From Acidimicrobiales bacterium (GTDB lineage Bacteria; Actinomycetota; Acidimicrobiia; Acidimicrobiales; Aldehydirespiratoraceae), in contig JAWPML010000001.1 in NCBI GenBank assembly GCA_033344915.1, forward strand, positions 1,608,369 to 1,672,368: DNA of 64,000 nucleotides, written 5' to 3'. Both the position numbers and the translations under genes were made by a program. Every line of letters starts with the position of its first letter. The stretch's first letter is position 1. Under the pieces are notes generated by a model that made no database searches, had not been told where the DNA came from, and saw only the letters and a program-made list of their open reading frames with translations. Positions 1-64,000 of this stretch are shown here, in pieces.

Positions 1-719
1 AGCGTGTTGGGGTAGCTCATCGTGGGCGCCCCCATGATCTCCTCCATGGAGAACTCCTTGCGGTACTGCGCCAGCGGGTTGAGCGTGGAGTGCAGGTGGT
101 TCTTGTACGCCACCTTGGCGAACTGCTCGAAGCCGACGCCGTCGTAGTCGTTCGCGTACTCCATGCCCGCTTGGGCGAAAACGCCCGGCATGCCCTCGGT
201 GCCGATGTAGCCGTCGACCCCGGTGACCGCGCCATAGCGACCATCGGGTTCGTAGACGTGCTTCTCCTTCTTGGAGCCCGCCCCGCCGAGGAGCCCCATC
301 TTGCCCATCTGCTCGGCACCGACGGCGAGTCCCATGTCGGCCTCGCCGGCCTTGATCGACAGGTAGACGGTGCGCAACGCGGTGGCGCCGGTGGCGCACG
401 CGTTGGCCACGTTGAACACCGGAACGCCGGTCTGCCCGATCTGCTTCTGGAGACGCTGGCCGTAGCCCGTGCTCGCCTGGAACAGCGTGCCCGCGCCGAT
501 GACGTCCATGTCCTGGATCGTGACGCCACCGTCGGCCATCGCGTTCATCGCCACCTCCGCGCCGAGGTCCACGAGATCCTTGTCGGGATAGCGCCCGAAC
601 GCGGTCATGTCGGTGCCGATCAGCCAGACGCTGTCGTCCTCGATCTTCGCGGCGGCGGTCTTCTTCTTCGCCGCCGGCTTCTTCTTGGCGGGGGACTTCT
701 TGGTGCTCTTCGTAGCCAT
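1..719 (-). CDS. SCP-2-type thiolase (lipid-transfer protein/acetyl-CoA acetyltransferase-like), C-terminus cut by window edge
   Basis: Only the N-terminal 239 codons are in the window. After a Lys/Ala-rich tail of about 25 residues comes a thiolase fold with the nucleophile region NACATGATA, which carries the conserved active-site Cys of the thiolase family, and a downstream GAEQMGKMG segment. Thiolases of this kind join or cleave acyl-CoA chains, and in actinobacteria they often act in steroid or fatty-acid breakdown with a DUF35 OB-fold partner. That partner is encoded 22 nt upstream. The start is the ATG at 719, preceded by GAAAGG. The basic tail is unusual for a thiolase and resembles the tail on its partner. 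The true substrate cannot be told from the sequence. Confidence 0.85.
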   Translation of the reverse strand, partial: MATKSTKKSPAKKKPAAKKKTAAAKIEDDSVWLIGTDMTAFGRYPDKDLVDLGAEVAMNAMADGGVTIQDMDVIGAGTLFQASTGYGQRLQKQIGQTGVPVFNVANACATGATALRTVYLSIKAGEADMGLAVGAEQMGKMGLLGGAGSKKEKHVYEPDGRYGAVTGVDGYIGTEGMPGVFAQAGMEYANDYDGVGFEQFAKVAYKNHLHSTLNPLAQYRKEFSMEEIMGAPTMSYPNT

Positions 720-741
720 GTTCACGGTGCCTTTCGTGCGT

Positions 742-1191
742 TCAGACGGGTTCGTAGCCGAACGCGACGGCCTCGGTGCCCTCGTCGTCCTTGCCGATCG
801 GATAGGTGGTCAGCTTCAACTTCATGCCGAGCTCGACCGTCTCGGGGGTCGGGTCACAGTTCACCACGTTGGAGCGAACCGTGGTGCCATCGTCGGTCTC
901 GACGATCGCCGAGACGTAGGGCGCCGGAATGCCGGGCGCTGCACGGTGCACGATGGTGAACGCCTTCAGCTTGGCGCCGTTGCGCACCCGCGCCTTCTTG
1001 AACTCCTGCTTGCCACAGTTGGCGCACGCATTGCGACGGTCGAAGAAGCGGGCCCCGCAGTTCTTGCACTCGTTGGCCGAGAGATAGGGCCGTTCACCGA
1101 GCCGGAGGTAGTCGACGAGCGGAACCTGCTTCTTGGATCGCTTCGTCGCGCGCTTCTTCGCGGGCTTTTTCGCTGCCTTTTTGGCGGCCAT
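742..1191 (-). CDS. Zn-ribbon/DUF35 OB-fold protein, thiolase partner
   Basis: The protein has 149 residues. It begins with a basic AAKKAAKKPAKK-type tail, followed by a rubredoxin-like zinc ribbon (CKNCGARFFDRRNACANCG: two CxxC pairs) and an acyl-CoA-associated OB fold. This is the usual ChsH2/DUF35 architecture, whose members form complexes with SCP-2 thiolases or MaoC hydratases. The start at 1191 is chosen because GGAGGA sits 3 nt upstream; a longer reading to 1287 has no such site. It is co-directional with the thiolase, so the two probably form one complex. Shared Lys-rich tails on both partners are odd. Confidence 0.88.
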   Translation of the reverse strand: MAAKKAAKKPAKKRATKRSKKQVPLVDYLRLGERPYLSANECKNCGARFFDRRNACANCGKQEFKKARVRNGAKLKAFTIVHRAAPGIPAPYVSAIVETDDGTTVRSNVVNCDPTPETVELGMKLKLTTYPIGKDDEGTEAVAFGYEPV

Positions 1192-1262
1192 CGGTCCTCC
1201 GGGTCGGACGAGTCGGAACGCTGCCGAGCGTAACGGCACCACCCCCCAACCCACCAACCCCA

Positions 1263-1317
1263 CCCGAACTGGCGTGTGCATGACCACAGAATCGGGCGGG
1301 GTGCACGCCAGTTCGGG
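1263..1317. repeat. Imperfect palindrome with 14-bp arms between genes
   Basis: The arms cccgaactggcgtg (1263-1276) and its reverse complement (1304-1317) flank a spacer of 27 nt. The element lies downstream of the nitroreductase gene and upstream of the OB-fold gene. It could fold as a terminator for the former, but no T-run follows it, so a REP-like intergenic repeat is equally possible. Confidence 0.6.
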
Positions 1318-1338
1318 AAAGGGAACCGGGCGGGAGCG

Positions 1339-1953
1339 CTACCAGTGGGTGCGGTGGATGACCTCGTCGAGGGGTGGGCGGGGTCGGGTGGCGGATGCGG
1401 ACGGACGATCGGGGGCGCGATGGCCGATGGCGACCGTACCGACGGCGCGGCGGCCGGCGGGGACGCCGAAGCGGGCGCGGACGGCGTCCTCGTGGTCGAA
1501 GAGTCCGAAGAAGAGTGCGCCCAGGTCACGAGCCTCGGCCTCGAGCAGGAGCGCCATCACGACCGCTCCCCCGTCGACGAACCAGTACGGCACCGGCCAG
1601 TCCGCCGGATCTGCGCCGAGTCCGGTGTGGGCCTTGTCGTCCTCGGCGTAGCGGGCCGCGTACGCGTCGGGGTCCACCCACGGGACGATCAACACCGGCG
1701 CGGCGAGCAGGCTCGGCCACGGGAACGTCGCCCGGCTGCCGGCCGGAAGCGTCGTGTCCCAGTAGGCGGCGGTCGCCGCGGCACCCTCCAGGACCAGGAA
1801 CTCGGTCCCGCCGGTGTTGCCCGCCGACGGCGCCCGCCGAGCGCGGTCGACCATCGCGTCCACGACGTCGGCGGCGATTGCGGTGTCGACGAACGCCCGC
1901 GTCATGCGCCGCCGCCGAACGACCTCGGCGAACGACGGCGGGGTGTCGCTCAG
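1339..1953 (-). CDS. Nitroreductase-family FMN oxidoreductase
   Basis: The product has about 204 residues. The N-terminus FAEVVRRRRMTRAF supplies the Arg-rich FMN-phosphate-binding segment of the nitroreductase family, followed by RRAPSAGNTG, the typical second flavin contact, and a C-terminal GRRAVGTVAIGH region. Such enzymes reduce nitro, quinone or other substrates with NAD(P)H; the substrate here is unknown. The reading frame stays open upstream to a GTG at 2184, but that extension lies wholly inside the preceding gene. The likely start is a CTG at 1953 that overlaps the upstream TGA stop (CTGA), giving a coupled start with a rare codon. An internal ATG at RRRRM would cut off the flavin-binding arginines. 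Confidence 0.8.
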   Translation of the reverse strand: MSDTPPSFAEVVRRRRMTRAFVDTAIAADVVDAMVDRARRAPSAGNTGGTEFLVLEGAAATAAYWDTTLPAGSRATFPWPSLLAAPVLIVPWVDPDAYAARYAEDDKAHTGLGADPADWPVPYWFVDGGAVVMALLLEAEARDLGALFFGLFDHEDAVRARFGVPAGRRAVGTVAIGHRAPDRPSASATRPRPPLDEVIHRTHW

Positions 1954-2618
1954 AGCAGCTTCTCGAGATCCTCGGCCATGGCCCAGCCGAACGCGATCAG
2001 CGTGTCGCCGGCCTCCACGTCGAGACCGTCGAGCTGGGCGGCCACATCGGCCGGGATCTTCTCGGGCTTGGCACTCGAGTGATCGAGGACGACGGGCTGG
2101 CTTCCGCCACCCCGCACGGTGAACTCGCGGTCCTCGTAGCTGCCGGCGTCGATACCGAAGCGCTTCACGAGGCGACGACCCCACGCTCGCTCCTCACCGG
2201 ACGCCTTGTGGCCCGGGCGGGGAACGATGTCGTCGAGCGCCTTGTAGGCCTCGAAGGCACCGGCGTCGTTGATCTGGGTGCCCACGAGCACGTCCTCGTC
2301 GGGGAACGCCAACACGCTGCGCCGCAGCTGGTCGGTCATGATGGCCCGCAGGACGGTGTCGCGCTTGGTGGTGCGGCAGATGTGGCCGGCACCGATGAGC
2401 AGGCTGGGCGTGCCGCCGATGCGCTCGAGCGTGCAGAAGGAGTAGCCGCGGATCTTGCCGCCCTCGCTGGCGACGGTGACGAGCACCCACTCCTCACATT
2501 GCTTGGACAGCAGGCCGACCTCGAATGCGTTGGGGGACTCGGCGCACAGATCCGCCATCTCCGCCAGCTCCGCATCGCTGACCGCCGTGCAGTCCTTCGT
2601 CTCGACTTCGATCGCCAT
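1950..2618 (-). CDS. Conserved hypothetical protein, possible acyltransferase-like fold
   Basis: I do not recognise this 222-residue protein with certainty. It starts MAIEVETKDCTAVSDAELAE and has no signal peptide or membrane segment. The order of segments (acidic N-terminal helix, WVLVTVASEGGKIRGYSFCTLERIGGTPSLLIGAGHI, then a helix with Arg and Lys) resembles a GNAT N-acetyltransferase strand arrangement, but the Q/RxxGxG/A acetyl-CoA loop is not obvious. A GTG at 2639 is an alternative start. It overlaps the nitroreductase gene by 4 nt, so the two are probably co-translated. Confidence 0.7.
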   Translation of the reverse strand: MAIEVETKDCTAVSDAELAEMADLCAESPNAFEVGLLSKQCEEWVLVTVASEGGKIRGYSFCTLERIGGTPSLLIGAGHICRTTKRDTVLRAIMTDQLRRSVLAFPDEDVLVGTQINDAGAFEAYKALDDIVPRPGHKASGEERAWGRRLVKRFGIDAGSYEDREFTVRGGGSQPVVLDHSSAKPEKIPADVAAQLDGLDVEAGDTLIAFGWAMAEDLEKLL

Positions 2619-2710
2619 CGGCTGCCGGCCCCCACTCACGTGAATCGCTTCCCCGACCGCTCGACCGGGCTCATACAGTTTTCAGGGTCCGGGGCCGAAT
2701 CGCAACCTCA

Positions 2711-2728
2711 CGCCGCGTGAACGCGGCG
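2711..2728. terminator. Perfect GC palindrome just after dnaE
   Basis: cgccgcgt and acgcggcg are perfect inverted arms separated by only 2 nt, 14 nt past the dnaE stop. It may stop transcription of dnaE, but it has no U-tract, so the role is tentative. Confidence 0.4.
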
Positions 2729-2742
2729 CGACGGCGCGTGGA

Positions 2743-5700
2743 TCAGACGAGGATGGAGTCCGGCCCGAGCAGCACGCGGAGCTCCGCGACCACGCCGTTC
2801 GCGTTGTTGACGGCATAGTCGTCGGGCAGCCGGATCACCCGTCGATCGCTGAGGTGCAGCTCCACCGGCGAGTCGCCGGGGTGGGCGGCGAGAATGCCCT
2901 TGAGGTCGATGATCTTCGATTCGTCCTCGCTGATGGAGTCGAGCCTCACCCGCACCGGTTGGTTGTCGGACAGGTCCTCGACGACCTCGATGTCCTGGGC
3001 GAACAGCTTCGGCAGGTCGTCGCCGTTCTCGGTGCGGCCGCGGACGAGCACGATCGTGTCGTCCTCCAGCTTGGGCCCGTGTTCCTGCATCGTGCGGGGG
3101 AACACCATCACCTCCACCGACCCTTCGAGGTCCTCGAGCTCGAACACGGCCATGAGGTCGCCCTTGCGCGTCCACTTGCGTTGGAGGTTGGTGATCACGC
3201 CACCCACCTTCTTGATCGCGCCGTCCTCCGCGTCGGCCAGCTCGCCGACCGAGCAATCCGCCTTGCGTCGCACCTGTTGCTCGAAACCGAGCAGCGGGTG
3301 ATCCGAGATGTAGAGCCCGAGCATCTCCTTCTCGTGGCTCAACTTCGGCATCTTCTCGAACTCGATGTCGGGGATCGGCGGCCGCTCGTCGAACGTCGGG
3401 CCGTCGTCGAGTTCGCCGAACAACGACATGACCCCCATGTCGTGTTCCTTCCGCCGCTGCACGGTGAGATCGATGATCTGCTCGTGGACCTGGAGCAGGC
3501 CCTTGCGGGGGTGTCCGAGGGAGTCGAACGCGCCACCCTTGATCAGCGACTCGATCGTGCGCTTGTTGAGCGCCTCCAGATCGACCCGTTCGACGAAGTC
3601 GACGAACGACGCGAACGGACCGTTGGCGTTGCGTTCCTCGAGCACCTTCTCCACGAACCCCACGCCGACGTTGCGGATGGCCGAGAGCCCGAACACGATG
3701 TGGCCCGGCGCGACGGAGGCGTCGGCTCCGGTCGACCAGTCCAGGTTCGGCACGGGTGTGAAGTCGGACTCGGACCGATTGATGTCGGGAACCTCGACCT
3801 CGATGCCCATCAGGCGGCACTCGTTCAGGTAGACGGCCGCCGATTCGAGCTTCGTCTTGACGCTCGTGAGCAGGGCCGACAGGTACTCGACCGGATAGTT
3901 CGCCTTGAGATAGGCGATCTGGTAGGCGACATAGCCATAGCCGTACGAGTGCGACTTGTTGAACGCGTAATCGGCGAACTGGGCGATGATGTCGAACATC
4001 TCCGTCGCCAGGCTCTGCTCGTAGCCGTTGGCCACGACGCCGGAGACGAACTTCTCCCGCTCCTTCTCCATCGCCTCACGGATCTTCTTGCCCATCGCCT
4101 TGCGCAGGGAGTCCGCTTCGGCCAGCGAGTAGCCCGCGAACTTCTGCGCCATCCGCATGACGCTCTCCTGATAGATCATCAGGCCGTAGGTGTCACCCAG
4201 GATCTCGCGGGCGTCGTCGTGGATGAAGGTGATGTCCTGCCGACCGTTCTTGCGGTCGGCGTAGTCGTTGTGCATGTTCGCCGCCATCGGACCGGGCCGA
4301 TAGAGGGCGACGAGCGCGGCGACGTCGTCGAAAGAGTCGGGCGCGAGCGAGCGGATGAGGGCCCGCATCGGACCGGACTCGAGCTGGAACACGCCGATCG
4401 TGTTGCCCTGCTTGAGCAGATCGAACGTCGGCCCGTCGTCGAGGTCCACGGCGTCGATGTCGAGCTCGACGCCCTGCGTCTCCTGGATGAGCTCGAGGCA
4501 GTCGGAGATCACATCGAGGTTGCGCAGACCGAGGAAGTCCATCTTGAGCAGCCCGAGATCCTCGACCCCGTGCATCTCGTACTGGGTGACGACGGGCGCT
4601 TCCTCGATGGTCTTCCCCGCCTCCGGCTTGCGCTGGATCGGCAGGTATTCCGTCAGCCGCTCGTTGGTGATCACCACCGCCGCGGCGTGGATGCCGTCCT
4701 GGCGACGAAGCCCCTCGAGCCCCTTCGCGACCTCGACCACGCGGGCGATGTCGGCGTCGGAGCTCACCATGTCGCGCAGCTCACCGGCGGCCTTGTAGCC
4801 GTCGTTGTACTTCGGGTGCTCCTCGAAGCAGTACTTCAGCGGCGTGTCGCGGCCCATGATCAACGGCGGCATCGCCTTGGCGACCTTGTCGCCGACGGCG
4901 TAGGGGTAGCCGAGCACGCGGGCGGCGTCGCGCACCGCGGCACGGGCCTTGATCTGGGAGAAGGTGACGATCTGGGCGACATTGTCGCGGCCGTACTTGT
5001 CGGCCGCGTAGCGGATCATGTTGTCCCGGTAGCGGGTGTCGAAGTCCATGTCGATGTCCGGCATCGACACCCGCGACGGGTTGAGGAAGCGCTCGAACAG
5101 CAGGTCGTACTTGATCGGGTCGAGATCCGTGATCCAGAGCGTGTAGGCCACCGCACAACCCGCCGCCGAACCACGGCCCGGGCCCACCCGGATGTCGTTG
5201 TCCCGGGCGAACCGGATCAGGTCCCAGGTGATCAAGAAGTAGGCGGAGAACCCCATGCTGTCGATGACGCCGAGCTCGTAGTCGAGCCGCTCGGTGACCT
5301 CGGGCGACAGGGTCTGCCCCCACCGCTTGCGGGCCCCCTCGTAGGTGAGGTGGCGGAGATAGTCCGTGTCGGTCGCGAAGCCCTCCGGCAGGGGGAACTC
5401 CGGCAGCTGGGGCTGACCGAACTCGATGGTGACGTCGGCTCGCTCCGCGATCCACAGCGAGTTGTCGCACGCCGACGGCACCTCCTCGAACAGACGTCGC
5501 ATCTCGCCCGCGGTCTTCAGATAGTGCTGGTCGCCGTGGAACTTGAACCGGTCGGTGTCGGCCAGCAGCGAGCCGGTCTGCACGCACAACAGCGCGTCGT
5601 GGGCCTCCGCGTCGTGCTGGTGGGTGTAGTGGCTGTCGTTGGTCGCGAGGAGCGGCGCACCGATCTTCTTCGCGATCTCGAGCAGCATCGGATTGGTCCG

Positions 5701-6294
5701 ACGCTGCTCGGGGATGCCGTGGTCCTGCATCTCGATGAAGAAGTTGTCGCGTCCGAAGATGTCCTGGAAGCGCGCCGCCTGCTCGAGCGCGACCTGCTCC
5801 TGGCCCTGCATGAGCGACTGGAGGACGTGACCACCGAGACATCCCGACGTGATGATGAGGCCCTCGTGGTACTGCTCCAGGAGGTCCCAGTCCGCCCGTG
5901 GCTTGTAGTGGTAGCCCTCCAGGAACGCCTTCGACGAGAGCTGGATGAGGTTCTTGTAGCCCACGTCGCTCTCGGCAAGGAGGATCGCGTGGTAGTAGAG
6001 CTTCCTCCCTCCACCGGTGTCGCCGCCGGAATCGTCGGCCTTGCCCCGGCGACTCGGGCGCTCGTCACGTGATTCGTGGGCGAGGTACACCTCGGTGCCG
6101 ATGATCGGCTTGATCCCCTGATCACGACAGCCGCGATAGAAGTCGAGAACGCCGTACATGTTGCCGTGGTCGGTGATCCCCAGGGCCGGTTGACCGTCGA
6201 CGGCCGCGGCGTGGATCACGTCGTCGAGACGCGACGCCCCGTCCAACATCGAGTACTCGGTGTGGACGTGGAGGTGGGTGAACGAATCGCCCAT
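2743..6294 (-). CDS. dnaE: DNA polymerase III alpha subunit
   Basis: This 1183-residue protein is the replicative polymerase. The N-terminal PHP domain begins THLHVHTEYSMLDG and keeps ITDHGN, GTEVYL, SGCLGGH and NDSHYT, so the metal-binding residues of the active proofreading PHP exonuclease known in actinobacterial DnaE1 appear complete. The C-family polymerase core follows, with GPGRGSAAG and PDIDMDFD, the catalytic aspartates. Tandem helix-hairpin-helix and OB domains occupy the last third. The length matches DnaE1. The start at 6294 has AGGGGAG upstream. The gene stands alone; its leader carries three GTCCACA repeats that resemble DnaA boxes. Confidence 0.97.
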   Translation of the reverse strand: MGDSFTHLHVHTEYSMLDGASRLDDVIHAAAVDGQPALGITDHGNMYGVLDFYRGCRDQGIKPIIGTEVYLAHESRDERPSRRGKADDSGGDTGGGRKLYYHAILLAESDVGYKNLIQLSSKAFLEGYHYKPRADWDLLEQYHEGLIITSGCLGGHVLQSLMQGQEQVALEQAARFQDIFGRDNFFIEMQDHGIPEQRRTNPMLLEIAKKIGAPLLATNDSHYTHQHDAEAHDALLCVQTGSLLADTDRFKFHGDQHYLKTAGEMRRLFEEVPSACDNSLWIAERADVTIEFGQPQLPEFPLPEGFATDTDYLRHLTYEGARKRWGQTLSPEVTERLDYELGVIDSMGFSAYFLITWDLIRFARDNDIRVGPGRGSAAGCAVAYTLWITDLDPIKYDLLFERFLNPSRVSMPDIDMDFDTRYRDNMIRYAADKYGRDNVAQIVTFSQIKARAAVRDAARVLGYPYAVGDKVAKAMPPLIMGRDTPLKYCFEEHPKYNDGYKAAGELRDMVSSDADIARVVEVAKGLEGLRRQDGIHAAAVVITNERLTEYLPIQRKPEAGKTIEEAPVVTQYEMHGVEDLGLLKMDFLGLRNLDVISDCLELIQETQGVELDIDAVDLDDGPTFDLLKQGNTIGVFQLESGPMRALIRSLAPDSFDDVAALVALYRPGPMAANMHNDYADRKNGRQDITFIHDDAREILGDTYGLMIYQESVMRMAQKFAGYSLAEADSLRKAMGKKIREAMEKEREKFVSGVVANGYEQSLATEMFDIIAQFADYAFNKSHSYGYGYVAYQIAYLKANYPVEYLSALLTSVKTKLESAAVYLNECRLMGIEVEVPDINRSESDFTPVPNLDWSTGADASVAPGHIVFGLSAIRNVGVGFVEKVLEERNANGPFASFVDFVERVDLEALNKRTIESLIKGGAFDSLGHPRKGLLQVHEQIIDLTVQRRKEHDMGVMSLFGELDDGPTFDERPPIPDIEFEKMPKLSHEKEMLGLYISDHPLLGFEQQVRRKADCSVGELADAEDGAIKKVGGVITNLQRKWTRKGDLMAVFELEDLEGSVEVMVFPRTMQEHGPKLEDDTIVLVRGRTENGDDLPKLFAQDIEVVEDLSDNQPVRVRLDSISEDESKIIDLKGILAAHPGDSPVELHLSDRRVIRLPDDYAVNNANGVVAELRVLLGPDSILV

Positions 6295-6315
6295 GGGCTC
6301 CCCTGGAATCGATGC

Positions 6316-6347
6316 TGTGGACCGGCCTGTGGACGCGGTGTGGACAA
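6316..6347 (-). promoter_or_regulatory. Cluster of three DnaA-box-like sites in the dnaE leader
   Basis: On the minus strand the leader reads TTGTCCACA (6339-6347), then GTCCACA at 6328-6334 and at 6316-6322. The first is identical to the DnaA box of high-GC actinobacteria. The repeats start 11-12 bp apart, about one helical turn, and end 22 nt before the dnaE ATG. Confidence 0.6.
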
Positions 6348-6366
6348 ATCACAACCGTGTCATTCG

Positions 6367-6372
6367 ACCATA
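6367..6372 (-). promoter_or_regulatory. Candidate -10 element of dnaE
   Basis: TATGGT on the minus strand fits a TAnnnT -10. Transcription would begin near 6359 and place the DnaA-box-like repeats inside the untranslated leader. Confidence 0.35.
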
Positions 6373-6404
6373 CCGGGGTCGTCCCCCGACCGCCAGCGCG
6401 GCGA

Positions 6405-6438
6405 GAACGCGATGTTCAGAGGAACGCGATGTTCAGAG
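6405..6438. repeat. Two perfect tandem copies of a 17-bp sequence
   Basis: gaacgcgatgttcagag occurs at 6405-6421 and again at 6422-6438. The right-hand copy contains the bpa stop codon; the other lies immediately downstream of it. This looks like a recent slippage duplication. Confidence 0.85.
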
Positions 6439-6933
6439 GTAGGTGCCCGGACGTTCCTCGCCCGGGTCCACACCATCGGCTCGGCCCGAGGGCAGCTGTC
6501 CCCGCATCGTCTGGAGTTGCTGCTGCGCCGCCATCTGCTGGGCGAAAAGCATCGCCTGCATCCCCTGCACGAGCCCCTCCAGCCAGCCGACGAGCTGCGC
6601 CTTGGCGATCTGCAGTTCGGCGCTGCTCGGCGTCGCGTCGCGGTCGAACGGCAGGGCGAGCCGGCTCAACTCGCTCTGGAGATCGGGGGAAAGGGCCCCA
6701 CCCAGCTCCTCGACGGAGGTGGCGTAGATCTCGCGCAACCGATCCCGGCTGGCCTCGTCGAGGGTCGCCGAGCGGACCTCCTCGAGGAGCTGTTTCATCA
6801 TCGTTCCGATCCGCATCACCTTGGCCGGGTGATCGACGGTCTCGTCGACGCCGTCCTTCTCCGCGTCGGTGTCGTCGGTTGCGTCGAGCACCTCGGGATT
6901 GTCGAGGAGTTCGGGGGGCGTCGAGTCGGACAC
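6433..6933 (-). CDS. bpa: Bacterial proteasome activator
   Basis: The 166-residue product matches the Bpa/PafE family (DUF2587): VMRIGTMMKQLLEEVRSA, LDEASRDRLREIYATSVEEL, and a long helix rich in Gln and Met (AMLFAQQMAAQQQLQ). It ends in GTYL, equivalent to the GQYL tail with which mycobacterial Bpa docks into the 20S core. Bpa rings open the proteasome for ATP-independent breakdown of unfolded proteins, so this genome should encode a Pup-type proteasome. The GTG start at 6933 has AAAGGA upstream. The 3' end is a duplicated 17-bp repeat. Confidence 0.9.
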   Translation of the reverse strand: MSDSTPPELLDNPEVLDATDDTDAEKDGVDETVDHPAKVMRIGTMMKQLLEEVRSATLDEASRDRLREIYATSVEELGGALSPDLQSELSRLALPFDRDATPSSAELQIAKAQLVGWLEGLVQGMQAMLFAQQMAAQQQLQTMRGQLPSGRADGVDPGEERPGTYL

Positions 6934-6950
6934 GGCAGATTCCTTTCGGG

Positions 6951-8057
6951 TCAGCTGGCGAACGTGAGCAGCGGAACGTACATCTCGTCGGCCGTCAGTG
7001 AACCATGACGGCCGGCCAATTCGTGACGTGGGGCATCGGCGGAGTCCAGGAAGTACCACTGCTCCTTCGCCACGACGGCGACATCGCCCAGCCTCCCCCG
7101 CGCCGCATCGGTGACCTCGGGGCCGAACCAGCCGTCGTCGACGACCTGGTCCACGGTGCGAACCCAGGCGGTGTCTCCGTGGCAGTCCTCGGCGGCCGTG
7201 GCCAGGTCCCGCGCGTGACCGGGCACCGCATGCAACCAGCGGAACCGCGCCTCACCGGACTGGCGGTCGATGTGGCGGGCGAGCGTGTCGTCGAGCGCGA
7301 CGCCGCGACCCGTGCAGTCGACGATGCCGTGATCGGCGGTGATCACGAGGGCGGTGCCGCGGGGCAGCGACATCATCAGGTCCGCGACCATCCGGTCACA
7401 GGCCGCGAGCTCGGCGTCGTAGTGCTCGCCGAACCCGTACACGTGCGCGGTCTTGTCGATGCCGTCGTAGTACGCATAGACGAACGGCTCACCGGCGGCG
7501 ACGGCCTGGCGCACGTTCACCGCGATTCCCGGGAGGGTGTGCCATCCGTCGTGGCGGACGTCGGCGAGATGCGCCATCGTGAAGCCGGTGCCCTCGAAGC
7601 CCGCCATGGTCACCACCAGCGGCCGCTGGCCGAGGAACGCCGGTTCGGGCTGGAACCGGCCCGGAACGATCCGCTCCCGGGCGTCGCCGCGCGGGGTGGT
7701 CCACCGCAGGGCGTTGAGCACCTCGCCCTCCACGTCGATCCGGTAGCCGACCACGCCGTGGACGCCCGGCGGGGCGCCGGTACAGATCGAGGTGAGCGCC
7801 GTGGCGGTCGTGGAGGGCGCCACCGTCGTGATCGGACCGCCGGCCATCGCCGCGAGCGTGGGCGCCACCGCAGGCCGTTCCCGGAGCTGATTCCACCCGA
7901 GACCGTCGAGCACGAGGACGACGACCGCCGCCGCGTCTGCGATCTCCGGGCCGACGATGGCATCCTCGCCCGGCTCGTCCGCCCCGAGAATCGTCGGTAC
8001 GAGCTCGGTGACGCAGCCCCGGCCGTAGGCCGGGAGCACGAGTTCGTCGGTGGTCAT
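6951..8057 (-). CDS. Alkaline-phosphatase-fold phosphodiesterase/nucleotide pyrophosphatase
   Basis: The 368-residue enzyme has the metal and nucleophile pattern of the type I phosphodiesterase family: VLVLDGLGW (first Asp), APSTTATALTSICTG (nucleophile Thr region), DGIDKTAH (Asp and His), ITADHGIVD (Asp-His) and GRHGSLT (last His). No signal peptide is seen, so it is probably cytoplasmic. An alternative ATG at 8066 has GGAG at 4 nt. It sits 17 nt upstream of bpa on the same strand and diverges from the Rrf2 regulator gene. Its substrate is unknown. Confidence 0.82.
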   Translation of the reverse strand: MTTDELVLPAYGRGCVTELVPTILGADEPGEDAIVGPEIADAAAVVVLVLDGLGWNQLRERPAVAPTLAAMAGGPITTVAPSTTATALTSICTGAPPGVHGVVGYRIDVEGEVLNALRWTTPRGDARERIVPGRFQPEPAFLGQRPLVVTMAGFEGTGFTMAHLADVRHDGWHTLPGIAVNVRQAVAAGEPFVYAYYDGIDKTAHVYGFGEHYDAELAACDRMVADLMMSLPRGTALVITADHGIVDCTGRGVALDDTLARHIDRQSGEARFRWLHAVPGHARDLATAAEDCHGDTAWVRTVDQVVDDGWFGPEVTDAARGRLGDVAVVAKEQWYFLDSADAPRHELAGRHGSLTADEMYVPLLTFAS

Positions 8058-8115
8058 GAGGGACATCCTGCTCCAGTGCCGCACCGTGCGTGCGTCGCAA
8101 ACGTGATGGACGATC

Positions 8116-8121
8116 TAGGCT
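8116..8121 (+). promoter_or_regulatory. -10 element for leaderless Rrf2 gene
   Basis: TAGGCT ends 7 nt before the ATG at 8129, so transcription would start at or next to the start codon. No ribosome-binding site is present. Confidence 0.55.
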
Positions 8122-8128
8122 CGCACCG

Positions 8129-8575
8129 ATGCGCGTATCGACCCGAGGAGATTATGCAGCCCGAGCGCTGCTCTCCCTCGCACTCCACACCGAAGAGGCT
8201 CCCACCTCCGTGCGGGAGATCGCCGAGCGCACGGGCCTCCCCCAGCCCTACCTGGAGCAGATCCTGCTCGCGCTGAAGGGGGCCGGCCTCGTCCGGTCCA
8301 AGCGCGGGGTCGGCGGTGGCTATGTGCTCGCCCGCGAGCCGGCCACCATCAAGCTGTCCGAGATCGTCCGGGCCGTCGACGGTCCGATCACCGCCGGCGA
8401 CTTCGGCGAACCCCACACCGATGGCGCCTGCGATCACGAGGGACAGTGCGTGCTGCTCACGATCTGGGGCGCGGCCGGCACCCACATGCGCGCCTTCCTC
8501 GACTCCTTCACCCTGGCCGACATCGCCGAGATGGCGGGCGGTCGACTCGCCTGGCCGTCGCTCGACGAGGACTGA
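8129..8575 (+). CDS. Rrf2-family transcriptional regulator
   Basis: The 148-residue product has the winged-helix signature of the family (MRVSTRGDYAARALLSLA, PQPYLEQILLALKGAGLVRSKRG, GGYVLAR). The region that holds the Fe-S ligands of IscR and NsrR reads CDHEGQC: two cysteines six apart, while the third usual cysteine is replaced (Trp at the expected spacing). It may bind a [2Fe-2S] or other labile cluster, or sense by another means. It is divergently placed to the phosphodiesterase gene, whose promoter is a candidate target. The ATG at 8129 is chosen over an upstream GTG because of the leaderless -10. Confidence 0.9.
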   Translation: MRVSTRGDYAARALLSLALHTEEAPTSVREIAERTGLPQPYLEQILLALKGAGLVRSKRGVGGGYVLAREPATIKLSEIVRAVDGPITAGDFGEPHTDGACDHEGQCVLLTIWGAAGTHMRAFLDSFTLADIAEMAGGRLAWPSLDED

Positions 8576-8582
8576 ACGCACC

Positions 8583-9503
8583 CTACGAGCACGTCGCGAG
8601 ACAGGCCTCGAGCTCGGCCGGGAGCGACGCGACCACACTGATCTGCTCGCCGGTCACCGGATGGGCGAAGCGCAGCTCGCGGGCGTGCAGGAACGGTCGT
8701 CCGGGATCGAGCCCGGGTCGACCACCGTCATAGTCGCGGTCGCCGACGACCGGGTGGCCGATGGCGCGCAGGTGCACGCGGATCTGGTGGGTTCGTCCGG
8801 TCTCGAGTCGGCAGGTCAGCAAGGCGGTCGGGCGGGGAAGATCGAACCGACGGTCGACGGCATAGTGGGTGACGGCCGGGCGCCCCTGCTGGCTCACGGC
8901 CATACGCGTCGGGTGGCGGGGCGAGCGCCCGATCGGTGCGTCGATCACGCCGGCATCGTTGTCCGGGTGACCCCACACGAGCGCGACATAGATGCGTTCG
9001 GGCTCATGGGCCGACATCTGGCGCACGAGCTCCGTGTAGGCCGCCTCGGTCCGGGCGACGACGAGGAGGCCGGACGTACCCCGGTCCAGGCGGTGCACGA
9101 TGCCGGGCCGATGGGGCTCGCCGACCCCCGCGATCTCGGGAAACCGAGCGACGAGGCCGTTCACCAGGGTGCCGTCCTCGTTGCCGGCCCCGGGGTGGAC
9201 GACGAGTCCGGCCGGCTTCTCCACGACGAGCACGTGCTCGTCCTCGTGGCGGACGGCGAACGCCACGTCGGCATCGGGCGTCGGACGCGGATCGACCGGC
9301 TCCGGGAGCTCGACGGCCAGGTGTTGCCCCGCAGCGACGCGCGTCGCCGCCGCGGTCACCCTCCGCTGGTCCAGCCGGACGGCGCCCTCGTCGATGAGTT
9401 TCGCCGCCACGGACCGGCTGAGGTCGCAGATGATGGCGACCACGCGGTCGATCCGCTCGTCGGCCAACGCCTCGGGAATCGTCTCGTCGAGTCGCGGACG
9501 CAT
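8583..9503 (-). CDS. RluA-family 23S rRNA/tRNA pseudouridine synthase
   Basis: The 306-residue enzyme has an S4 RNA-binding N-terminus (ERIDRVVAIICDLSRSVAAKLIDEGAVRLDQ) and the RluA catalytic motif HRLDRGTSGLLVVART, where the Asp is the nucleophile. RTHQIRVHLRAIGHPVVGD is the second conserved block. The S4 domain and length suggest RluD-type modification of 23S rRNA, though the target uridine cannot be deduced. It is convergent with the Rrf2 gene and lies 23 nt downstream of the TraR/DksA-like gene. In many actinobacteria this gene sits near divIVA with lspA; lspA is not seen here. Confidence 0.93.
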   Translation of the reverse strand: MRPRLDETIPEALADERIDRVVAIICDLSRSVAAKLIDEGAVRLDQRRVTAAATRVAAGQHLAVELPEPVDPRPTPDADVAFAVRHEDEHVLVVEKPAGLVVHPGAGNEDGTLVNGLVARFPEIAGVGEPHRPGIVHRLDRGTSGLLVVARTEAAYTELVRQMSAHEPERIYVALVWGHPDNDAGVIDAPIGRSPRHPTRMAVSQQGRPAVTHYAVDRRFDLPRPTALLTCRLETGRTHQIRVHLRAIGHPVVGDRDYDGGRPGLDPGRPFLHARELRFAHPVTGEQISVVASLPAELEACLATCS

Positions 9504-9526
9504 GGGTGCGAGACCGCGCGCTCGGG

Positions 9527-10162
9527 CTAGAGGCGCCCGAGCCCTCCGACCTTGTACTCGACGCGTTCGGCCGCCCAGGGAATCGCCCGCAACCGTTCCT
9601 GGGGAATCGACAGACCGGACTTGACGCAGACGCCGTAGGTGCCGGCCTGGATGCGGTCGAGGGCCGCGTCGATCTGCTCGACGGCGGCCCGGGCCTGCGC
9701 GGACAGCGCCAGACCCCGTTCGCGTTCGACCGCGAGCGTGTCGCCCTCGCCCGATTCCTCGTCGAACTGGACGTCGCCCGGCTCGCGCGCCTCGATGAGC
9801 GCGTCCGCTTCCGCTCGGTACTCCTCGGCGGAATGGAGGTACTTCGCCCGTTCGGCGAGGAGCCGTTCCTTCATCTCGCCGATGAACTTCGCGCCGAACG
9901 GTGATTTCGCGGCCTTCTTGGTCACCTTTTTCTTCGCCGCTTTCGTCGTGGTCTTCTTCGTGGACTTCGTCGTGGTCTTCTTGGCGGCCTTGGCCGGCGC
10001 CTTCGTGGTGGCTTTGCTGGCCGAGGCCTTCTTCGCGGCCTTGGCCGGCGATTTCCGGGCCGCGGCCTTCTTCGCCGGCGCCTTGCCCGCCGTCTTCTTG
10101 GTGGATTTCTTGGCGGCGCGCTTCTTGGCGGCCTTCTTGGTTGCTTTCTTCGCCGTCGCCAT
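9527..10162 (-). CDS. TraR/DksA-like protein with long Lys/Ala-rich histone-like N-terminal tail and degenerate zinc finger
   Basis: The 211-residue product splits into a tail of about 90 residues made of AKK, TKK and PAK repeats, like eukaryotic H1 or the C-terminus of mycobacterial HupB, and a DksA-like coiled coil plus C-terminal finger. The finger (GTYGVCVKSGLSIPQERLRAIPWAAERV) keeps the fold-defining residues RLRAIPWA but only one of the four Cys ligands. It may act near RNA polymerase and bind nucleic acid through the tail (inference). The ATG at 10162 has AAGGAG at 8 nt. Confidence 0.88.
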   Translation of the reverse strand: MATAKKATKKAAKKRAAKKSTKKTAGKAPAKKAAARKSPAKAAKKASASKATTKAPAKAAKKTTTKSTKKTTTKAAKKKVTKKAAKSPFGAKFIGEMKERLLAERAKYLHSAEEYRAEADALIEAREPGDVQFDEESGEGDTLAVERERGLALSAQARAAVEQIDAALDRIQAGTYGVCVKSGLSIPQERLRAIPWAAERVEYKVGGLGRL

Positions 10163-10280
10163 GATCTCGGCTCCTTGCCCACGAGCCGACGCCGTCGCCC
10201 CGGTTCGAAGCGATGAGTTTAGGTGGCGGCGCAACAAATCCGACGGATGGTATTTCCCACCACCCCGCGGGGCCGTGGGA

Positions 10281-11765
10281 TCAGCGGCGGCGTCCGAACC
10301 AGGAACGCCCGCCGTCGTCGTCTTCCTGGTCGAAGAACGCCGTCAGCGCATCGTCGTCGGTGACCGCAACGACCTCACCCTCCATGGCATCGCGCAACTG
10401 GGCGAGGAAGGGATCCTCCTCGGTCGATTCAGGGGTCTCGGCGAACAGCGACGCCTCCTCGGCGATCGGCGCCGCGTCGATCAGATCACCCACCGAGGGC
10501 ACGGGAGCCGTTGCCGGGCCTCCGTCGTCGAATGCGAGGGTGGAACCGGTGTTCACCGAGTCCAGGTCGGCCGCCGTGACGAAACGGGGCGGGCTCGCCT
10601 CCGGCGCCTCGAGGCGGGACTCGAGTCGGCCCGCATAGGCGACCGGCTCGTCGGCCCATGCCGGTTCGTCGTCCCAGCTTCCCGCCCCACCGTCGTCATC
10701 GGGCGCGTCCAGGTCGATCGACTCCAGGAGCGGTTCTTCGACGAGCGCCGGCTCGTCGGGCTCGGGGTCGACGAGGTCGATCGTGGCCGGCTCGTCCTCG
10801 GTGTCCGCGGCCGCGGTCACATCGGTGAACACGACCTCGTCCTCCTCCTCGATCGGCTCGACGATCTCGGCCTCGACCGGCGCTTCGGCGACCGGCTCCG
10901 CGACCTCGGCCTCGACGGGCTCGTCCGGCTCTTCGGTGACCGGCTCCGGTTCCTCGACCGGGACTGCAGCCGCCTCGACCGGGACGGCGGCCACCTCGGA
11001 GTCGGCGATCTCGGGGTCGGCGATCTCGGGGAAGGTGGCGCCGATGGCCTCGAGCCGGTCGGCGTCGACCTCGACGCCACTCGTTTCGGGCGGGCGCGAC
11101 GAGCGGAAGGCGTCGGGCGACTCCAGCAGGTCGGTCAGGGCGGACAACGACGCCGTGAGCTGATGGCGTTCGTCGGCCAGATGGCGTTCGAGGATCTCGA
11201 TGTCGTCGGCGAGGAAGGCGCGGTAGTCCTGCAGCTCGGCGACCTCGGCGGCGAGACGGTCGCGCTCCCCGGATGCGGCCTCGAGGGCGGTGACCTCGGC
11301 CTCGGCCAGGATGGTTCGGCGATCCGTCTCGGCTTCGGCGAGGGTCAGGCTGGCTCGGTCCTCGGCGTCGCGGATCGTCGCCGCGGCTTCGGCTTGCGCC
11401 TCGCGCAGGGTGACCTGGGCGTCCGCTTCGGCTGCGCTGACGATCGCCTGGGCGCTGGTGGCGGCGTCCGCGGTCATGCGGTCGGCTTCCTCACGAGCCT
11501 CCGCGATCGCCGCGTCGGCGGTGCGTTGGGCGAGCACGAGCGTGCGGGTCAGGGTCTCCTCGGCCTCGGTGCCCCCGATCGACGGGCCGCCGTGGGAGCG
11601 CGACTCCGCCGCGTCCACGCGCTCCTGCAGTTCGATGAGTCGTCCGCGCAGCACCGCCGCCGCGCGGGCGACCCGGTCGACGTAGGCGTCGACCTCATCG
11701 GGGTCGTATCCGCGAAGTCGCTCGTGGAACTCGATCTCCTGGAACAAGGGTGAGAGTTCGTCCAT
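10281..11765 (-). CDS. divIVA: DivIVA/Wag31-like polar coiled-coil protein
   Basis: The 494-residue protein opens with LFQEIEFHERLRGYDPDEVDAYVDRV, the membrane-binding DivIVA domain. A coiled coil of roughly 200 residues follows, and then an acidic Glu/Val/Pro-rich low-complexity region (EEPDEPVEAEVAEPVAEAPVEAE type), ending with a basic SWFGRRR tail. DivIVA marks curved membranes and, in actinobacteria, organises polar growth. It is nearly twice the length of mycobacterial Wag31 because of the acidic part. It lies downstream of sepF and yggT, the normal order. TACGAT sits 6 nt before the ATG. Confidence 0.88.
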   Translation of the reverse strand: MDELSPLFQEIEFHERLRGYDPDEVDAYVDRVARAAAVLRGRLIELQERVDAAESRSHGGPSIGGTEAEETLTRTLVLAQRTADAAIAEAREEADRMTADAATSAQAIVSAAEADAQVTLREAQAEAAATIRDAEDRASLTLAEAETDRRTILAEAEVTALEAASGERDRLAAEVAELQDYRAFLADDIEILERHLADERHQLTASLSALTDLLESPDAFRSSRPPETSGVEVDADRLEAIGATFPEIADPEIADSEVAAVPVEAAAVPVEEPEPVTEEPDEPVEAEVAEPVAEAPVEAEIVEPIEEEDEVVFTDVTAAADTEDEPATIDLVDPEPDEPALVEEPLLESIDLDAPDDDGGAGSWDDEPAWADEPVAYAGRLESRLEAPEASPPRFVTAADLDSVNTGSTLAFDDGGPATAPVPSVGDLIDAAPIAEEASLFAETPESTEEDPFLAQLRDAMEGEVVAVTDDDALTAFFDQEDDDGGRSWFGRRR

Positions 11766-11771
11766 GCGGCG

Positions 11772-11777
11772 ATCGTA
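11772..11777 (-). promoter_or_regulatory. -10 element for leaderless divIVA
   Basis: TACGAT on the minus strand ends 6 nt before the divIVA ATG and no ribosome-binding site is visible. Confidence 0.5.
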
Positions 11778-11819
11778 GACCCCGGACCGGACCGGATCGG
11801 GGAGCCTCGTCGCAGCCGA

Positions 11820-12071
11820 TCAGCAGATGATGCTGAGCAGGATCTGGAGCCCGATGATCACGACGATGAACGACAGGTCGAGCGCCACCGAACCGATCCG
11901 CAACGGCGGCAACGTGCGTCGCAGCGGGGCCAGAACCGGGTCGGTCACCATGAACAGGAAACCGGCGACCGCCGCCATCCCGCCGTCGGGATCGATGGGG
12001 AACCAGGTGAGCACCGCACGCGCGACGAGCACGACCATGTAGAGGATGATCAGGGTGCAGACGATGCCCAT
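11820..12071 (-). CDS. YggT-family membrane protein
   Basis: The 83-residue protein has two membrane segments (about residues 2-20 and 63-83) around a loop with the family's WFPIDPDGG and TDPVLAPLRRTLPP motifs. YggT proteins are found beside sepF and divIVA in many bacteria; roles in division and in osmotic tolerance have been proposed. It lies 12 nt after sepF. Confidence 0.9.
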   Translation of the reverse strand: MGIVCTLIILYMVVLVARAVLTWFPIDPDGGMAAVAGFLFMVTDPVLAPLRRTLPPLRIGSVALDLSFIVVIIGLQILLSIIC

Positions 12072-12083
12072 GGCGCGCTCCGG

Positions 12084-12668
12084 TCAGTCGAGGACGCGCC
12101 GGGCCTCGTCAGAGGACACCTCGACGTCGGCCGGGCTGAGCAGGTACACCTGATCCGCCACACGGTCCATCTTGCCGCCGAGCGCATAACAGAGGCCGCT
12201 GGCGAAATCGACGAGGCGCCGCCGCAGGTCGCGCTCGACCCCCTGGAGGTTGACGATCACGGGTTGGCCCGACTTGAACCGGTCGCCGATCCCCTGCGCC
12301 TCGTTGAACGACGTGGGCGTCACGGCGTGGGGCTTGCTCGGCGCGGTGTCGACGATGCGGATGGCGGACGGGGTCTCGTTGGCCGAGGCCCGTGCGGGTG
12401 TCGCCGGCGCGGGCTTCGGGGTGACCGCGGGCGCCGCGTCCGCACCGCTGCCGCCGTCGGCGGGGACGACCCGCACGGTGTTGACCGAGGGGGTCGCGGG
12501 GATGGCGCGCACCGTCGAACTCCCCGGCCGGGCCGGGGGCTCGCTCACCGCGCGCACGACCGGACGTTGCTCCTCCGCCGCCGGGCCGCCGGCGGGCGCG
12601 AATTCGTCGTACTGCTCGTATTCCTCGTCGGGGCCGAGCCCGAGATAGATCAGCGCCTTCTTGAACAT
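12084..12668 (-). CDS. sepF: Cell division protein SepF
   Basis: SepF tethers FtsZ to the membrane in bacteria that lack FtsA. The 194-residue product starts with the amphipathic membrane helix MFKKALIYLGLG, continues with a Pro/Ala/Thr-rich linker, and ends with the SepF core (DRFKSGQPVIVNLQGVERDLRRRLVDFASGLCYALGGKMDRV). The ATG at 12668 has AGGAG at 8 nt and is preferred over the ATG at 12674. The gene lies between yggS and yggT, the conserved actinobacterial order. Confidence 0.95.
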   Translation of the reverse strand: MFKKALIYLGLGPDEEYEQYDEFAPAGGPAAEEQRPVVRAVSEPPARPGSSTVRAIPATPSVNTVRVVPADGGSGADAAPAVTPKPAPATPARASANETPSAIRIVDTAPSKPHAVTPTSFNEAQGIGDRFKSGQPVIVNLQGVERDLRRRLVDFASGLCYALGGKMDRVADQVYLLSPADVEVSSDEARRVLD

Positions 12669-12736
12669 GCTCATCTCTCCTGTCTCCCGAAGGCTAGCTC
12701 CCCGACCACCGCGAATTCCGGCATCCCCCCAGGTCA

Positions 12737-13381
12737 TCACCGGCGCAGCGGCCGTGGACCGAACAGGCCCGTGCCGACCCGGACCATCGTCGTCCCCTCC
12801 TCGACGGCCACGTCGATGTCCGCACTCATCCCCATCGAACACTCGGCGAGTCCGAGCGAGTCGACGAGCGACCGCAGGCGCGCGAATCCGGGCCGCGCGT
12901 CCTCCGGCGGGCCGATCGGGCCGACGCCCATCAGCCCCACCACGTCGAGGCCGTTGTCGACGGCCCGGGCGACGAGCTCGCCGGTCGTCTCCGGTGCGCA
13001 ACCGCCCTTCTGCGGCTCGCCGGAGATGTCGACCTGCACCATGACGCGCGCCCCCGGGGCCCGCTTCGCCAGCTCGTCGACGAGGCTGGGCCGATCGATG
13101 CTCTGCCAGACGTCGACCACCGGCGCGAGCCGCCGCACCTTGTTGCGCTGGAGGTTGCCGATGAAGTGCACGTTGGCGCCGGTGTCGGGCCCGTCGAGTT
13201 TCGCCACGCACTCCTGGGCGTAGCTCTCCCCGACGTCGGCCACACCGGCGGCGACCGCCGCTTCCACCGCGTCGCGTCCGAACGCCTTGGTGACGGCGAC
13301 GACGGTGATGGCGTCGGCGCGCGGACCGAATCGCTCGCGCAGCTCGGCGAGTCGGGCGGCGACCGCGGCGGGCTCGATCAC
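12737..13381 (-). CDS. PLP homeostasis protein YggS/PLPBP family
   Basis: The 214-residue product has the alanine-racemase N-terminal barrel of YggS: ITVVAVTKAF with the PLP-binding Lys, HFIGNLQRNKVR, and GMSADIDVAVEEGTTMVRVG, the phosphate-binding end. Family members carry PLP but have no known enzymatic activity; they buffer PLP. The GTG start at 13381 overlaps the pgeF stop (GTGA). Confidence 0.95.
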   Translation of the reverse strand: MIEPAAVAARLAELRERFGPRADAITVVAVTKAFGRDAVEAAVAAGVADVGESYAQECVAKLDGPDTGANVHFIGNLQRNKVRRLAPVVDVWQSIDRPSLVDELAKRAPGARVMVQVDISGEPQKGGCAPETTGELVARAVDNGLDVVGLMGVGPIGPPEDARPGFARLRSLVDSLGLAECSMGMSADIDVAVEEGTTMVRVGTGLFGPRPLRR

Positions 13382-14058
13382 GGGATCTGCTCCAGGGTCA
13401 CGGTGGTGACCTGTCGTCCGGCGTCACCGCGGACGCGATGGGAGAACCAGTCATCGTCCGCGGTGTCGAGACCGAGATCGAGCAGATCCTCCACACCGGC
13501 GGCGCCCAATGATGCGGCGACCGCGGCGGCGACATCGAGCGCGGGACGGCCGGTTGCGGTACGGGCCCGGACCTCCGGCCCGACGAGGGCGGCGACCGTT
13601 GCGAGGTCGTCCTCGCCGAACTCGTAGGCGTGGGGCCGCACCACCGGCCCCAGCACGGCCCGGACTGGACCGTGGGAGCGGGCTCGGAGCGCATCCACGG
13701 TGTTCGGGATCACGCCCGCGACGATTCCCCGCCAGCCGGCGTGGGCCACCGCCACCGCACCCTCGGCGACGAGAACCACCGGCGCACAGTCGGCGGTCTG
13801 CACGGCGAGCACTGCGCCCGGTTGGTCGGTCACGCTCGCGTCGGCGGCAGAGCCGGCGCCCGCACCGGCGACATCGACCGCGACCACGTCGCAGCCGTGC
13901 ACCTGGCGGAGCCACGTCCACGGTCCGGCCATGAAGCCCTGGCGGCGGGCCGCGAGCTCGGCCGCGTCGAGATCGACGTGGAAGTCGCCCTCGGCGCGCG
14001 TCGAGACCCGCACCCGCGCGTGATGGGCCGGCCCCGCAGGGAGGAGCCGCTCGAACAC
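13378..14058 (-). CDS. pgeF: Multicopper-oxidase-like (DUF152/YfiH, PgeF) polyphenol oxidase family protein
   Basis: The 226-residue protein has the three family signatures WLRQVHG, TADCAPVVL and HAGWRGIVAG, giving a Cys and two His metal ligands. Homologues act as purine nucleoside phosphorylases/deaminases or as a peptidoglycan editing factor that prevents wrong amino acids entering the stem peptide. The place directly after ftsZ supports the wall role. The GTG start at 14058 is 4 nt after the ftsZ stop. Confidence 0.92.
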   Translation of the reverse strand: MFERLLPAGPAHHARVRVSTRAEGDFHVDLDAAELAARRQGFMAGPWTWLRQVHGCDVVAVDVAGAGAGSAADASVTDQPGAVLAVQTADCAPVVLVAEGAVAVAHAGWRGIVAGVIPNTVDALRARSHGPVRAVLGPVVRPHAYEFGEDDLATVAALVGPEVRARTATGRPALDVAAAVAASLGAAGVEDLLDLGLDTADDDWFSHRVRGDAGRQVTTVTLEQIP

Positions 14059-14062
14059 GGGG

Positions 14063-15172
14063 CTACTTCAGGAAGGACGGGACGTCGAAGTCGTCGTCGC
14101 CGAGGTCGAGGTCGTCGTCGTCACCGTCGTCGTGGGCGAACACGTCCGCGATCGGGACCTCACCGGTGGGCTCGCCGCCGTCCGACGCCGTGCCCATGGC
14201 CGGGGCCGCCGAGCGGGGACTGTCGTCCCACCGATCGAAGCCGGCCGCGATCACGGTGACGCGGACGTCATCGCCCATCTCGTCGTCGATCACGGCACCG
14301 AAGATGATGTTGGCGTCCTGGTGGGCGACGGCGTGGATGATCTCCGCCGCCTCGTTGACCTCCAGCAGGCCGAGGTCGGGCCCGCCGCTGATGTTGAGCA
14401 GGATGCCGCGGGCGTTCTCGATGGAGGCTTCGAGCAACGGGCTCGAGATCGCGGCACGGGCGGCCGCGACCGAACGCCCCTCACCGGTGCCCTGGCCGAT
14501 GCCCATGAGGGCACTGCCTGCATCGGTCATCACGGTGCGCACGTCCGCGAAGTCGGTGTTGATGAGTCCGGGCGTGGTGATGAGGGTGGTGATGCCCTGC
14601 ACGCCCTGGAGCAGCACCTCGTCGGCCATCTTGAAGGCGTTGAGGACGGAGGTGTTGTTGTCGGCCACGGTCAGCAGGCGATCGTTGGGGATGACGATCA
14701 GCGTGTCGACCTTCTCCTTCAACTTCTGGATGCCCTGTTCGGCCTGGACCGAACGACGGCGGCCCTCGAACGCGAACGGCCGCGTGACGACACCGATCGT
14801 GAGTGCACCTTCGGACTTGGCGATCTCGGCGATCACGGGCGCCGCGCCGGTGCCGGTGCCGCCCCCCTTGCCGGCGGTGATGAACACCATGTCGGCGCCC
14901 CGCAGGGCTTCGCGGATCTCGTCGAGGTGCTCCTCGGCGGCCTGACGTCCGACTTCGGGGTCGCTGCCGGCACCGAGCCCGCGGGTGAGATCGCGACCGA
15001 TGTCGAGCTTCTCGTCGGCGTCGCTCATCAGCAGCGCCTGCGCGTCGGTGTTGGCGGCGATGAACTCGACGCCCTTCAACCCGGCGTCGATCATGCGGTT
15101 GACGGCGTTCACGCCACCACCGCCGACGCCGACGACCTTGATGACGGCCAGATAGTTCTGCGGATCAGACAT
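14063..15172 (-). CDS. ftsZ: Cell division GTPase FtsZ
   Basis: The 369-residue tubulin homologue polymerises into the Z-ring. It has [17 protein letters not shown], the GTP signature [12 protein letters not shown], the NADNNTS-type ribose loop ([13 protein letters not shown]), and a C-terminal peptide ending [15 protein letters not shown], the conserved tail that binds SepF and FtsW. The ATG at 15172 is preferred over a TTG at 15223, because the conserved sequence begins [13 protein letters not shown]. The 122 nt to ftsQ may hold an internal promoter. Confidence 0.98.
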
Positions 15173-15294
15173 CGGTGGAGAGACCTCGGGGTGAGAGAGA
15201 CCGCCGCACGAGTCCTGCATCAACCACAGAACACATGCGAATCAACGGTCGACGGTATCCGAGGCTACGCCTCGTTTGGCGGACGGTGGGTGCG

Positions 15295-16083
15295 TCAGGG
15301 CGTGTCATCGGTGGGCTCCCCGCCGTTGTCGGCGTTGCAGACCTCGTCGCGCAGCGCGGTGGTCAGATCGGCGGCGGTCACGTCGATGAAGTCGAGACAG
15401 TCGAGCTCGACGTTCTGGAGGACCGATCGCACGGCGCTGAGCTTGTCCTCCATCAGACCACCGTCGCCGAGCCGGACGGTGGCGCTGCCGATGAGATCCA
15501 GGCCCAGGCCGCCCTCGTCCACGGTCACGGCCTCGACCCAGGGGTGCAGATCGTCCGGAATGGCGCGGGCGACGGCGATGGCGGGCAACGCCTCCCGCTC
15601 GGCCTCGCCCGGTGCCGCGACGGTCGTCCAGCGCACGACGGGAAGGTCGGATTCGGGACCGGCCGGGCCGATGACCACGCTGTCCTCGTCGACGATGAAC
15701 GCGCTCGTGGCGTCCGCGAGCACGGCCACGCCGGTCCGGGCGACAACCGTGAGGCGGACGGATCCCGGCCACTCACGCTGCGCCCGCACGGACTTGATCC
15801 AGGCCAGTTCGGCGACCGCCGCCTCGGCCGCGCCGAGGTCGAGATCGAACATCGCCGTCCCGGTGACGAGCGCGGCGCGATCGAGCACGACCTCGGCGTC
15901 CGCGCCCTCGGCGCCGTCCACGCGGACATGGTCGAGATCGAGCAGTGGCGTGCGGGTGAGCCCCCACGCGCCGACCGCCACGGCGACCAGGCCGAGCGCC
16001 ACCGCGAGAAAGCGCAGCCGGCGCCGTCCCTCGGCGCGGTGGACCTGCACCCGCCGGGCGCGGATCCGGGGATCGATGGCCAT
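15295..16083 (-). CDS. ftsQ: Cell division protein FtsQ/DivIB-like
   Basis: The 262-residue protein has a basic cytoplasmic start, one membrane helix (about residues 25-42) and an extracytoplasmic POTRA domain (LDLDHVRVDGAEGADAEVVLDRAAL), followed by a beta domain. It links early and late divisome proteins. Sequence conservation is low, as usual, so the call rests on topology, the POTRA-like segment and the place between murB and ftsZ. It starts 3 nt after murB. Cysteines near the C-terminus are unusual but not diagnostic. Confidence 0.88.
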   Translation of the reverse strand: MAIDPRIRARRVQVHRAEGRRRLRFLAVALGLVAVAVGAWGLTRTPLLDLDHVRVDGAEGADAEVVLDRAALVTGTAMFDLDLGAAEAAVAELAWIKSVRAQREWPGSVRLTVVARTGVAVLADATSAFIVDEDSVVIGPAGPESDLPVVRWTTVAAPGEAEREALPAIAVARAIPDDLHPWVEAVTVDEGGLGLDLIGSATVRLGDGGLMEDKLSAVRSVLQNVELDCLDFIDVTAADLTTALRDEVCNADNGGEPTDDTP

Positions 16084-16086
16084 GGC

Positions 16087-17016
16087 TCAGTCGGCTCCCC
16101 GGTCGAAGCCGACGAGATGCGTCTCGGCGACGAGCTCGACGCCGTGCGCGTCGGCGACCCGGCGGCGGACCTCGGCCATCACCGCGAGCACGTCTGCGGC
16201 GCGGCCATCGGCATCGGCCTGGATGAAGTTCGCGTGCTTGTCCGACACCGCGGCGGTGCCGACGCGGAACCCCTTGAGCCCCGCCGCGTCGATGAGGCGA
16301 CCGGCACTGTCGCCGGGCGGGTTGGTGAAGACCGACCCGGCGTTCTGGCCGCCCGGCTGGTTGTCGCGGCGCCACTGGATGATCTCCTGGATCACGGCCC
16401 GGCCCGCCTCGACGGGGCCGGGAGTGAGCCCCAGGCGGGCCGCGAGCACGAGCTCGGACGCGGTGAGGGCCGACGACCGGTACGCCAGCGCCAGGTCGGC
16501 CGCGGCGACCTCGCGCCGTACGCCCGCCTGCAGGTCGAGGATGGTCGCGCCGCGCAGGCTGTCGGCCATGTCCGCCCCGTGGCCACCGGCGTTCATCCGT
16601 ACGGCACCGCCGACCGACCCGGGCACGCCGACCGCCCACTCGAAGCCGGTCAGCCCGGCACCGACCGTCGCGCGGGCGACCACGGGGAGCTTCGCGGAGG
16701 CGCCCGCGACGACATCGTGGGCGTCCACGTCGATCGTCGCGAAGCCGTCGCCCAGCATCACCGCCAGCCCGTCGAAGCCCGCGTCGCTGACGAGCATGTT
16801 GCTCCCCCGCCCGACCACCACGATGTCGAGTCCGAGCCCACCGGTGGCCGCGGCGAGCAGGTCGGCCTCGGCATCGCCGTCGATCCGCACGAACGCCGCC
16901 GCGGGGCCGCCGACGCGGTAGGTCGTGCGCGCGCCGAGGGGCGCGTCACGTTCGACCTTCGGGCCGAGGGGGGTCGACGCGAGCCGATCCAGCGCGGCTG
17001 CGAGCGCGTCGTTCAT
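16087..17016 (-). CDS. murB: UDP-N-acetylenolpyruvoylglucosamine reductase
   Basis: The 309-residue flavoenzyme makes UDP-MurNAc from its enolpyruvyl precursor. It shows RTTYRVGG, VVVGRGSNMLVSDAGFDGLAVML and AVGVPGSVGGAVRMNAGG, the FAD-binding segments, and NAGSVFTNPPGDSAGRLID, which holds the proton-donor Ser. The short length and the motif around that Ser fit type II MurB. It starts 1 nt after the murC stop. Confidence 0.97.
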   Translation of the reverse strand: MNDALAAALDRLASTPLGPKVERDAPLGARTTYRVGGPAAAFVRIDGDAEADLLAAATGGLGLDIVVVGRGSNMLVSDAGFDGLAVMLGDGFATIDVDAHDVVAGASAKLPVVARATVGAGLTGFEWAVGVPGSVGGAVRMNAGGHGADMADSLRGATILDLQAGVRREVAAADLALAYRSSALTASELVLAARLGLTPGPVEAGRAVIQEIIQWRRDNQPGGQNAGSVFTNPPGDSAGRLIDAAGLKGFRVGTAAVSDKHANFIQADADGRAADVLAVMAEVRRRVADAHGVELVAETHLVGFDRGAD

Positions 17017-17017
17017 G

Positions 17018-18394
17018 TCACGCCGCGGCCCGGAGCCGGGCGATGACGGGATCGGCGATGCCGGTGAGGTCGCCGGCGCCGAGCGTGAGGCACAGGTCCC
17101 CCGGACGGAGGCGGTTCACCAGCCAGGACTGCACGTCCACGAGACGGGGCATGTAGGCGACTTGGGCCCACGGATGCCGGTCGAGCACCGCATCGACGAT
17201 CAGCTTGCCGCTCACCCCCGGCCGCGGGGTCTCCCCGGCCGAGTAGACGTCGGTCAGCACCAGGTCGTCGACGCCGACGAACGCATCCCCGAAGTCCTGC
17301 CACAACGCCGCCGTGCGGGAGTAGCGGTGGGGTTGGAAGACACACACCACGCGACCCCAGCCGCCCTCGCGGACGGCGTGGACCATCGCCGCGACCTCCG
17401 ATGGCAGGTGGGCGTAGTCGTCGATGAACGTGATGCCGTTCGCCTCGCCCCGGAACTCGAAGCGCCGGGCCACGCCGCCGAAGCGGGCGAGGGCGCGCAC
17501 CGCCGCATCGAAGGGCGCGCCGATCTCGATGGCGGTGACCGCAGCGGCGGCCGCGTTGCGGGCGTTGTGTTCGCCGGGCGTCGGCAGAGAGATGCGTCCG
17601 AGCTCGGCCCCGTCGTGGACGATCGTGAACGCGATCGAGCTGCGGCCGGGCTCGACGTCGGTCATGCGGTAGTCGGCGCGATCGTCGGTCCCGTAGGTGG
17701 TGGCGCCGGTCCGCTCGGCGAGCAGGGCCGCCCCGGGATCGTCGATGCACATGACGCGGGTGGCGGCGGCCGACGCGAACTCGACGAACGCCGCCTCCAG
17801 CACCGCGGGATCGTTGTCGTAGGTCTCGAGATGGTCGGGTTCGACGTTCGTCACCACGGCGACCTCGGCCCCGAGGGACAGGAACGTCTTGTCGCTCTCG
17901 TCCGCCTCGATCACGAGCCAGTCGCCGTCGTCCCAGACCGCGCCGGATCCGATCTCGTTGACGTCCCCGCCGATGATGAAGGACGGCGCCATGCCTGCTT
18001 CGACCAGGACGAGCGCGAGCATCGAGCTGGTCGTCGTCTTGCCGTGGGTGCCGGCGACCGCGATCGTGCGGCGGGCCGCGCAGATCGCGGGGAGCAGGTC
18101 CGATCGCCGCAGGATCTCGAGTCCCTGCTCGCGGGCGAGCTTCACCTCCGGATTGTGCGCCGGGATCGCGGTACTGATCGCGACGAGCTCGGCGTCGCCG
18201 ACGTTCGCGGCGTCGTGGCCGATCGCGATGGTCATGCCGTCGGCCCGGAGCCGCTCGGCGACCGGCCCGTCCTTGAGGTCGGACCCGGTGACGCGATGAC
18301 CCATCCGGTGCAGCACGGTGGCGATCGCGCCCATGCCCGCGCCACCGGCGCCCACGACATGGATCCGGCGGGGACGGCTGAGATCAGGTGTCAT
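17018..18394 (-). CDS. murC: UDP-N-acetylmuramate--L-alanine ligase
   Basis: This 458-residue Mur ligase adds the first amino acid of the stem peptide. It has the N-terminal HVVGAGGAGMGAIATVL dinucleotide-type loop, the P-loop VAGTHGKTTTSSML, and HLETYDNDP with the conserved Mur-ligase His. The ATG at 18394 has GGAGG at 6 nt and overlaps murG by 11 nt. Confidence 0.98.
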   Translation of the reverse strand: MTPDLSRPRRIHVVGAGGAGMGAIATVLHRMGHRVTGSDLKDGPVAERLRADGMTIAIGHDAANVGDAELVAISTAIPAHNPEVKLAREQGLEILRRSDLLPAICAARRTIAVAGTHGKTTTSSMLALVLVEAGMAPSFIIGGDVNEIGSGAVWDDGDWLVIEADESDKTFLSLGAEVAVVTNVEPDHLETYDNDPAVLEAAFVEFASAAATRVMCIDDPGAALLAERTGATTYGTDDRADYRMTDVEPGRSSIAFTIVHDGAELGRISLPTPGEHNARNAAAAAVTAIEIGAPFDAAVRALARFGGVARRFEFRGEANGITFIDDYAHLPSEVAAMVHAVREGGWGRVVCVFQPHRYSRTAALWQDFGDAFVGVDDLVLTDVYSAGETPRPGVSGKLIVDAVLDRHPWAQVAYMPRLVDVQSWLVNRLRPGDLCLTLGAGDLTGIADPVIARLRAAA

Positions 18395-19523
18395 CGGGAC
18401 CTCCGGGCTGGGGTCGAGCAGCGTGCGTCTCGAGGAGTGCGGCGATCGCGGCGGGGGCGTCGGACCGCCCGACCGACGCGGCCGCGGCGGCCATCGCCGC
18501 CCGACGTTCGGGGACGGCCACGAGCGCGTCGATCTCCGACCGGAGTCGGGCGCCGTCCAGATCCGCGTCGGCGACGACGATCGCACCGCCCGGCGCCGCG
18601 AGCGCGGCGGCGTTGTGGGTCTGGTGGTCGGCCGGCGCACCGGGCAGCGGCACGAGCACCGAGGGCAACCCGACGACGGCGATCTCGGCGACCGAGTTGC
18701 CACCGGCGCGACAGAGGACGAGATCGGTGGCGGCATAGACCGAGGCCATGTCGTCTTCGTAGCGGATCAGTCGATGGTCGAGGGGGTCACCCGCGTCGAG
18801 CGGCCGGCGCGTCACCAGATCGGCGTGGTCGCGGGCGCCGGCGATGTGGTGGACGACGAGATCGGTGCGGCCCGCCCACGCCGGCAACGCGTCGTACAGG
18901 GCGTCGTTGATGCGCCGGGCGCCGAGCGAGCCCCCCATGACGAGCACCATGGTCTGCTCCGGTCCGACGCCGAGTCGACGGCGGGCGTCGTCGCGATCGC
19001 GTGTCCGGTCCACGGCGACGATCGCCGGCCGCACCGGGTTGCCGGTCCAGACGGCGTTCGGCATCGGACCGTCGGGAAAGGGCATCGCGCAGGCTTTCGC
19101 GAAGCGTGCGGCGAGACGGTTCGCGGCGGAGGGCACCGCGTTCTGCTCCGTGATCACGATCGGCACACGCCACACGATCGCCGCCACGACGCCGGGCACG
19201 GAGGCATAGCCGCCGAGCGCGAGGACGACGGCAGGGCGGCGCCGGGCGAAGGCCACGACCGTCCGCGCGATCGCGTACAGCAGTCCGCCGACGGCGGCGA
19301 TGTTCGCCGGGGCGAGGCGGCGCTGGATGCCCCGACCGGGCAGGGCGATCAGCTCGATTCCGGCGTCGGGCACGAGGGTGGTCTCGAGACCACGGCGACT
19401 ACCGATCCAGAGGATCGCGTCGCGAGGCACGCCGCGATCGACGAGCGCGTCCGCCACGGCGAGTCCCGGCGAGACATGGCCGGCCGTACCACCTCCGGCG
19501 ATGACGGCCCACGGTCGTGCCAT
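18384..19523 (-). CDS. murG: UDP-GlcNAc transferase to lipid I
   Basis: The 379-residue membrane-associated GT28 enzyme converts lipid I to lipid II. It has GGGTAGHVSPGLAVAD (first G-loop), GGYASVPGVVAA, ITEQNAVPSAANR, MGGSLGARRIN, and the donor-binding block CRAGGNSVAEIAVVGLPSVLVPLPGAPADHQTHNA. All family motifs are present. It lies 3 nt after ftsW. Confidence 0.97.
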   Translation of the reverse strand: MARPWAVIAGGGTAGHVSPGLAVADALVDRGVPRDAILWIGSRRGLETTLVPDAGIELIALPGRGIQRRLAPANIAAVGGLLYAIARTVVAFARRRPAVVLALGGYASVPGVVAAIVWRVPIVITEQNAVPSAANRLAARFAKACAMPFPDGPMPNAVWTGNPVRPAIVAVDRTRDRDDARRRLGVGPEQTMVLVMGGSLGARRINDALYDALPAWAGRTDLVVHHIAGARDHADLVTRRPLDAGDPLDHRLIRYEDDMASVYAATDLVLCRAGGNSVAEIAVVGLPSVLVPLPGAPADHQTHNAAALAAPGGAIVVADADLDGARLRSEIDALVAVPERRAAMAAAAASVGRSDAPAAIAALLETHAARPQPGGPDDT

Positions 19524-19526
19524 CGT

Positions 19527-20726
19527 CTACCGCCCCTGTCGGGCGACGTTGAGCAGCACGCCGACGGCAGCCATCGTCACGACGAGGGACGTGCCACCGA
19601 AGGACAGGAAGGGCAGCGTGACGCCCACGACCGGCACGATGTTGATCACGGAGCCGATGTTGAGGAACGCCTGCGCCACGATCCACGTCGTGATGCCGAG
19701 CGCGAGCAGCAGACCGAACCGGTCCGGCGCCCGCAGGGCGGCGACGAACCCGGCGCCGGCGAAGATCACGAAGGCCAGCACCACGAACGCGGCCCCGAGC
19801 AGTCCGAGCTCCTCGGCGATGATCGCGAAGATGAAATCGGAGTGGGCGAACGGCAGGAAGCCCCACTTCGCCTTGCTCGCGCCCAGCCCGACGCCGGTGA
19901 GCCCCCCGACCGTGATGGCGTGCAGCGCCTGGAGCGGCTGGTAGCCGAGTCCCTCGGGATCGACCCACGGGTCCAGGAAGACCCGGAAGCGCTGTCGTCG
20001 CCAGCTCGTGCCGATCACGGTCATCGCCGTGCCGAGGGCACCCACGAGCCCGACGGCGGCGAGGTTCACCAGCGGCGCGCCGGCGATGAACAGCATCGTG
20101 CACACGGCGACCGCCATGATCAGCGCATTGCCGAGGTGGGGCTGGAGCATCAGCAGACCGATGAAGAAGGCGGTGACCGCGACGACGGGACGGAAGGTGA
20201 CCGCGGTGTTCTTCATATCCCGCGACGGTCGACTCAGGATGTCCGCGGCGAAGAGCACGAGGCCGAGCTTGGCGATCTCGGACGGCTGGAACGAGAGGGG
20301 GCCGACCCGGATCCAGCGGGTGGCGCCGTTGACGTCGACGCCGACGCCGGGAATCAGGACCACCACGAGCAGCACCGCGGAGCCGACCGCCGCAGGCAGG
20401 GCGAGCACGCGCAGCCGTCGATAGTCGAAACGCATCGCGGCGAACAGCGCCACCGTGCCGAATCCCGTCCACATCAACTGGCGCCGGAACAGGCTCCACG
20501 CCGAGTCGGAGGTGTTGATGCTCACGACCGCACTGGCCGAGAGCGTCATGACCACGCCGAGCAGGACGAGGGCCGCGGTCGCGAGGAAGATGATGAGGAA
20601 CGGACCGGTGCGGCGACCGACGGGACGGCGCGGACCCCGGCCGTCCGGTGCGACCCGCGAGGCCGGGTGTCGGCCTCTCGATGCGGCTTTGCGCTCCTTG
20701 CGCGGCCCCCGCTCGACGGCGGTCAT
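19527..20726 (-). CDS. ftsW: SEDS peptidoglycan polymerase FtsW
   Basis: This 399-residue protein has about ten membrane helices after a basic N-terminal tail of about 40 residues. Family marks include LSFQPSEIAKLGLVLF, HLGNALIMA, KAKWGFLPFAHSDFIFAIIAEELGLLG with the catalytic Asp in the HSDFIF loop, and VTLPFLSFGGTSLV. It polymerises septal glycan with FtsI. The start overlaps the murD stop by 4 nt (ATGA). Confidence 0.96.
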   Translation of the reverse strand: MTAVERGPRKERKAASRGRHPASRVAPDGRGPRRPVGRRTGPFLIIFLATAALVLLGVVMTLSASAVVSINTSDSAWSLFRRQLMWTGFGTVALFAAMRFDYRRLRVLALPAAVGSAVLLVVVLIPGVGVDVNGATRWIRVGPLSFQPSEIAKLGLVLFAADILSRPSRDMKNTAVTFRPVVAVTAFFIGLLMLQPHLGNALIMAVAVCTMLFIAGAPLVNLAAVGLVGALGTAMTVIGTSWRRQRFRVFLDPWVDPEGLGYQPLQALHAITVGGLTGVGLGASKAKWGFLPFAHSDFIFAIIAEELGLLGAAFVVLAFVIFAGAGFVAALRAPDRFGLLLALGITTWIVAQAFLNIGSVINIVPVVGVTLPFLSFGGTSLVVTMAAVGVLLNVARQGR

Positions 20727-22051
20727 GCGTCCATCTCCGTGACCGCGCGGATGAAGTCGTCACCGCGTTCGGCGTAGTTGCGATACCAGTCGAAGGAGGC
20801 GCACGCCGGGCTCAGGAGCACGGGGTGGCCCCCCGCAGCCAGGAGCCGGGCCGTCGCCACCGCACGGTCCATGTCGGTCGCGATCTCGACGGGCCGGACC
20901 CCCGAGAACGCGGCGGCCACCTCGGCGGCGGCGTCACCGATCGCGACGACGGCATGGATGTGGTCCCGTCCGTCGGCCAGTTCGGCCAGATCGATGCCCT
21001 TGTTGCGGCCTCCGGCGATGAGCACGACCGAGTCGAAGCCACGCAACGCCGCGAGCGTGGCGTGCGGGGTGGTGGACTTGGAGTCGTCGTAGTAGGTCGA
21101 GCCGTCGATCTCGCCGACCGGCGCGACGCGGTGGGGCAGCCCAGGGAACGATGCCGCGGCGGCTGCGACCGCCTCCGGCGCCACGCCGAGGGGCGCGAGG
21201 GTGGCGGCGACAGCGAGGACGTCCTCGATGTCGTGGGGCAGGGCGCGCCACAGCCGATCGACCGTGGTGAAGGCGCCATCGGGTCCGGTGAGCTTCTCGC
21301 CGTCCAGATGCCAGTCCGCCCCCGGCGACCCGAAGGTGACGACGGTGCGGTTCGCCGGCACGTGCCGCATCACCACGGGATCGAGGGCGTTCGCGACGGC
21401 GGTGCCCCCGGGGCGGATCGACGAGAACACACGCGCCTTCGCCTGCTCGTAGGTCTCGAGATCGAGATGCACGTCGAGATGGTCGGGGGCGAAGTTCAAC
21501 CAGGTGGCCACGTCGGGCGCGAACTCGATCACACGGGCGAGTCGAAACGACGATGCCTCCACGACGAAGGCGTCGATGCCGGGCTGGTCGATCGCGCTGA
21601 CGAGAGGGACGTCGGTGTTGCCGGCCGCGATCGCCCGGCGGCCCGCTCGCTGGAGAGCGGCGACGCACAGCTCGACCACCGTGGTCTTGCCGTTGGTGCC
21701 GGTGATGGCCACCACCGGCCGGTCGTCCCACACCGCGGCGAGGTCGAGCTCCGAGACCGCCGGCGGCCCGAGCGAGAAGGCGGGATGTGTCTCGGGGAGT
21801 CCGGGCGCGGGCACGACGAAGTCGACACCGACGGCGAGGGCGGCCAGGTCGGCGTCCGTCGGCGACTCGACCAGGTCGACACCGAGATCGCGCGCCGCTT
21901 CCCGCAGGGCGTCGTCGGGACGATCGTCGACGGCGGTGACGGCGTGGCCCCGGCGCAGGAGGGCACCGACCACGGCGCGGTTGGTCACCCCCATCCCGAC
22001 GACGAGCGCACGGACGGGCGCCGCGAGCCTCGCCCGCAGGTCGATGGTCAT
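20723..22051 (-). CDS. murD: UDP-N-acetylmuramoylalanine--D-glutamate ligase
   Basis: The 442-residue Mur ligase adds D-Glu. It has ALVVGMGVTNRAVVGALLRRG, the P-loop AITGTNGKTTVVEL, FAPDHLDVHLDLE with the conserved His, and YYDDSKSTTPHATLAAL, typical of MurD. The ATG at 22051 overlaps the mraY stop (ATGA). A longer reading to 22159 would only invade mraY. Confidence 0.97.
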   Translation of the reverse strand: MTIDLRARLAAPVRALVVGMGVTNRAVVGALLRRGHAVTAVDDRPDDALREAARDLGVDLVESPTDADLAALAVGVDFVVPAPGLPETHPAFSLGPPAVSELDLAAVWDDRPVVAITGTNGKTTVVELCVAALQRAGRRAIAAGNTDVPLVSAIDQPGIDAFVVEASSFRLARVIEFAPDVATWLNFAPDHLDVHLDLETYEQAKARVFSSIRPGGTAVANALDPVVMRHVPANRTVVTFGSPGADWHLDGEKLTGPDGAFTTVDRLWRALPHDIEDVLAVAATLAPLGVAPEAVAAAAASFPGLPHRVAPVGEIDGSTYYDDSKSTTPHATLAALRGFDSVVLIAGGRNKGIDLAELADGRDHIHAVVAIGDAAAEVAAAFSGVRPVEIATDMDRAVATARLLAAGGHPVLLSPACASFDWYRNYAERGDDFIRAVTEMDA

Positions 22052-23106
22052 GCCGTGAACCCCGCGCTGATCGCGTCGGCGTAGAAGAGACCGAGGCCGA
22101 CCGCGGTGCACAGCCCGGACACGATCCACAGACGGATGATGACCGTCGTCTCGGGCCATCCCCGCAGCTCGAAGTGGTGGTGCACGGGCGCCATCCGGAA
22201 GAGGCGCCGACCGGCCATCGTCCGGAAGACGAAGACCTGCAGGATCACCGACACGGTCTCGATGACGAACAGGCCGCCGATGATCGGCAGGAGGAGATGG
22301 GTGTTCGTCGCGAGGGCGAGCGCGGCGAGGCCGCTGCCGATCGCGAGGGAGCCGGTGTCACCCATGAAGATCTGTGCGGGCGCGGCGTTCCACCACAGGA
22401 ACCCCACGATGCCGCCGACCATCGCGGCGGCGACCACCGCGAGGTCCAGCGCCGCGGTGAGGCCGTAGAGGTTCACCGGCTCGCCGTCGATGATCTCGAT
22501 CTGGCGGAACTGCCAGAACCCGATGAACGTGAACGCGGCGAAGGCGAGCGCCCCCGCGCCTGCCGCGAGCCCGTCCAGACCGTCGGTCAGGTTCACCGCG
22601 TTGGTGGTGCCGACGATCAGCAGCACGGCCCACGCCATCCAACCGATGCGCCCGATCTCCCAACCCGGGTTGTCGAACCGGGTGAACGCGATCGTGTGGT
22701 GTACCTCGGTGAACTGGGTCATCACGAAGGCGAATCCCACCGCGACCGTGAGGAGTCCGATCATCTTGGCCCGCTTGTTCAGACCGAGGTTGCGGGCCGC
22801 CTTGACCTTGATCCAGTCGTCCATCAGACCGACGACGCCACCGCCGATGATCGCGAGCATGACGAAGATGCCGCGTCGCGTATAGGTCGCGCCGGCGAGC
22901 TCGGACACGATGTAGCCGCTGGTGACCCCGGCGACGATCGCGAGTCCGCCCATCGTCGGCGTGCCGGCCTTGATGTGGTGTCCCTCGGGGCCGTCGTCAC
23001 GGATCGGCTGGCCGATCCGGTGGCGCGTGAGCAGGTTGATGAGCGCCTTCGTGCCGAACAGCGACACCACCATGGAGATCGCCGCGGCGACGAGGAGGCG
23101 GGTCAC
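22048..23106 (-). CDS. mraY: Phospho-MurNAc-pentapeptide transferase
   Basis: This 352-residue integral membrane enzyme forms lipid I from UDP-MurNAc-pentapeptide and undecaprenyl phosphate. It has about ten membrane helices and the motifs AGTPTMGGLAI, TNAVNLTDGLDGLAAG, FMGDTGSLAIG and MAPVHHHFELRGWPE. The GTG start at 23106 overlaps the murE stop (GTGA). murF usually lies between murE and mraY but is absent. Confidence 0.97.
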   Translation of the reverse strand: MTRLLVAAAISMVVSLFGTKALINLLTRHRIGQPIRDDGPEGHHIKAGTPTMGGLAIVAGVTSGYIVSELAGATYTRRGIFVMLAIIGGGVVGLMDDWIKVKAARNLGLNKRAKMIGLLTVAVGFAFVMTQFTEVHHTIAFTRFDNPGWEIGRIGWMAWAVLLIVGTTNAVNLTDGLDGLAAGAGALAFAAFTFIGFWQFRQIEIIDGEPVNLYGLTAALDLAVVAAAMVGGIVGFLWWNAAPAQIFMGDTGSLAIGSGLAALALATNTHLLLPIIGGLFVIETVSVILQVFVFRTMAGRRLFRMAPVHHHFELRGWPETTVIIRLWIVSGLCTAVGLGLFYADAISAGFTA

Positions 23107-24509
23107 GAGGCGCGCCCCTCGAGTCGTCGGAGTTCGGCGCGGGCGACGTCGCGGTCGTCGAAGTCCACGACTTCGTCACCGATGGTCTGGGTGGCCTCGT
23201 GGCCCTTTCCGGCGATCAGCACGACATCACCCTTGCGTGCGCCGGCCAGTGCGTGGCGGATCGCGGCGCGACGATCGGGTTCGACGAGGTCCGGTGCGCG
23301 GTCCATGCCGGACACGATTCCGGCGATGATCGCCTCCGGTCGCTCCCCTCGCGGGTTGTCGCTGGTGACCACGACATGGTCGGCGAGACGGCGGGCGACC
23401 GCCCCCATCTGCGGTCGCTTGGACCGATCGCGATCGCCACCGGCGCCGAACACGACCGTCAGCCGCCGTTCGGTGACCTCGCGAGCGGCCGTCAGGACCG
23501 CCTCGAGTCCATCCGGCGTGTGCGCGTAGTCCACCACGACCGAGAACGCCTGGCCCTCGTCGATCAGCTCGAACCGGCCGGGCACCGTCGGCGCCCATGC
23601 CAGGGCGTCGGCGATCGCGGCCGGGGCGTACCCGAGGGCCCGGACCAGCTCGGCCGCCAGGAGCGCGTTGGCCACGTTGAACATGCCCCCCAGGGGCAAC
23701 TCGATGCGATGGCCGGCCCACGTGAAGCGGCTGACCCGGGGCCCGGTCTCGACATCGGCGAGTGCGCCGGCGTCGATGCGCACGACCGGAATGGTCGTCG
23801 CCGCCGCGAGATCCTCGCCCCACGACTGACGGGTGTCGACGACCGCCCGGGCGGCGTGCTCCTCGGTGAACAGCCGGCGCTTCGCCGCGAAGTAGTCCCC
23901 CATCGTGCCGTGGTGGTCGAGATGGTCCACACCGAGGTTGGTGAACCCGACCACGGAGAAGTGGGTGCCGTCGACGCGATGCTGGTCCAGCGCGTGCGAC
24001 GAGACCTCCATGGCCACCACGCGGGCGCCCTCGGCGCGGGCGCCGGACAGGAGCCGCTGGAGCTCGGGGGCTTCGGGCGTCGTCCGCACGCCGGTCAACG
24101 TCCCGACCTCGCGCGCCGCCACGCCGAGTTCGGCGAGGATCCCCGCGACCAGGCGGACCGTCGTCGTCTTCCCGTTCGTGCCGGTGACGCCGACGACGGA
24201 GATGGTGCGGCTCGGATCACCGTGGACCACTGCCGCGGCCGGCCCCATGGCCCGACGCACGGACGCGACCAGGAGCTCCGGCACGCCGAGGTCGAGCGGG
24301 CGCTCCACGAGCAGGGCGGAGGCGCCGGCCGCGACGGCGGCGGCGGCGAAGTCGTGGCCGTCGGCGTTGGCACCGGGCACACAGCAGAAGAGCGTGCCCT
24401 TCTGCACACGCCGCGAATCGTGCTCGACGTCGGTGACCGAGACGGACGCGGCGTGGGGAGGGAGCGTGAGTCCGAGCCGCTCCCCGACTGCGTCGAGGCG
24501 CGCGCTCAT
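23103..24509 (-). CDS. murE: UDP-MurNAc-tripeptide synthetase, meso-DAP type
   Basis: The 468-residue ligase has VGVTGTNGKTTTVRL (P-loop), TNLGVDHLDHHGTM with the conserved His, and TSDNPRGERP. The DNPR motif selects meso-diaminopimelate in family members, so the wall is probably of the DAP type. The length is that of a single MurE, so there is no MurE-MurF fusion. The ATG at 24509 overlaps ftsI by 4 nt (ATGA). Confidence 0.97.
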   Translation of the reverse strand: MSARLDAVGERLGLTLPPHAASVSVTDVEHDSRRVQKGTLFCCVPGANADGHDFAAAAVAAGASALLVERPLDLGVPELLVASVRRAMGPAAAVVHGDPSRTISVVGVTGTNGKTTTVRLVAGILAELGVAAREVGTLTGVRTTPEAPELQRLLSGARAEGARVVAMEVSSHALDQHRVDGTHFSVVGFTNLGVDHLDHHGTMGDYFAAKRRLFTEEHAARAVVDTRQSWGEDLAAATTIPVVRIDAGALADVETGPRVSRFTWAGHRIELPLGGMFNVANALLAAELVRALGYAPAAIADALAWAPTVPGRFELIDEGQAFSVVVDYAHTPDGLEAVLTAAREVTERRLTVVFGAGGDRDRSKRPQMGAVARRLADHVVVTSDNPRGERPEAIIAGIVSGMDRAPDLVEPDRRAAIRHALAGARKGDVVLIAGKGHEATQTIGDEVVDFDDRDVARAELRRLEGRAS

Positions 24510-26404
24510 CGGTCCTCGGTCTCGAGCGACGCGTCGGTGGGCGGCGGCACCGCCGCCGCGGCCCGCACCCGGTCCGTGGTCGGGGCGACGTCGGTGTGCG
24601 GCGGGATGCGCAACTGATGGACCGCGGTGCGCATGATCTCCGCGAAGACGGGGGCGGCGAGTCCACCACCGGTCGCGTGCTGGCTCTCGGGGTTGTCCAG
24701 CACGACGATCGCCGACAGCTGGGCGCCCTCGTCGTTGCCCACGACGCCGGCGAAGCTGGTGGTGAGGTGACGGGTTCCCTCGCCGTCGCAGTCGTAGCCG
24801 ACGCCACACGGCTGCCACGCGGTGCCGGTCTTCCCGCTGACGGTGTAGCCGTTGAGCGCCGCCCGGGTGCCGGTGCCTCCCTCGAGCACGACGTGACGCA
24901 GCATGCCCATGACGGTGTCGGCGGCTTCCTCGCTCACGACCCGCGTGGCGGTGCCGGTGCCGACCTCGTCCTTCACGACGACGGGATCCACCCGCAACCC
25001 GCCGGCGGCCAGGGTGTTGTAGGCCTGCAGCATCTGCACCGCGGTGACCGCGACCGATTGGCCGATCGCGACCGACGGCAGTTCGAGTCGGTTCGCATCC
25101 AACGAGCCGAGGATGCCGCTCGCCTCGCCCTTCAGGTCGAGCGCCGTGGGCTCGCCGAGACCGAAGTCGCGCAGTGTCTGCTCGAACCGTTCGGCGCCGA
25201 GTTCCTCCGCCATGATGATCGTGCCGTTGTTGGACGACTTGCGCAGGATCCACAGCGGAGGATGGTTCTCCTCCTCCGACTGGATCGACCGATCCTCGTA
25301 GACCTTTCCTTCGACGTCGGCCCCGAGAGCGATCGTGCGGGACCGGGGAATGTCGACGCCGTAGAACTCGGGCCAGGCGTCGTGCTCGAACACGGCCGCG
25401 AACGTGAGCGCCTTGTTGATCGAGCCGGGCTCGAACGCCCACGTGACCGCGAGGTTCGTGCTGGTGCAGAACGCCTCACCGGTCTCCGGATCGCGGATGA
25501 CGTTCGCCATCGCGAGGATCTCGCCGGTGTGGGGATCGGAGACGATCGCCGTGCCGTGGTCGCTTCCCGACTCCTCCACGGCGTCGATCAGGAGCTGCTC
25601 GGTGTCGAACTGGATGTTGCGGTCGAGCGTGAGCACGAGGTCCTCGCCCGGCGTCATGGGCTCGACGACCTGGAATCCGCCGGGAATACGCACCGCGCCG
25701 CCACCCTGCGTCTGGCGGACGACCCGGCCGGGTTCGCCGGTCAGGTGTTCGTCGTAGTCGCGTTCGAGGCCGCTGATGCCGATCTGGTCGACATCGACCC
25801 GGCCGACCACCGCCAGCCCGGAACAGTCGCCGTTCGGGTGCTCGCGTCGCTGTTCCTCCTCGAGATACACGCCGGGAATACCGAGGGCCAGCACGGCCTC
25901 GCCGACCGCCGGGTCGACCTGGCGTTCGAGGTTGACGAAGAACTTCTCGCGGCTGAGACGGTCGCGGAGGGTGTCGGCGTCGGTGGACAGCACCCCGGAA
26001 AGTTCGCGCACGGCGTCGCCCAGGAGGTCGCGGTCCGTGTCCTTCGCGTCCTCCGCCTGCAGCAGACGGGGATTCGCGACCACGGACGGCCGGGGCAGCG
26101 ACATCGCGATCGTGCGCCCGTAGCGGTCGACGATGTCACCCCGCGGGGCCGACACCGTCTCGTAGCGGACCTGGCTCCCGATGTCCTCGGCGAGGGCGGC
26201 GTCGGGGGTCAGTTGGAGATCGGCGAGGCGCCAACCGAACGTGGTGGCGAGCAGGGCGAGGACGAGGAAAAGCGTCACGACCCGCCCTCGACTGACGGCG
26301 GGTCGGGCGGGTACGACACGGCGGGGTCGGCTCCGGCGGCGGGGCAGCGGCATCGAGCCGCCGAGGTTTCGAATCGAGAGTCCTCGCCGCCGGGCCCGAC
26401 TCAC
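24506..26404 (-). CDS. ftsI: Penicillin-binding protein, septal transpeptidase FtsI
   Basis: The product has about 632 residues: an Arg-rich cytoplasmic start, one membrane helix (VVTLFLVLALLATTFGW), a dimerisation domain beginning RGDIVDRYGRTIA, and a transpeptidase domain with EPGSINKALT (SxxK), SSNNGT (SxN) and SGKTGTAW (KTG). No PASTA domains follow. SINK in place of the common STFK is a visible variant. I place the start at the GTG at 26404, which overlaps the ftsL-like stop (GTGA) like the other junctions here; the ATG at 26353 is the alternative. Confidence 0.95.
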   Translation of the reverse strand: MSRARRRGLSIRNLGGSMPLPRRRSRPRRVVPARPAVSRGRVVTLFLVLALLATTFGWRLADLQLTPDAALAEDIGSQVRYETVSAPRGDIVDRYGRTIAMSLPRPSVVANPRLLQAEDAKDTDRDLLGDAVRELSGVLSTDADTLRDRLSREKFFVNLERQVDPAVGEAVLALGIPGVYLEEEQRREHPNGDCSGLAVVGRVDVDQIGISGLERDYDEHLTGEPGRVVRQTQGGGAVRIPGGFQVVEPMTPGEDLVLTLDRNIQFDTEQLLIDAVEESGSDHGTAIVSDPHTGEILAMANVIRDPETGEAFCTSTNLAVTWAFEPGSINKALTFAAVFEHDAWPEFYGVDIPRSRTIALGADVEGKVYEDRSIQSEEENHPPLWILRKSSNNGTIIMAEELGAERFEQTLRDFGLGEPTALDLKGEASGILGSLDANRLELPSVAIGQSVAVTAVQMLQAYNTLAAGGLRVDPVVVKDEVGTGTATRVVSEEAADTVMGMLRHVVLEGGTGTRAALNGYTVSGKTGTAWQPCGVGYDCDGEGTRHLTTSFAGVVGNDEGAQLSAIVVLDNPESQHATGGGLAAPVFAEIMRTAVHQLRIPPHTDVAPTTDRVRAAAAVPPPTDASLETEDR

Positions 26405-26880
26405 TTCGTCGCGGTCCCATCGGGCTCGGGCGCGCCGGGGAGCGGCGCCGTGGTGAACGGCGCACTCCCGGGGCGGAAGGGGTCGATGGTCGCCGGCGGG
26501 GTGAGTTGTCCCGGCGGCACGAGGGTGATGTTCACCGGATCCGCGGCGGGCACGTAGCCGGCCGCGGCCGCCGCCTCGGCGAGACCGGCGGCGGACTCGG
26601 CCCAGGCGAGCTGGGCGAGCGAGTCCACGCGGGCGTCCTCGAGTTCGGCGATCTCGGCGTTGACGGCATCGAGGTCGGCCTGGGTCTGCACGACGACGGC
26701 GTGCAGGCCGGCGAGCGCGAACAGCACCGCGAAGAAGAAGCCCGCGACCATCGTGGAGATCGTGCCGACGGTGCGGGCCCGCTCGTCGGGGCGGACGACG
26801 CGCAGGCGCGCCCGGTTCGGCGTGGCGGCCGGGCGCGGCTGCGCCTTTCGGGCGCGGACGGGGCGTGACGTCGCAGCCAT
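26401..26880 (-). CDS. ftsL: FtsL-like single-pass division protein
   Basis: The 159-residue product has a basic cytoplasmic tail, one membrane helix (about residues 40-63), then a short Asp/Glu/Ala heptad segment (QADLDAVNAEIAELEDARVDSLAQLAW), and a Pro-rich extracytoplasmic C-terminus. This topology and the place between rsmH and ftsI define FtsL, which joins FtsQ and FtsB to activate FtsWI. Sequence identity with known FtsL is not expected to be visible. Its ATG shares one base with the rsmH stop. Confidence 0.8.
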   Translation of the reverse strand: MAATSRPVRARKAQPRPAATPNRARLRVVRPDERARTVGTISTMVAGFFFAVLFALAGLHAVVVQTQADLDAVNAEIAELEDARVDSLAQLAWAESAAGLAEAAAAAGYVPAADPVNITLVPPGQLTPPATIDPFRPGSAPFTTAPLPGAPEPDGTATK

Positions 26881-27854
26881 CAGGCAGCCTGCGCGATCGG
26901 CAGCTTCTCGACGGCCCGGAAGCGTGCGGCCTCGGCCCGCGGGTTGCGGGCGATCTCATCGGTCGACGGCTTGCGGGCGCCGCGCCACAGCAGGCGCACC
27001 GTGGCCTCGTAGCCGGGGGGAGGCGGCAGATCGGGCCGGGGCGGCGGCGCCTCACCGGCGGCATCGCGGAAGTGCCGCTTGACGATCCGGTCCTCACCGG
27101 AGTGGTAGGCGAGCACCGCACAGCGCCCGGCGGGGGCGAGCATGTCCAACGCCTGACCGAGCGCATCGTCGAGGATCTCGAGCTCCTGGTTCACCTCGAT
27201 GCGCAACGCCTGGAAGGTGCGCCGCGCCGGATGGCCACCCGAGCGGCGGGCGGCGGCGGGAACTGCGTCGCGCACGATGTCGGCGAGGCGAGCGGTCGAG
27301 TCGATGGGGCGGGCCGCCACGATCGCCCGCGCGATGCGGCGGGCGTGGGTCTCGTCGCCGTTGCGCCGGAGCAGGACGAAGAGGTCACGTTCGTCGAGCT
27401 CGTTCACCAGGTCGGCGGCCGTGCGCCCGCGGCGGCGGTCCATGCGCATGTCGAGCGGCCCGTCGAAGCGGTAGCTGAAGCCCCGATCGGCCCGGTCGAG
27501 CTGGGGGGAGCTCACACCCAGGTCGAAGAGGACGCCGGACAGCTGGGTGATGCCGAGCGAGTGGAGCTCGTCGGCGAGACCGTCGAAACGACGGTGGCGG
27601 AGGGTGACCCGGTCGCCATGGGGAGCGAGCCGGGCACCGGCGGCGTCGAGCGCCATCTCGTCCTGGTCGAGACCGACAAGCGAGATGCGGTCGTTGGCCG
27701 CGAGAAGGGCATCGGCGTGGCCGGCCCCGCCGAGCGTGGCGTCGACGACACAGCCGTCGGGCACGGCCGCCAGGACCTCGGTGACCTCGTCCAACATGAC
27801 CGAGTCGTGTGCGAAGTCCGCCTCACGGCCGTCATCGGTGTCCAGGTCCCCCAT
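26880..27854 (-). CDS. rsmH: 16S rRNA (cytosine-1402 N4) methyltransferase
   Basis: The 324-residue enzyme (MraW) has HDSVMLDEV, VDATLGGAGHADALL (AdoMet loop), GVLFDLGVSSPQLD, RGFSYRFDGPLDMRMD and AYHSGEDRIVKRHF, all hallmarks of RsmH. It sits between mraZ and ftsL as in most dcw clusters, but with an unusually long 239-nt leader after mraZ. Confidence 0.97.
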   Translation of the reverse strand: MGDLDTDDGREADFAHDSVMLDEVTEVLAAVPDGCVVDATLGGAGHADALLAANDRISLVGLDQDEMALDAAGARLAPHGDRVTLRHRRFDGLADELHSLGITQLSGVLFDLGVSSPQLDRADRGFSYRFDGPLDMRMDRRRGRTAADLVNELDERDLFVLLRRNGDETHARRIARAIVAARPIDSTARLADIVRDAVPAAARRSGGHPARRTFQALRIEVNQELEILDDALGQALDMLAPAGRCAVLAYHSGEDRIVKRHFRDAAGEAPPPRPDLPPPPGYEATVRLLWRGARKPSTDEIARNPRAEAARFRAVEKLPIAQAA

Positions 27855-27866
27855 GTCGTCTCGCCG

Positions 27867-27880
27867 GACCGTTGACGGTC
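27867..27880. repeat. Short palindrome just upstream of rsmH
   Basis: gaccgt and acggtc flank a 2-nt centre, 12 nt before the rsmH ATG. In the mRNA it could form a small stem near the ribosome-binding region. Confidence 0.4.
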
Positions 27881-27904
27881 GGATCGAAGCGTTTCCGCAT
27901 CGGT

Positions 27905-28014
27905 CATCTGCAGTCTCCCGACCAACGGCGTCCGCCGGGATTTCTCCCCGGTCGGACTAATGGCAAGCGGGCGGAGTACGGGTCTTCCATTTGTCGGTCG
28001 GAAGACTGCAGATG
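27905..28014. repeat. Long inverted repeat (19-bp arms) in the mraZ-rsmH gap
   Basis: The arms at 27905-27923 and 27996-28014 match at 18 of 19 positions, with catctgcagtct at the outer end, and enclose 72 nt that hold a further small CCGGG/CCCGG stem. The mRNA of this gap could fold into a large branched hairpin between two co-directional genes. It may be a processing or attenuation structure, or a relic of a mobile repeat. Confidence 0.7.
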
Positions 28015-28030
28015 ATCGAGTCGTTCACTT

Positions 28031-28046
28031 CGGACCGTCAGGTCCG
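28031..28046. terminator. Small hairpin downstream of mraZ
   Basis: cggacc and ggtccg surround a gtca loop, 48 nt after the mraZ stop. No U-tract follows, so it may be a weak terminator or part of the leader structure of rsmH. Confidence 0.35.
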
Positions 28047-28093
28047 GCGGGCTCCCTTCTCGTGCTCGGTGTGCTGATCAGGTGTCGGGACGC

Positions 28094-28549
28094 TCACGAT
28101 CGAGCTCCCAGTCCGTGCCCACGCTCGATGGCGTCGGCCAACTTCTCGGTGCCGGCCGGGGACACGGTCGCCCAACGGGCGGGGTCCCAGACCTCGATGC
28201 GGCGCAGCGCGCCCGTCACGACGACGGCGCGTTCCAGGCCGACGATCTCGCGCAGGTGCGGCAGGAGCCGCACCCGTCCCTGGGAGTCCGGCACGACCTC
28301 GTCGGCCTGGCTCGCAAAGGCACGCAGGGCGTTCACGTCGACGTCGCCGGCCGCCACCTGCTCCTCGAGCGCATCGGCCATCCGGTCGAACTCCGCAGCC
28401 GGAAGGATCGCGAGGCAGTGATCGAGCGGCGTCACGAACGCCCCCTCGGCCAGTTTGGCGCGAAACGACGCCGGGAGGATGAGGCGCCCCTTGTCGTCGA
28501 TTGTGTGTTCGTAGTTGCCAACGAAGCGTGCGTTGCCGCTGATCGCCAT
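28094..28549 (-). CDS. mraZ: Transcriptional regulator MraZ
   Basis: The 151-residue product has two SpoVT/AbrB-like repeats, the first with FVGNYEHTIDDKGRLILPASFR and the second with DEVVPDSQGRVRLLPHLREIVGL. MraZ binds GGGAG-type direct repeats in its own promoter and tunes the dcw operon. It starts the cluster, and GGGGG lies 7 nt before the ATG. Confidence 0.96.
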   Translation of the reverse strand: MAISGNARFVGNYEHTIDDKGRLILPASFRAKLAEGAFVTPLDHCLAILPAAEFDRMADALEEQVAAGDVDVNALRAFASQADEVVPDSQGRVRLLPHLREIVGLERAVVVTGALRRIEVWDPARWATVSPAGTEKLADAIERGHGLGARS

Positions 28550-28571
28550 GGTGCACCCCCTCTCTCCTGAG

Positions 28572-28651
28572 CTCTCCCCAACCCTCCATATCGAGCCACT
28601 CTACTCCCCTTCTCCCCACCAAGGCAAGGCTTCGCCCCCCGTTTCTCCCAA
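28572..28651 (-). promoter_or_regulatory. mraZ promoter with possible MraZ boxes
   Basis: On the minus strand TTGCCT (28622-28627) and TAGAGT (28598-28603) are separated by 18 nt and make a plausible -35/-10 pair. Three similar strings, TTGGGAGA (28644-28651), GTGGGGAGA (28611-28619) and GTTGGGGAGAG (28572-28582), fall upstream of, inside and downstream of it. They resemble the TGGGAG core bound by MraZ, but the spacing of 33-39 nt is wider than in the classical operator. Confidence 0.45.
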
Positions 28652-28673
28652 TTTCTTCGACGGAGCGCGCGAA

Positions 28674-28687
28674 CGAACGCGCGTTCG
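28674..28687. promoter_or_regulatory. LexA-box-like palindrome upstream of mraZ
   Basis: cgaacgcgcgttcg is a perfect palindrome that fits the actinobacterial SOS pattern CGAAC-N4-GTTCG. It overlaps the first unit of a tandem repeat and lies about 50 nt upstream of the proposed mraZ -35, so a direct operator role is uncertain. Confidence 0.35.
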
Positions 28688-28752
28688 GTGAACACGCGTT
28701 CGGTGGAGACGCGTTCGATGGAGACGTGTTCGACCGGGCTCTGTTCAGCCGG
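28678..28752. repeat. Five degenerate 15-bp tandem units between lplA-like gene and mraZ
   Basis: Units of consensus gacgcgttcggtgga start at 28678, 28693, 28708, 28723 and 28738. The first three share the cgcgttcg core, the fourth differs by one base in it, and the fifth is weaker and covers the lplA stop. Regular 15-bp spacing suggests slippage growth or an array of binding sites. Confidence 0.7.
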
Positions 28753-29413
28753 CGGTGAGCACGTCCAAGAACGCGGATTCCACGTCCGCGTCCGCGGCCA
28801 CGGCGACGCGGTCGCGCCATGCCAATCCGGCCTCGGCCGCGCCCTCGTGGGCCAGCAGCCCGAAGGTCAGCGCGGCATCCCAGCGTCGATGCACGACCGA
28901 CTGCAGACGGGTCCAGCGACGCGTGCGGCGCTGGCTCACGCCGACCAGCTTGCGCGCCCCGGCGAAGACCTCGCCCGGCCCCGCCCCGGCGAAGCAGACC
29001 GACTCGGCCCAGCCGTCGCGGGTCGCGTTGGTGCGGTGCACCGCCAGGTCGGTCGCCCCCCACCGGGCGGCCGCCGAACACCAGACATCGCCGAACCAGT
29101 CCGCGGCGCGGATGACGTCGTCGTCCCACCGACGGTCACCGGCCGGTACCCAGACATCGATCCAGACATGGTCATCGGGGACGAGCAGCACCGCCCCTCC
29201 CCCGCTGCGCCGGCGAGCGACGACCACCCCGGCGGCCTTCGCCCGCTCGTGGTCGACGGCCGCAGTCGACTGGCTGCTGCCGAGCACGAAGCTGGGCTGG
29301 TCGACGGTCAGGACGTCCACCGTCGGCACGGCGCGGTCCGGCTCGGTGGGGTCGTGGAGACTCGCCGCCAAGCCCTCACGCCGCCGGAGCACCCAGCCGC
29401 CGTCGAGGTTCAC
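28745..29413 (-). CDS. Lipoate--protein ligase A/BPL-LplA catalytic domain family protein
   Basis: The 222-residue product has VARRRSGGGAVLLVPDDHVWIDVWVP, which matches the RRxSGGGAV loop and following strand of LplA/LipB/BPL enzymes, and GARKLVGVSQRR with the conserved catalytic Lys. These enzymes attach lipoate or octanoate to carrier domains. It is shorter than full LplA and lacks the C-terminal accessory domain. The GTG start at 29413 overlaps the HNH gene stop (GTGA). Confidence 0.82.
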   Translation of the reverse strand: MNLDGGWVLRRREGLAASLHDPTEPDRAVPTVDVLTVDQPSFVLGSSQSTAAVDHERAKAAGVVVARRRSGGGAVLLVPDDHVWIDVWVPAGDRRWDDDVIRAADWFGDVWCSAAARWGATDLAVHRTNATRDGWAESVCFAGAGPGEVFAGARKLVGVSQRRTRRWTRLQSVVHRRWDAALTFGLLAHEGAAEAGLAWRDRVAVAADADVESAFLDVLTAG

Positions 29414-29916
29414 GCCGACCGGCGGCCGGGCGTGAGGTACGGCGTCCACGCCGTCGGCACGGTGCCGGCGGCGACCTCGATCCACGTGCTGGGAGGTGGT
29501 GGGCCCGGAGGACGCGCCAGCCGCATCGTCGTCTCGCCGAGCAGGCGGTCGCGCTTGCCGCCGTTGCACCGCCGACACGCCGCGACGACATTGTCCCAGG
29601 TGTGGCGGCCGCCCCGGCTGCGGGGCACGACATGGTCCACGGTCTCCGCGCCCGCGCCGCAGTACTGACACCGATGGCCGTCCCGGGTGAGCACGCCTCG
29701 GCGGTTCGGTGAACGGTGCTTCGGGTAGGGCACGTTGACGTAGCGGTTCAGGCGCACGACCGACGGCTCGTCGAGCGCGAGACGTTCACTCCGTACCCGA
29801 CGCCCCGATGCGTGGAGCAGTTCGACCTTCTCGGCGAGCATGAGACAGATCGCCCGACGGGTCGGCACCACAGCGAGGGGCTCGAAGGTCGCGTTGAGAA
29901 CGAGCACCCCGGCCAT
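29410..29916 (-). CDS. HNH endonuclease family protein
   Basis: The 168-residue product begins VLVLNATFEPLAVVPTRRAICLML and has an HNH core CQYCGAGAETVDHVVPRSRGGRHTWDNVVAACRRCNGGK with two CxxC zinc pairs. This single-domain type is widespread as a housekeeping gene in actinobacteria and its role is not known; no restriction partner is nearby. A TAGGTT box 8 nt upstream points to a leaderless start. Confidence 0.9.
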   Translation of the reverse strand: MAGVLVLNATFEPLAVVPTRRAICLMLAEKVELLHASGRRVRSERLALDEPSVVRLNRYVNVPYPKHRSPNRRGVLTRDGHRCQYCGAGAETVDHVVPRSRGGRHTWDNVVAACRRCNGGKRDRLLGETTMRLARPPGPPPPSTWIEVAAGTVPTAWTPYLTPGRRSA

Positions 29917-29924
29917 GGCACGAA

Positions 29925-29930
29925 AACCTA
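29925..29930 (-). promoter_or_regulatory. -10 element for leaderless HNH gene
   Basis: TAGGTT on the minus strand ends 8 nt before the ATG at 29916. It overlaps the stop codon of the small upstream gene. Confidence 0.5.
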
Positions 29931-30194
29931 TACAACCCGTCGGCGCCGGTTCTCGGCTTTGCACCATCGCAGCCACGCGAGGAGGTCGTCCCGCTCGAGT
30001 GCGTGCGCCGGGTCGCCGTACTGTGTCGTCGCCCGGAAGGCCAGCATCGCGGGGTCCGGCACCGGCAGCCGGGGCGCCGTCGCCCACCACCGGTCCGGGA
30101 CCAGGCGGACGTACTGGCGCAGCGCCGTGGCCCACAGCCCCGGCCGGACCGCCACCGCCAGCGCGGCCCGGGCGACCTCACCGGAAGCGCTCAC
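29928..30194 (-). CDS. Small conserved actinobacterial protein
   Basis: The 88-residue protein has no assigned function. Visible marks are AVRPGLWATALRQYVRLVPDRWWATAPRLPVPDP, then FRATTQYGD and DLLAWLRWCKAENRR. The Trp- and Arg-rich pattern is one I associate with a conserved actinobacterial hypothetical family. The GTG at 30194 overlaps the ROK gene stop (GTGA). Confidence 0.75.
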   Translation of the reverse strand: MSASGEVARAALAVAVRPGLWATALRQYVRLVPDRWWATAPRLPVPDPAMLAFRATTQYGDPAHALERDDLLAWLRWCKAENRRRRVV

Positions 30195-31072
30195 GACGCC
30201 GCCCCCAGCAACTCGTGACCCAGACCGGCGAACCCCACGGCGGCCGCGCCCACGATCGGCCCGTCCGATCCGAGACCGGCGGGAATGATCCGCGTGCCGA
30301 CGGAATGTTGCAGCACGGCGACCCGGTCGATCTCCGCCTGGGCCGCAGCGAAGAACTCGTCGCCGAAGCCGAGCGCCACCGAGCCGGCGACGACGGCCAG
30401 TTGGAGATCGAGGAGGTTCGCCACCGAACCGACGGCCCGTCCGACCATCGTGCCGGCACGACGCCGTTCCTCGCGGTCCGCGTGGCGGGCGTCGGCGCCG
30501 GTCCGGAAGGCGATGGCGGTGCCGCTCGCCTCGGCCTCGAGCACGCCCCGAAGGTGGCCCGGGAGCTCGGTGCCCCCGGGTTCGACCACGACATGGCCGA
30601 TGTGGCCGGCGTTGCCGTCGTCGCCGTCGAGCAGACGACCGTCGAGCACGATGCCGCCGCCGACGCCGGTCGAGACCACCATGCCGATGTAGTTGGCCAC
30701 CCCGCGGGCCGCGCCGAGCCAACCCTCGGCGAGGGCGAGCGCCTTGGCGTCGTTGTCCACGAACGTGGTGAGGCCCGTGGCCGCAGCCACCCGCTCACGC
30801 AGCGCAAAGTCGCGCCACACGCCGATGTTGAGCGGCGAGACAGCCACGCCGCCGCGGCGCATCGGGCCGCCCGAACCGACGCCGCAGACGTCGAGCGCGG
30901 CGAGATCCACACCGTCGATCAGACCGACCAGCCGGTCGAACAGCTCCTCGCCGTCGGCAGCACCCTTCGAGGAGACGCGGGCCCGCTCGGTGACGCTCCC
31001 CGCGCCGTCCACGACCGCGACCTCGAACTTGGTGCCGCCGATGTCGATGGCGAGGGCGCGGGTGCCGAACAT
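30191..31072 (-). CDS. ROK-family sugar kinase
   Basis: The 293-residue product has LAIDIGGTKFEVAVVD (phosphate loop), TFVDNDAKALALAEGW (catalytic Asp) and GVGGGIVLDGRLLDG. It is most like actinobacterial glucokinases. The CxCGxxGCxE zinc site that normally follows GHxxxxP is absent: the segment reads GHVVVEPGGTELPGHLRGVLEAEASG, with no cysteine. It may therefore be a zinc-free ROK kinase with another sugar specificity. The ATG at 31072 is set by a -10 box 7 nt upstream. Confidence 0.87.
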   Translation of the reverse strand: MFGTRALAIDIGGTKFEVAVVDGAGSVTERARVSSKGAADGEELFDRLVGLIDGVDLAALDVCGVGSGGPMRRGGVAVSPLNIGVWRDFALRERVAAATGLTTFVDNDAKALALAEGWLGAARGVANYIGMVVSTGVGGGIVLDGRLLDGDDGNAGHIGHVVVEPGGTELPGHLRGVLEAEASGTAIAFRTGADARHADREERRRAGTMVGRAVGSVANLLDLQLAVVAGSVALGFGDEFFAAAQAEIDRVAVLQHSVGTRIIPAGLGSDGPIVGAAAVGFAGLGHELLGAAS

Positions 31073-31079
31073 GGCGGAC

Positions 31080-31085
31080 AACCTA
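31080..31085 (-). promoter_or_regulatory. -10 element for leaderless ROK kinase gene
   Basis: TAGGTT on the minus strand ends 7 nt before the ATG. Confidence 0.55.
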
Positions 31086-31138
31086 TGCGCCGGGGCCCCG
31101 GTCGTGTGACCCGCTGTCCACAGGCCGCCGACGTGTCG

Positions 31139-31144
31139 TACCAT
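31139..31144 (+). promoter_or_regulatory. Candidate -10 element of the moxR operon
   Basis: TACCAT lies 31 nt before the moxR GTG; a leader of about 25 nt would include the GGAGG site. Confidence 0.4.
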
Positions 31145-31175
31145 TCACGGCCGTACCGATGGCGTCGGAGGATCC

Positions 31176-32174
31176 GTGACCACAACTGATGACCAGTCGG
31201 CCTCGGTGGACCAGCACGGGGCCTGCGCCGGCTTCGCCGAACGGTTCACGTCGATCCGACACAATGTCGAACGGGTGATCCGGGGAAAGACCGACGTCAT
31301 CCACCTCCTGGTGCTCGCCCTCGTCTGCGACGGACACGTGCTCGTCGAGGACGTGCCCGGCGTCGGCAAGACGAGCCTCGGCAAGGCGCTCGCCCGCAGT
31401 GTGGACGGACGGTTCGGCCGGGTGCAGTTCACGCCGGACCTCCTGCCGACCGATGTCACCGGCATGTCCGTGTGGAATCGAAGGGACGAGAGCTTCGAGT
31501 TCCGACCCGGACCGATCTTCTCCGACGTCCTGCTCGCCGACGAGATCAACCGCGCCTCACCGAAGACCCAGTCGGCCCTGCTCGAAGCCATGGCCGAGCG
31601 ACAGGTCACCTCCGACGGCGTCACCCATCAGCTCGGCTCGCCGTTCATGGTGATCGCCACCCAGAACCCGATCGAGCACGAAGGCACCTACGCCCTCCCG
31701 GAGGCCCAACTCGACCGGTTCCTCATGCGCCTCAGCATCGGCTACCCGGCCCGGGAGGCCGAGCAGATCATCCTCGAGCGCCAGGGCGGCAACTCCCAGG
31801 CGGTCGACGCGCTTCCCCCGGTGGTCAGCGCGGCCGAGGTCCGGGAGATGTCCGACTCCATCGAGAACGTCTATGTCGCCCCGGCCCTGCGCTCCTACCT
31901 GCTCGACCTCGCCGAGGCGACGCGGCGCCACGGGTCGCTCAGCCTCGGCCTCTCGCCCCGCGGCATCCTCGCCCTCCAGCGGGTCGCTCGGGCCCAGGCC
32001 GCCTCGCAGGGCCGTACCTACGCCACACCCGATGACGTGAAAGCACTCGGTCGGGTCGTGATGCCGCACCGTCTGCTCGTCACCCCCGAGGTTCGGATGC
32101 GCGGCGTCACGCCCATCGACGTGGTCACCGAGATCCTGGACGGCGTACCGGTCCCCAGGCCGGAACGAGACTGA
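31176..32174 (+). CDS. MoxR-family AAA+ ATPase
   Basis: The 332-residue ATPase has Walker A EDVPGVGKTSLGKAL, Walker B VLLADEINRASPKTQSALLEAM, sensor region ATQNPIEHEGTYALPEAQLDRF, and the C-terminal AAA lid. MoxR proteins act as chaperones and often sit beside DUF58 and transglutaminase genes, as here. The GTG start at 31176 has GGAGGA at the right distance. It heads a three-gene operon with 1-nt spacing or overlap. Confidence 0.95.
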   Translation: MTTTDDQSASVDQHGACAGFAERFTSIRHNVERVIRGKTDVIHLLVLALVCDGHVLVEDVPGVGKTSLGKALARSVDGRFGRVQFTPDLLPTDVTGMSVWNRRDESFEFRPGPIFSDVLLADEINRASPKTQSALLEAMAERQVTSDGVTHQLGSPFMVIATQNPIEHEGTYALPEAQLDRFLMRLSIGYPAREAEQIILERQGGNSQAVDALPPVVSAAEVREMSDSIENVYVAPALRSYLLDLAEATRRHGSLSLGLSPRGILALQRVARAQAASQGRTYATPDDVKALGRVVMPHRLLVTPEVRMRGVTPIDVVTEILDGVPVPRPERD

Positions 32175-32175
32175 C

Positions 32176-33336
32176 ATGCCCACCCGCGCCGGCTGGGGAG
32201 TTCTGGTCGGCGGCGTACTCCTCGTCGCGGCCGGGCGCCTCGTGGGGGGCGTGGAGTTCCTCGTGCCCGGCGCCGCCGCCATCGCCGCGGTGGTGGGCGC
32301 GGTGCTCGTGCGGCGGTTCCGGCCGTCACGCATCGCCATCGCCAAGCAACTGACCCCGCCGCGCGTTCCGGCCGGCGATCCGGCCCGGGTGGACCTCGAG
32401 GTCGCCAACCGGGGCCGGGCCCGCTCCCCCCTGCTGCGCCTGCACGATCAGGTCACCGGCACCCGGGGCGTGCACCTGTCCATCGCCGCCCTCGAACCCA
32501 ACGGATCCACCCGCGGCGCGTACCGAATACCCACGACGCGGCGGGGCATCCTCCAACTCGGCCCGACCACGATCGAGGACGTCGATCCGCTCGGGCTGGC
32601 GCGGCGCAGCCACCGTCTCGACTCCACCGTGCGCCTGATCGTCCACCCGCCGATCGAGGCGATCCCCGTCCGGCGGGTGCCGTCGGGGGACGACCCCCTG
32701 CTCGGCGAGGAGCTCCGTCGGTCGCTCGGCCTCTCCGACGAGGAGTTCGACGGCCTCCGGCCCTACGCCCCCGGCGACGACCTGCGCCGGATCCACTGGC
32801 CCTCGTCGGCCCGCCAGGGCGACCTCCAGGTTCGCCAGTTCCGGCCGCCCCGCCACGGCCGACTGACCGTCGCGATCGACACCCGCCCGCCCGGCGACAC
32901 CAGCGAGGCGCTGGACATCACCACCTCGATCACCGCGTCGATCGCGGCGTCCGTCCTCGATGCCGGGGATGCAACCCGCATCGAGACCACCGACGGACGC
33001 AGCACGCCGCTCGTCCACGGCAACGCGCAGCTGGACCCGCTACTCGAGTTCCTCGCCCTGCTCGAGGGAGGCAGCCCGGTGATCCACCCGGCGGTCCCGA
33101 CCGAGGCGGGCACCGTGGTGGTCGTCACCACCGACCCGCAGATCGCGGCTGATCGGACCGCCCGCGGCACGCTCGCCCAGCGGCTCCGGGCCCGCATCGT
33201 CATCACCTGCGACGCCCGCCAGTGGGGCGCGGCCGGCGGCCACCACTCGACGGGCGAGTGGATCCACCTCACCGGTCCGGGCCAACTCGCCGACCTGTGG
33301 ACGCTCGACAGCCATCGCGGCGCCGTGGTCGTCTGA
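32176..33336 (+). CDS. DUF58 membrane-anchored protein
   Basis: The 386-residue protein has two N-terminal membrane helices (within residues 5-50), a beta-rich extracytoplasmic region, and the DUF58 core EFDGLRPYAPGDDLRRIHWPSSARQGDLQVRQF. DUF58 proteins have a vWA-like fold and are probably clients or partners of MoxR. It shares one base with the next gene (TGATG). Confidence 0.93.
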   Translation: MPTRAGWGVLVGGVLLVAAGRLVGGVEFLVPGAAAIAAVVGAVLVRRFRPSRIAIAKQLTPPRVPAGDPARVDLEVANRGRARSPLLRLHDQVTGTRGVHLSIAALEPNGSTRGAYRIPTTRRGILQLGPTTIEDVDPLGLARRSHRLDSTVRLIVHPPIEAIPVRRVPSGDDPLLGEELRRSLGLSDEEFDGLRPYAPGDDLRRIHWPSSARQGDLQVRQFRPPRHGRLTVAIDTRPPGDTSEALDITTSITASIAASVLDAGDATRIETTDGRSTPLVHGNAQLDPLLEFLALLEGGSPVIHPAVPTEAGTVVVVTTDPQIAADRTARGTLAQRLRARIVITCDARQWGAAGGHHSTGEWIHLTGPGQLADLWTLDSHRGAVVV

Positions 33337-35690
33337 TGATCGAACGCCAGAAGGTCCTGCTCGGCGCCGAGATCGCCCTCGCCGCCCTCACGGTCGTCGT
33401 CACGATCTCGCTGGAGCGGCTCTTCACCGATCTCGGTTTCCTGCGCGAACTCGTGATCCTCGCCCTCGGTTCCCACCTGGTCGCGGCACTGTGTCGCCGC
33501 GCCGACCTCTCGATGGCGCTCAGCACCCCGATCAGCGGTCTCGCCCTGATCGTCCTCGGCACCGCGGTGTTCTATCCCGACGCCGCGGCGCTGATCGTTC
33601 CGACGGGCGAGACGGTGTCCGTCCTCGGCGACGACCTGCGGGAGGCATGGCGGATCTTCGGCGAGGACGCCGCACCCGTGATCCCCCACCGTGGCTTTCT
33701 CGTCACCACGGCCGTCCTCCTCTGGTACGGCGTGTTCCTCGCGGACTGGGCGGCGTTCCGTCTGCGCTCCCCGCTCGAGGCGGTCGCCCCCGCCACGGCG
33801 GTCTTCGTCTTCGCCTCCCTCCTCGGCGTCGACCGGAACTCGATCGCCCACGGCCTGCTGTACGCCGTCGGACTGCTCGGCGTCCTGCTCACCATGCGCG
33901 CCGAACGCCAGGTGCGCGAGGAGGTGTGGGTCGCCGGAGGCGCCCGCGACGGCATCACCACCACCCTGCGCGTCGGCGCCGTCGCCGGCGCGTGTGCCGT
34001 GCTCGTCGGCGCCCTCGTCGCCCCGCGGCTCCCGGGCGCCAGTGCCGAACCGATCGTCGACATCGCCGAGATCGGAAATCCCTCCCAGGTCCGTTCGGTG
34101 GTGAGTCCGTTGGTCGAGATCTCGACATCGTTGGTCGAACAGACGAACACCGAGCTCTTCTCGGTACGGGTCGATCCGGACGAAGCCGACTACTGGCGGC
34201 TGATGGCGCTGACCACCTTCGAGAAGGAGATCTGGCGGCGAAGCTCCAACTTCGACGACGCCCGCGGCCCGGTCGGCAGCGACATCGACGCCCGCGTGGC
34301 CACCACCACCGTGCGTCAGGAGATCACCATCGCCGGGCTCGGCAACATCTACCTCCCGGCCGCCTACGAGGTCTCGAACATCATCGACGACGACGGCGTC
34401 GACCTCGAATACGAAGTCGCGACCGGCGCCCTCGTCGTCGAACGGGGGCTCGAAGAGATCCCCGCCGGGATGACCTACACCATCGAGTCGCAGGTCCCCG
34501 ACTATGACCCGGCCGACCTCCCCACCGACGCCGCCCAGGGCCTCGACGACGAGTTCGTGCGCCACCACACCCAGCTTCCCGACGACTGCGCCATCGACGA
34601 GGCCCCGGCCGAAACCAATTGCTGGCCCACCGAGGTCACCGACCTCGCCCAACGGATCATCGCCGATGCCGGCGCCACCACCGACCACCAGCGCGTCATC
34701 GCCCTGCAGAACTTCTTCCTCGACCCCGACCGGTTCACCTACGACATCGATGTCGCCCTCGAACACGACATCGGCGACATGACCACGTTCCTCGACGTCG
34801 GCCGCGGCTATTGCGAGCAGTTCGCCTCCACGTTCGCGGCGATGGCCCGCAGCCTCGGCATCCCCGCCCGCGTCGCGGTCGGATTCACCTGGGGTGACTG
34901 GGACGAGGCCCGCGGCGAATTCGTCGTCTCCGGACGCCACGCCCATGCCTGGCCCGAGGTCTACTTCGCCGATGTCGGCTGGATCATCTTCGACCCGACC
35001 CCCGGCCGCAGCCGCGGCCACGACGGCGACATCACGCAGCTCCCGACCCCACAACAGTTCCCCGCCAACGAGCAGGGCGACGAGATCCTTCCGCCGCCGA
35101 CGGACCTCCCGCCCGAGCCCTCGGTCGCGCCGGGGCCGGGCGACCCGACGCCCCAGAACCCGTCGCCGAACTCACAGGACGACATCCCCGCCGAGGACGA
35201 GGAGGTCGTCGTCGGTGCGCCGACGGACGATGGCGGCGGCCCCTGGTCGCAGGTGCTCATCGGCCTCGTGGTCGTCGCGGCCGTCCTCGCCTTCGTGCCC
35301 GCCGCCCAGGCGCTGCGCCGCCGCCGCCGTCTCGCCGCCGTCGCCGCCGACCCGGTCGGTCGCGGCGAGATGGCCTGGGACGACGCCGTGGTCGCCCTTC
35401 GGCTCATCGGGCTCGAGCCGAGGCCCCATCAGACGCCGCACGAGTTCGCCTCGACCGTCGCCCGTAGCACGCGTGACGTCGGGCCGCTACGCGACCTCGC
35501 AGACCAGGTGACGACGCTGCGCTACGCCGACGGCGACGACGCGGTCCCCCACGCCCTCGCCGCCCAGGATGCCGCGGCCGTCATCGTGCAGCGGTGCCGC
35601 ACCATCGTCGGCACGCCCCGCGTGGTGCGTGAAGCCCTGGATCCGCGCAGCCTGCTGGGCCCGCCACCACCGAGCGCCCTCGCCCGCTAG
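33336..35690 (+). CDS. Membrane transglutaminase-like cysteine protease family protein
   Basis: The 784-residue protein has about six N-terminal membrane helices, an extracytoplasmic transglutaminase-core domain with Cys493 (GRGYCEQFAS), His537 (HAHAWPEVYF) and Asp553 (FDPTPG) as the expected triad, a Pro-rich linker, one more helix near residue 640, and a cytoplasmic DUF4129-like end. It completes the MoxR-DUF58-transglutaminase operon, a common but poorly understood set, proposed to act on surface proteins or wall. Confidence 0.92.
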   Translation: MIERQKVLLGAEIALAALTVVVTISLERLFTDLGFLRELVILALGSHLVAALCRRADLSMALSTPISGLALIVLGTAVFYPDAAALIVPTGETVSVLGDDLREAWRIFGEDAAPVIPHRGFLVTTAVLLWYGVFLADWAAFRLRSPLEAVAPATAVFVFASLLGVDRNSIAHGLLYAVGLLGVLLTMRAERQVREEVWVAGGARDGITTTLRVGAVAGACAVLVGALVAPRLPGASAEPIVDIAEIGNPSQVRSVVSPLVEISTSLVEQTNTELFSVRVDPDEADYWRLMALTTFEKEIWRRSSNFDDARGPVGSDIDARVATTTVRQEITIAGLGNIYLPAAYEVSNIIDDDGVDLEYEVATGALVVERGLEEIPAGMTYTIESQVPDYDPADLPTDAAQGLDDEFVRHHTQLPDDCAIDEAPAETNCWPTEVTDLAQRIIADAGATTDHQRVIALQNFFLDPDRFTYDIDVALEHDIGDMTTFLDVGRGYCEQFASTFAAMARSLGIPARVAVGFTWGDWDEARGEFVVSGRHAHAWPEVYFADVGWIIFDPTPGRSRGHDGDITQLPTPQQFPANEQGDEILPPPTDLPPEPSVAPGPGDPTPQNPSPNSQDDIPAEDEEVVVGAPTDDGGGPWSQVLIGLVVVAAVLAFVPAAQALRRRRRLAAVAADPVGRGEMAWDDAVVALRLIGLEPRPHQTPHEFASTVARSTRDVGPLRDLADQVTTLRYADGDDAVPHALAAQDAAAVIVQRCRTIVGTPRVVREALDPRSLLGPPPPSALAR

Positions 35691-35711
35691 GTCCGCCCGA
35701 AGCGAGAGGCC

Positions 35712-36098
35712 TCAGACGTCGGGTTCGTCAGGCCGTTGGAAGCGCTCGCGCATCTTGTTGCCGGCGCCACCCATCGCGTCGCGCAGCCCCGCGCCGCGGA
35801 AGTTCTCGGTCATCTGCTCGAGCCCGGCCCGGCCGAGCTTGCGGGCGTTGTTCTCGAACCACAGCAGGCTGGCGAGCATCAGCAGGAACCCGCCGAACGC
35901 GAGCACGAACGATGTGGAGAGCAGGACGACCATCAGCACGGCACCGGCCACGAAGCCGACCGTCGCCCACTTCAGGTTGCGGAACGCGTGCGTGTAGATG
36001 GTGGTCTGCGCCACTTCGCGCGCGAGCGCGGGGTCGGATTCGTAGAGATGGTCCTCGATCTCGCTGAGGATTCTCTGTTCGTCCTCGGAAAGCGGCAC
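35712..36098 (-). CDS. DUF3040 family membrane protein
   Basis: The 128-residue product begins PLSEDEQRILSEIEDHLYESDPALAREV, the DUF3040 signature, and has two membrane helices (about residues 45-85). In actinobacteria such genes often lie near dinB or mraZ; the function is unknown. The GTG at 36098 is chosen because GGAGGAG lies just upstream. It is convergent with the transglutaminase gene. Confidence 0.9.
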   Translation of the reverse strand: MPLSEDEQRILSEIEDHLYESDPALAREVAQTTIYTHAFRNLKWATVGFVAGAVLMVVLLSTSFVLAFGGFLLMLASLLWFENNARKLGRAGLEQMTENFRGAGLRDAMGGAGNKMRERFQRPDEPDV

Positions 36099-36188
36099 CG
36101 ATCTCCTCCAGCCCGGGTGTCGTGCCCTCCAGTCTCGCACAGCGCCCATCACTCGACAACGCGCCCGGCGTCGAATCGCGCGCCGGTT

Positions 36189-37460
36189 TCAGCCCTCGTC
36201 CGGACCCCACTGCTGTTGGCCGACCTCGAACCGGCGGATGCCGTCGCCCGGGCGGGAGAGCGCGGCCGGTCCGATGGCGCTCGAGCCGAAACGATCACGG
36301 ATGTCGTCGATCACGGCATCGGCGTCGCTCCAGGCGGGTCCACTCACCTCGTCGAGGGTGAGCTGACGCACGGAGCCATCGACGAGCTGCGACACGGACA
36401 CGCCGAACAAGCGCACGCCCGGCGTCGGATCCAACTTCGCCAGCATCGCCTCGGCCTCCGCGGCGATGGCTCGGGCGCCGTCGACCGGCTCGGGGACCGT
36501 GATCGATCGGGTGATGGTGGTGAAATCGGCGAAGCGCACCTTGATCGTCACGGTCCGACCGAGGAACGAACGCTTGCGGAGCCGCGCCGCGACGGCGTCC
36601 GCCATGCGCACGAGGTGGGGCCGCAGATCCTCGAAGGTCACCAGGTCCCGGGCGAAGGTCTCCTCGTGGCCGATGGACTTGAGTTCCTGATCGATCTCGA
36701 CCGGCCGGTCATCGCGTCCGTTGGACAGCGAATGGAGATGCAGCCCGACCGCTTTTCCGAGTGCGGACTCGAGCCGGGTGAGCGGCTGGGCCGCGAGGTC
36801 GCCGATCGTCTCGATGCCCATTCCCGAGAGCTTGCGGGCCGTGGCCGGCCCCACGCCCCAGAGCTCCCGCACGGGCTTCGGATGCAGGAACGCGAGCTCG
36901 CGGCCCGCGGCGACGACATGGACCCCCGACCCGAAGACCGGACCCCGCTCGGACGGCGACGGCTTCGCCTCCTCGGTCGCGAGCTTGGCGAGGAACTTGT
37001 TCGTCGCCACGCCGACGGAACACGTGAGCCGCTGGTCGCGCAGGATCCGCGCCCGGACGTCGGCGGCGATCTCGGGAGCGCGGTCGGTGCCGTGGAGCGC
37101 CCCGCGCACGTCGAGGAACGCCTCGTCGAACGAGAGCGGCTCCACCCAGGGCGTGACGTCCTTCAGGATCGCCATGATCTCCGCACTGACTTCGCCGTAA
37201 TGGGCGTGGTCGCCGGGCAGGAACACCGCATGGGGACAGAGCCGACGGGCGCGGGTGGACGGCATGGCCGATCGGATTCCGTACAGCCGGGCCTCGTAGC
37301 TGGCCGCGGCGACGACACCGCGATCACCGGTGCCACCGACGACCACGGGCTGACCCCGCAGCTCGGGACGACGTCGCAGCTCCACGGACGCGAAGAACGC
37401 GTCCATGTCGACGTGCAGGAACCCGAGGGTGCCGTCCGGGGGACGACCCGAGGTGCTCAT
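36189..37460 (-). CDS. dinB: DNA polymerase IV (Y family)
   Basis: The 423-residue translesion polymerase has FLHVDMDAFFASVELRRRPELRG (metal Asp, steric gate region), VVAAASYEARLYGIRSAMP, and PLSFDEAFLDVRG with catalytic Asp-Glu. A helix-hairpin-helix (LWGVGPATARKLSGMGIETIGDLA) and little-finger domain follow. No LexA box is seen upstream of the operon. Its start overlaps the NUDIX gene stop by 4 nt (ATGA). The C-terminus lacks a clear beta-clamp peptide, though QQQW near the end is a candidate. Confidence 0.96.
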   Translation of the reverse strand: MSTSGRPPDGTLGFLHVDMDAFFASVELRRRPELRGQPVVVGGTGDRGVVAAASYEARLYGIRSAMPSTRARRLCPHAVFLPGDHAHYGEVSAEIMAILKDVTPWVEPLSFDEAFLDVRGALHGTDRAPEIAADVRARILRDQRLTCSVGVATNKFLAKLATEEAKPSPSERGPVFGSGVHVVAAGRELAFLHPKPVRELWGVGPATARKLSGMGIETIGDLAAQPLTRLESALGKAVGLHLHSLSNGRDDRPVEIDQELKSIGHEETFARDLVTFEDLRPHLVRMADAVAARLRKRSFLGRTVTIKVRFADFTTITRSITVPEPVDGARAIAAEAEAMLAKLDPTPGVRLFGVSVSQLVDGSVRQLTLDEVSGPAWSDADAVIDDIRDRFGSSAIGPAALSRPGDGIRRFEVGQQQWGPDEG

Positions 37461-37948
37461 TCGAGGATGCGGTGAGCGGCCATCTCCGCCGGGTTACGCC
37501 CCGTCGCCCGATAGCCGTAGTGGCGGACATCCGGCCAGGGCCCCGCGAGCCAGTCCCGCATCGGTTCCGCCACCCACACCGGCGCCGTGTGGAGCCGTTC
37601 GTCGATCGCGGCCGAGTCGAGGAAGTGGGCCTCCACCACGATGCCGTCGGGGTCATCGACGGCAAGCGTGCCCTCGAATCCCTCGGCGAGGTGGACCTCC
37701 ACCTCGAGATGCATCTCCAGGTCGACGAACGCGACGGTGGTTGTCCAGCACAGTCGCTGCCAGGTCGCGACGTCGAGTCCCGTCTCCTCCTGCACCTCCC
37801 GGGTCAGCGCGTAGAGGCAGGTCTCGCCATCGTCGACGACGCCGCCCGGCGTGCTCCAGTCGACTCGTCCGTCGCGTCGACGGTTCGCCACCAGCAGGGT
37901 GTCGTGCCCGTGCGTGATCAGCCCTCCGGCGACCTTCCAATGACGCAT
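37457..37948 (-). CDS. NUDIX hydrolase
   Basis: The 163-residue enzyme has the box GGVVDDGETCLYALTREVQEETGL, which fits Gx5Ex7REUxEExGU. It hydrolyses a nucleoside diphosphate derivative, but the substrate is not evident. Coupling to dinB suggests nucleotide-pool sanitation (inference). The start at MRHWKVAGG is set by conservation. Confidence 0.93.
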   Translation of the reverse strand: MRHWKVAGGLITHGHDTLLVANRRRDGRVDWSTPGGVVDDGETCLYALTREVQEETGLDVATWQRLCWTTTVAFVDLEMHLEVEVHLAEGFEGTLAVDDPDGIVVEAHFLDSAAIDERLHTAPVWVAEPMRDWLAGPWPDVRHYGYRATGRNPAEMAAHRILE

Positions 37949-37979
37949 GCGGCCAGCATGCCAGCCGGGTCGGGCGTCG

Positions 37980-38684
37980 TCAGCTACTCGGGTTCTCCAG
38001 CACGGCGCCACCGTTGCCGATGTCCGGAGTCACCCCCGTCGATTCCTCGATCGCGGCAGTCCCGATGTCGGTCCCCTGCTGGGTCGGGTCGGCCGGCGGC
38101 TCGCCCTCCGCGACGAGCACGAGGGTGCCGACGGCTGTGGCGGCGATGACGACGCCGACGAGGGGCAGGAGCAGTTGCCGGCGGATCCGGCGCTGATCCT
38201 GTTCGATCGTGGCCTCGTCACCGATGAGGCGATGCAGGCGCGTCTCGACGTCCTCCGCCTCGAGTTCGAGCGCGGTCGCCAGGACCTCGAGATCGACGTC
38301 GCGCAGGGGCAACGATGCCCCGATCCGGAGCCCTCGAAGCCGATAGACGAGCGCGAGATAGCGGGCGAGGACGGCATCGGGCCCCGATAGCGGATCGACA
38401 TCGAGATCCGTGTGGTTGACCCCGATGCGACCTTCGTCGAGATCGATCACCAGTTGGGAGCGGGCGGGCACCAGGTCGGCGTCCTGCACTCCATAGATGT
38501 GCACCAGCGTGTGCAGCATGCCCTCGTCGAGGTCACGGCGGCCGTGTTCGATGTCGTCCAGCTCCACGACCGACAGCGCGGTGCCCTCGATCAGGTCGTC
38601 CAGTTCGAGGCCGGCGGCGACGCGGGCCTCACGCAGGAGGCCGCCGAGACGGCGCGGCGGAACGAGCGATGTGGTCGAGGACAT
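37980..38684 (-). CDS. Membrane-anchored helix-turn-helix protein (RodZ-like layout)
   Basis: The 234-residue protein has an Xre-type HTH in residues 12-75 (LGGLLREARVAAGLELDDLIEGTALSVVELDDIEHGRR), a middle helical region, one membrane helix at 171-192, and a short Thr/Gly-rich external tail. The layout recalls RodZ, but the tail is too short for the RodZ beta domain. It could instead be a membrane-tied regulator. An ATG at 38702, directly after the upstream stop, is an alternative start. Confidence 0.72.
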   Translation of the reverse strand: MSSTTSLVPPRRLGGLLREARVAAGLELDDLIEGTALSVVELDDIEHGRRDLDEGMLHTLVHIYGVQDADLVPARSQLVIDLDEGRIGVNHTDLDVDPLSGPDAVLARYLALVYRLRGLRIGASLPLRDVDLEVLATALELEAEDVETRLHRLIGDEATIEQDQRRIRRQLLLPLVGVVIAATAVGTLVLVAEGEPPADPTQQGTDIGTAAIEESTGVTPDIGNGGAVLENPSS

Positions 38685-38702
38685 ACCCCGACCCATCGGC
38701 AT

Positions 38703-39425
38703 TCAGCGACGGAACCTGAGCACCCGGTCGCGCAGCCCCCACCACGTCACCAGCACCAACGCTTCGGCGACGATACGGCTCGACATCTTCGACTCGCCCC
38801 GCTCCCGATCACCGAACTTGATGGGTACCTCGGCGATCGAACCCCCGCTCAGCAGGACGCGATGTGCCATCTCGATCTGGAAGCCGTAGCCGTCGGCCCG
38901 CACGGTCTGGAAGTCGATCTCCGCGAGGGCGGGCGCGGCGTAGGCGCGATAGCCGCTCGTGGCGTCGCGGACCTCGAAGCCCAGGACGCGAGCCGCATAC
39001 CGGTTGCCCCACTTCGACAGCGCCCGGCGATGCCACGTCCAGTCGGGGATCGATCCACCCGGCACGTAGCGGCTGCCGATGACGAGATCGGCGCCGGCAT
39101 CGACCCCGGCGAGCAACGACGGCAACGCAGCGGGATCGTGTTGCAGGTCGCTGTCCATCTCGACGAGCACGTCGAAACCGTTGATCAGGCCGTGGCGGAA
39201 GCCGTCGCGGTAGGCGGACCCGAGCCCGGACTTGGCCGGGCGCCGCATCACCTCGACATCACCGAGCTCCGCCCCGACCGACTCCGCGAGATCGGCGGTG
39301 CCGTCGGGCGACCCGTCGTCGACGACCAGCACGTTCGCCTTCGGGCACGCGTCGCGGAGGCGACGAAGCACCTCTTCGATGTTCGTCGCCTCGTTGTAGG
39401 TCGGAATCACCACGAGAGCACGCAC
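38703..39425 (-). CDS. Polyprenol-phosphate mannose synthase-like GT2
   Basis: The 240-residue glycosyltransferase has VVIPTYNEATNIEEVL, VLVVDDGSPDGTADLA, and EMDSDLQHDPAALPSLL (DxD), followed by RYVPGGSIPDW and YGFQIEMAHR. This is the Ppm1/DPMS catalytic domain that makes polyprenyl-phosphate-mannose from GDP-mannose, the donor for external mannosyl transfer. The N-acyltransferase half of mycobacterial Ppm1 is absent. The GTG start has TAGAGT 9 nt upstream. Confidence 0.92.
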   Translation of the reverse strand: MRALVVIPTYNEATNIEEVLRRLRDACPKANVLVVDDGSPDGTADLAESVGAELGDVEVMRRPAKSGLGSAYRDGFRHGLINGFDVLVEMDSDLQHDPAALPSLLAGVDAGADLVIGSRYVPGGSIPDWTWHRRALSKWGNRYAARVLGFEVRDATSGYRAYAAPALAEIDFQTVRADGYGFQIEMAHRVLLSGGSIAEVPIKFGDRERGESKMSSRIVAEALVLVTWWGLRDRVLRFRR

Positions 39426-39434
39426 TGGCGGGCC

Positions 39435-39440
39435 ACTCTA
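39435..39440 (-). promoter_or_regulatory. -10 element of the mannose synthase gene
   Basis: TAGAGT on the minus strand ends 9 nt before the GTG at 39425. Confidence 0.5.
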
Positions 39441-39478
39441 GGGGCAAGCCCGGCACGCCCACGTCCTTCCCCGATCGG

Positions 39479-39484
39479 TAGAGT
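39479..39484 (+). promoter_or_regulatory. -10 element of the leaderless small membrane protein gene
   Basis: The same hexamer TAGAGT, on the plus strand, ends 7 nt before the GTG at 39492. The two divergent genes thus share an identical -10. Confidence 0.55.
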
Positions 39485-39491
39485 CGCGTCC

Positions 39492-39800
39492 GTGATGTCC
39501 GACGCCCCCGGCTCCCCGACGGGCGGTCCGCCGAACGCGGCACCGCCCCTGCTCGCCCGCATCCTCGCCGTGCTGGCGATCGTCGTCGGCGGCCTGTGCG
39601 GCGGCCTGATCGGCTTCGCCGTCACAGACATCTCATGCACCGACGGATGCACCGGTGCGGCGAGCGTCGTGGGTCTCGCCAGCGCGATCGGGTGTGCGGT
39701 CGGCGTCGCCATCGTGGCGGTCCTCGCCCTGCGGGCCATGGCCGAGTGGAACGCGAAAGAGGCCATCGAACGCGCTCACCACGACCCCGGCGACGCATGA
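39492..39800 (+). CDS. Small two-helix membrane protein
   Basis: The 102-residue product has a Pro/Gly-rich start and two membrane helices (about 23-48 and 60-85) with cysteines in the connecting loop (DISCTDGCTGAA). I do not recognise a family. The GTG at 39492 is taken from the leaderless -10; the next codon is an ATG that could also serve. It overlaps the next gene by 4 nt (ATGA). Confidence 0.75.
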   Translation: MMSDAPGSPTGGPPNAAPPLLARILAVLAIVVGGLCGGLIGFAVTDISCTDGCTGAASVVGLASAIGCAVGVAIVAVLALRAMAEWNAKEAIERAHHDPGDA

Positions 39801-40585
39801 GTCCGGCGCTGCCGAAGCTGCTCGCGATCGCGGATGCTGCGATCGACGCCGTCCTGCCCCGCCTGCGTGCCGCCCGACGCGAGCTCGATCTCGGCGTGGA
39901 GACGAAGTCGACGGCCACGGACCTCGTGACGGCGTTCGATCGCTGGAGCGAGGAGACCATCGTCGCCCGCATCACCGCGGCGCGCCCCGACGACGGGTTC
40001 GTCGGCGAGGAAGGAGCCACGGTCGAGGGGCGCACAGGCGTGGTCTGGCTCATCGACCCGATCGACGGCACGACGAACTTCGTCTACGACCTGCCCGGCA
40101 GCTCGGTGTCGATCGGAGCCTCGGTCGACGGCACGCCCGCGGTCGGCGTGGTCCACGACCTGGTGCGCGACGAACGCTTCCGGGCGACGCGGGGCGCAGG
40201 GGCGACGCTCGACGGCGAGCCCATCAGCGTGAGCGCCAAGCGCGACCTCCCGACCGCGCTCCTGGCCACCGGCTTCGCCTACGACGCCGACCGGCGGCGG
40301 GCCCAGGCGACGGCGCTGGTCGACGTGCTCCCGGCCGTTCGCGACATCCGCCGCCTGGGCGGCGCCGCGGTTGACCTCTGCTCGCTCGCCTGCGGACGCG
40401 TCGACGGCTACTACGAACGGGGTCTGAGCCCGTGGGACTCTGCGGCCGGGGCCCTCATCGCGGCCGAGGCAGGGGCGGTGTTCGACGACCGCACCTCGGC
40501 GGGAGGGGCGCTGGCGGGCGCCACGCCGGGCATCGCGGCCGAGCTTTTCACCCTCCTGGCGGACGCCGGCGTACACGACGCCTGA
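39797..40585 (+). CDS. Inositol monophosphatase family protein
   Basis: The 262-residue enzyme has GFVGEEGATVEG (first metal Glu), WLIDPIDGTTNFVYDLPGSSVSIG (DPIDGT motif) and GLSPWDSAAGALIAAEAG (last metal Asp). Members hydrolyse inositol-1-phosphate, histidinol phosphate or other sugar phosphates. Inositol is needed for mannosylated phosphatidylinositol, and a mannose synthase lies next door, but the substrate is not certain. Confidence 0.93.
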   Translation: MSPALPKLLAIADAAIDAVLPRLRAARRELDLGVETKSTATDLVTAFDRWSEETIVARITAARPDDGFVGEEGATVEGRTGVVWLIDPIDGTTNFVYDLPGSSVSIGASVDGTPAVGVVHDLVRDERFRATRGAGATLDGEPISVSAKRDLPTALLATGFAYDADRRRAQATALVDVLPAVRDIRRLGGAAVDLCSLACGRVDGYYERGLSPWDSAAGALIAAEAGAVFDDRTSAGGALAGATPGIAAELFTLLADAGVHDA

Positions 40586-40639
40586 GCCGGATTGTCCGGG
40601 TGGTCCCCGCGACCGGCCGGAATCTGGCAGCATCCCTCC

Positions 40640-41320
40640 GTGGGAAGTCGCATTCTGACCGTTGAGGACGACGAACGGATCCGGACCTCGGTTCGTCTCG
40701 CCCTGGAGGATGAGGGCTACGACGTCGTCGAGGCCGAGTCCGGCGAGGACGCGCTGCTCGCGTTCGGACAGGATCCGGCCGATGTCGTGCTCATCGACAT
40801 CATGCTCCCGGGCATGGACGGCTTCGAGGTCTGCCGGGCCATCCGCAAGATCAGCGACGTGCCGATCGTGATGGTCACCGCCCGCGCCGACACCCACGAC
40901 GTGGTCGCCGGGCTCGAGGCCGGCGCGGACGACTATCTCACCAAGCCCCACGCGCCCAAGGAACTGTCGGCCCGCATCCGGGCCCTGCTGCGCCGGGTCC
41001 GCTCCTCTGACCCGGGCAGCCGGCAGATGGTGTTCGGCGAACTGGAGATCATCCCCGACGAGGGCGTGGTCCGCGTCGGCGACGACGAGGTCCACCTCAC
41101 CAAGACCGAGTTCCGTCTCCTGGTCGAGCTCGCCTCCAACGCCGGCCGCGTGTTCAGTCGCGAGGTCCTCCTCGAGCGGGTCTGGGGCTACGGCTACTTC
41201 GGCGACGGCCGTCTCGTCGACGTCCACATCCGGCGCCTGCGCACGAAGATCGAGCCCGACCCGGCGAACCCCCGTCACGTCGTCACGGTTCGGGGCCTGG
41301 GCTACAAGCTCCAGGCCTGA
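40640..41320 (+). CDS. OmpR-family response regulator, MtrA-like
   Basis: The 226-residue regulator has acidic EDD at residues 9-11, phosphoacceptor Asp53 (LIDIMLPG), conserved Thr and Lys (VTARA, LTKP), and a winged-helix domain ending HVVTVRGLGYKL. Its partners, a HAMP kinase and a GerMN lipoprotein directly downstream, repeat the mtrA-mtrB-lpqB order of actinobacteria. The GTG start is marked by homology; no ribosome-binding site is visible. Confidence 0.93.
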   Translation: MGSRILTVEDDERIRTSVRLALEDEGYDVVEAESGEDALLAFGQDPADVVLIDIMLPGMDGFEVCRAIRKISDVPIVMVTARADTHDVVAGLEAGADDYLTKPHAPKELSARIRALLRRVRSSDPGSRQMVFGELEIIPDEGVVRVGDDEVHLTKTEFRLLVELASNAGRVFSREVLLERVWGYGYFGDGRLVDVHIRRLRTKIEPDPANPRHVVTVRGLGYKLQA

Positions 41321-41325
41321 CCGCC

Positions 41326-42744
41326 GTGCGGTCGAGATGGGAACGCCTCGGCCTGCGGGCCCGAGTCACCTTCATCTTCGCGTTGGGCGGGCTGCTGTTG
41401 TCGATCGTCCTGAGCCTCGTGACCCTCACCTTCACCCGCCAGAACCTCATCGACCAGCGCGAGAGCAGCGCGTTCGCCTCGTTCTCGCGCAACAGCCTCG
41501 CCGTGCAGAACCAGCTCACCGAGGAGACCGACCAGGCCGCGATCGACACCATCCTGAGCTCCCTCGCGACGTCGCGCGGCGTGTTCCCCCTGCTGCGCGT
41601 GGACGACGCCTGGACCGGACGCAACAGCACGAGGTTCAGCACCGACGGCATCCCGTCGAGCCTTCTCTCCGTCATCGAGGCGAACAACGCGGCGACGATG
41701 CGGACCACCATCGCGGGCACCCCCGCGATCGTCTCCGGTATCCGACTGACCAACGCCAGCCGCGATGCCGACTACTACGAGGCGCTCTTCCTCGACGACG
41801 TCGAGGACACGCTCTCGTCCATCGGCGTGGTGTTGGTGGCGGCGAGCGTCGCCACCACGGTCCTGGCCGCCGCCCTCGGCGCGTGGGCCGCCGGCCGGGC
41901 GCTCTCCCCGGTCGGCCACGTACGCCGGGCGGCCGAATCGCTCGCCGCGGGCGAACTCGACACCCGCCTGGACAAACCCGCGGACGCCGACCTCGCGTCA
42001 CTCGCCTCGTCGTTCAACGGCATGGCGCAGTCGCTCGAGGACCGCATCGAACGTGATGCACGCTTCGCCAGCGAGGTGAGCCACGAGTTGCGCTCGCCGC
42101 TGATGACCCTGAGCGCGTCGATCGAGGTCCTGAACAACAGCCGCGACTCGCTTCCCGAGCGGAGCCAGCAGGCGCTCGGCCTCCTCAACGACGACGTGCG
42201 CCGGTTCACCCAACTCGTGGAGGACCTCCTCGAGATGAGCCGCTTCGACGTGGGCACGGCATCGTTGCAGCGCGACGAGCTCCTCGTCGTCGAGTTCGTC
42301 CGCCAGGCCGTGAGCCATTCCACCCGACCCGACGCGCTGGTCGTCGCCACGCCCGACGTCGAGGACCTGATCGTCTCGGCCGACAAGCGCCGGCTCGCCC
42401 AGGTGATCTCCAACCTGCTCGAGAACGCCGACAAGTACGGCGCCGGTGGCGTGGAGATCCAGATCAGCCGCTACGAGGACGCCCTCGTGCTGGCCGTCGA
42501 GGACGAGGGTCCGGGTGTCCCCGAGGCCGAACGCGCCGTCATCTTCGACCGCTTCAGTCGCGGCTCGGCCGGTGGCCGCCGGGGCTACGACACCGGAAGT
42601 GGACTCGGCCTCTCCCTCGTCGCCGAACACGTCGGACTCCACGGTGGCCGGGTCTGGGTCGAGGACCGCCTCGACGGCCGGCCGGGGGCCCGCTTCGTGG
42701 TCGCCCTCCCGATGGGCGAACACGACGAGGAGGAGCACGAATGA
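41326..42744 (+). CDS. Sensor histidine kinase, MtrB-like
   Basis: The 472-residue kinase has two membrane helices (about 15-37 and 164-190) around an extracytoplasmic sensor of about 125 residues, a HAMP domain, the H box FASEVSHELRSPL with His253, an N box (ISNLLENADKYG), and G boxes (DEGPGVP, GSGLGLSLV). It phosphorylates the upstream regulator, 5 nt away. The sensor domain is smaller than that of mycobacterial MtrB. Confidence 0.94.
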   Translation: MRSRWERLGLRARVTFIFALGGLLLSIVLSLVTLTFTRQNLIDQRESSAFASFSRNSLAVQNQLTEETDQAAIDTILSSLATSRGVFPLLRVDDAWTGRNSTRFSTDGIPSSLLSVIEANNAATMRTTIAGTPAIVSGIRLTNASRDADYYEALFLDDVEDTLSSIGVVLVAASVATTVLAAALGAWAAGRALSPVGHVRRAAESLAAGELDTRLDKPADADLASLASSFNGMAQSLEDRIERDARFASEVSHELRSPLMTLSASIEVLNNSRDSLPERSQQALGLLNDDVRRFTQLVEDLLEMSRFDVGTASLQRDELLVVEFVRQAVSHSTRPDALVVATPDVEDLIVSADKRRLAQVISNLLENADKYGAGGVEIQISRYEDALVLAVEDEGPGVPEAERAVIFDRFSRGSAGGRRGYDTGSGLGLSLVAEHVGLHGGRVWVEDRLDGRPGARFVVALPMGEHDEEEHE

Positions 42745-43442
42745 GCCCGACCGTCCGCCGCCTCCTCGCCGTCTCCCTCGCCGTGGCGCTGCTCGTCGTC
42801 GGGTGTTCGCTCCCGACCGACGAGAGCGCCCAGGTCATCGCGCAGGACCGCCTCGACGAGTCACTCCGACGGGTCACCACGACCACGACGACGACCGTGC
42901 CGCCGGTGCGCACCCGCGACTTCGCCTACTTCCTGCTCACCACCCCCGAGGACAACGACGTCATCCGCAAGGTGCGCCAGGTGCCGGTGCCGGTGGCGCT
43001 CGGCACGCCGCTGTTCGACCTGATCGACCCGATGGGGGCGGAGGACTTCGCCGCGAGCCTGAACACCGATGAGGGTCTGATCAACCAGGTCCGCGAGTAC
43101 GACGTGATCGACATCACGATCGACGACAGCCGCGGCGGCGGGGTCGGCGTCGCCACCGTCTTCCTCGAGACGATCGGCGAGGATCCGCCGAACGCCGTCG
43201 TCCTACGCGACGTCGCCGCCCAGCTCGTGTGGACGCTCACTGGCGAACCCGACATCGGCCAGATCCTGATCAGCATCGACGGGGAACTCCAGGAGCTCCC
43301 CACGACCAACGACGACCAGAATCTCACCAGCGAGCCCGTCGACACCGACGACTACGCCGACTACAACCCGGAGCTCGTCGACGATCCGCCGGACGACACG
43401 ACCACCACCACGACCTCGACGACGGTCCCGCCCGACGAATAG
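42741..43442 (+). CDS. GerMN-domain lipoprotein, LpqB-like
   Basis: The 233-residue protein has a signal peptide with lipobox LLVVGC (Cys22), a Thr tract (TTTTTTTVPP), a GerMN domain (IRKVRQVPVPVALGTPLFDLI to QLVWTLTG), and a second Thr/Pro-rich tail. In mycobacteria LpqB interacts with MtrB and modulates its signalling; this one has the GerMN part but not the long beta-propeller. It overlaps the kinase gene by 4 nt. Confidence 0.88.
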   Translation: MSPTVRRLLAVSLAVALLVVGCSLPTDESAQVIAQDRLDESLRRVTTTTTTTVPPVRTRDFAYFLLTTPEDNDVIRKVRQVPVPVALGTPLFDLIDPMGAEDFAASLNTDEGLINQVREYDVIDITIDDSRGGGVGVATVFLETIGEDPPNAVVLRDVAAQLVWTLTGEPDIGQILISIDGELQELPTTNDDQNLTSEPVDTDDYADYNPELVDDPPDDTTTTTTSTTVPPDE

Positions 43443-43466
43443 GCCTCGCCGGTCAGGAGAAGCCGT

Positions 43467-44495
43467 TCAGGAGAAGAACGTCCGCATCGCGTCGAGGAGA
43501 TCCGGGTGGGTGTACTTCAGCTCGGCGATGCACTCGGCGAGCGGTGCCCGCACGACCTCACCGTTGCGCAGGGCCACCATCGTGCCGAAGTCACGGTCGT
43601 GCGCCGCCTCCATGGCGGTCACCCCGTACCAGGTGGACAGCACCCGATCGAACGCGGTGGGCGTGCCCCCGCGTTGGACGTGACCGAGCACGGTGACGCG
43701 GGTCTCGAAGCCCGTCCGCGCCTCGATCTCGGATGCGACCACGTTGACGATCCCCCCGAGGCGTTGATGGCCGTACTCGTCGAGGGTCGGTTCGGGTACG
43801 ACGATCGTCCCCTCCGCCGGCACGGCGCCCTCGGCGACGACGACGATGGAGGCGAACCGGCCCCGCTCGTGGCGACGCACCAACGAGTCGCACACGGCCT
43901 GGATGTCGAACGGTTCCTCGGGCACGAGGGTGACGGTCGCCCCGCCGGCGATCCCCGCCCAGGTGGCGATGTGTCCGACATGGCGGCCCATGACCTCGAC
44001 GACCATGACGCGATTGTGCGACTCCGCCGTCGTGTGGAGACGGTCGATCGCGTCGGTCGCGATCTGCACGGCGGTGTCGAAGCCGAACGTCATCTCCGTG
44101 CCGCCGATGTCGTTGTCGATCGTCTTCGGGATGCCGATGATCGGGACGCCGTCCTCGTGCAGGCGATTCGCACATGACAGCGTGCCCTCGCCGCCGATCA
44201 CGACCAGCGCCTCGATGTCGTGGCGGGCCAGCGTCTCCTTCACGATCTCGACGCCGCCCTCGACCATGTACGGCGTGTGGCGCGTCGTGCCGATGATGGT
44301 GCCGCCCCGGGGCAGGATGCCCCGGCACGCCTCGACGTCGAGGGCCATCCAGCGATCCTCGAGCAGTCCGAGGTAGCCGTCGAGAAAGCCGATCACATCG
44401 TCGCCGTACTCCCGTTCGGCCTTGCGCACGAGCCCGCGGATCACCGCGTTGAGGCCCGGGCAATCGCCCCCACCGGTCAGCACTCCGACACGCAT
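43467..44495 (-). CDS. pfkA: 6-phosphofructokinase (group III)
   Basis: The 342-residue enzyme has GVLTGGGDCPGLNAVIRG, VIGGEGTLSCANRL and PKTIDNDIGGTEMTFGFDTA (catalytic Asp). In this family the Gly in GGEGT, at the position equal to E. coli Gly104, goes with ATP use, while the Lys in PKTIDND (position 124) is seen in both PPi enzymes and Streptomyces-type ATP enzymes. I expect ATP dependence. The start has GGGAG at 6 nt and a TACGAT -10 further up. Confidence 0.95.
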   Translation of the reverse strand: MRVGVLTGGGDCPGLNAVIRGLVRKAEREYGDDVIGFLDGYLGLLEDRWMALDVEACRGILPRGGTIIGTTRHTPYMVEGGVEIVKETLARHDIEALVVIGGEGTLSCANRLHEDGVPIIGIPKTIDNDIGGTEMTFGFDTAVQIATDAIDRLHTTAESHNRVMVVEVMGRHVGHIATWAGIAGGATVTLVPEEPFDIQAVCDSLVRRHERGRFASIVVVAEGAVPAEGTIVVPEPTLDEYGHQRLGGIVNVVASEIEARTGFETRVTVLGHVQRGGTPTAFDRVLSTWYGVTAMEAAHDRDFGTMVALRNGEVVRAPLAECIAELKYTHPDLLDAMRTFFS

Positions 44496-44521
44496 CGACT
44501 CTCCCTGGTTGTTCGCGCCGG

Positions 44522-44527
44522 ATCGTA
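44522..44527 (-). promoter_or_regulatory. -10 element of pfkA
   Basis: TACGAT on the minus strand would give a leader of about 20 nt containing GGGAG. Confidence 0.45.
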
Positions 44528-44534
44528 GCGCCGG

Positions 44535-44540
44535 TAAGGT
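44535..44540 (+). promoter_or_regulatory. -10 element of leaderless glpK
   Basis: TAAGGT ends 8 nt before the glpK ATG; it is divergent from the pfkA element 7 nt away. Confidence 0.5.
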
Positions 44541-44548
44541 CGCCGCCC

Positions 44549-46030
44549 ATGGGAGTCGTCATCGCCATCGACGCCGGCACCACGGGTGTGCGGTCGTTCG
44601 CCATCGACGAGCGGGGCGCTCCCCTCGGCTTCACCTACCGCGAGTTCGAGCAGCACTTCCCCCGTCCGGGTTGGGTCGAGCACGACGCGGAGGAGATCTG
44701 GGATGCGGTCGTGTCCACCCTCGCCGAACTGGTCGACACGCTCGACCAGCCGATCGCCGCGATCGGCATCACCGATCAACGCGAGACCGTGGTGCTCTGG
44801 GACCGGCGCACCGGCACCCCCCGGCATCGCGCCATCGTCTGGCAGGACCGGCGGACGGCGACGCGCTGCGAGCAGCTGGAGGCCGATGGCGCCCGGGACC
44901 TGGTCCGCTCGACCACCGGCCTCGTGCTCGATCCGTACTTCTCCGGCACCAAGGTCGAGTGGCTCCTCACCGAGGGCGGGGTCGAGGCCGACGACGATCT
45001 GCTCTTCGGGACGATCGACTCCTGGCTGGTGTGGAAGCTGACCGGGGGCACCCACGTGACCGACGGCTCGAACGCGAGCCGCACCATGCTCTTCGACATC
45101 CGGACCGGCGACTGGTCGCCCGAGATGTGCGACCTGCTCGGCGTGCCGATGGGCATCCTCCCCGAGGTCCGGCCGTCATCGGGCCGCTTCGGGGTGACCA
45201 CCGCCGACATCCCGACCGGCGCGGGCATCCCGATCAGCGGCATTGCCGGCGACCAGCAGGCCGCCCTGTTCGGCCAGGCGTGCTTCTCGCCCGGACAGGC
45301 GAAGAACACCTACGGCACGGGCTCGTTCGTGCTGATGAACGTCGGCACCGCCTGTCCCGAGCCGGTCGAAGGCCTGCTCACCACCGTCGCCTGGACGCTC
45401 GACGGCCCGAACGGAGCGGAGACCACCTACGCCTACGAGGGCGCGATCTTCGCGACCGGCGCGGCGATCCAGTGGCTGCGCGACGGTCTCGGCATCATCG
45501 ACGACGCCGCCGAGACCGGCCCGCTCGCCGAGTCGGTCGACGACACCGGGGGCGTCGTCTTCGTCCCCGCCCTCGCCGGACTCGGCTCGCCCCACTGGGA
45601 TCCCCGGGCCCGGGGCACGATCGTCGGACTCACGCGCGGCACCGGCCGCGCCGAGCTCGTCCGGGCGACGATGGAGTCGATGGCGTACCAGTCCCGCGAC
45701 GTCGTCGACGCCATGAGCGCCGCATCGGGCACGCCGGTCACCGAACTGCGCGTCGACGGTGGCGCCTCGGTGATGGACGTGCTCCTCCAGTTCCAGGCCG
45801 ATCAGCTCGGGGTGCCCGTGGTGCGGGCGTCCGTGCCCGAGACCACGGCGCTCGGCGCCGCCTATCTCGCCGGGATCGCCGAGGGCGTGTGGTCCGGCAC
45901 CGGCGACGTCGCCGCCAACTGGACCGCGGATCGCACGTTCACGCCGAACGATGACCGCACGGCCGCCGACGCCGCGTACGCCCGGTGGACCCGGGCCGTG
46001 GAACGCAGCCGCGGGTGGGACCTGGACTAG
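44549..46030 (+). CDS. glpK: Glycerol kinase
   Basis: The 493-residue FGGY kinase has IAIDAGTTGVRSFAID, ITDQRETVVLWDRRTG, SGIAGDQQAALFGQ with the catalytic Asp, and KNTYGTGSFVLMNVG. It phosphorylates glycerol to glycerol-3-phosphate. A short segment reading TACPEPVEGLLTT replaces the usual GEKxVxSxxGLLTT; its DNA (45350-45373) looks like a widespread REP sequence. The stop overlaps that of the convergent aminotransferase in the palindrome CTAG. Confidence 0.96.
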   Translation: MGVVIAIDAGTTGVRSFAIDERGAPLGFTYREFEQHFPRPGWVEHDAEEIWDAVVSTLAELVDTLDQPIAAIGITDQRETVVLWDRRTGTPRHRAIVWQDRRTATRCEQLEADGARDLVRSTTGLVLDPYFSGTKVEWLLTEGGVEADDDLLFGTIDSWLVWKLTGGTHVTDGSNASRTMLFDIRTGDWSPEMCDLLGVPMGILPEVRPSSGRFGVTTADIPTGAGIPISGIAGDQQAALFGQACFSPGQAKNTYGTGSFVLMNVGTACPEPVEGLLTTVAWTLDGPNGAETTYAYEGAIFATGAAIQWLRDGLGIIDDAAETGPLAESVDDTGGVVFVPALAGLGSPHWDPRARGTIVGLTRGTGRAELVRATMESMAYQSRDVVDAMSAASGTPVTELRVDGGASVMDVLLQFQADQLGVPVVRASVPETTALGAAYLAGIAEGVWSGTGDVAANWTADRTFTPNDDRTAADAAYARWTRAVERSRGWDLD

Positions 46031-47205
46031 CCGAGCTTCGTGAGCGCCCGGCCGAGGTTGCGGGTGGCCTGGTTGATCCGCTGCTCGTTCTCGATCAGCG
46101 CGAAGCGCACGTGGCCCTCGCCGCCCGGGCCGAATCCGACACCCGGCGACAGCGCCACGTCGGCTTCCCGCACGAGCATCGAAGCGAACTCGACGCTCCC
46201 CATCTCCTCGTAGGGCTCGGGGATCTTCGCCCAGGTGAACATGGTGCCGCGCGGGGCGGGGACGTCCCAGCCGATCCGGGCGAGCCCGTCGATCAACGTG
46301 TTGCGCCGGCTCTCGTAGACCGCCCGGGCCTGATCGGGGTACTCCGGCGCCTCGTTCATCGTGACCGTGGCCGCGATCTGCACCGGCTGGAAGGTGCCGT
46401 AGTCGAGATAGCTCTTGAGCTTCTGGAGGGCGGCGACGATCTTCGGGTTGCCCACCATGAACGCCACGCGCCAGCCCGCCATCGAGTAGCTCTTGGTCAT
46501 CGAATACAGCTCGACGGCGACGTCCTTCGCTCCCTCGGCCTCGAGGATCGACGGCGGCATGTACCCGTCGTAGCCGAGGTCGGCGTAGGCGAAGTCGTGG
46601 ACGAGGATGACGTCCTTCTCGCGGGCGAAGTCCACGACCCGCTGCATGAAGTCGAGGTCGACGCAGGTGGTGGTGGGGTTGTGCGGGAACGAGAGCACGA
46701 TCACCCGCGGCCTCGGCCACGAGTACTCGAAGCGATCCTGCAGCGTCTCCAGGAAGGTCTCCTGGTCGTTGCTGAGCGGCATCTCCCGCACATTGGCCCC
46801 GGCGAACAGCGGGGCGAACAGGTGGATCGGATACGACGGGGCCGGCACGAGCACCGAATCGCCCGCTTGCAGCAGCACCCACATCAGGTGGCTGAACCCC
46901 TCCTTCGCGCCGATCGTGTTGATGACCTCGGACTCGGGGTCGAGGGTGACGCCGAAGCGGCGCTCGTAGAGCGTGGCGACCGCCTCGCGCAGCTTCGGGA
47001 TGCCCCGGCTCGACGAATAGCGGTGGTTGCGGGAGTTCCGCGCGGCCTCCACGAGCTTCTCGACGGCGATGTCGGGCGACGGCAGGTCCGGATTGCCGAA
47101 GCCGAGGTCGATGACGTCTTCGCCGGCTCGACGTGCTTCGATCTTGAGCGAATCGATGATCGTGAACACGTAGGGCGGTAGGCCGTTGATGCGACGGAAC
47201 TCCAT
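46027..47205 (-). CDS. Class I aminotransferase, AlaC-like
   Basis: The 392-residue PLP enzyme has RINGLPPYVFTIIDSLK, GFGNPDLPSP, YSMTKSYSMAGWRVAFMVG with the PLP-binding Lys (SMTKSYS), and GVGFGPGGEGHVRFALIEN with the substrate Arg. The start motif and length are those of AlaC-type glutamate-pyruvate transaminases. A TAGCCT box 6 nt before the ATG suggests its own promoter. Confidence 0.93.
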   Translation of the reverse strand: MEFRRINGLPPYVFTIIDSLKIEARRAGEDVIDLGFGNPDLPSPDIAVEKLVEAARNSRNHRYSSSRGIPKLREAVATLYERRFGVTLDPESEVINTIGAKEGFSHLMWVLLQAGDSVLVPAPSYPIHLFAPLFAGANVREMPLSNDQETFLETLQDRFEYSWPRPRVIVLSFPHNPTTTCVDLDFMQRVVDFAREKDVILVHDFAYADLGYDGYMPPSILEAEGAKDVAVELYSMTKSYSMAGWRVAFMVGNPKIVAALQKLKSYLDYGTFQPVQIAATVTMNEAPEYPDQARAVYESRRNTLIDGLARIGWDVPAPRGTMFTWAKIPEPYEEMGSVEFASMLVREADVALSPGVGFGPGGEGHVRFALIENEQRINQATRNLGRALTKLG

Positions 47206-47211
47206 CGCCTC

Positions 47212-47217
47212 AGGCTA
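47212..47217 (-). promoter_or_regulatory. -10 element of the aminotransferase gene
   Basis: TAGCCT on the minus strand ends 6 nt before the ATG. Confidence 0.5.
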
Positions 47218-47234
47218 GCGAGCCGACCCCGGGC

Positions 47235-49214
47235 CTAGACGAGAGTTCCGACCTCGACCACCGAGGCGACGTCCGAGCCGACCTCGGCGATCCACTCGTC
47301 GGCCCCGTGCCCGTCGCCGATGACGAGGATCTGCACGTCGTCGGGCAGGACGGCGAGCCGGTCGAGCGTGCTGGCCGGCGCATCGCCCATGACCACCACG
47401 ACGGGGATCGGACCGGCGACACCGCGGGGAACCCGATCGGCAAGGGCGGCGACGGCGTCGGCCGACGCGCGGCCCTGGAGCCGGCGGCGGGCGAGGTCGA
47501 CCAGCACCTGGGCGCTCTCCCGCTGGACGAGCCGGTCGTCGTGCTCTTCGGCGAGGTTGAGTTCGGTCGCGGCGAGCACGTGCAGCTGCAGTCGGGCCTG
47601 CACGACCTCGCCGAGGGCGGCGCGGCTGGCGGCCACGTCCTTCTCGGCTTCGCGCACGGCGGCCCGTTCGCCGTCGAGGCGATCGACCCTGCTGCCGTCG
47701 CCGAGCGATTCGAGTGCATCCAGTTCCTCGGCGGCCCGCTCCCGATCGCGGAGGATGCGCACGGCCAGATCGTCGGCCGCGACGAGCACGCCGAGCCACG
47801 ATTCGGCCAGGGCGACCACGGCCTGGTCGCTGGTGAGCGCCTCGTGGCCGACCACACCCGCTTCCGCCATGGCGACCTGGAGGTGCCGCATCCCGGCGTC
47901 ACGATCGACGCCGACCGAATCGGCATCGACGACGAAGGCCTGGAGCGCTTCGGTGAGGAGGTCCGGCGAGGCGTCGTCTCCGCCGGCGAGGGGATCCTCG
48001 CCCAGCAGCGAGACGGCGTGCTCCTGCGCCTTCTCGATCGCGGTGAGGACGTCCTGCAGCTCGGTGTCGCGCTCGAGGCGGGCCATCAGCTCGGCCCATT
48101 CGAGTTCGGCCGCCTCCAGCTCGTGCTGGGCGACCTCGTACTCGATGAGGGCTTCGGGCGGAACGGCGGCCATGCCGTTGCCCATGCGGAACGCCGCCCA
48201 GGTCGGATAGCCGAGGGGCTCGAGTGCGTCCTGGAGCGCTTTCTCCGCTGCATCGAACGCCGCTCGGGTGGTGGCGCGTCGCACGCCCCTCCCGACGCGA
48301 CCCTCGGCGTCGATCATGGTTTCGTGCAGGACCTCGAGTTCGGCGACCTCGGCCTCGGTGACCTTGCGGGGAACGGCGGCGTCCTCCGCGGCGCGGGCCG
48401 CCCGCCGGGCATCGTCGAGGCGGGCGGCGACGAGCTCGGTGCCGCCGCCGGCGGCCTCCATGCGGGACTCGAGCCCGAGCAGCCGTTGATGGAGGCTGAT
48501 CCATGCCTGGGCCAACGCCGCGGCTTCGGGGCTCGGTGCGGTCGCACCGGAACCTCTCGCGATGGCCGACCGTGCCGTGGCCGCCGCAGCGGCGAGCGCG
48601 GGACGGTCACCGGTCGGTAGGCCGGCCAGCGTCTCGTCGAGTTCGGTGATCGTCGCGGTGAGTTCCTCGATCCGGGCGGGGATGTCCTTCATCCCCGTCC
48701 ACGGATCCGGCCGGTCGGCGCGGCGAGAGGAGCGCACGAGCTGCCCGTCCGCCTGGTCGAGTCGCGTGCTCGCCTCCGGATCGACCTGCCCCTTCGACGA
48801 GCGCAGGTGCGCGACCATCTGCGAGCGGACGTTGCCGCTGGCGGCGAGTTCCTCGGCGATCTCGGTGATCCGGCTGTCGAGTTCGTCGAGCTTCTGTTGT
48901 GCCTCGTCGAGGCCCGTCCGCTGTTCGGACGGCGCGGTCGGGCCCTCGCCGGGCTCGGGCAGGCTCGCCGCGTCGATGATCAGGGCGCTGTCGGCCGTCT
49001 CACCGAGGCGGGGAATCGCTTCGGTGAGCGAGACGTTCCCGCCGTCCATCTCGACGATGCCCGTCCAATCGGGCATCTCGCCGAGGGCGACGTCGTGGAC
49101 CAGGCCGACGATGGCGACGCGCGCCGCGGGATCCAATCCCCGCAACCACGTGATCCGCGGATGGAGGCGAAAGGACCCACGGTCGGGAGCAGGCCGTAGT
49201 TCGACGAAGCGCAT
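47235..49214 (-). CDS. Large SMC-like coiled-coil protein lacking a recognisable P-loop
   Basis: The 659-residue protein begins MRFVELRPAPDRGSFRLHPRITWLRGLDPAARVAIVGLV. The first strand and turn resemble the N-terminus of SMC/RecN-type ABC ATPases, but where GxxGxGKS should stand it reads GLDPAARVA. Long Ala/Glu/Asp helices (about residues 100-590) look like two antiparallel coiled-coil arms. The last 70 residues, with IPVVVVMGDAPASTLDRLAVLPDDVQILVIGDG, resemble an ABC C-terminal lobe without a clear Walker B Glu. I infer a degenerate SMC-like protein. It is the third gene of an operon with a lipid-binding-fold protein. Confidence 0.8.
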   Translation of the reverse strand: MRFVELRPAPDRGSFRLHPRITWLRGLDPAARVAIVGLVHDVALGEMPDWTGIVEMDGGNVSLTEAIPRLGETADSALIIDAASLPEPGEGPTAPSEQRTGLDEAQQKLDELDSRITEIAEELAASGNVRSQMVAHLRSSKGQVDPEASTRLDQADGQLVRSSRRADRPDPWTGMKDIPARIEELTATITELDETLAGLPTGDRPALAAAAATARSAIARGSGATAPSPEAAALAQAWISLHQRLLGLESRMEAAGGGTELVAARLDDARRAARAAEDAAVPRKVTEAEVAELEVLHETMIDAEGRVGRGVRRATTRAAFDAAEKALQDALEPLGYPTWAAFRMGNGMAAVPPEALIEYEVAQHELEAAELEWAELMARLERDTELQDVLTAIEKAQEHAVSLLGEDPLAGGDDASPDLLTEALQAFVVDADSVGVDRDAGMRHLQVAMAEAGVVGHEALTSDQAVVALAESWLGVLVAADDLAVRILRDRERAAEELDALESLGDGSRVDRLDGERAAVREAEKDVAASRAALGEVVQARLQLHVLAATELNLAEEHDDRLVQRESAQVLVDLARRRLQGRASADAVAALADRVPRGVAGPIPVVVVMGDAPASTLDRLAVLPDDVQILVIGDGHGADEWIAEVGSDVASVVEVGTLV

Positions 49215-49258
49215 CGGATCCCCATCGGCACGCAGCGTGGCGGATCAAGCCGGATGAC

Positions 49259-49510
49259 TCAGGATTCTGTGGGACCCTGGTCACCTTCGGCGGTCGCCCC
49301 GTCCGGGTCGGCCTGGGACGCGAACCCGCCGAGAAACGCCTCAACCACGGATCGTCCGCTCTCCACCGCGCCGGCGAACGCACCGGGTTGCTCGATCACC
49401 CGCTCCGTCGCTTCGATCAGGCGTTTGAGGGAGTCGACGACCGCCCCGGCGGCCTCCCGCAGCTCGTCGAACTGGTCGTCGCCGGGCTCGCCGTGCGGAT
49501 CGTCGTTCAC
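49259..49510 (-). CDS. Small acidic helical protein
   Basis: The 83-residue product (GTG start, overlapping the upstream stop by 4 nt) has one amphipathic helix, ELREAAGAVVDSLKRLIEATERVIEQP, and an acidic tail. I know no family for it. Its fixed place between the SRPBCC gene and the coiled-coil gene suggests an accessory role. Confidence 0.72.
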   Translation of the reverse strand: MNDDPHGEPGDDQFDELREAAGAVVDSLKRLIEATERVIEQPGAFAGAVESGRSVVEAFLGGFASQADPDGATAEGDQGPTES

Positions 49511-49959
49511 GACCCTCGGGACTCGACGTAGGCCGTGAACGACTCCAGGGCCGACCGAACGATGCGAGCCTCGGCCCGGCGCTTCACGAAGCCGGGAAGC
49601 GGCACCGAGAGGTCCACGGCCAGGTGGTACACGACCTCGGTGGCGTTGGGGTCCGACGCGACCGGCAGGAACTCGTATTCGCCGTCGAGCCGGCGGGTGA
49701 CGTCGCCCCGCTGGAGCCGCCACGCCAACCGTCGGGGGTTGGAGCCGTAGAAGTAGCGCAGCGTGTAGGTGGTGCTGCGACCCATGGCCGCGGCCCGGAA
49801 TTCCACGTCCACCGCGCGGCCGTCGTCGTCGCGCGACAGGATCCGTGCCATCTTGATGTCGGTTGCCCAGTCCGGGTAGCTCTCGAAGTCGATCGCCGCC
49901 TCGTAACAGGCATCCGGCGACGCCATGATCGTGGTGCGTTCCGTTGTCTGATCGACCAC
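49507..49959 (-). CDS. SRPBCC (polyketide cyclase/START-like) protein
   Basis: The 150-residue protein starts TTERTTIMASPDACYEAAIDFESYPDWATDIKMARIL, typical of the coenzyme-Q-binding/START-like fold in actinobacteria, and ends with a long C-terminal helix. Such proteins bind lipids or other small hydrophobic molecules. GGGAGG lies 5 nt before the GTG start, and a TAGGGT box about 27 nt upstream can serve as -10. Confidence 0.88.
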   Translation of the reverse strand: MVDQTTERTTIMASPDACYEAAIDFESYPDWATDIKMARILSRDDDGRAVDVEFRAAAMGRSTTYTLRYFYGSNPRRLAWRLQRGDVTRRLDGEYEFLPVASDPNATEVVYHLAVDLSVPLPGFVKRRAEARIVRSALESFTAYVESRGS

Positions 49960-49986
49960 ACGGCCTCCCTCGTCGGTGCGGACGCG

Positions 49987-49992
49987 ACCCTA
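49987..49992 (-). promoter_or_regulatory. Candidate -10 element of the SRPBCC/coiled-coil operon
   Basis: TAGGGT on the minus strand; the leader of about 20 nt would contain GGGAGG. Confidence 0.4.
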
Positions 49993-49998
49993 CCGGCC

Positions 49999-50421
49999 TC
50001 AGCCGCCGCGGGGCGCGAAGGTGCCGTGCCGCGCACACCACAGCCCCGCCATTCCCAATCCCCAGACCGGCACGAGGATGCCGAACGCGAGAGCGGTGAA
50101 GATCCGGATCGACGCCGTGGTGAACGCGATCACGAGCTGGAGCGCCAGCGAGCCCATGAGATGCGCCTGGACCCGCCGGGGCGCCGACCCGGCACCGAAG
50201 TACAAGCCACCGATCCCGATCGCCTCCTCGGTGCTGCGGGCCACGGCGATGAGGAACGCCCAGAACATCGCGATCGCCCCGGCCCCGAAGAGCACCAGTG
50301 AGACGATCACCACCGGCGCCCCGAGCGAGTCCGGATCGATCGTCGAGACGCCGGCCGCGATCGCGAACACGGCCGTGCCCGTCCACGAGGCGGCGATGAT
50401 GCGGCCCCCGGGCTCGATCAT
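49999..50421 (-). CDS. Four-helix membrane protein of unknown function
   Basis: The 140-residue protein has four predicted membrane segments (about 7-25, 35-60, 85-105, 110-130) and no motif I recognise. It overlaps the glycosyltransferase stop by 4 nt (ATGA), so it is probably made with it. Confidence 0.75.
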   Translation of the reverse strand: MIEPGGRIIAASWTGTAVFAIAAGVSTIDPDSLGAPVVIVSLVLFGAGAIAMFWAFLIAVARSTEEAIGIGGLYFGAGSAPRRVQAHLMGSLALQLVIAFTTASIRIFTALAFGILVPVWGLGMAGLWCARHGTFAPRGG

Positions 50422-51548
50422 GGATCCATCATCGCCGCGATCGCCTCGTGCAAGCGATCGGCGAGCCGGTCGTAGTCGAACTCGGTCTCCACCCGCGCCC
50501 GGCTCGCCACGGCCATCGCCGCCCGCCGCGCCGGATCGTCGAGGAGGGTGCTGATCGCGTCCGCGACCGCCCGCTCGTCGGTCGGGTCGTCGACGATGAG
50601 GCCCGTCTCCCCGTGGGCGACGGCTTCGTGCGCTCCCCCACTTCGTCCGGCTACCTGGGGGACCCCCGCCGCGGCCGCCTCCACGAAGATGATGCCGAAG
50701 CCCTCCTGCTCGAGCCCGCCCCAGCGGGTGCGGCACAGCACGGAGAAGACATCGCCACAGGCGTAGAGGTCCGGCATCGAGGCGTCGGGGAGGCGCCCGA
50801 GCATCGTGACCGGCGCATCGAGTTCGTCGACGATGCCCTGGAGTCGCTTGGTGTCGCGCCCGCTGCCGGAGATGGCGACGTGGACGTCCGGGTGGCGCTC
50901 GCGGACGTGAACGCTCGCCCGGATCAGCACGTCCATGCCCTTGCGGGGCACGAGGCGACTGGCCGACGTGACGAGGGGCCCCTCGGTCGGCAGGCCCAAC
51001 CGGGCGCGCGCCGCGGTGCGTCCGGCCGCATCGAGCGGCGTGATCCGGGAGGTGTCGACGCCGGGCGGGACGATCGCGATCGGCAGGTCGCGGCCGACGG
51101 CTCGTTCGGCCTCCGCCGCGGCGTAGCCACCGGCGGAAATCACGCCCACGGCGCCCTTGAGCACGCGATTCATGAGCTGCTGGGTGACCGGCAGACGGCC
51201 GGGGATGGTGACCTCGGCACCGTGGAGCACGACCCCGTAGGGCACGTCCAGATGGGGTCCGATCAGGCCGACCGGCACGGCCGGGTCGAGTATGACGAGG
51301 TCGATGTCGTGCTCCGCGATGAGCTGGTTGACGCGCCGCACGAGCACGGGCTGGGGCAGCAACCACGGCTCCGGGCTGCGGATCACCGTGAACGGTTGGG
51401 CGGCGTCGAACTCGTCGGTGCCCTCGTAGGGCGTGGTGTGGACGACGAACTCGTCGGGCGGCAGCCGGCGCCAGAGCTCCCACAGGTAGCTCTGGATCCC
51501 ACCCACCTTCGGCGGGAAGTCGTTGGTCACGAGGAGGTGACGCGGCAC
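50418..51548 (-). CDS. GT4 glycosyltransferase, PimB-like mannosyltransferase
   Basis: The 376-residue GT-B enzyme opens LLVTNDFPPKVGGIQSYLWELWRRLP, very like PimB (GDP-mannose-dependent alpha-1,6 mannosyltransferase acting on phosphatidylinositol mannoside). The donor site has RLVPRKGMDVLI and the EX7E block EGFGIIFVEAAAAGVPQVAG. The acceptor is inferred. The GTG start has TAGGGT 8 nt upstream, overlapping the queG stop. Confidence 0.87.
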   Translation of the reverse strand: MPRHLLVTNDFPPKVGGIQSYLWELWRRLPPDEFVVHTTPYEGTDEFDAAQPFTVIRSPEPWLLPQPVLVRRVNQLIAEHDIDLVILDPAVPVGLIGPHLDVPYGVVLHGAEVTIPGRLPVTQQLMNRVLKGAVGVISAGGYAAAEAERAVGRDLPIAIVPPGVDTSRITPLDAAGRTAARARLGLPTEGPLVTSASRLVPRKGMDVLIRASVHVRERHPDVHVAISGSGRDTKRLQGIVDELDAPVTMLGRLPDASMPDLYACGDVFSVLCRTRWGGLEQEGFGIIFVEAAAAGVPQVAGRSGGAHEAVAHGETGLIVDDPTDERAVADAISTLLDDPARRAAMAVASRARVETEFDYDRLADRLHEAIAAMMDP

Positions 51549-51556
51549 AGCGGCGG

Positions 51557-51562
51557 ACCCTA
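51557..51562 (-). promoter_or_regulatory. -10 element of leaderless GT4 gene
   Basis: TAGGGT on the minus strand ends 8 nt before the GTG and contains the queG stop codon. Confidence 0.5.
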
Positions 51563-52645
51563 CGCCCGATCGAGCTCGAGACGCACCGCGGGATCGCGAT
51601 CGTCGGCCACATCGTCGAGGAGGGCGTCGAGCCCGAGCCGCCGCGCCGCCCAGACCGCGTGGGACCGCACGAGCGGCCGGTCGTCGGCCAGCGCGTCCGC
51701 CAACCGCTCGGCAGTGCGGGAATCGGCGGCGTCGCCGGTGTTGCCCAGCACGACGAGCAGGTTGCGCCGCAGGTAGGCGGGGTCACGGTCGGGGATGTAC
51801 CACCGGCCGAGTCGCGCCAGCAGGGTGTCGTCGTCGCTCGCGAGGGCATCGAGCACGGGGACCCAGGCACCGTCGTCGCCGGCATCGGAGGGGCGGCGGC
51901 GACGGATCTGGTTGGGCGGACAGACATCCTGACAGTCGTCGCAGCCGTAGAGACGGTCGCCGAGCGCCTCGCGGAACTCCACGGGGAACGGGCCCTCCGC
52001 CTGCAGCAGCCAGGCGAGACACTTCCGCGCGTCGATCACCCCGGGGGCGACGATCGCACCCGTCGGGCAGCCGTCGAGACACTGCCGGCAGGTGCGACAG
52101 CCGTCCTCGACCGGCGCGGCCGGCTCGAAGGCGATCGGGGCATCGGTGAGGACCGAACCGAGCACCACGAGGCTGCCGACGCCGGGCACCAGGACGTTGC
52201 TGCTCTTGCCCCACCAGCCGATGCCAGCCCGGTGGGCGGCGGCCCGATCGACGAGATGGTTCTGGTCGGCGAGCACGATCGCCCGGTGACCGGCGTCGCG
52301 CAGCGGCTCGGCGACCGCCTCCAGCGCGGCCCGCAGCACCGCGTAGTGGTCCTCCCACGAGTAAGCGGCCACCCGCCCGTTGGGCTGGGACGGATCCGGC
52401 GCCGGTGCTTCCCGCTGGTAGTCGTAGGCGCCGACCAGCAGGGTCCCGGCGCCGGGCAGGCTGCGGGCCGGATCCGTCGAACGGGCCGGATTGCGGTAGG
52501 TGAACTGCATCCCCCCGTGGAGACCGTCCGCCTTGCGCGCCGTCAGCGACTCGAGGACGTCGTCGAAGGGGTCCGCCGTCGCCGCCCCGAACGCGCAGAG
52601 GCCGTGCTGTCGGCCGATCGCCTCGAGCTCGGGGAGCGTGATCAC
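51560..52645 (-). CDS. queG: Epoxyqueuosine reductase
   Basis: The 361-residue cobalamin-dependent Fe-S enzyme performs the last step of queuosine synthesis on tRNA. Two [4Fe-4S] clusters are visible: CRTCRQCLDGCPTGAI plus a following Cys, and CDDCQDVCPPN. The catalytic DQNHLVDRAAAHRAGIGWWGKSSNVLVPGVGS region and a short C-terminal HEAT-like repeat (LADDRPLVRSHAVWAARRLG) are present. The GTG at 52645 starts VITLPELEAIGRQHG; upstream ATGs are out of frame. Confidence 0.94.
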   Translation of the reverse strand: MITLPELEAIGRQHGLCAFGAATADPFDDVLESLTARKADGLHGGMQFTYRNPARSTDPARSLPGAGTLLVGAYDYQREAPAPDPSQPNGRVAAYSWEDHYAVLRAALEAVAEPLRDAGHRAIVLADQNHLVDRAAAHRAGIGWWGKSSNVLVPGVGSLVVLGSVLTDAPIAFEPAAPVEDGCRTCRQCLDGCPTGAIVAPGVIDARKCLAWLLQAEGPFPVEFREALGDRLYGCDDCQDVCPPNQIRRRRPSDAGDDGAWVPVLDALASDDDTLLARLGRWYIPDRDPAYLRRNLLVVLGNTGDAADSRTAERLADALADDRPLVRSHAVWAARRLGLDALLDDVADDRDPAVRLELDRA

Positions 52646-52674
52646 CGCGCCATGGTGACACGCCCTGCGTGCGC

Positions 52675-52950
52675 TCAGGCGACGCCGGGCCGCGGGCTGA
52701 ACCGGCTCGCCGGCACCAGGCCCGCCTCGGCGAGCAGATCCACGGCCCGCCGCTCCTCGGGGTCGAGCACGACCGGCGTGCCGACCTCGTGACCGACCAG
52801 ACAGGTCACGACACAGTCGTCGCACGCAGCGGTGTCGAGCGCGACACACACCGCACAGTCGATCGTGAGCGTGTCGTCGGGAGCGATCTGCCCCGAGAAC
52901 GCAGGACCGGGATGGTCCGGCACGAGGCGGAGGTGGGGATGTGCTGACAT
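52675..52950 (-). CDS. Small Cys-rich protein
   Basis: The 91-residue product has CAVCVALDTAACDDCVVTC, five cysteines including two CxxC pairs that could bind zinc, and LDPEERRAVDLLAEAGLVP. I do not recognise a named family. A TAGGGT box 7 nt before the ATG supports the start at 52950. Confidence 0.75.
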   Translation of the reverse strand: MSAHPHLRLVPDHPGPAFSGQIAPDDTLTIDCAVCVALDTAACDDCVVTCLVGHEVGTPVVLDPEERRAVDLLAEAGLVPASRFSPRPGVA

Positions 52951-52957
52951 GGAACGC

Positions 52958-52963
52958 ACCCTA
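52958..52963 (-). promoter_or_regulatory. -10 element for the Cys-rich small protein
   Basis: TAGGGT on the minus strand ends 7 nt before the ATG. Confidence 0.55.
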
Positions 52964-52983
52964 CGAAGGGGGTATGACACCGC

Positions 52984-52989
52984 TAGGTT
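52984..52989 (+). promoter_or_regulatory. -10 element of the GMC dehydrogenase unit
   Basis: TAGGTT ends 8 nt before a GTG at 52998 and decides this start over an ATG at 52974. Confidence 0.55.
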
Positions 52990-52997
52990 GCGAAGCC

Positions 52998-53432
52998 GTG
53001 TCCGACGCCACCAGCCGCCGTGCGGTCCTGAAGATCGGAGGCGGCGGTGCGCTCGCTCTCCTCATCGGCGGCGCGGCCGGTTGGCTCGATCGACGCGACG
53101 ACGACGCGACGGCGCCGGGGCCCGCCGGTTCGACCACGACCACACCGGACGACTGCGACGGGCCGGAGCTCATCGAGGGCATCGGCGCCGTCGGCTCCGG
53201 GATCCTCACCCTGGGCGCCGCGGCAATCGCGACCCACGGCTGGGACGACCTGGACGAGCTGCTCGCCGACGTCCCGGACCCCACGGCCGACCCGCTGGCC
53301 CAGGCCGCGGCGATCACCGCGGCGGAGTTCCGCGCCGGCGACACGGTCCAGGTGGACGGGTGGGTCCTCGGCCGATCCGAGGCCCGAGCGGCGGCGGCGC
53401 TGGCGCTGATGGACGGTGGCGCGCCGTGCTGA
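52998..53432 (+). CDS. Tat-exported small subunit of a GMC dehydrogenase (gluconate dehydrogenase subunit 3-like)
   Basis: The 144-residue product begins VSDATSRRAVLKIGGGGALALLIGG, a twin-arginine signal (SRRxVLK), then a Thr-rich linker, and a helical domain (DWDDL/ADPLAQAAAITAAEFRAGD) like subunit 3 of membrane gluconate/fructose dehydrogenases. A folded export complex with the next gene product is likely, because that protein has no signal of its own. The 3' end overlaps the next gene by 7 nt. Confidence 0.78.
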   Translation: MSDATSRRAVLKIGGGGALALLIGGAAGWLDRRDDDATAPGPAGSTTTTPDDCDGPELIEGIGAVGSGILTLGAAAIATHGWDDLDELLADVPDPTADPLAQAAAITAAEFRAGDTVQVDGWVLGRSEARAAAALALMDGGAPC

Positions 53433-55027
53433 TCGATGCCCGGACGACCCCGGGTGGCGAGTCCTTCGCGGCCGACGTCTGCATCATCGGCGCGGGAGCC
53501 GCCGGCATCGTCTTGTCGCTCGAACTCGCGGCCGCCGGCCACGAGGTGCTGCTCGTCGAGTCCGGCGGTCACGACGAGGACCCGGCGACCCAGGACCTCG
53601 CCGCCGGAGAGAGCATCGGGCAACCCGCGACGACGCTCGACAGCCCCGTCCGGTTGGACCAGATGCGGCTTCGTTACATCGGCGGGACCACGAACCACTG
53701 GGCCGGCTTCTGCCGCCCCTTCTCCCCCGTGGACTTCGAGGTCCGGGACCATCTCGCCGTGTCGGGCTGGCCGTTCGGCCGCGAGGAAATCGATCCCTTC
53801 ATGGACCGCGCTGCGGAGTGGGTTCGGATCACGGACGCGGACTTCGCCGTCGACCGGTGGGAGTCGAAGCTCGGTCTCCCCGCCCCGCCCATCCGGTCCG
53901 ATCGGGTCGAGCCGCTCGTCTACCAGCTCACGTTCCCCACCAAGTTCGGCCGCGTCTACGCAGCCGAACTCGCCGACACCGCGAACCTGCGGGTGCTCTT
54001 CAACGCCAACGTCGTGAACCTCGCGACGCTCGATGGCGGCGCCGTGCAGCGGCTCGACCTCCGCACCCTCGACGGCACCGCGCTGACGGCAACGGCACGG
54101 GCGTACGTGCTCGCCGCCGGCGGCATCGAGAACCCGCGCCTCCTCCTCGCTTCGCAGGACGCGGACCCGGCCGGCCTCGGGAACGCCGACGACCTCGTCG
54201 GCCGCCACTTCACCGAGCATCTCCAGGTCTACGCAGGGTTCGGCCTGCTCGACGCCGATCCGACCGACATGGTCGGCCTCAACGGAGCCGACGTCACGAT
54301 CGAGACGGGTCGCCACGCCGGCGCGACGCACGGGGCCAAGTTCGCGATCGGGCTCACGGACCAGCACCTCCGCGACGCCGAGACCACCGGTCTCGAGATC
54401 CAGCTGCTGCCGGGCACGTTCCCGATCGGCCAGCCCCTGCAGGAATCGGGCGTCGACATGGACGACGTCGCCGAGCTGCTCGGCCACACCGGCCCGGTAC
54501 CGCCGACGGCCGTCTACCTCCAGGGACTCGCGGAACAGGAACTCGATCCCGAGAGCCGGGTGGTGCTCGGGTCCGCCACAGATGCCCTCGGCATGGCACG
54601 GGTGCAGCTCGACTGGCAGTACAGCGCAGCCGATCGCCGGCGCGCCCTCGACGGCTATCGGGTCGTCGCCGAAGCGTTCGGGGCGTTGGGGATCGGCCGG
54701 GTGCAACTCGTACCCGGTGGTGTTCACGCCGACGCGCTCGACAACCTCGTGCCGGGCGAGTTCCTGACGGTGTACCGCTCGATCCCCGACGAGATCGACG
54801 AGGACGACTTCCCCGTGGGCATGGGCTTCCACCACATGTGCACGACCCGCATGGCCGCGTCGGCCTCGGACGGAGTGGTCGACGAGAACTGCCGGATGCA
54901 CGGCGTCGACAATCTCTGGGTTGCCGGGAGCAGCGTCTTCGCCACCGGCGGCACCGCGACACCGACCTACACGATCGTCGCCCTCGCCGTGCGCCTCGCC
55001 GAGCATCTCGACGACGTGCTGCGCTGA
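53426..55027 (+). CDS. GMC-family FAD-dependent oxidoreductase
   Basis: The 533-residue enzyme has the ADP-binding fold VCIIGAGAAGIVLSLELAAAG, GGTTNHWAGFCRPF, AAGGIENPRLLLAS (GMC signature 2), and the C-terminal GMC domain with GFHHMCTTRMA and TATPTYTIVALAVRLAEHL. It oxidises an alcohol or sugar. The GTG start overlaps the small-subunit stop. Without a signal peptide it is probably carried out by its Tat partner. The substrate is unknown. Confidence 0.9.
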   Translation: MLIDARTTPGGESFAADVCIIGAGAAGIVLSLELAAAGHEVLLVESGGHDEDPATQDLAAGESIGQPATTLDSPVRLDQMRLRYIGGTTNHWAGFCRPFSPVDFEVRDHLAVSGWPFGREEIDPFMDRAAEWVRITDADFAVDRWESKLGLPAPPIRSDRVEPLVYQLTFPTKFGRVYAAELADTANLRVLFNANVVNLATLDGGAVQRLDLRTLDGTALTATARAYVLAAGGIENPRLLLASQDADPAGLGNADDLVGRHFTEHLQVYAGFGLLDADPTDMVGLNGADVTIETGRHAGATHGAKFAIGLTDQHLRDAETTGLEIQLLPGTFPIGQPLQESGVDMDDVAELLGHTGPVPPTAVYLQGLAEQELDPESRVVLGSATDALGMARVQLDWQYSAADRRRALDGYRVVAEAFGALGIGRVQLVPGGVHADALDNLVPGEFLTVYRSIPDEIDEDDFPVGMGFHHMCTTRMAASASDGVVDENCRMHGVDNLWVAGSSVFATGGTATPTYTIVALAVRLAEHLDDVLR

Positions 55028-55043
55028 CCGGCGGACGACGCCC

Positions 55044-55072
55044 TTGACGACGAACAGACGTTCGTCCAAGAT
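55044..55072 (+). promoter_or_regulatory. SOS promoter: LexA box between -35 and -10
   Basis: TTGACG (55044-55049) and CAAGAT (55067-55072) are 17 nt apart. Between them lies cgaacagacgttcg (55051-55064), a full match to the actinobacterial LexA box CGAAC-N4-GTTCG. The gene start follows the -10 by 9 nt. Confidence 0.75.
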
Positions 55073-55081
55073 GATCAGCCC

Positions 55082-56854
55082 ATGTCCGAACAGATGTTCG
55101 ACACCGGAGTCGCCGACCAGCGCTCGCTGGACGACCTCGGCACCGCCCTCCACGACGTCACCTTCGTCGTGATCGACCTCGAGACCACCGGCGGCTCGGC
55201 CAAAAACTGTGCGATCACCGAGGTCGGCGCGGTGAAGCTCAAGGGCGGCGAGTGCCTCGGCACCTACCAGACCCTGGTCGACCCGGGCTGTGCGATCCCG
55301 CCCGAGATCACCATGATCACGGGCATCACCGAGGCGATGGTGATGCGGGCGCCGCGCATCGAGGCGGTGATGCCGTCACTGCTGGAGTTCGTCGGCACCG
55401 GCACCGTCATCGTCGGCCACAACATCCGCTTCGACATCGGCTTCCTCAACGAGGCCCTTCGCCAGCAGGGCCGCGACCGTCTCCCCCATCGTTCGATCGA
55501 CACGCTCGCCCTGGCCCGGCGCCTGCTGCGCGACGAGGTGCCGAACTGCAAGCTCGGCACCCTGGCCGACCGGCTGCGCCTCTCCCACACGCCGAGCCAT
55601 CGGGCCCTCGACGACGCGCTCGCCACCGGCGACCTCCTGCATCTCCTGCTCGAGCGGGCGGGCTCGCTCGGCGTCACCGGGCTCGACGACCTGCTCATCC
55701 TCCCGAAGCTGGCCGGCAGCGCCCAGGCGAAGAAGCTCCCGCTCACCGACGGCCTGCCGCGCGAGCCGGGCGTCTACCTCTTCCGCGACGCACGCGACGA
55801 GGTGCTCTACGTGGGCAAGGCCGCGAACCTGCGCTCGCGGGTGCGCAGCTACTTCTCCACCGACGAGCGCCGCAAGATCGGCAACCTGCTCCGGGAGACG
55901 AAGAAGATCGACCACCACGTCTGTCGCAACGGGCTCGAGGCCGCGGTCCTCGAGGTGCGGCTGATCCATCGCCACCTCCCCCGCTACAACCGACAACACA
56001 CCCGCTCGTCGAAGTACCCCTACGTGAAGCTCACGCTGGACGAGCGCTTCCCCCGCCTCTCCGTCGCCCGGGCCGTCAAGGACGACGGGGCGTTCTATCT
56101 CGGTCCGATCTCGTCGGCGAAGCGGGCGAAGCGGATCATCGAGGCCATCGAGACCGCGGCACCGATCCGACGATGCACGGCCCGTTCCACCGGCACCATG
56201 TCGAAGCCGGTGTGCGCGGCCGCCCAGATCGGCGTGGCCGCGTGCCCCTGCTCGGGGGCCACCAGCGAGGCCGACTACCGGCGGCTGATCGACGATCTCG
56301 TCGACACGCTCTCGCGCGAACCCGATCGCCTCCTGCGCCCCCTCGAAGAACGGATCGAATCACTGGCCCGCGACGAACGCTTCGAGGAAGCGGCCGACGT
56401 GCGCGATCGGGCCGACGCGTTGAGCGGTGCCCTGCGGCGGGGCCGGCGCTTCGACCTCCTCCGGCGAGCCGGACGGGTGCGGGTGTCGATCGGGGCCGCG
56501 TGGGTCGAGTTCGACCGCGGCCTGCTCGTGGCGTGTGGCGCGACGGACGACGATGCCCTCTGGCACGAGGGCCTTCCCGTCGAAGCGCCGACCCTCCCCG
56601 CCCCGGGCGAGCCGCTGGGCGTCCCCCGTCGCGACGAGGCCGACGAGTTGCTCACGATCGTCGCGTGGCTCGAGAAGAACGCGGCAAAGGTGCGCGTCGA
56701 GTCGCTCTCCGGCGTTCTCGTCGAGCCGCTCCCCCGAATCCCCACGTTCGCACCGCAGGGGAAGAGCCCCGCGAGCCGTTCCGCCGAACGCACCGGCGTC
56801 GGTGCCGAGCGGCTCGCCCGGCGCACCCGTATCCCGATACCGCGCGTGTTGTGA
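55082..56854 (+). CDS. DEDDh 3'-5' exonuclease fused to a UvrC/Cho-like GIY-YIG domain
   Basis: The 590-residue fusion starts with a DnaQ-like exonuclease: VIDLETTG (Asp32, Glu34), VGHNIRFDIGFL (Asp118) and HRALDDALAT (His173, Asp178). A linker leads to a GIY-YIG nuclease (GVYLFRDARDEVLYVGKAANLRSRVRSYF, from about residue 230), a four-Cys region like the UvrC cluster (from about 370), and a UVR motif (LEERIESLARDERFEEAADVRDRADAL). UvrC's second nuclease and HhH are absent. Known in actinobacteria; likely repair-linked, and here under LexA control. Confidence 0.93.
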   Translation: MSEQMFDTGVADQRSLDDLGTALHDVTFVVIDLETTGGSAKNCAITEVGAVKLKGGECLGTYQTLVDPGCAIPPEITMITGITEAMVMRAPRIEAVMPSLLEFVGTGTVIVGHNIRFDIGFLNEALRQQGRDRLPHRSIDTLALARRLLRDEVPNCKLGTLADRLRLSHTPSHRALDDALATGDLLHLLLERAGSLGVTGLDDLLILPKLAGSAQAKKLPLTDGLPREPGVYLFRDARDEVLYVGKAANLRSRVRSYFSTDERRKIGNLLRETKKIDHHVCRNGLEAAVLEVRLIHRHLPRYNRQHTRSSKYPYVKLTLDERFPRLSVARAVKDDGAFYLGPISSAKRAKRIIEAIETAAPIRRCTARSTGTMSKPVCAAAQIGVAACPCSGATSEADYRRLIDDLVDTLSREPDRLLRPLEERIESLARDERFEEAADVRDRADALSGALRRGRRFDLLRRAGRVRVSIGAAWVEFDRGLLVACGATDDDALWHEGLPVEAPTLPAPGEPLGVPRRDEADELLTIVAWLEKNAAKVRVESLSGVLVEPLPRIPTFAPQGKSPASRSAERTGVGAERLARRTRIPIPRVL

Positions 56855-56861
56855 CCGGCGA

Positions 56862-58418
56862 TCAGACGCCGGCGAACAGCGGATCGTGTCGATCCGCCGC
56901 GGCGGCCGTCTGCGCGGCGTCGTAGAACACCTTCGTCAGCCGCTCCGCCTCGACGCCGTGGCAGTAGAGGAAGCCCTGATGGTGGTTGATGCCGAGCGCG
57001 AGGAGATAGTCGGCCTGTTCCACGGTCTCCACACCCTCCGCCACCACGGTCAGGTTGGCTGCACCGGCGATGCGGGACACCGCCTCCACCACCGCCTGGT
57101 CGATGGCGTCGTGGGGAAGCTCGGTCACGAAGGCTCGATCGATCTTCAACTGGTGTACGACATCGTTCAGCCGCTTGAGGTGCGACATCGTGGTCCGGCC
57201 GGTGCCGAAATCGTCGAGCGACAACCGCACGCCCTGTCCGGCGATGCCCTCGAGCACGGGCAACGAGCCGCTGAGGTGCTCGGTCACGAGGTCCTCACTG
57301 ATCTCGAGACACAGCTGGTCGGCCGGCAGGCCCGACCATTCGAGGGTCTCGGCGACCCGCATCGGGAACGCCGCGTCGAGAAGCTGGTGTTCCGAGACGT
57401 TGACGTTGATCCGCAGATCCCGGCACCTCGGATTGATCATGTTCCACTGGGCGGCCTGGGCGCAGGCTTCACGCAGGACGACCTCGCCGATACGACCCAT
57501 GAGTCCCGCTTCCTCCGCGACCGGGAGGAACTCGCTCGGGAAGAGAAGGCCGTGGTCGGGGTGGTTCCAGCGCACGAGCGCCTCGGTGGAGTACATCGCC
57601 CGGCGACGGGCGTCGACCACCGGCTGGTAGTGCACGACCAGTTCGGAGTCGAACGACACGGAGAGCGACTGTTCGATCTTCAGTCGGGCGAGCAGGTTGT
57701 GCCGCACCCCCGTGTCGAAGACCGAGATCCGGCACTTGGTGCGCTTGGCTTCGTACATGGCGGCGTCGGCATCGCGCACGAGGTCCTCGGCGGTCACCAC
57801 GGCCTCACTCGACGGATCCCAGATCGCGACGCCGATGCTCGGCTGGATGACGAGCTCGCCCCCGTCGACCGCGAACGGCTCGGCGAACGCCTGGAAGACG
57901 ACCTCGGCAACGCGCGAGATCGAGCCGGGTTGCACCAGCCCGTGGCAGATGACCACGAACTCGTCGCCGCCGAATCGGGCGACGACGTCGGCGGTACGAA
58001 CCGCGTCGCTGAGGCGGTTCGCCACCCCGACGAGCAGTTCGTCACCGGCGCCGTGGCCCAGGCTGTCGTTCACCAGCTTGAAGCGATCCAGATCCGAGAA
58101 CAGCAGGCCGACGCAGGTGCCGGAGGCGTCCCCGCGGGCAATGGCCGCCGACAGTGCCTCCATCAGGCCCGACCGATTGAGGAGTCCGGTCAGCGGGTCG
58201 TGGTTCGCCCGACGCTCCGACTCCTCCAGGTGCGTGACCGTGCTGCGGCCGAGTGTGCGCTGCATGAGCGAGACACCCCCGGCGAGGATCGCGGCGACGC
58301 CGGCCCCGATCACGACGCCGGCGGCGTGCGACTCGAACACGTACAGCGCGGCGAGCAGGCCACCCAGCATGGCCGTCAGCGAAACGACCGTCGGAGAGAG
58401 CAGAAGCCACCGAGTCAC
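56862..58418 (-). CDS. GGDEF-EAL cyclic-di-GMP protein
   Basis: The 518-residue protein has two N-terminal membrane helices (residues 5-55), a GGDEF domain with intact RFGGDEFVVI, and an EAL domain with STEALVRW, NVNVSEHQL, LEISED, LDDFGTG, LKIDRAF and EGVET. All catalytic residues of both activities seem present, so it could make and break c-di-GMP. No PAS or other sensor domain is seen, so the input is unclear. Confidence 0.95.
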   Translation of the reverse strand: MTRWLLLSPTVVSLTAMLGGLLAALYVFESHAAGVVIGAGVAAILAGGVSLMQRTLGRSTVTHLEESERRANHDPLTGLLNRSGLMEALSAAIARGDASGTCVGLLFSDLDRFKLVNDSLGHGAGDELLVGVANRLSDAVRTADVVARFGGDEFVVICHGLVQPGSISRVAEVVFQAFAEPFAVDGGELVIQPSIGVAIWDPSSEAVVTAEDLVRDADAAMYEAKRTKCRISVFDTGVRHNLLARLKIEQSLSVSFDSELVVHYQPVVDARRRAMYSTEALVRWNHPDHGLLFPSEFLPVAEEAGLMGRIGEVVLREACAQAAQWNMINPRCRDLRINVNVSEHQLLDAAFPMRVAETLEWSGLPADQLCLEISEDLVTEHLSGSLPVLEGIAGQGVRLSLDDFGTGRTTMSHLKRLNDVVHQLKIDRAFVTELPHDAIDQAVVEAVSRIAGAANLTVVAEGVETVEQADYLLALGINHHQGFLYCHGVEAERLTKVFYDAAQTAAAADRHDPLFAGV

Positions 58419-58442
58419 TTCTACCCATCGGCTGAACGGGCT

Positions 58443-59480
58443 TCAGGGTGAGGAGGCTGCCAGAGCGGCGACCTTCGCCGCTGCCCGGCCGTCGTCGATC
58501 GCCGCCGCCGCCTGTTCGATTCCGGCGGCGAGATCCGCCGCGATCCCGGCCGCGACGAGGCCGGCCGCCGCGTTGAGCACGACGATGTCGCGCTTCGGAC
58601 CGGGCTCGCCGGCGAACATCGCGGTCGCGATCTCGGCGTTCGCCGCGGCGTCACCTCCCGCGAGGTCGGCAGCCGTCGCCGGCGCGAGACCGAGGGCCGC
58701 GGCGTCGACGGCGATCTCGCGGATCTCGCCGTTCTCCAACGAGAGCATCTGCGACGGACCGGTGGTCGACAGCTCGTCGAGGCCGCCGTCGCCGTGCACG
58801 ACGAGGGCGCGGGTCGAGCCGGTCGCCTCGAGGACCCGGATCATCCGCTCCGCGATCGTCCAGTCCGCCACGCCGATCACCTGCCGGGTGAGCCGGCCGG
58901 GGTGGCTCAGCGGGCCGAGGATGTTGAACACGGTCGGGATGCCGAGCTCGGCTCGCACCGGGCCGACGTGACGCATCGCCGGGTGGAACGTGCGGGCGAA
59001 CGCGAAGCCGACACCGTGGTCACGCACCTGTGCCTCCAGGGCGTCGGGTGAGATCTCCACGTCGATCCCCATCGCCTCGAGCAGGTCGAAGCTGCCGGAC
59101 GTGGACGAGGCCTTGCGGTTGCCGTGCTTGCAGACCGTGGCTCCCGCGGCCGCGGCGACGAACGCCGCCATCGTCGACACGTTGAGCGCCGCGTCACGCC
59201 GGCTCGGGGCCCCGCCCACGCCCACGATGTCGATCGTGGCGTCCGGCACCGACAGCGGCGTCGCCGCGTCGAGCATCGCCCCCTGGAGGCCCGCCAGCTC
59301 CTCGACGGACTCCCCCTTGATGCGCAGGCCGACGATGAAGGCGGCGATCTGCGCATCCGTGGCGTCGCCCGAGAGGATCGTGCCGAGCACCGCCCGGGTC
59401 GTGTCGGCGTCGAGATCGGTGCCGTCGGCCAGGGCACCGAGGATGCCGGGCCAGCCGCCGTGTGCGTCGAGCGTGCTCAT
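58443..59480 (-). CDS. trpD: Anthranilate phosphoribosyltransferase family protein, divergent
   Basis: The 345-residue product follows TrpD throughout: AQIAAFIVGLRIKGES, NVSTMAAFVAAAAGATVCKHGNR, FDLLEAMGID, ELGIPTVFNILGPLSHPGR and VVHGDGGLDELS. The PRPP-binding loop is altered: instead of GTGGDGxxTFNIST it reads GVGGAPSRRDAALNVST, with the Asp lost and about three residues added, and LTNPA has become LSHPG. It may be a TrpD paralogue with another substrate. No other trp gene is near. The ATG at 59480 is preferred over a GTG at 59492. Confidence 0.85.
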   Translation of the reverse strand: MSTLDAHGGWPGILGALADGTDLDADTTRAVLGTILSGDATDAQIAAFIVGLRIKGESVEELAGLQGAMLDAATPLSVPDATIDIVGVGGAPSRRDAALNVSTMAAFVAAAAGATVCKHGNRKASSTSGSFDLLEAMGIDVEISPDALEAQVRDHGVGFAFARTFHPAMRHVGPVRAELGIPTVFNILGPLSHPGRLTRQVIGVADWTIAERMIRVLEATGSTRALVVHGDGGLDELSTTGPSQMLSLENGEIREIAVDAAALGLAPATAADLAGGDAAANAEIATAMFAGEPGPKRDIVVLNAAAGLVAAGIAADLAAGIEQAAAAIDDGRAAAKVAALAASSP

Positions 59481-59505
59481 ATGGGGCGGCACCGTAGCGC
59501 GCTGG

Positions 59506-59511
59506 TAGCGT
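59506..59511 (+). promoter_or_regulatory. -10 element for leaderless membrane protein gene
   Basis: TAGCGT ends 7 nt before the GTG at 59519. Confidence 0.55.
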
Positions 59512-59518
59512 CCGCCGA

Positions 59519-59923
59519 GTGCTGCATTCGCTGAACCGCTCCGCGGTCCTCGTCGGCGCCGCGTGGTGCCTGGCCATCGCGGTCCCCGCCGCCATCGTCA
59601 CCGCGGTGCTGGCCGACGACGACGCCGGCACGAACCAGTCGAACTGGGTCCTCGTCGCCCTCCTCGCCATCGTCGTCGCCTACCTGCTCGGCGGCGCCCA
59701 GGCCGGCCGGCGTGTCCCCGACGTCGCCTTCCTCAACGGCGCCGCCGCCACCCTGCTGGCCTTCGCCGTGGTGCAGACCATCGGCATCGTGCGTCGCCTG
59801 ATCGCCGACGAGGGCATCAGCTGGAGCGGCCTCGTGTTCAACGCGCTCCTCGCCCCGTCCATCGGCATCGTCGGCGCCTGGTTCGGCGCCCGCCGCGCGC
59901 TGCGCGACTCCGCCGAATCCTGA
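59519..59923 (+). CDS. Small integral membrane protein
   Basis: The 134-residue product has four membrane helices (about 8-32, 43-60, 70-92, 105-125) and short loops; I do not recognise a family. The leaderless -10 box sets the GTG start. Its TGA stop abuts the TCA (reverse stop) of the next, convergent gene, forming the palindrome TGATCA. Confidence 0.78.
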   Translation: MLHSLNRSAVLVGAAWCLAIAVPAAIVTAVLADDDAGTNQSNWVLVALLAIVVAYLLGGAQAGRRVPDVAFLNGAAATLLAFAVVQTIGIVRRLIADEGISWSGLVFNALLAPSIGIVGAWFGARRALRDSAES

Positions 59924-60742
59924 TCAGGGAATCACTGCCTCGATTTCGACGAACCGCTCATCGGCCGCGATCGCCATGGATTCGAGCCCGGCCGCGAACA
60001 CGGCACCGGCAACCGCGACACGGTTCGCCTCGTCGGCCGTCAGCGACGCCCGGAACTCGTCGAGATCGGCGGGCGACACACCCCAGAGCGCCTGCGACAT
60101 GCACAGAGGGGACGCACCCGCGTCGACCCACCGCCTCCCGACGCCGCTCGTGAGCCGGTCGACCTCGGCCTCGGGCAGCTCGTGGACTTCGTCCAACTCG
60201 AGCGCGATCAGCCACGTGAACGCCGGCTCCAGCCGGAAGAGGCAGTCGATCGAGATCGCCACCGCGTCGGGACCGGCGACCGCGACGTCGCACTCGTCGC
60301 GGGGCACCGGCGGATGACCGGGACCGAACAGCGTGTTCCCGAGGAAGCCCTCGACCCAGCGGGACACCACGGCATCGTCGACAGCCTCGAAGTCCCAGTT
60401 CGCGGCGGTCAGCGACTCGACCGCCGCCTGATAGTCGACCAGGGGCATCCCGACGGCGAGCGAATCGGCGCTGATGTGAACCGACTCGAGCCAGCGCTCG
60501 ACGGCCACGGATTGCACGGCGAGCGACGCACCGGCCGCGAGTGAGCGGAGCGCCGCGTCCCAGTGCTCGCAGGGCGACAGGTCGTCCTCCACGATCCGGG
60601 CCGCGCTCGTCGACGGCGCGGTCGTCACCGACGGCGTCGGGAGCGTGTCGGCGACCGGAGTGTCCTCGGGGGCCGAGGTGCCACAGGCCGCGGCGAGGAG
60701 TGAGAACACCACGATCGAGCAGATGGTTGCGATGCGAGCCAT
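59924..60742 (-). CDS. Putative lipoprotein of unknown function
   Basis: The 272-residue product has a signal peptide with lipobox SLLAAAC (Cys20), a Thr/Ser/Pro-rich linker (TPSVTTAPSTSAA), and a helical domain with a few cysteines (SPCEHWDAALRSL, RDECDVAV, SPLCMSQALWG) that might form disulfides outside the cell. I recognise no family. The ATG at 60742 is chosen for a normal signal peptide. Confidence 0.75.
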   Translation of the reverse strand: MARIATICSIVVFSLLAAACGTSAPEDTPVADTLPTPSVTTAPSTSAARIVEDDLSPCEHWDAALRSLAAGASLAVQSVAVERWLESVHISADSLAVGMPLVDYQAAVESLTAANWDFEAVDDAVVSRWVEGFLGNTLFGPGHPPVPRDECDVAVAGPDAVAISIDCLFRLEPAFTWLIALELDEVHELPEAEVDRLTSGVGRRWVDAGASPLCMSQALWGVSPADLDEFRASLTADEANRVAVAGAVFAAGLESMAIAADERFVEIEAVIP

Positions 60743-60797
60743 GGCGCAGCCATCGGCCGCGGACATCAACTCGTGAAGGGTGACGTCCAGCGCGTCG

Positions 60798-60803
60798 TAC
60801 ACT
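60798..60803 (+). promoter_or_regulatory. -10 element of rnpB
   Basis: TACACT ends 7 nt before the inferred 5' end of the RNA at 60811. The same spacing separates -10 boxes from start codons elsewhere in the window. Confidence 0.55.
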
Positions 60804-60810
60804 CAGTCAC

Positions 60811-61172
<362 letters not shown>

Positions 61173-61176
61173 CCAC

Positions 61177-61327
61177 ATCAAGACGTCAGGTTCCGGATCT
61201 CACACCCGGCTTCGATCCCCCGCCCGCTGCCTGGCGCTTCCGTGCCGCGTCGCGTTTGATGCCGGCGACTCGGACCACGGGCGCGACTCGGCGCGAGAAG
61301 ATGTCCGCCGTCTGTCCGAAGGACAGG
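61177..61327. other. Short stretch between rnpB and the DUF2510 gene with no gene seen
   Basis: I find no supported open frame, tRNA or clear terminator here. It is the left end of the proposed element. Confidence 0.5.
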
Positions 61328-61648
61328 TCAGTCGATGACGCGGCCGGTCCAGTCCTCGCCGTCCCAGTAGCGACTCTCGTGTTGTCCCGTCGGGTCCGGA
61401 AACCAACCTGGAGTCGGAGACACCGGTCCCACGGCAAGCAGTTCGATGTCCGAGCGAGTTCGCCGCCGTATCACCGCCAAGTACGCGATGGCAGCCAGCG
61501 TGCCGATCGGGAATGCGATGAATCCGACGCAGATGCTGGTCGCCCATCCACCTCGTCGGTCGAGCATCGCCGTGACGAATCCCCAGATCGGGATGACAGC
61601 CACCACGACGAACATCCCAACGATGAATAGTCCGAGCGGGAACGTCAC
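61328..61648 (-). CDS. DUF2510 membrane protein
   Basis: The 106-residue product has two membrane helices (about 5-27 and 38-62) and ends with PGWFPDPTGQHESRYWDGEDWTGR, the DUF2510 signature of actinobacterial membrane proteins. The GTG start is fixed by TAGCCT 7 nt upstream. It lies within the proposed integrative element, between rnpB and the integrase. Confidence 0.82.
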   Translation of the reverse strand: MTFPLGLFIVGMFVVVAVIPIWGFVTAMLDRRGGWATSICVGFIAFPIGTLAAIAYLAVIRRRTRSDIELLAVGPVSPTPGWFPDPTGQHESRYWDGEDWTGRVID

Positions 61649-61655
61649 ACTCAGG

Positions 61656-61661
61656 AGGCTA
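61656..61661 (-). promoter_or_regulatory. -10 element of the DUF2510 gene
   Basis: TAGCCT on the minus strand ends 7 nt before the GTG. Confidence 0.5.
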
Positions 61662-61727
61662 GATCGCTGCACTTGCGCGCAGCGACACGACAGTGAAGTG
61701 CCGAACCTTGCCGACACCCGAGGCGCG

Positions 61728-62860
61728 TCAGAGTCGCCGCCCCACTGATCTGGCAAGTACCTCGCTGAGCACGTCGCGGGCGTTGTCCGCCTCGGACGGC
61801 CACCATCCCGCATAGGTGTCCATCGTTTCGGTGAGGTTCGAGTGTCCGGCGAACTGGCGCACGTAGTCGGGGTTGACTCCGGCACCGATCAGGCGGGTGA
61901 TCGCGTAGTGCCGGAGACAGTGCCAGCCTCGCAGCTCGTCGGGTAGCCCGATCTTCTCGGCGGCGGTCGTCCAGATCCAGCCGAGTCCGTTGCGTCGGAT
62001 CGGTCGGCCGTCGTTGTTGCTGAAGATCAGGTGCGCGGGTCCGCCGTGCGGGTCCGTGTCGGGTGCTTCGATAGCGGGGTGGGCCTCGAGGTGGGCGGCG
62101 AGTCGTTCGGTGAGCTCGCGGGGCACCGGTACTTCACGAGACGGCATGCGGCGGGTCTTGAGCGGCGCGAGGCGCGGGCCTCCCTTCACGGTGACCATCT
62201 GTCGGTCGATCCTGGCGGAGCCGCGGAGGAAGTCGACGCGTTCGACGGTGAGCCCGATGGCTTCGGCGGGGCGGAGTCCGAGCGTGGCGATCGTCCACAC
62301 GATCGGCCGGTACCGGTCCGACATCGCGGCGGCGAGCTGGCCGACCTGCTCCGCGGTCGGGACGTGGACGCGGCCGGCCCTTGGCCGTTCGGGTAGCACG
62401 ATGGTCGAGAGGGGTTGTCGTGCGATCACTCCGTCAGCGTGTGCGGCCCGCATGATGGTCACGAGCCGGCGGTACAGCGCTTCCACGGTGGAGGGTGCGA
62501 GGTCCTGGGCGAGTTTGTTGACCCAACCCTGCGCGTCGGTCGGGCGGACAGCGACGAGCGGAACGTCGCCCCATCGCGGTTCGAGGTGGGCGCGCCAGTG
62601 GGAGTCGAACGCTTCACGAGTCGAGGGTCGCCACGGACGGGACTCGAGCCAGCCACCATCGCGGGTGACGTAGCGGCCGATGGTGAGTTTCCGATCAGCA
62701 GCGGTGACCGACACCCCGGCGCGAGGTCGGATTCGATCCGGCGGCGTTCCGCGTTGGCGTCGGCTTTCGCGGCGAATGTCTGCGATGACTGCCACTTGCC
62801 GTCGATGCCGCGCCACTTCACCCGGTAGCGGCCGCTGGGGAGCTTCTCGATCGAGGCCAT
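61728..62860 (-). pseudogene. Tyrosine recombinase (integrase) with a single-base frameshift
   Basis: The catalytic part (up to about 62720) is complete: ATLGLRPAEAIGL (Arg I), a Lys in the beta hairpin (MVTVKGGPR), HCLRHYAITRLI (HxxR), GHSNLTETMDTYAG (His and nucleophile Tyr). A SAM-like core-binding domain precedes it. The N-terminal arm-binding piece, MASIEKLPSGRYRVKWRGIDGKWQ to RRRIESDLA, lies in another frame and joins near 62718-62725 if one base is restored. The total of 1133 nt fits one lost base. It is a broken gene, a sequencing error, or a shorter integrase using a later start. Confidence 0.85.
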
Positions 62861-63061
62861 CTATCGCTCCCCCTGTCGGACGAGCAAGACAGCTCCTACG
62901 ACGGCGCCGGCCGTGACCGCGACGAGATAGACGTTCGCAGCGGCCTCGCTGTCGTGGAGTCCCCAGAGTCCGTAGTACCCCGTGATCAGGAGAGGAAAGG
63001 CGACCACGGTGAGCCCGGCGAGCGCGCCGAGCACTGCGAGGACGATTCGTCTAGCGGCCAT
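62861..63061 (-). CDS. Small two-helix membrane protein of the element
   Basis: The 66-residue product has two membrane helices (about 5-27 and 42-60). Its TAG stop directly touches the integrase ATG and its start overlaps the next gene by 11 nt, so the three were one transcription unit. No family recognised. Confidence 0.65.
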   Translation of the reverse strand: MAARRIVLAVLGALAGLTVVAFPLLITGYYGLWGLHDSEAAANVYLVAVTAGAVVGAVLLVRQGER

Positions 63062-63311
63062 CCCGACCTCCGCGTCGACGCGCCGACACGAGTCTGGGTA
63101 GCCCGACTCCGCCGACGATCGCGCCAACGATGTCGCCGATGGTGTCGGCTGTGCTGTCTCTCACTCTGTCGAGGTCGTCCGTGCCCATATCACCGCGGAC
63201 TATCTCGGGCACGAGCATGACGCCCCACACCACGTAGTTGGCGATGAGCATGCCGAGGAAGGCGCCCACAAGGACGAGCCCGGCGATCTTCAGCGTTCGG
63301 GTTATCTGCAT
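63051..63311 (-). CDS. Small membrane protein of the element
   Basis: The 86-residue product has one long N-terminal membrane segment (LKIAGLVLVGAFLGMLIANYVVWGVML), then DRVRDSTADTIGDIVGAIVGGVGLP and a basic Arg-rich tail. GGGAG lies 7 nt before the ATG. It is the first gene of the minus-strand unit ending in the integrase. Function unknown. Confidence 0.68.
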   Translation of the reverse strand: MQITRTLKIAGLVLVGAFLGMLIANYVVWGVMLVPEIVRGDMGTDDLDRVRDSTADTIGDIVGAIVGGVGLPRLVSARRRGGRDGR

Positions 63312-63323
63312 ACAGAGGCTCCC

Positions 63324-63345
63324 ACGTGGAACAAACGTGGAACAC
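63324..63345. repeat. Tandem 11-bp direct repeat upstream of the element operon
   Basis: acgtggaacaa at 63324-63334 is followed directly by acgtggaacac. Short direct repeats next to an attachment core are typical of integrase arm sites. Confidence 0.5.
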
Positions 63346-63429
63346 CACTAGCGCAGTATGGGGTAGTTGTGGGTCCACTGTAGGTGGAGTGACCTGCGGT
63401 TTTCTGCGGTTCTTGCTCAGGTACAGGTC

Positions 63430-63460
63430 AGTCGACCTATCTCCTGCTTACAGGTCGACT
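63430..63460. repeat. 9-bp inverted repeat, possible integrase core-type sites
   Basis: agtcgacct (63430-63438) and aggtcgact (63452-63460) are perfect inverted arms around 13 nt that include ctgcttac. The right arm lies within repeat copy B. The left arm has no counterpart at copy A, as expected if it came from the element. Confidence 0.5.
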
Positions 63461-63476
63461 CCACCGTCACCACCAC
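63446..63476 (+). repeat. Attachment-site copy B, rnpB 3'-end-like
   Basis: gcttacaggtcgactccacc and onward matches copy A at 28 of 31 aligned positions (two substitutions, one gap), in the same orientation, 2.3 kb away. Confidence 0.65.
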
Positions 63477-63546
63477 TGAAACCAAAGGGAATCAGCCCAC
63501 GAAACGGCCACCGTGTGCGCCAGATGTGCACGGAGGTGCCACTGCC

Positions 63547-64000
63547 ATGACTGCCCCGACTCCCGCCGACGTGATCGCGGACCTCTCAGGCCGAGCACAC
63601 CCATCTCGTCCAGTTCGCCCGCAAGTGGGGAGCCGCCGACAGAGCCGAGGAGCTCGTCCAGGAGTCCCTCGCACGCTCCCTTTCAATGTGGAGATCGAGA
63701 GGAGTCCGCGATAAGCCGGACACGTACGTCTTCGCCGGGGTTCGCAGCGCGTGTCCAAACCGGGCGCGCCAGAGGTCCGTCCGCCACCGTGCGATGCAGA
63801 GGCTCATCAATGAGTGGATCGTGGGCCAGTCTGAGTCTGATGTCGATCTGGGACCCATTGCGGACGCGCTCAAAGATCTACCCGCGCAACAGAGAGCGTG
63901 TATCGATGCGCGGTTCGCCAAGATCTTGGGTGTCCGGAGATTGCCACGGAACTCGGCATCGCCGAATCGACTGTGCGATCTCACGTCGGCTTGGCGCTGA
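63547..64000 (+). pseudogene. ECF-type RNA polymerase sigma factor with two compensating frameshifts, cut by window edge
   Basis: The frame starting at the ATG at 63547 (MTAPTPADVIADL) is lost after about 13 codons. One base later another frame gives region 2 (QAEHTHLVQFARKWGAADR, AEELVQESLARSLSMWR, DTYVFAGVRSACPNRARQR) and ALKDLPAQQRACIDARFAK. After that the first frame returns and supplies the region 4 helix-turn-helix PEIATELGIAESTVRSHVGLAL, which runs to the window end. The pattern is one base inserted near 63586 and one lost near 63922. It is either a dead gene or carries sequence errors. Confidence 0.75.

Follow-up and report, generated by a model that had tools for sequence, protein, structure and literature searches.

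A gene in the 64,000-nucleotide window analysed here, from an Acidimicrobiales bacterium, encodes a 659-residue protein that is probably a member of a pseudo-ATPase family extending across an Acidimicrobiia-type class. This family would have descended from AAA_27 ATPases of the SMC/Rad50 class and would serve as a nucleotide-independent static scaffold or adaptor. The predicted fold and the loss of the Walker A motif are well supported, and we infer the cellular role.

The initial annotation had described an operon of three genes, encoding an SRPBCC protein, a small acidic protein and the SMC-like protein. All three open reading frames were found on the minus strand where it had placed them (Table 1). 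However, the gene run exceeded three genes: a co-directional series led from QueG through the GT4 glycosyltransferase, the small putative membrane protein, the SRPBCC protein, the small acidic protein and the 659-residue protein to the aminotransferase. The SRPBCC stop and the start of the small acidic protein overlapped by 4 bases. The SRPBCC neighbour matched Pfam Polyketide_cyc2 (E 1.3e-11; 45.4 bits, above the cut-off of 27.4). The Pfam scan of the small acidic protein, which contains 19 D+E versus 5 K+R residues, returned no family. It may be akin to Streptomyces DUF5304/SCO2127 and to the mycobacterial Rv2184c-Rv2188c locus. A role in anti-phage defence was rejected, and no hint of defence was seen among the neighbours named.

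Table 1. Features of the SMC-like gene and its neighbourhood (positions within the window)
Feature	Position	Strand	Remarks
Aminotransferase class I/II	46027..47205	minus	next after SMC-like gene in conserved order
SMC-like protein	47235..49214	minus	659 aa, ATG start
Vestigial Walker A of the 659-aa protein	49116..49139	minus	residues 26-33, GLDPAARV replacing GxxxxGK[ST]
Small acidic protein	49259..49510	minus	83 aa, GTG start, no Pfam match
SRPBCC (Polyketide_cyc2) protein	49507..49959	minus	150 aa
Small putative membrane protein (hydrophobic stretches, judged by eye)	49999..50421	minus	no Pfam match
GT4 glycosyltransferase	50418..51548	minus	
QueG-like epoxyqueuosine reductase	51560..52669	minus	start position chosen in this analysis

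The 659-residue protein was divided into an N-lobe (residues approximately 1-85), helical arms with a middle part (approximately 95-579) and a C-lobe (approximately 600-659). Both the sequence and the profile alignment had GLDPAARV in the place of Walker A, which confirmed the missing P-loop reported initially. The Walker B acids were also missing, as the C-lobe, a degenerate form, has a strand ending in VVVVMGD. No LSGG-type ABC signature was present in the C-lobe alignment of the P-loop-less family. The protein contains no cysteine and therefore has no zinc hook.

In the AlphaFold 2 model (13 sequences; pLDDT 86, pTM 0.62), the arms were formed by helices 95-143, 463-504 and 514-579, with a compact helical middle. 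These arms are short, so the long coiled-coil arms described at first were overstated. The model aligned with RecF-ATPgammaS through both of its ends (VIA; Z 7.4, 3.5 A, 128 residues), structural Z values of 6-7 for this protein lying within the range that the tool calls common. The model of a relative, L100 (10 sequences, pTM 0.34), aligned with the Thermotoga SMC head 1e69 at 3.8 A over 179 residues (VIA) with a Z of 12.1, below the value of 13 advised by the tool for long helices. By our own count, 48 of the 50 matches listed for L100 were SMC, Rad50, MukB, RecF or ABC-type chains, three matching via the coiled coil only. Foldseek searches with the 659-residue model gave a single match below 0.001, to Rad50 at a TM of 0.14; therefore, it is the VIA alignments that carry the structural argument. 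From these models, the N- and C-terminal lobes are predicted to close together into one ABC-type head, with a weaker match for the 659-residue protein than for L100. The SMC/RecN-like character proposed for the two ends thus agreed with both the AlphaFold models and the lobe profiles, and the outcome named at first as refuting, a predicted structure unrelated to ABC heads, did not occur. The protein resembles SMC, Rad50, RecN and RecF in having a predicted ABC-type head built from both ends, with a predicted antiparallel helical arm, whereas it differs from them in the short arms and in the absence of Walker A, signature, Walker B acids and zinc-hook cysteine.

The origin of the two lobes was indicated by profile comparison with AAA_27 (PF13514), a family that we take to be YhaN-like. 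The C-lobe profile matched AAA_27 with a probability of 98.2 (E 6.2e-14 over 70 columns; 2.9e-14 with clean rows), and the N-lobe profile matched it with a probability of 85.2 (E 6.1e-6), G-M-S-D-R-E-R-Q being aligned to GPNESGKS. The scores of 97.5 (C-lobe) and 44.7 (N-lobe) compared with maxima of 19.0 and 17.1 in 60 column shuffles and of 21.3 and 14.9 in 60 earlier ones. Comparison of the whole-length profile with AAA_27 aligned the C-lobe only. Among PDB sequences, 51 of the 57 listed for the C-lobe profile were ABC-class ATPases by our own count; none was significant alone (best E 0.025), and the match lay at the Walker B/D-loop segment in the three alignments inspected. The N-lobe profile had nine PDB matches with no ABC ATPase among them, the low E-values being sums over repeats. 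The 659-residue protein had no AAA_27 match in Pfam at E <= 1, and AAA_27 was not among the 25 of 31 Pfam families listed for 21 family members. By computation, the N-lobe was shown to be remotely homologous to the P-loop lobe of AAA_27 ATPases and the C-lobe to their Walker B lobe.

In a tree, 44 P-loop-less and seven AAA_27 rows were separated by one branch with a support of 100/99; the support for this branch was 98 in a C-lobe-only tree and 91 after three long rows were removed. The seven AAA_27 proteins, from which the partial AAA_27-like ORF L186 was excluded, share with the family the alignable head lobes and the order of N-lobe, helical middle and C-lobe. Six of them also have hydrophobic segments in the middle, as do all seven membrane-form paralogues. 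In contrast, all seven keep the P-loop GxNExxK[ST] and the LSxG signature, whereas the P-loop was found in 0/44 members of the P-loop-less family and the signature was absent from its C-lobe alignment.

The 44 two-lobed relatives were obtained after one of 45 ORFs was dropped as a duplicate; another 26 ORFs with a C-lobe but without an N-lobe match (truncated by the locus end, AAA_27-type or with a sub-threshold N-lobe) were left out. None of the 44 contained GxxxxGK[ST]. The position of the Walker A lysine was occupied by R in 37 of them and by K in one, the first glycine was retained in 38, S followed the lysine position in only two, and the glycine-rich loop was gone. Walker B-like pairs were found by pattern, often in distant members (DE in 8, DD in 10). 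These loci were mostly of the same order and class and were gathered with profiles built from P-loop-less members; therefore, an intermediate with a P-loop could be missed. The protein does not stand alone in its loss, and the possibility that it is merely a damaged normal ATPase, raised at the outset, was rejected since none of the 44 two-lobed relatives had a P-loop. Two further forms were found: a membrane-hairpin paralogue, present in this genome too, and a head-only form of 191 aa (P0007 and P0008) without coil and hinge.

Matches to the 659-residue protein were detected in 22 of the 100 genomes searched, including its own. The pN/pS of the gene was 0.14-0.56 against six relatives (0.14 against the nearest), and most of the changes fell on third codon positions. 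Therefore, the ORF did not arise by chance, and the gene is under purifying selection. Against two relatives, its pN/pS was 0.36 and 0.45, and that of QueG for the same pairs was 0.35 and 0.37. The gene was missing from several close genera; it was absent in G007, G008, G016 and G025, and the copies in G002 and G028, both draft assemblies, contained stops or were in pieces; thus, it is dispensable there. Larger counts (50/395 genomes, and 14/396 at 1e-8) included C-lobe-only matches, some of them AAA_27 proteins, and were therefore not used as family counts. The six genomes from the latter set that lie outside the class had a C-lobe match only.

The link to the SRPBCC gene, from which a membrane- or lipid-linked scaffold had been suggested, is strongly conserved and one-way. 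In 19 of the 22 genomes, the SMC-like gene and SRPBCC shared contig and strand, with the SMC-like gene lying downstream, so the coupling itself and the synteny were real. However, SRPBCC occurred in 92 of the 100 genomes and the SMC-like protein in only 22 of the same 100. The SRPBCC and small acidic proteins stood without the SMC-like gene in G007, G016 and G025, and an ArsA/GET3-type ATPase directly followed SRPBCC in outer lineages. The suggestion that the SRPBCC neighbour in itself indicates a lipid scaffold was thus not supported, and a specific partnership with SRPBCC was rejected because SRPBCC persists alone.

The family appeared uncharacterised, as had been supposed, since Pfam and NCBIfam scans of the 659-residue protein returned nothing above any cut-off. 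The 21 members gave scattered weak matches in Pfam (best MscS_porin, E 0.001, one member) and NCBIfam (best SMC_prok_B, E 2.8e-6, four members), which perhaps arose through coils. No match to PDB sequences was obtained by phmmer with the protein (P0001); the full-family profile matched mostly coiled-coil proteins there, led by SMC1 (E 4.6e-5), which it matched within the coil. In a literature search on this family and on P-loop-less SMC proteins, covering few subscription journals, none of the titles among the matches listed described the family.

Two known groups were compared with the family. According to their description, archaea-specific SMC-related proteins (ASRP) carry both Walker motifs, A and B, and in most cases a zinc hook (PMC9389158; NCBIfam NF045487). 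They are likewise SMC-related with a coiled coil, and NF045487 weakly matched 8 of the 21 members (best E 0.011), but the Walker motifs described there contrast with the missing Walker A here. The report on Caenorhabditis SMCL-1 describes a head of the SMC class for which no ATPase activity is predicted, and which keeps Walker A without the catalytic Walker B Glu, has neither coil nor hinge, binds condensin and is apparent in some Caenorhabditis species only (PMC5373644). The head-only form resembles SMCL-1 as described there in having no coil and no hinge; by that description, however, Walker A is retained in SMCL-1 and lost in the bacterial family, which is spread over a class.

This resemblance bears on the possibility that the family acts as a regulatory subunit, a dead head that pairs with the head of a true SMC, RecN or similar ATPase and would poison or tune that enzyme, as has been proposed for nematode SMCL-1. 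The genome contains ORFs of 1165 and 538 aa that match AAA_23 and are taken from their length as SMC and RecN, and the 191-residue P0007 and P0008 are like SMCL-1 in form. However, the gene lies in a conserved metabolic/glycosyltransferase run with neither SMC nor RecN among the neighbours mapped, and SMCL-1 is a mirror image of the family in its retained and lost motifs; we therefore regard regulation of this kind as unlikely. It is quite unlikely that the arginine and the leftover loop form a nucleotide sensor, binding a nucleotide or phosphate ligand without hydrolysis and changing the arms. Arginine and the first glycine are kept more often than free decay suggests, and several relatives have Walker B-like pairs, but the Ser/Thr after the lysine position is kept in very few and the glycine-rich loop is lost, the 659-residue protein also lacks the Walker B acids, and the arginine may be structural.

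Decay of the gene towards loss seems very improbable. Broken and absent copies among the relatives would fit it, but the broken copies come from draft assemblies, pN/pS was lowest against the nearest relative and otherwise close to that of QueG, and the loss of Walker A is common to all 44 members examined and therefore old. An unrelated coiled-coil protein whose ends merely look SMC-like is also very improbable. The protein has no SMC, AAA_23 or AAA_27 Pfam match at E <= 1, PDB sequences matched by its N-lobe profile included no ABC protein, and long helices make structural matches easy. Against this, both lobes matched AAA_27 far beyond the shuffled controls, the PDB sequences listed for the C-lobe were mostly ABC-class, and the head-only relatives, which lack coils, had sub-threshold SMC_N matches (E 0.028 and 0.07) at the Walker B/D-loop segment.

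We therefore return to the pseudo-ATPase scaffold. Without Walker A, the protein would be incapable of canonical Mg-ATP binding and of an engage/hydrolyse cycle, and its head and helical arms would therefore serve as a static scaffold or adaptor that does not depend on nucleotide. The protein would probably form a homodimer or associate with a partner encoded in the SRPBCC/glycosyltransferase locus, and the membrane-hairpin paralogue suggests a membrane-tethered ancestor. More tentatively, and with doubt on our part, a clade-wide bacterial pseudo-SMC superfamily might be envisaged that arose once from membrane-anchored AAA_27 ATPases through Lys->Arg replacement in Walker A and loop loss, with nucleotide-free coiled-coil, membrane-hairpin and head-only forms, the first being a fixed clamp in an SRPBCC/glycosyltransferase envelope locus.

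SMC-class proteins are understood as ATP-driven machines. In the class members examined, the head fold was kept and the ATP grip was lost, and yet the family diversified, which is a natural separation of scaffold from motor and makes it testable what an SMC head does without ATP. Surveys based on Walker motifs drop such proteins; for example, the ASRP study excluded 13 of 111 candidates that were highly diverged or lacked Walker A or Walker B plus signature (PMC9389158). Exclusion of this type may explain why the family has no Pfam or NCBIfam name. The family would also provide a first handle on the conserved gene run around SRPBCC.

The SRPBCC, small acidic and SMC-like genes proposed by the initial annotation were confirmed, and all three point the same way, on the minus strand. 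They were found, in that order, within a longer tight run: QueG, a GT4 glycosyltransferase and a small putative membrane protein come before SRPBCC, and a class I/II aminotransferase comes after the 659-aa protein. Within this run, genes were separated by gaps of at most 44 bases or shared 4-base overlaps, the QueG start codon used for the spacing being our choice. Comparison with 34 related loci showed that most of them share much of the run, together with GlpK and PFK beyond it. The genome of the window is a single contig of 4.48 Mb.

Features of the locus and of related loci, with two side observations (a broken copy and an RNase P RNA)
Feature	Location	Strand	Remarks
SRPBCC gene	window 49507-49959	minus	
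Small acidic protein gene	window 49259-49510	minus	
SMC-like gene	window 47235-49214	minus	659 aa
Membrane-form paralogue	L066:2280-3764 (G000:C1:3935500-3940500)	minus	494 aa; window's own genome
Head-only versions	L046:1501-2073 and L048:1222-1794	 	191 aa; genomes G073 and G421; between SRPBCC and aminotransferase gene
Family member with long proline-rich stretch	L044:436-2541	minus	
Broken SMC-like gene	L095:10001-11963 (G002 contig 13)	 	draft genome, same genus; stops and frame changes
Bacterial RNase P RNA class A	window 60819-61167	plus	246.6 bits

The loss of Walker A could have meant that the window copy was merely a broken member of a P-loop family. A census was made of stop-to-stop ORFs at loci taken mostly from the order and class, in which matches to the N-lobe and C-lobe models (the two ends of the protein) were both required at 1e-2. 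It yielded 45 two-lobed ORFs, 44 of them distinct, with open frames of 201-854 aa. GxxxxGK[ST] was found nowhere in any of the 44 sequences, which argues against the broken-copy explanation. The lysine position was occupied by R in 37 proteins, by A in 3 and by Q, H, K and T in one each; the first Gly was kept in 38/44, and the Ser/Thr position held S in 2/44. The copies in two draft assemblies, G002 and G028, contained stops or were in pieces. The SMC-like gene had a pN/pS of 0.14 when compared with its nearest relative and of 0.36-0.56 with five others; against two relatives, the ratio was 0.36 and 0.45, compared with 0.35 and 0.37 for QueG and 0.17 and 0.12 for SRPBCC. Selection on the gene is ordinary.

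When the phylum was searched with the family profile, long proteins, some within the class and some beyond it, were also matched, by the C-lobe alone. Seven of these carried GxNE[SA][GA]K[ST] P-loops, and all four that were scanned matched Pfam AAA_27 (PF13514, YhaN-like SMC/Rad50-class ATPases) above cut-off. The C-lobe profile (18 rows) matched the AAA_27 profile with probability 98.2 and E 6.2e-14; with one row left out, E was 2.9e-14 and the same 44 proteins were recovered, none with a P-loop. For the N-lobe profile (probability 85.2, E 6.1e-6), the degenerate motif aligned on the P-loop, Arg on Lys. The real scores were ~95-97 (C-lobe) and ~45 (N-lobe), against maxima of 21.3 and 17.1 in two sets of 60 column shuffles. 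In the whole-length profile comparison, the alignment was confined to the C-lobe. One branch separated the 44 P-loop-less proteins from the seven AAA_27 proteins (support 100/99; 98 for the C-lobe alone, or 91 when three long rows are removed from it). Because the tree is unrooted, it allows a single loss of Walker A without showing one. The AAA_27-type proteins at L180 and L182 have the P-loop NESAKS, with Ala for the last Gly and the rest intact.

In the AlphaFold model of the window protein, built from 13 sequences (pLDDT 86, pTM 0.62), the two ends came together. With both ends used, VIA matched it to RecF-ATPgammaS (Z 7.4, 3.5 A over 128), PCAT1 (Z 7.0, 3.4 A over 122) and the Geobacillus SMC head (Z 6.6, 4.9 A over 153), Z values in the range that VIA calls common and with coiled-coil proteins of other kinds ranked above and among them. 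The model of a relative, L100 (pLDDT 80, pTM 0.34), was clearer, matching the T. maritima SMC head with a Z of 12.1 (3.8 A over 179 residues), where VIA advises caution for long helices at Z <13. By our count, 48 of the 50 rows listed for it were SMC/Rad50/MukB/RecF/ABC-type chains; three of these matched through the coil alone. Against PDB sequences, the C-lobe profile gave 57 matches at E <= 10, 51 of them ABC-class by our count (best, RecN, E 0.025), and the N-lobe profile gave no ABC-class match.

Other forms of the family were also found. The membrane-form paralogue combines an N-lobe lacking a P-loop, hydrophobic segments in mid-protein and a Walker B-like C-lobe (PLVLDDSLNGLD). Its group of seven, with L058, branched with AAA_27 (support 96/88), and 6/7 AAA_27 proteins also had hydrophobic segments in the middle region. 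In the head-only versions, ~20-25 residues connect the lobes and there is no coiled coil. The proline-rich member has a cysteine-rich, possibly zinc-binding tail past the C-lobe. In the window's genome, an AAA_27 search found three ORFs, of 1165, 538 and 300 aa, the first two of which we take, from their length, to be SMC and RecN.

The window's named relatives were MAGs assigned to Acidimicrobiales/Acidimicrobiia or, with less precise names, to actinobacteria; Acidimicrobiales bacterium DHS20C19 was the nearest (88% identity over residues 323-659). The 659-aa protein was matched in 22 of 100 genomes, including the window's own (16 from the same family and 6 from other families of the order), and the gene was absent from G007, G008, G016 and G025. 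The coupling to SRPBCC suggested initially held as genomic linkage: the gene lay downstream of SRPBCC, on the same contig and strand, in 19/22 genomes. In two others it was divided between contigs, with an N-terminal match (G068) or, by eye, a look-alike N-terminus (G062) beside SRPBCC; in the remaining one (G005), the contig comes to an end. However, 92 of these 100 genomes gave a match for SRPBCC, and the link is therefore one-way. In outer lineages, an ArsA/GET3-type ATPase, absent from the window, was matched in 17 of 55 sequences searched (some loci overlapping). It directly followed SRPBCC in 16/17, including L138, L143, L145 and L072, and lay at a contig edge in one. The L138 copy (Pfam ArsA_ATPase, E 3.3e-82) has an HSP20-like tail.

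Besides the features of the protein itself, the computed results establish the constraint on its gene and the gene's location. Considering these data, the 659-aa protein is very probably an AAA_27-related protein with a predicted head fold, from which Walker A has gone in every two-lobed member examined. It lacks the ATPase motifs that define SMC/Rad50/RecN, and Pfam gave no AAA_27 match for it; we therefore class it as a pseudo-ATPase relative of these proteins and not as a member. Among the literature matches listed, no title described this P-loop-less SMC-like family. The nearest published analogue found, SMCL-1, lost the other half of the site (PMC5373644), and an ASRP study dropped 13/111 candidates as highly diverged or without Walker motifs (PMC9389158). 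The protein would have no canonical ATP cycle and would therefore, with somewhat better than even likelihood, act as a static scaffold or adaptor; its neighbour genes and the membrane-form paralogue suggest that it may do so at the envelope.
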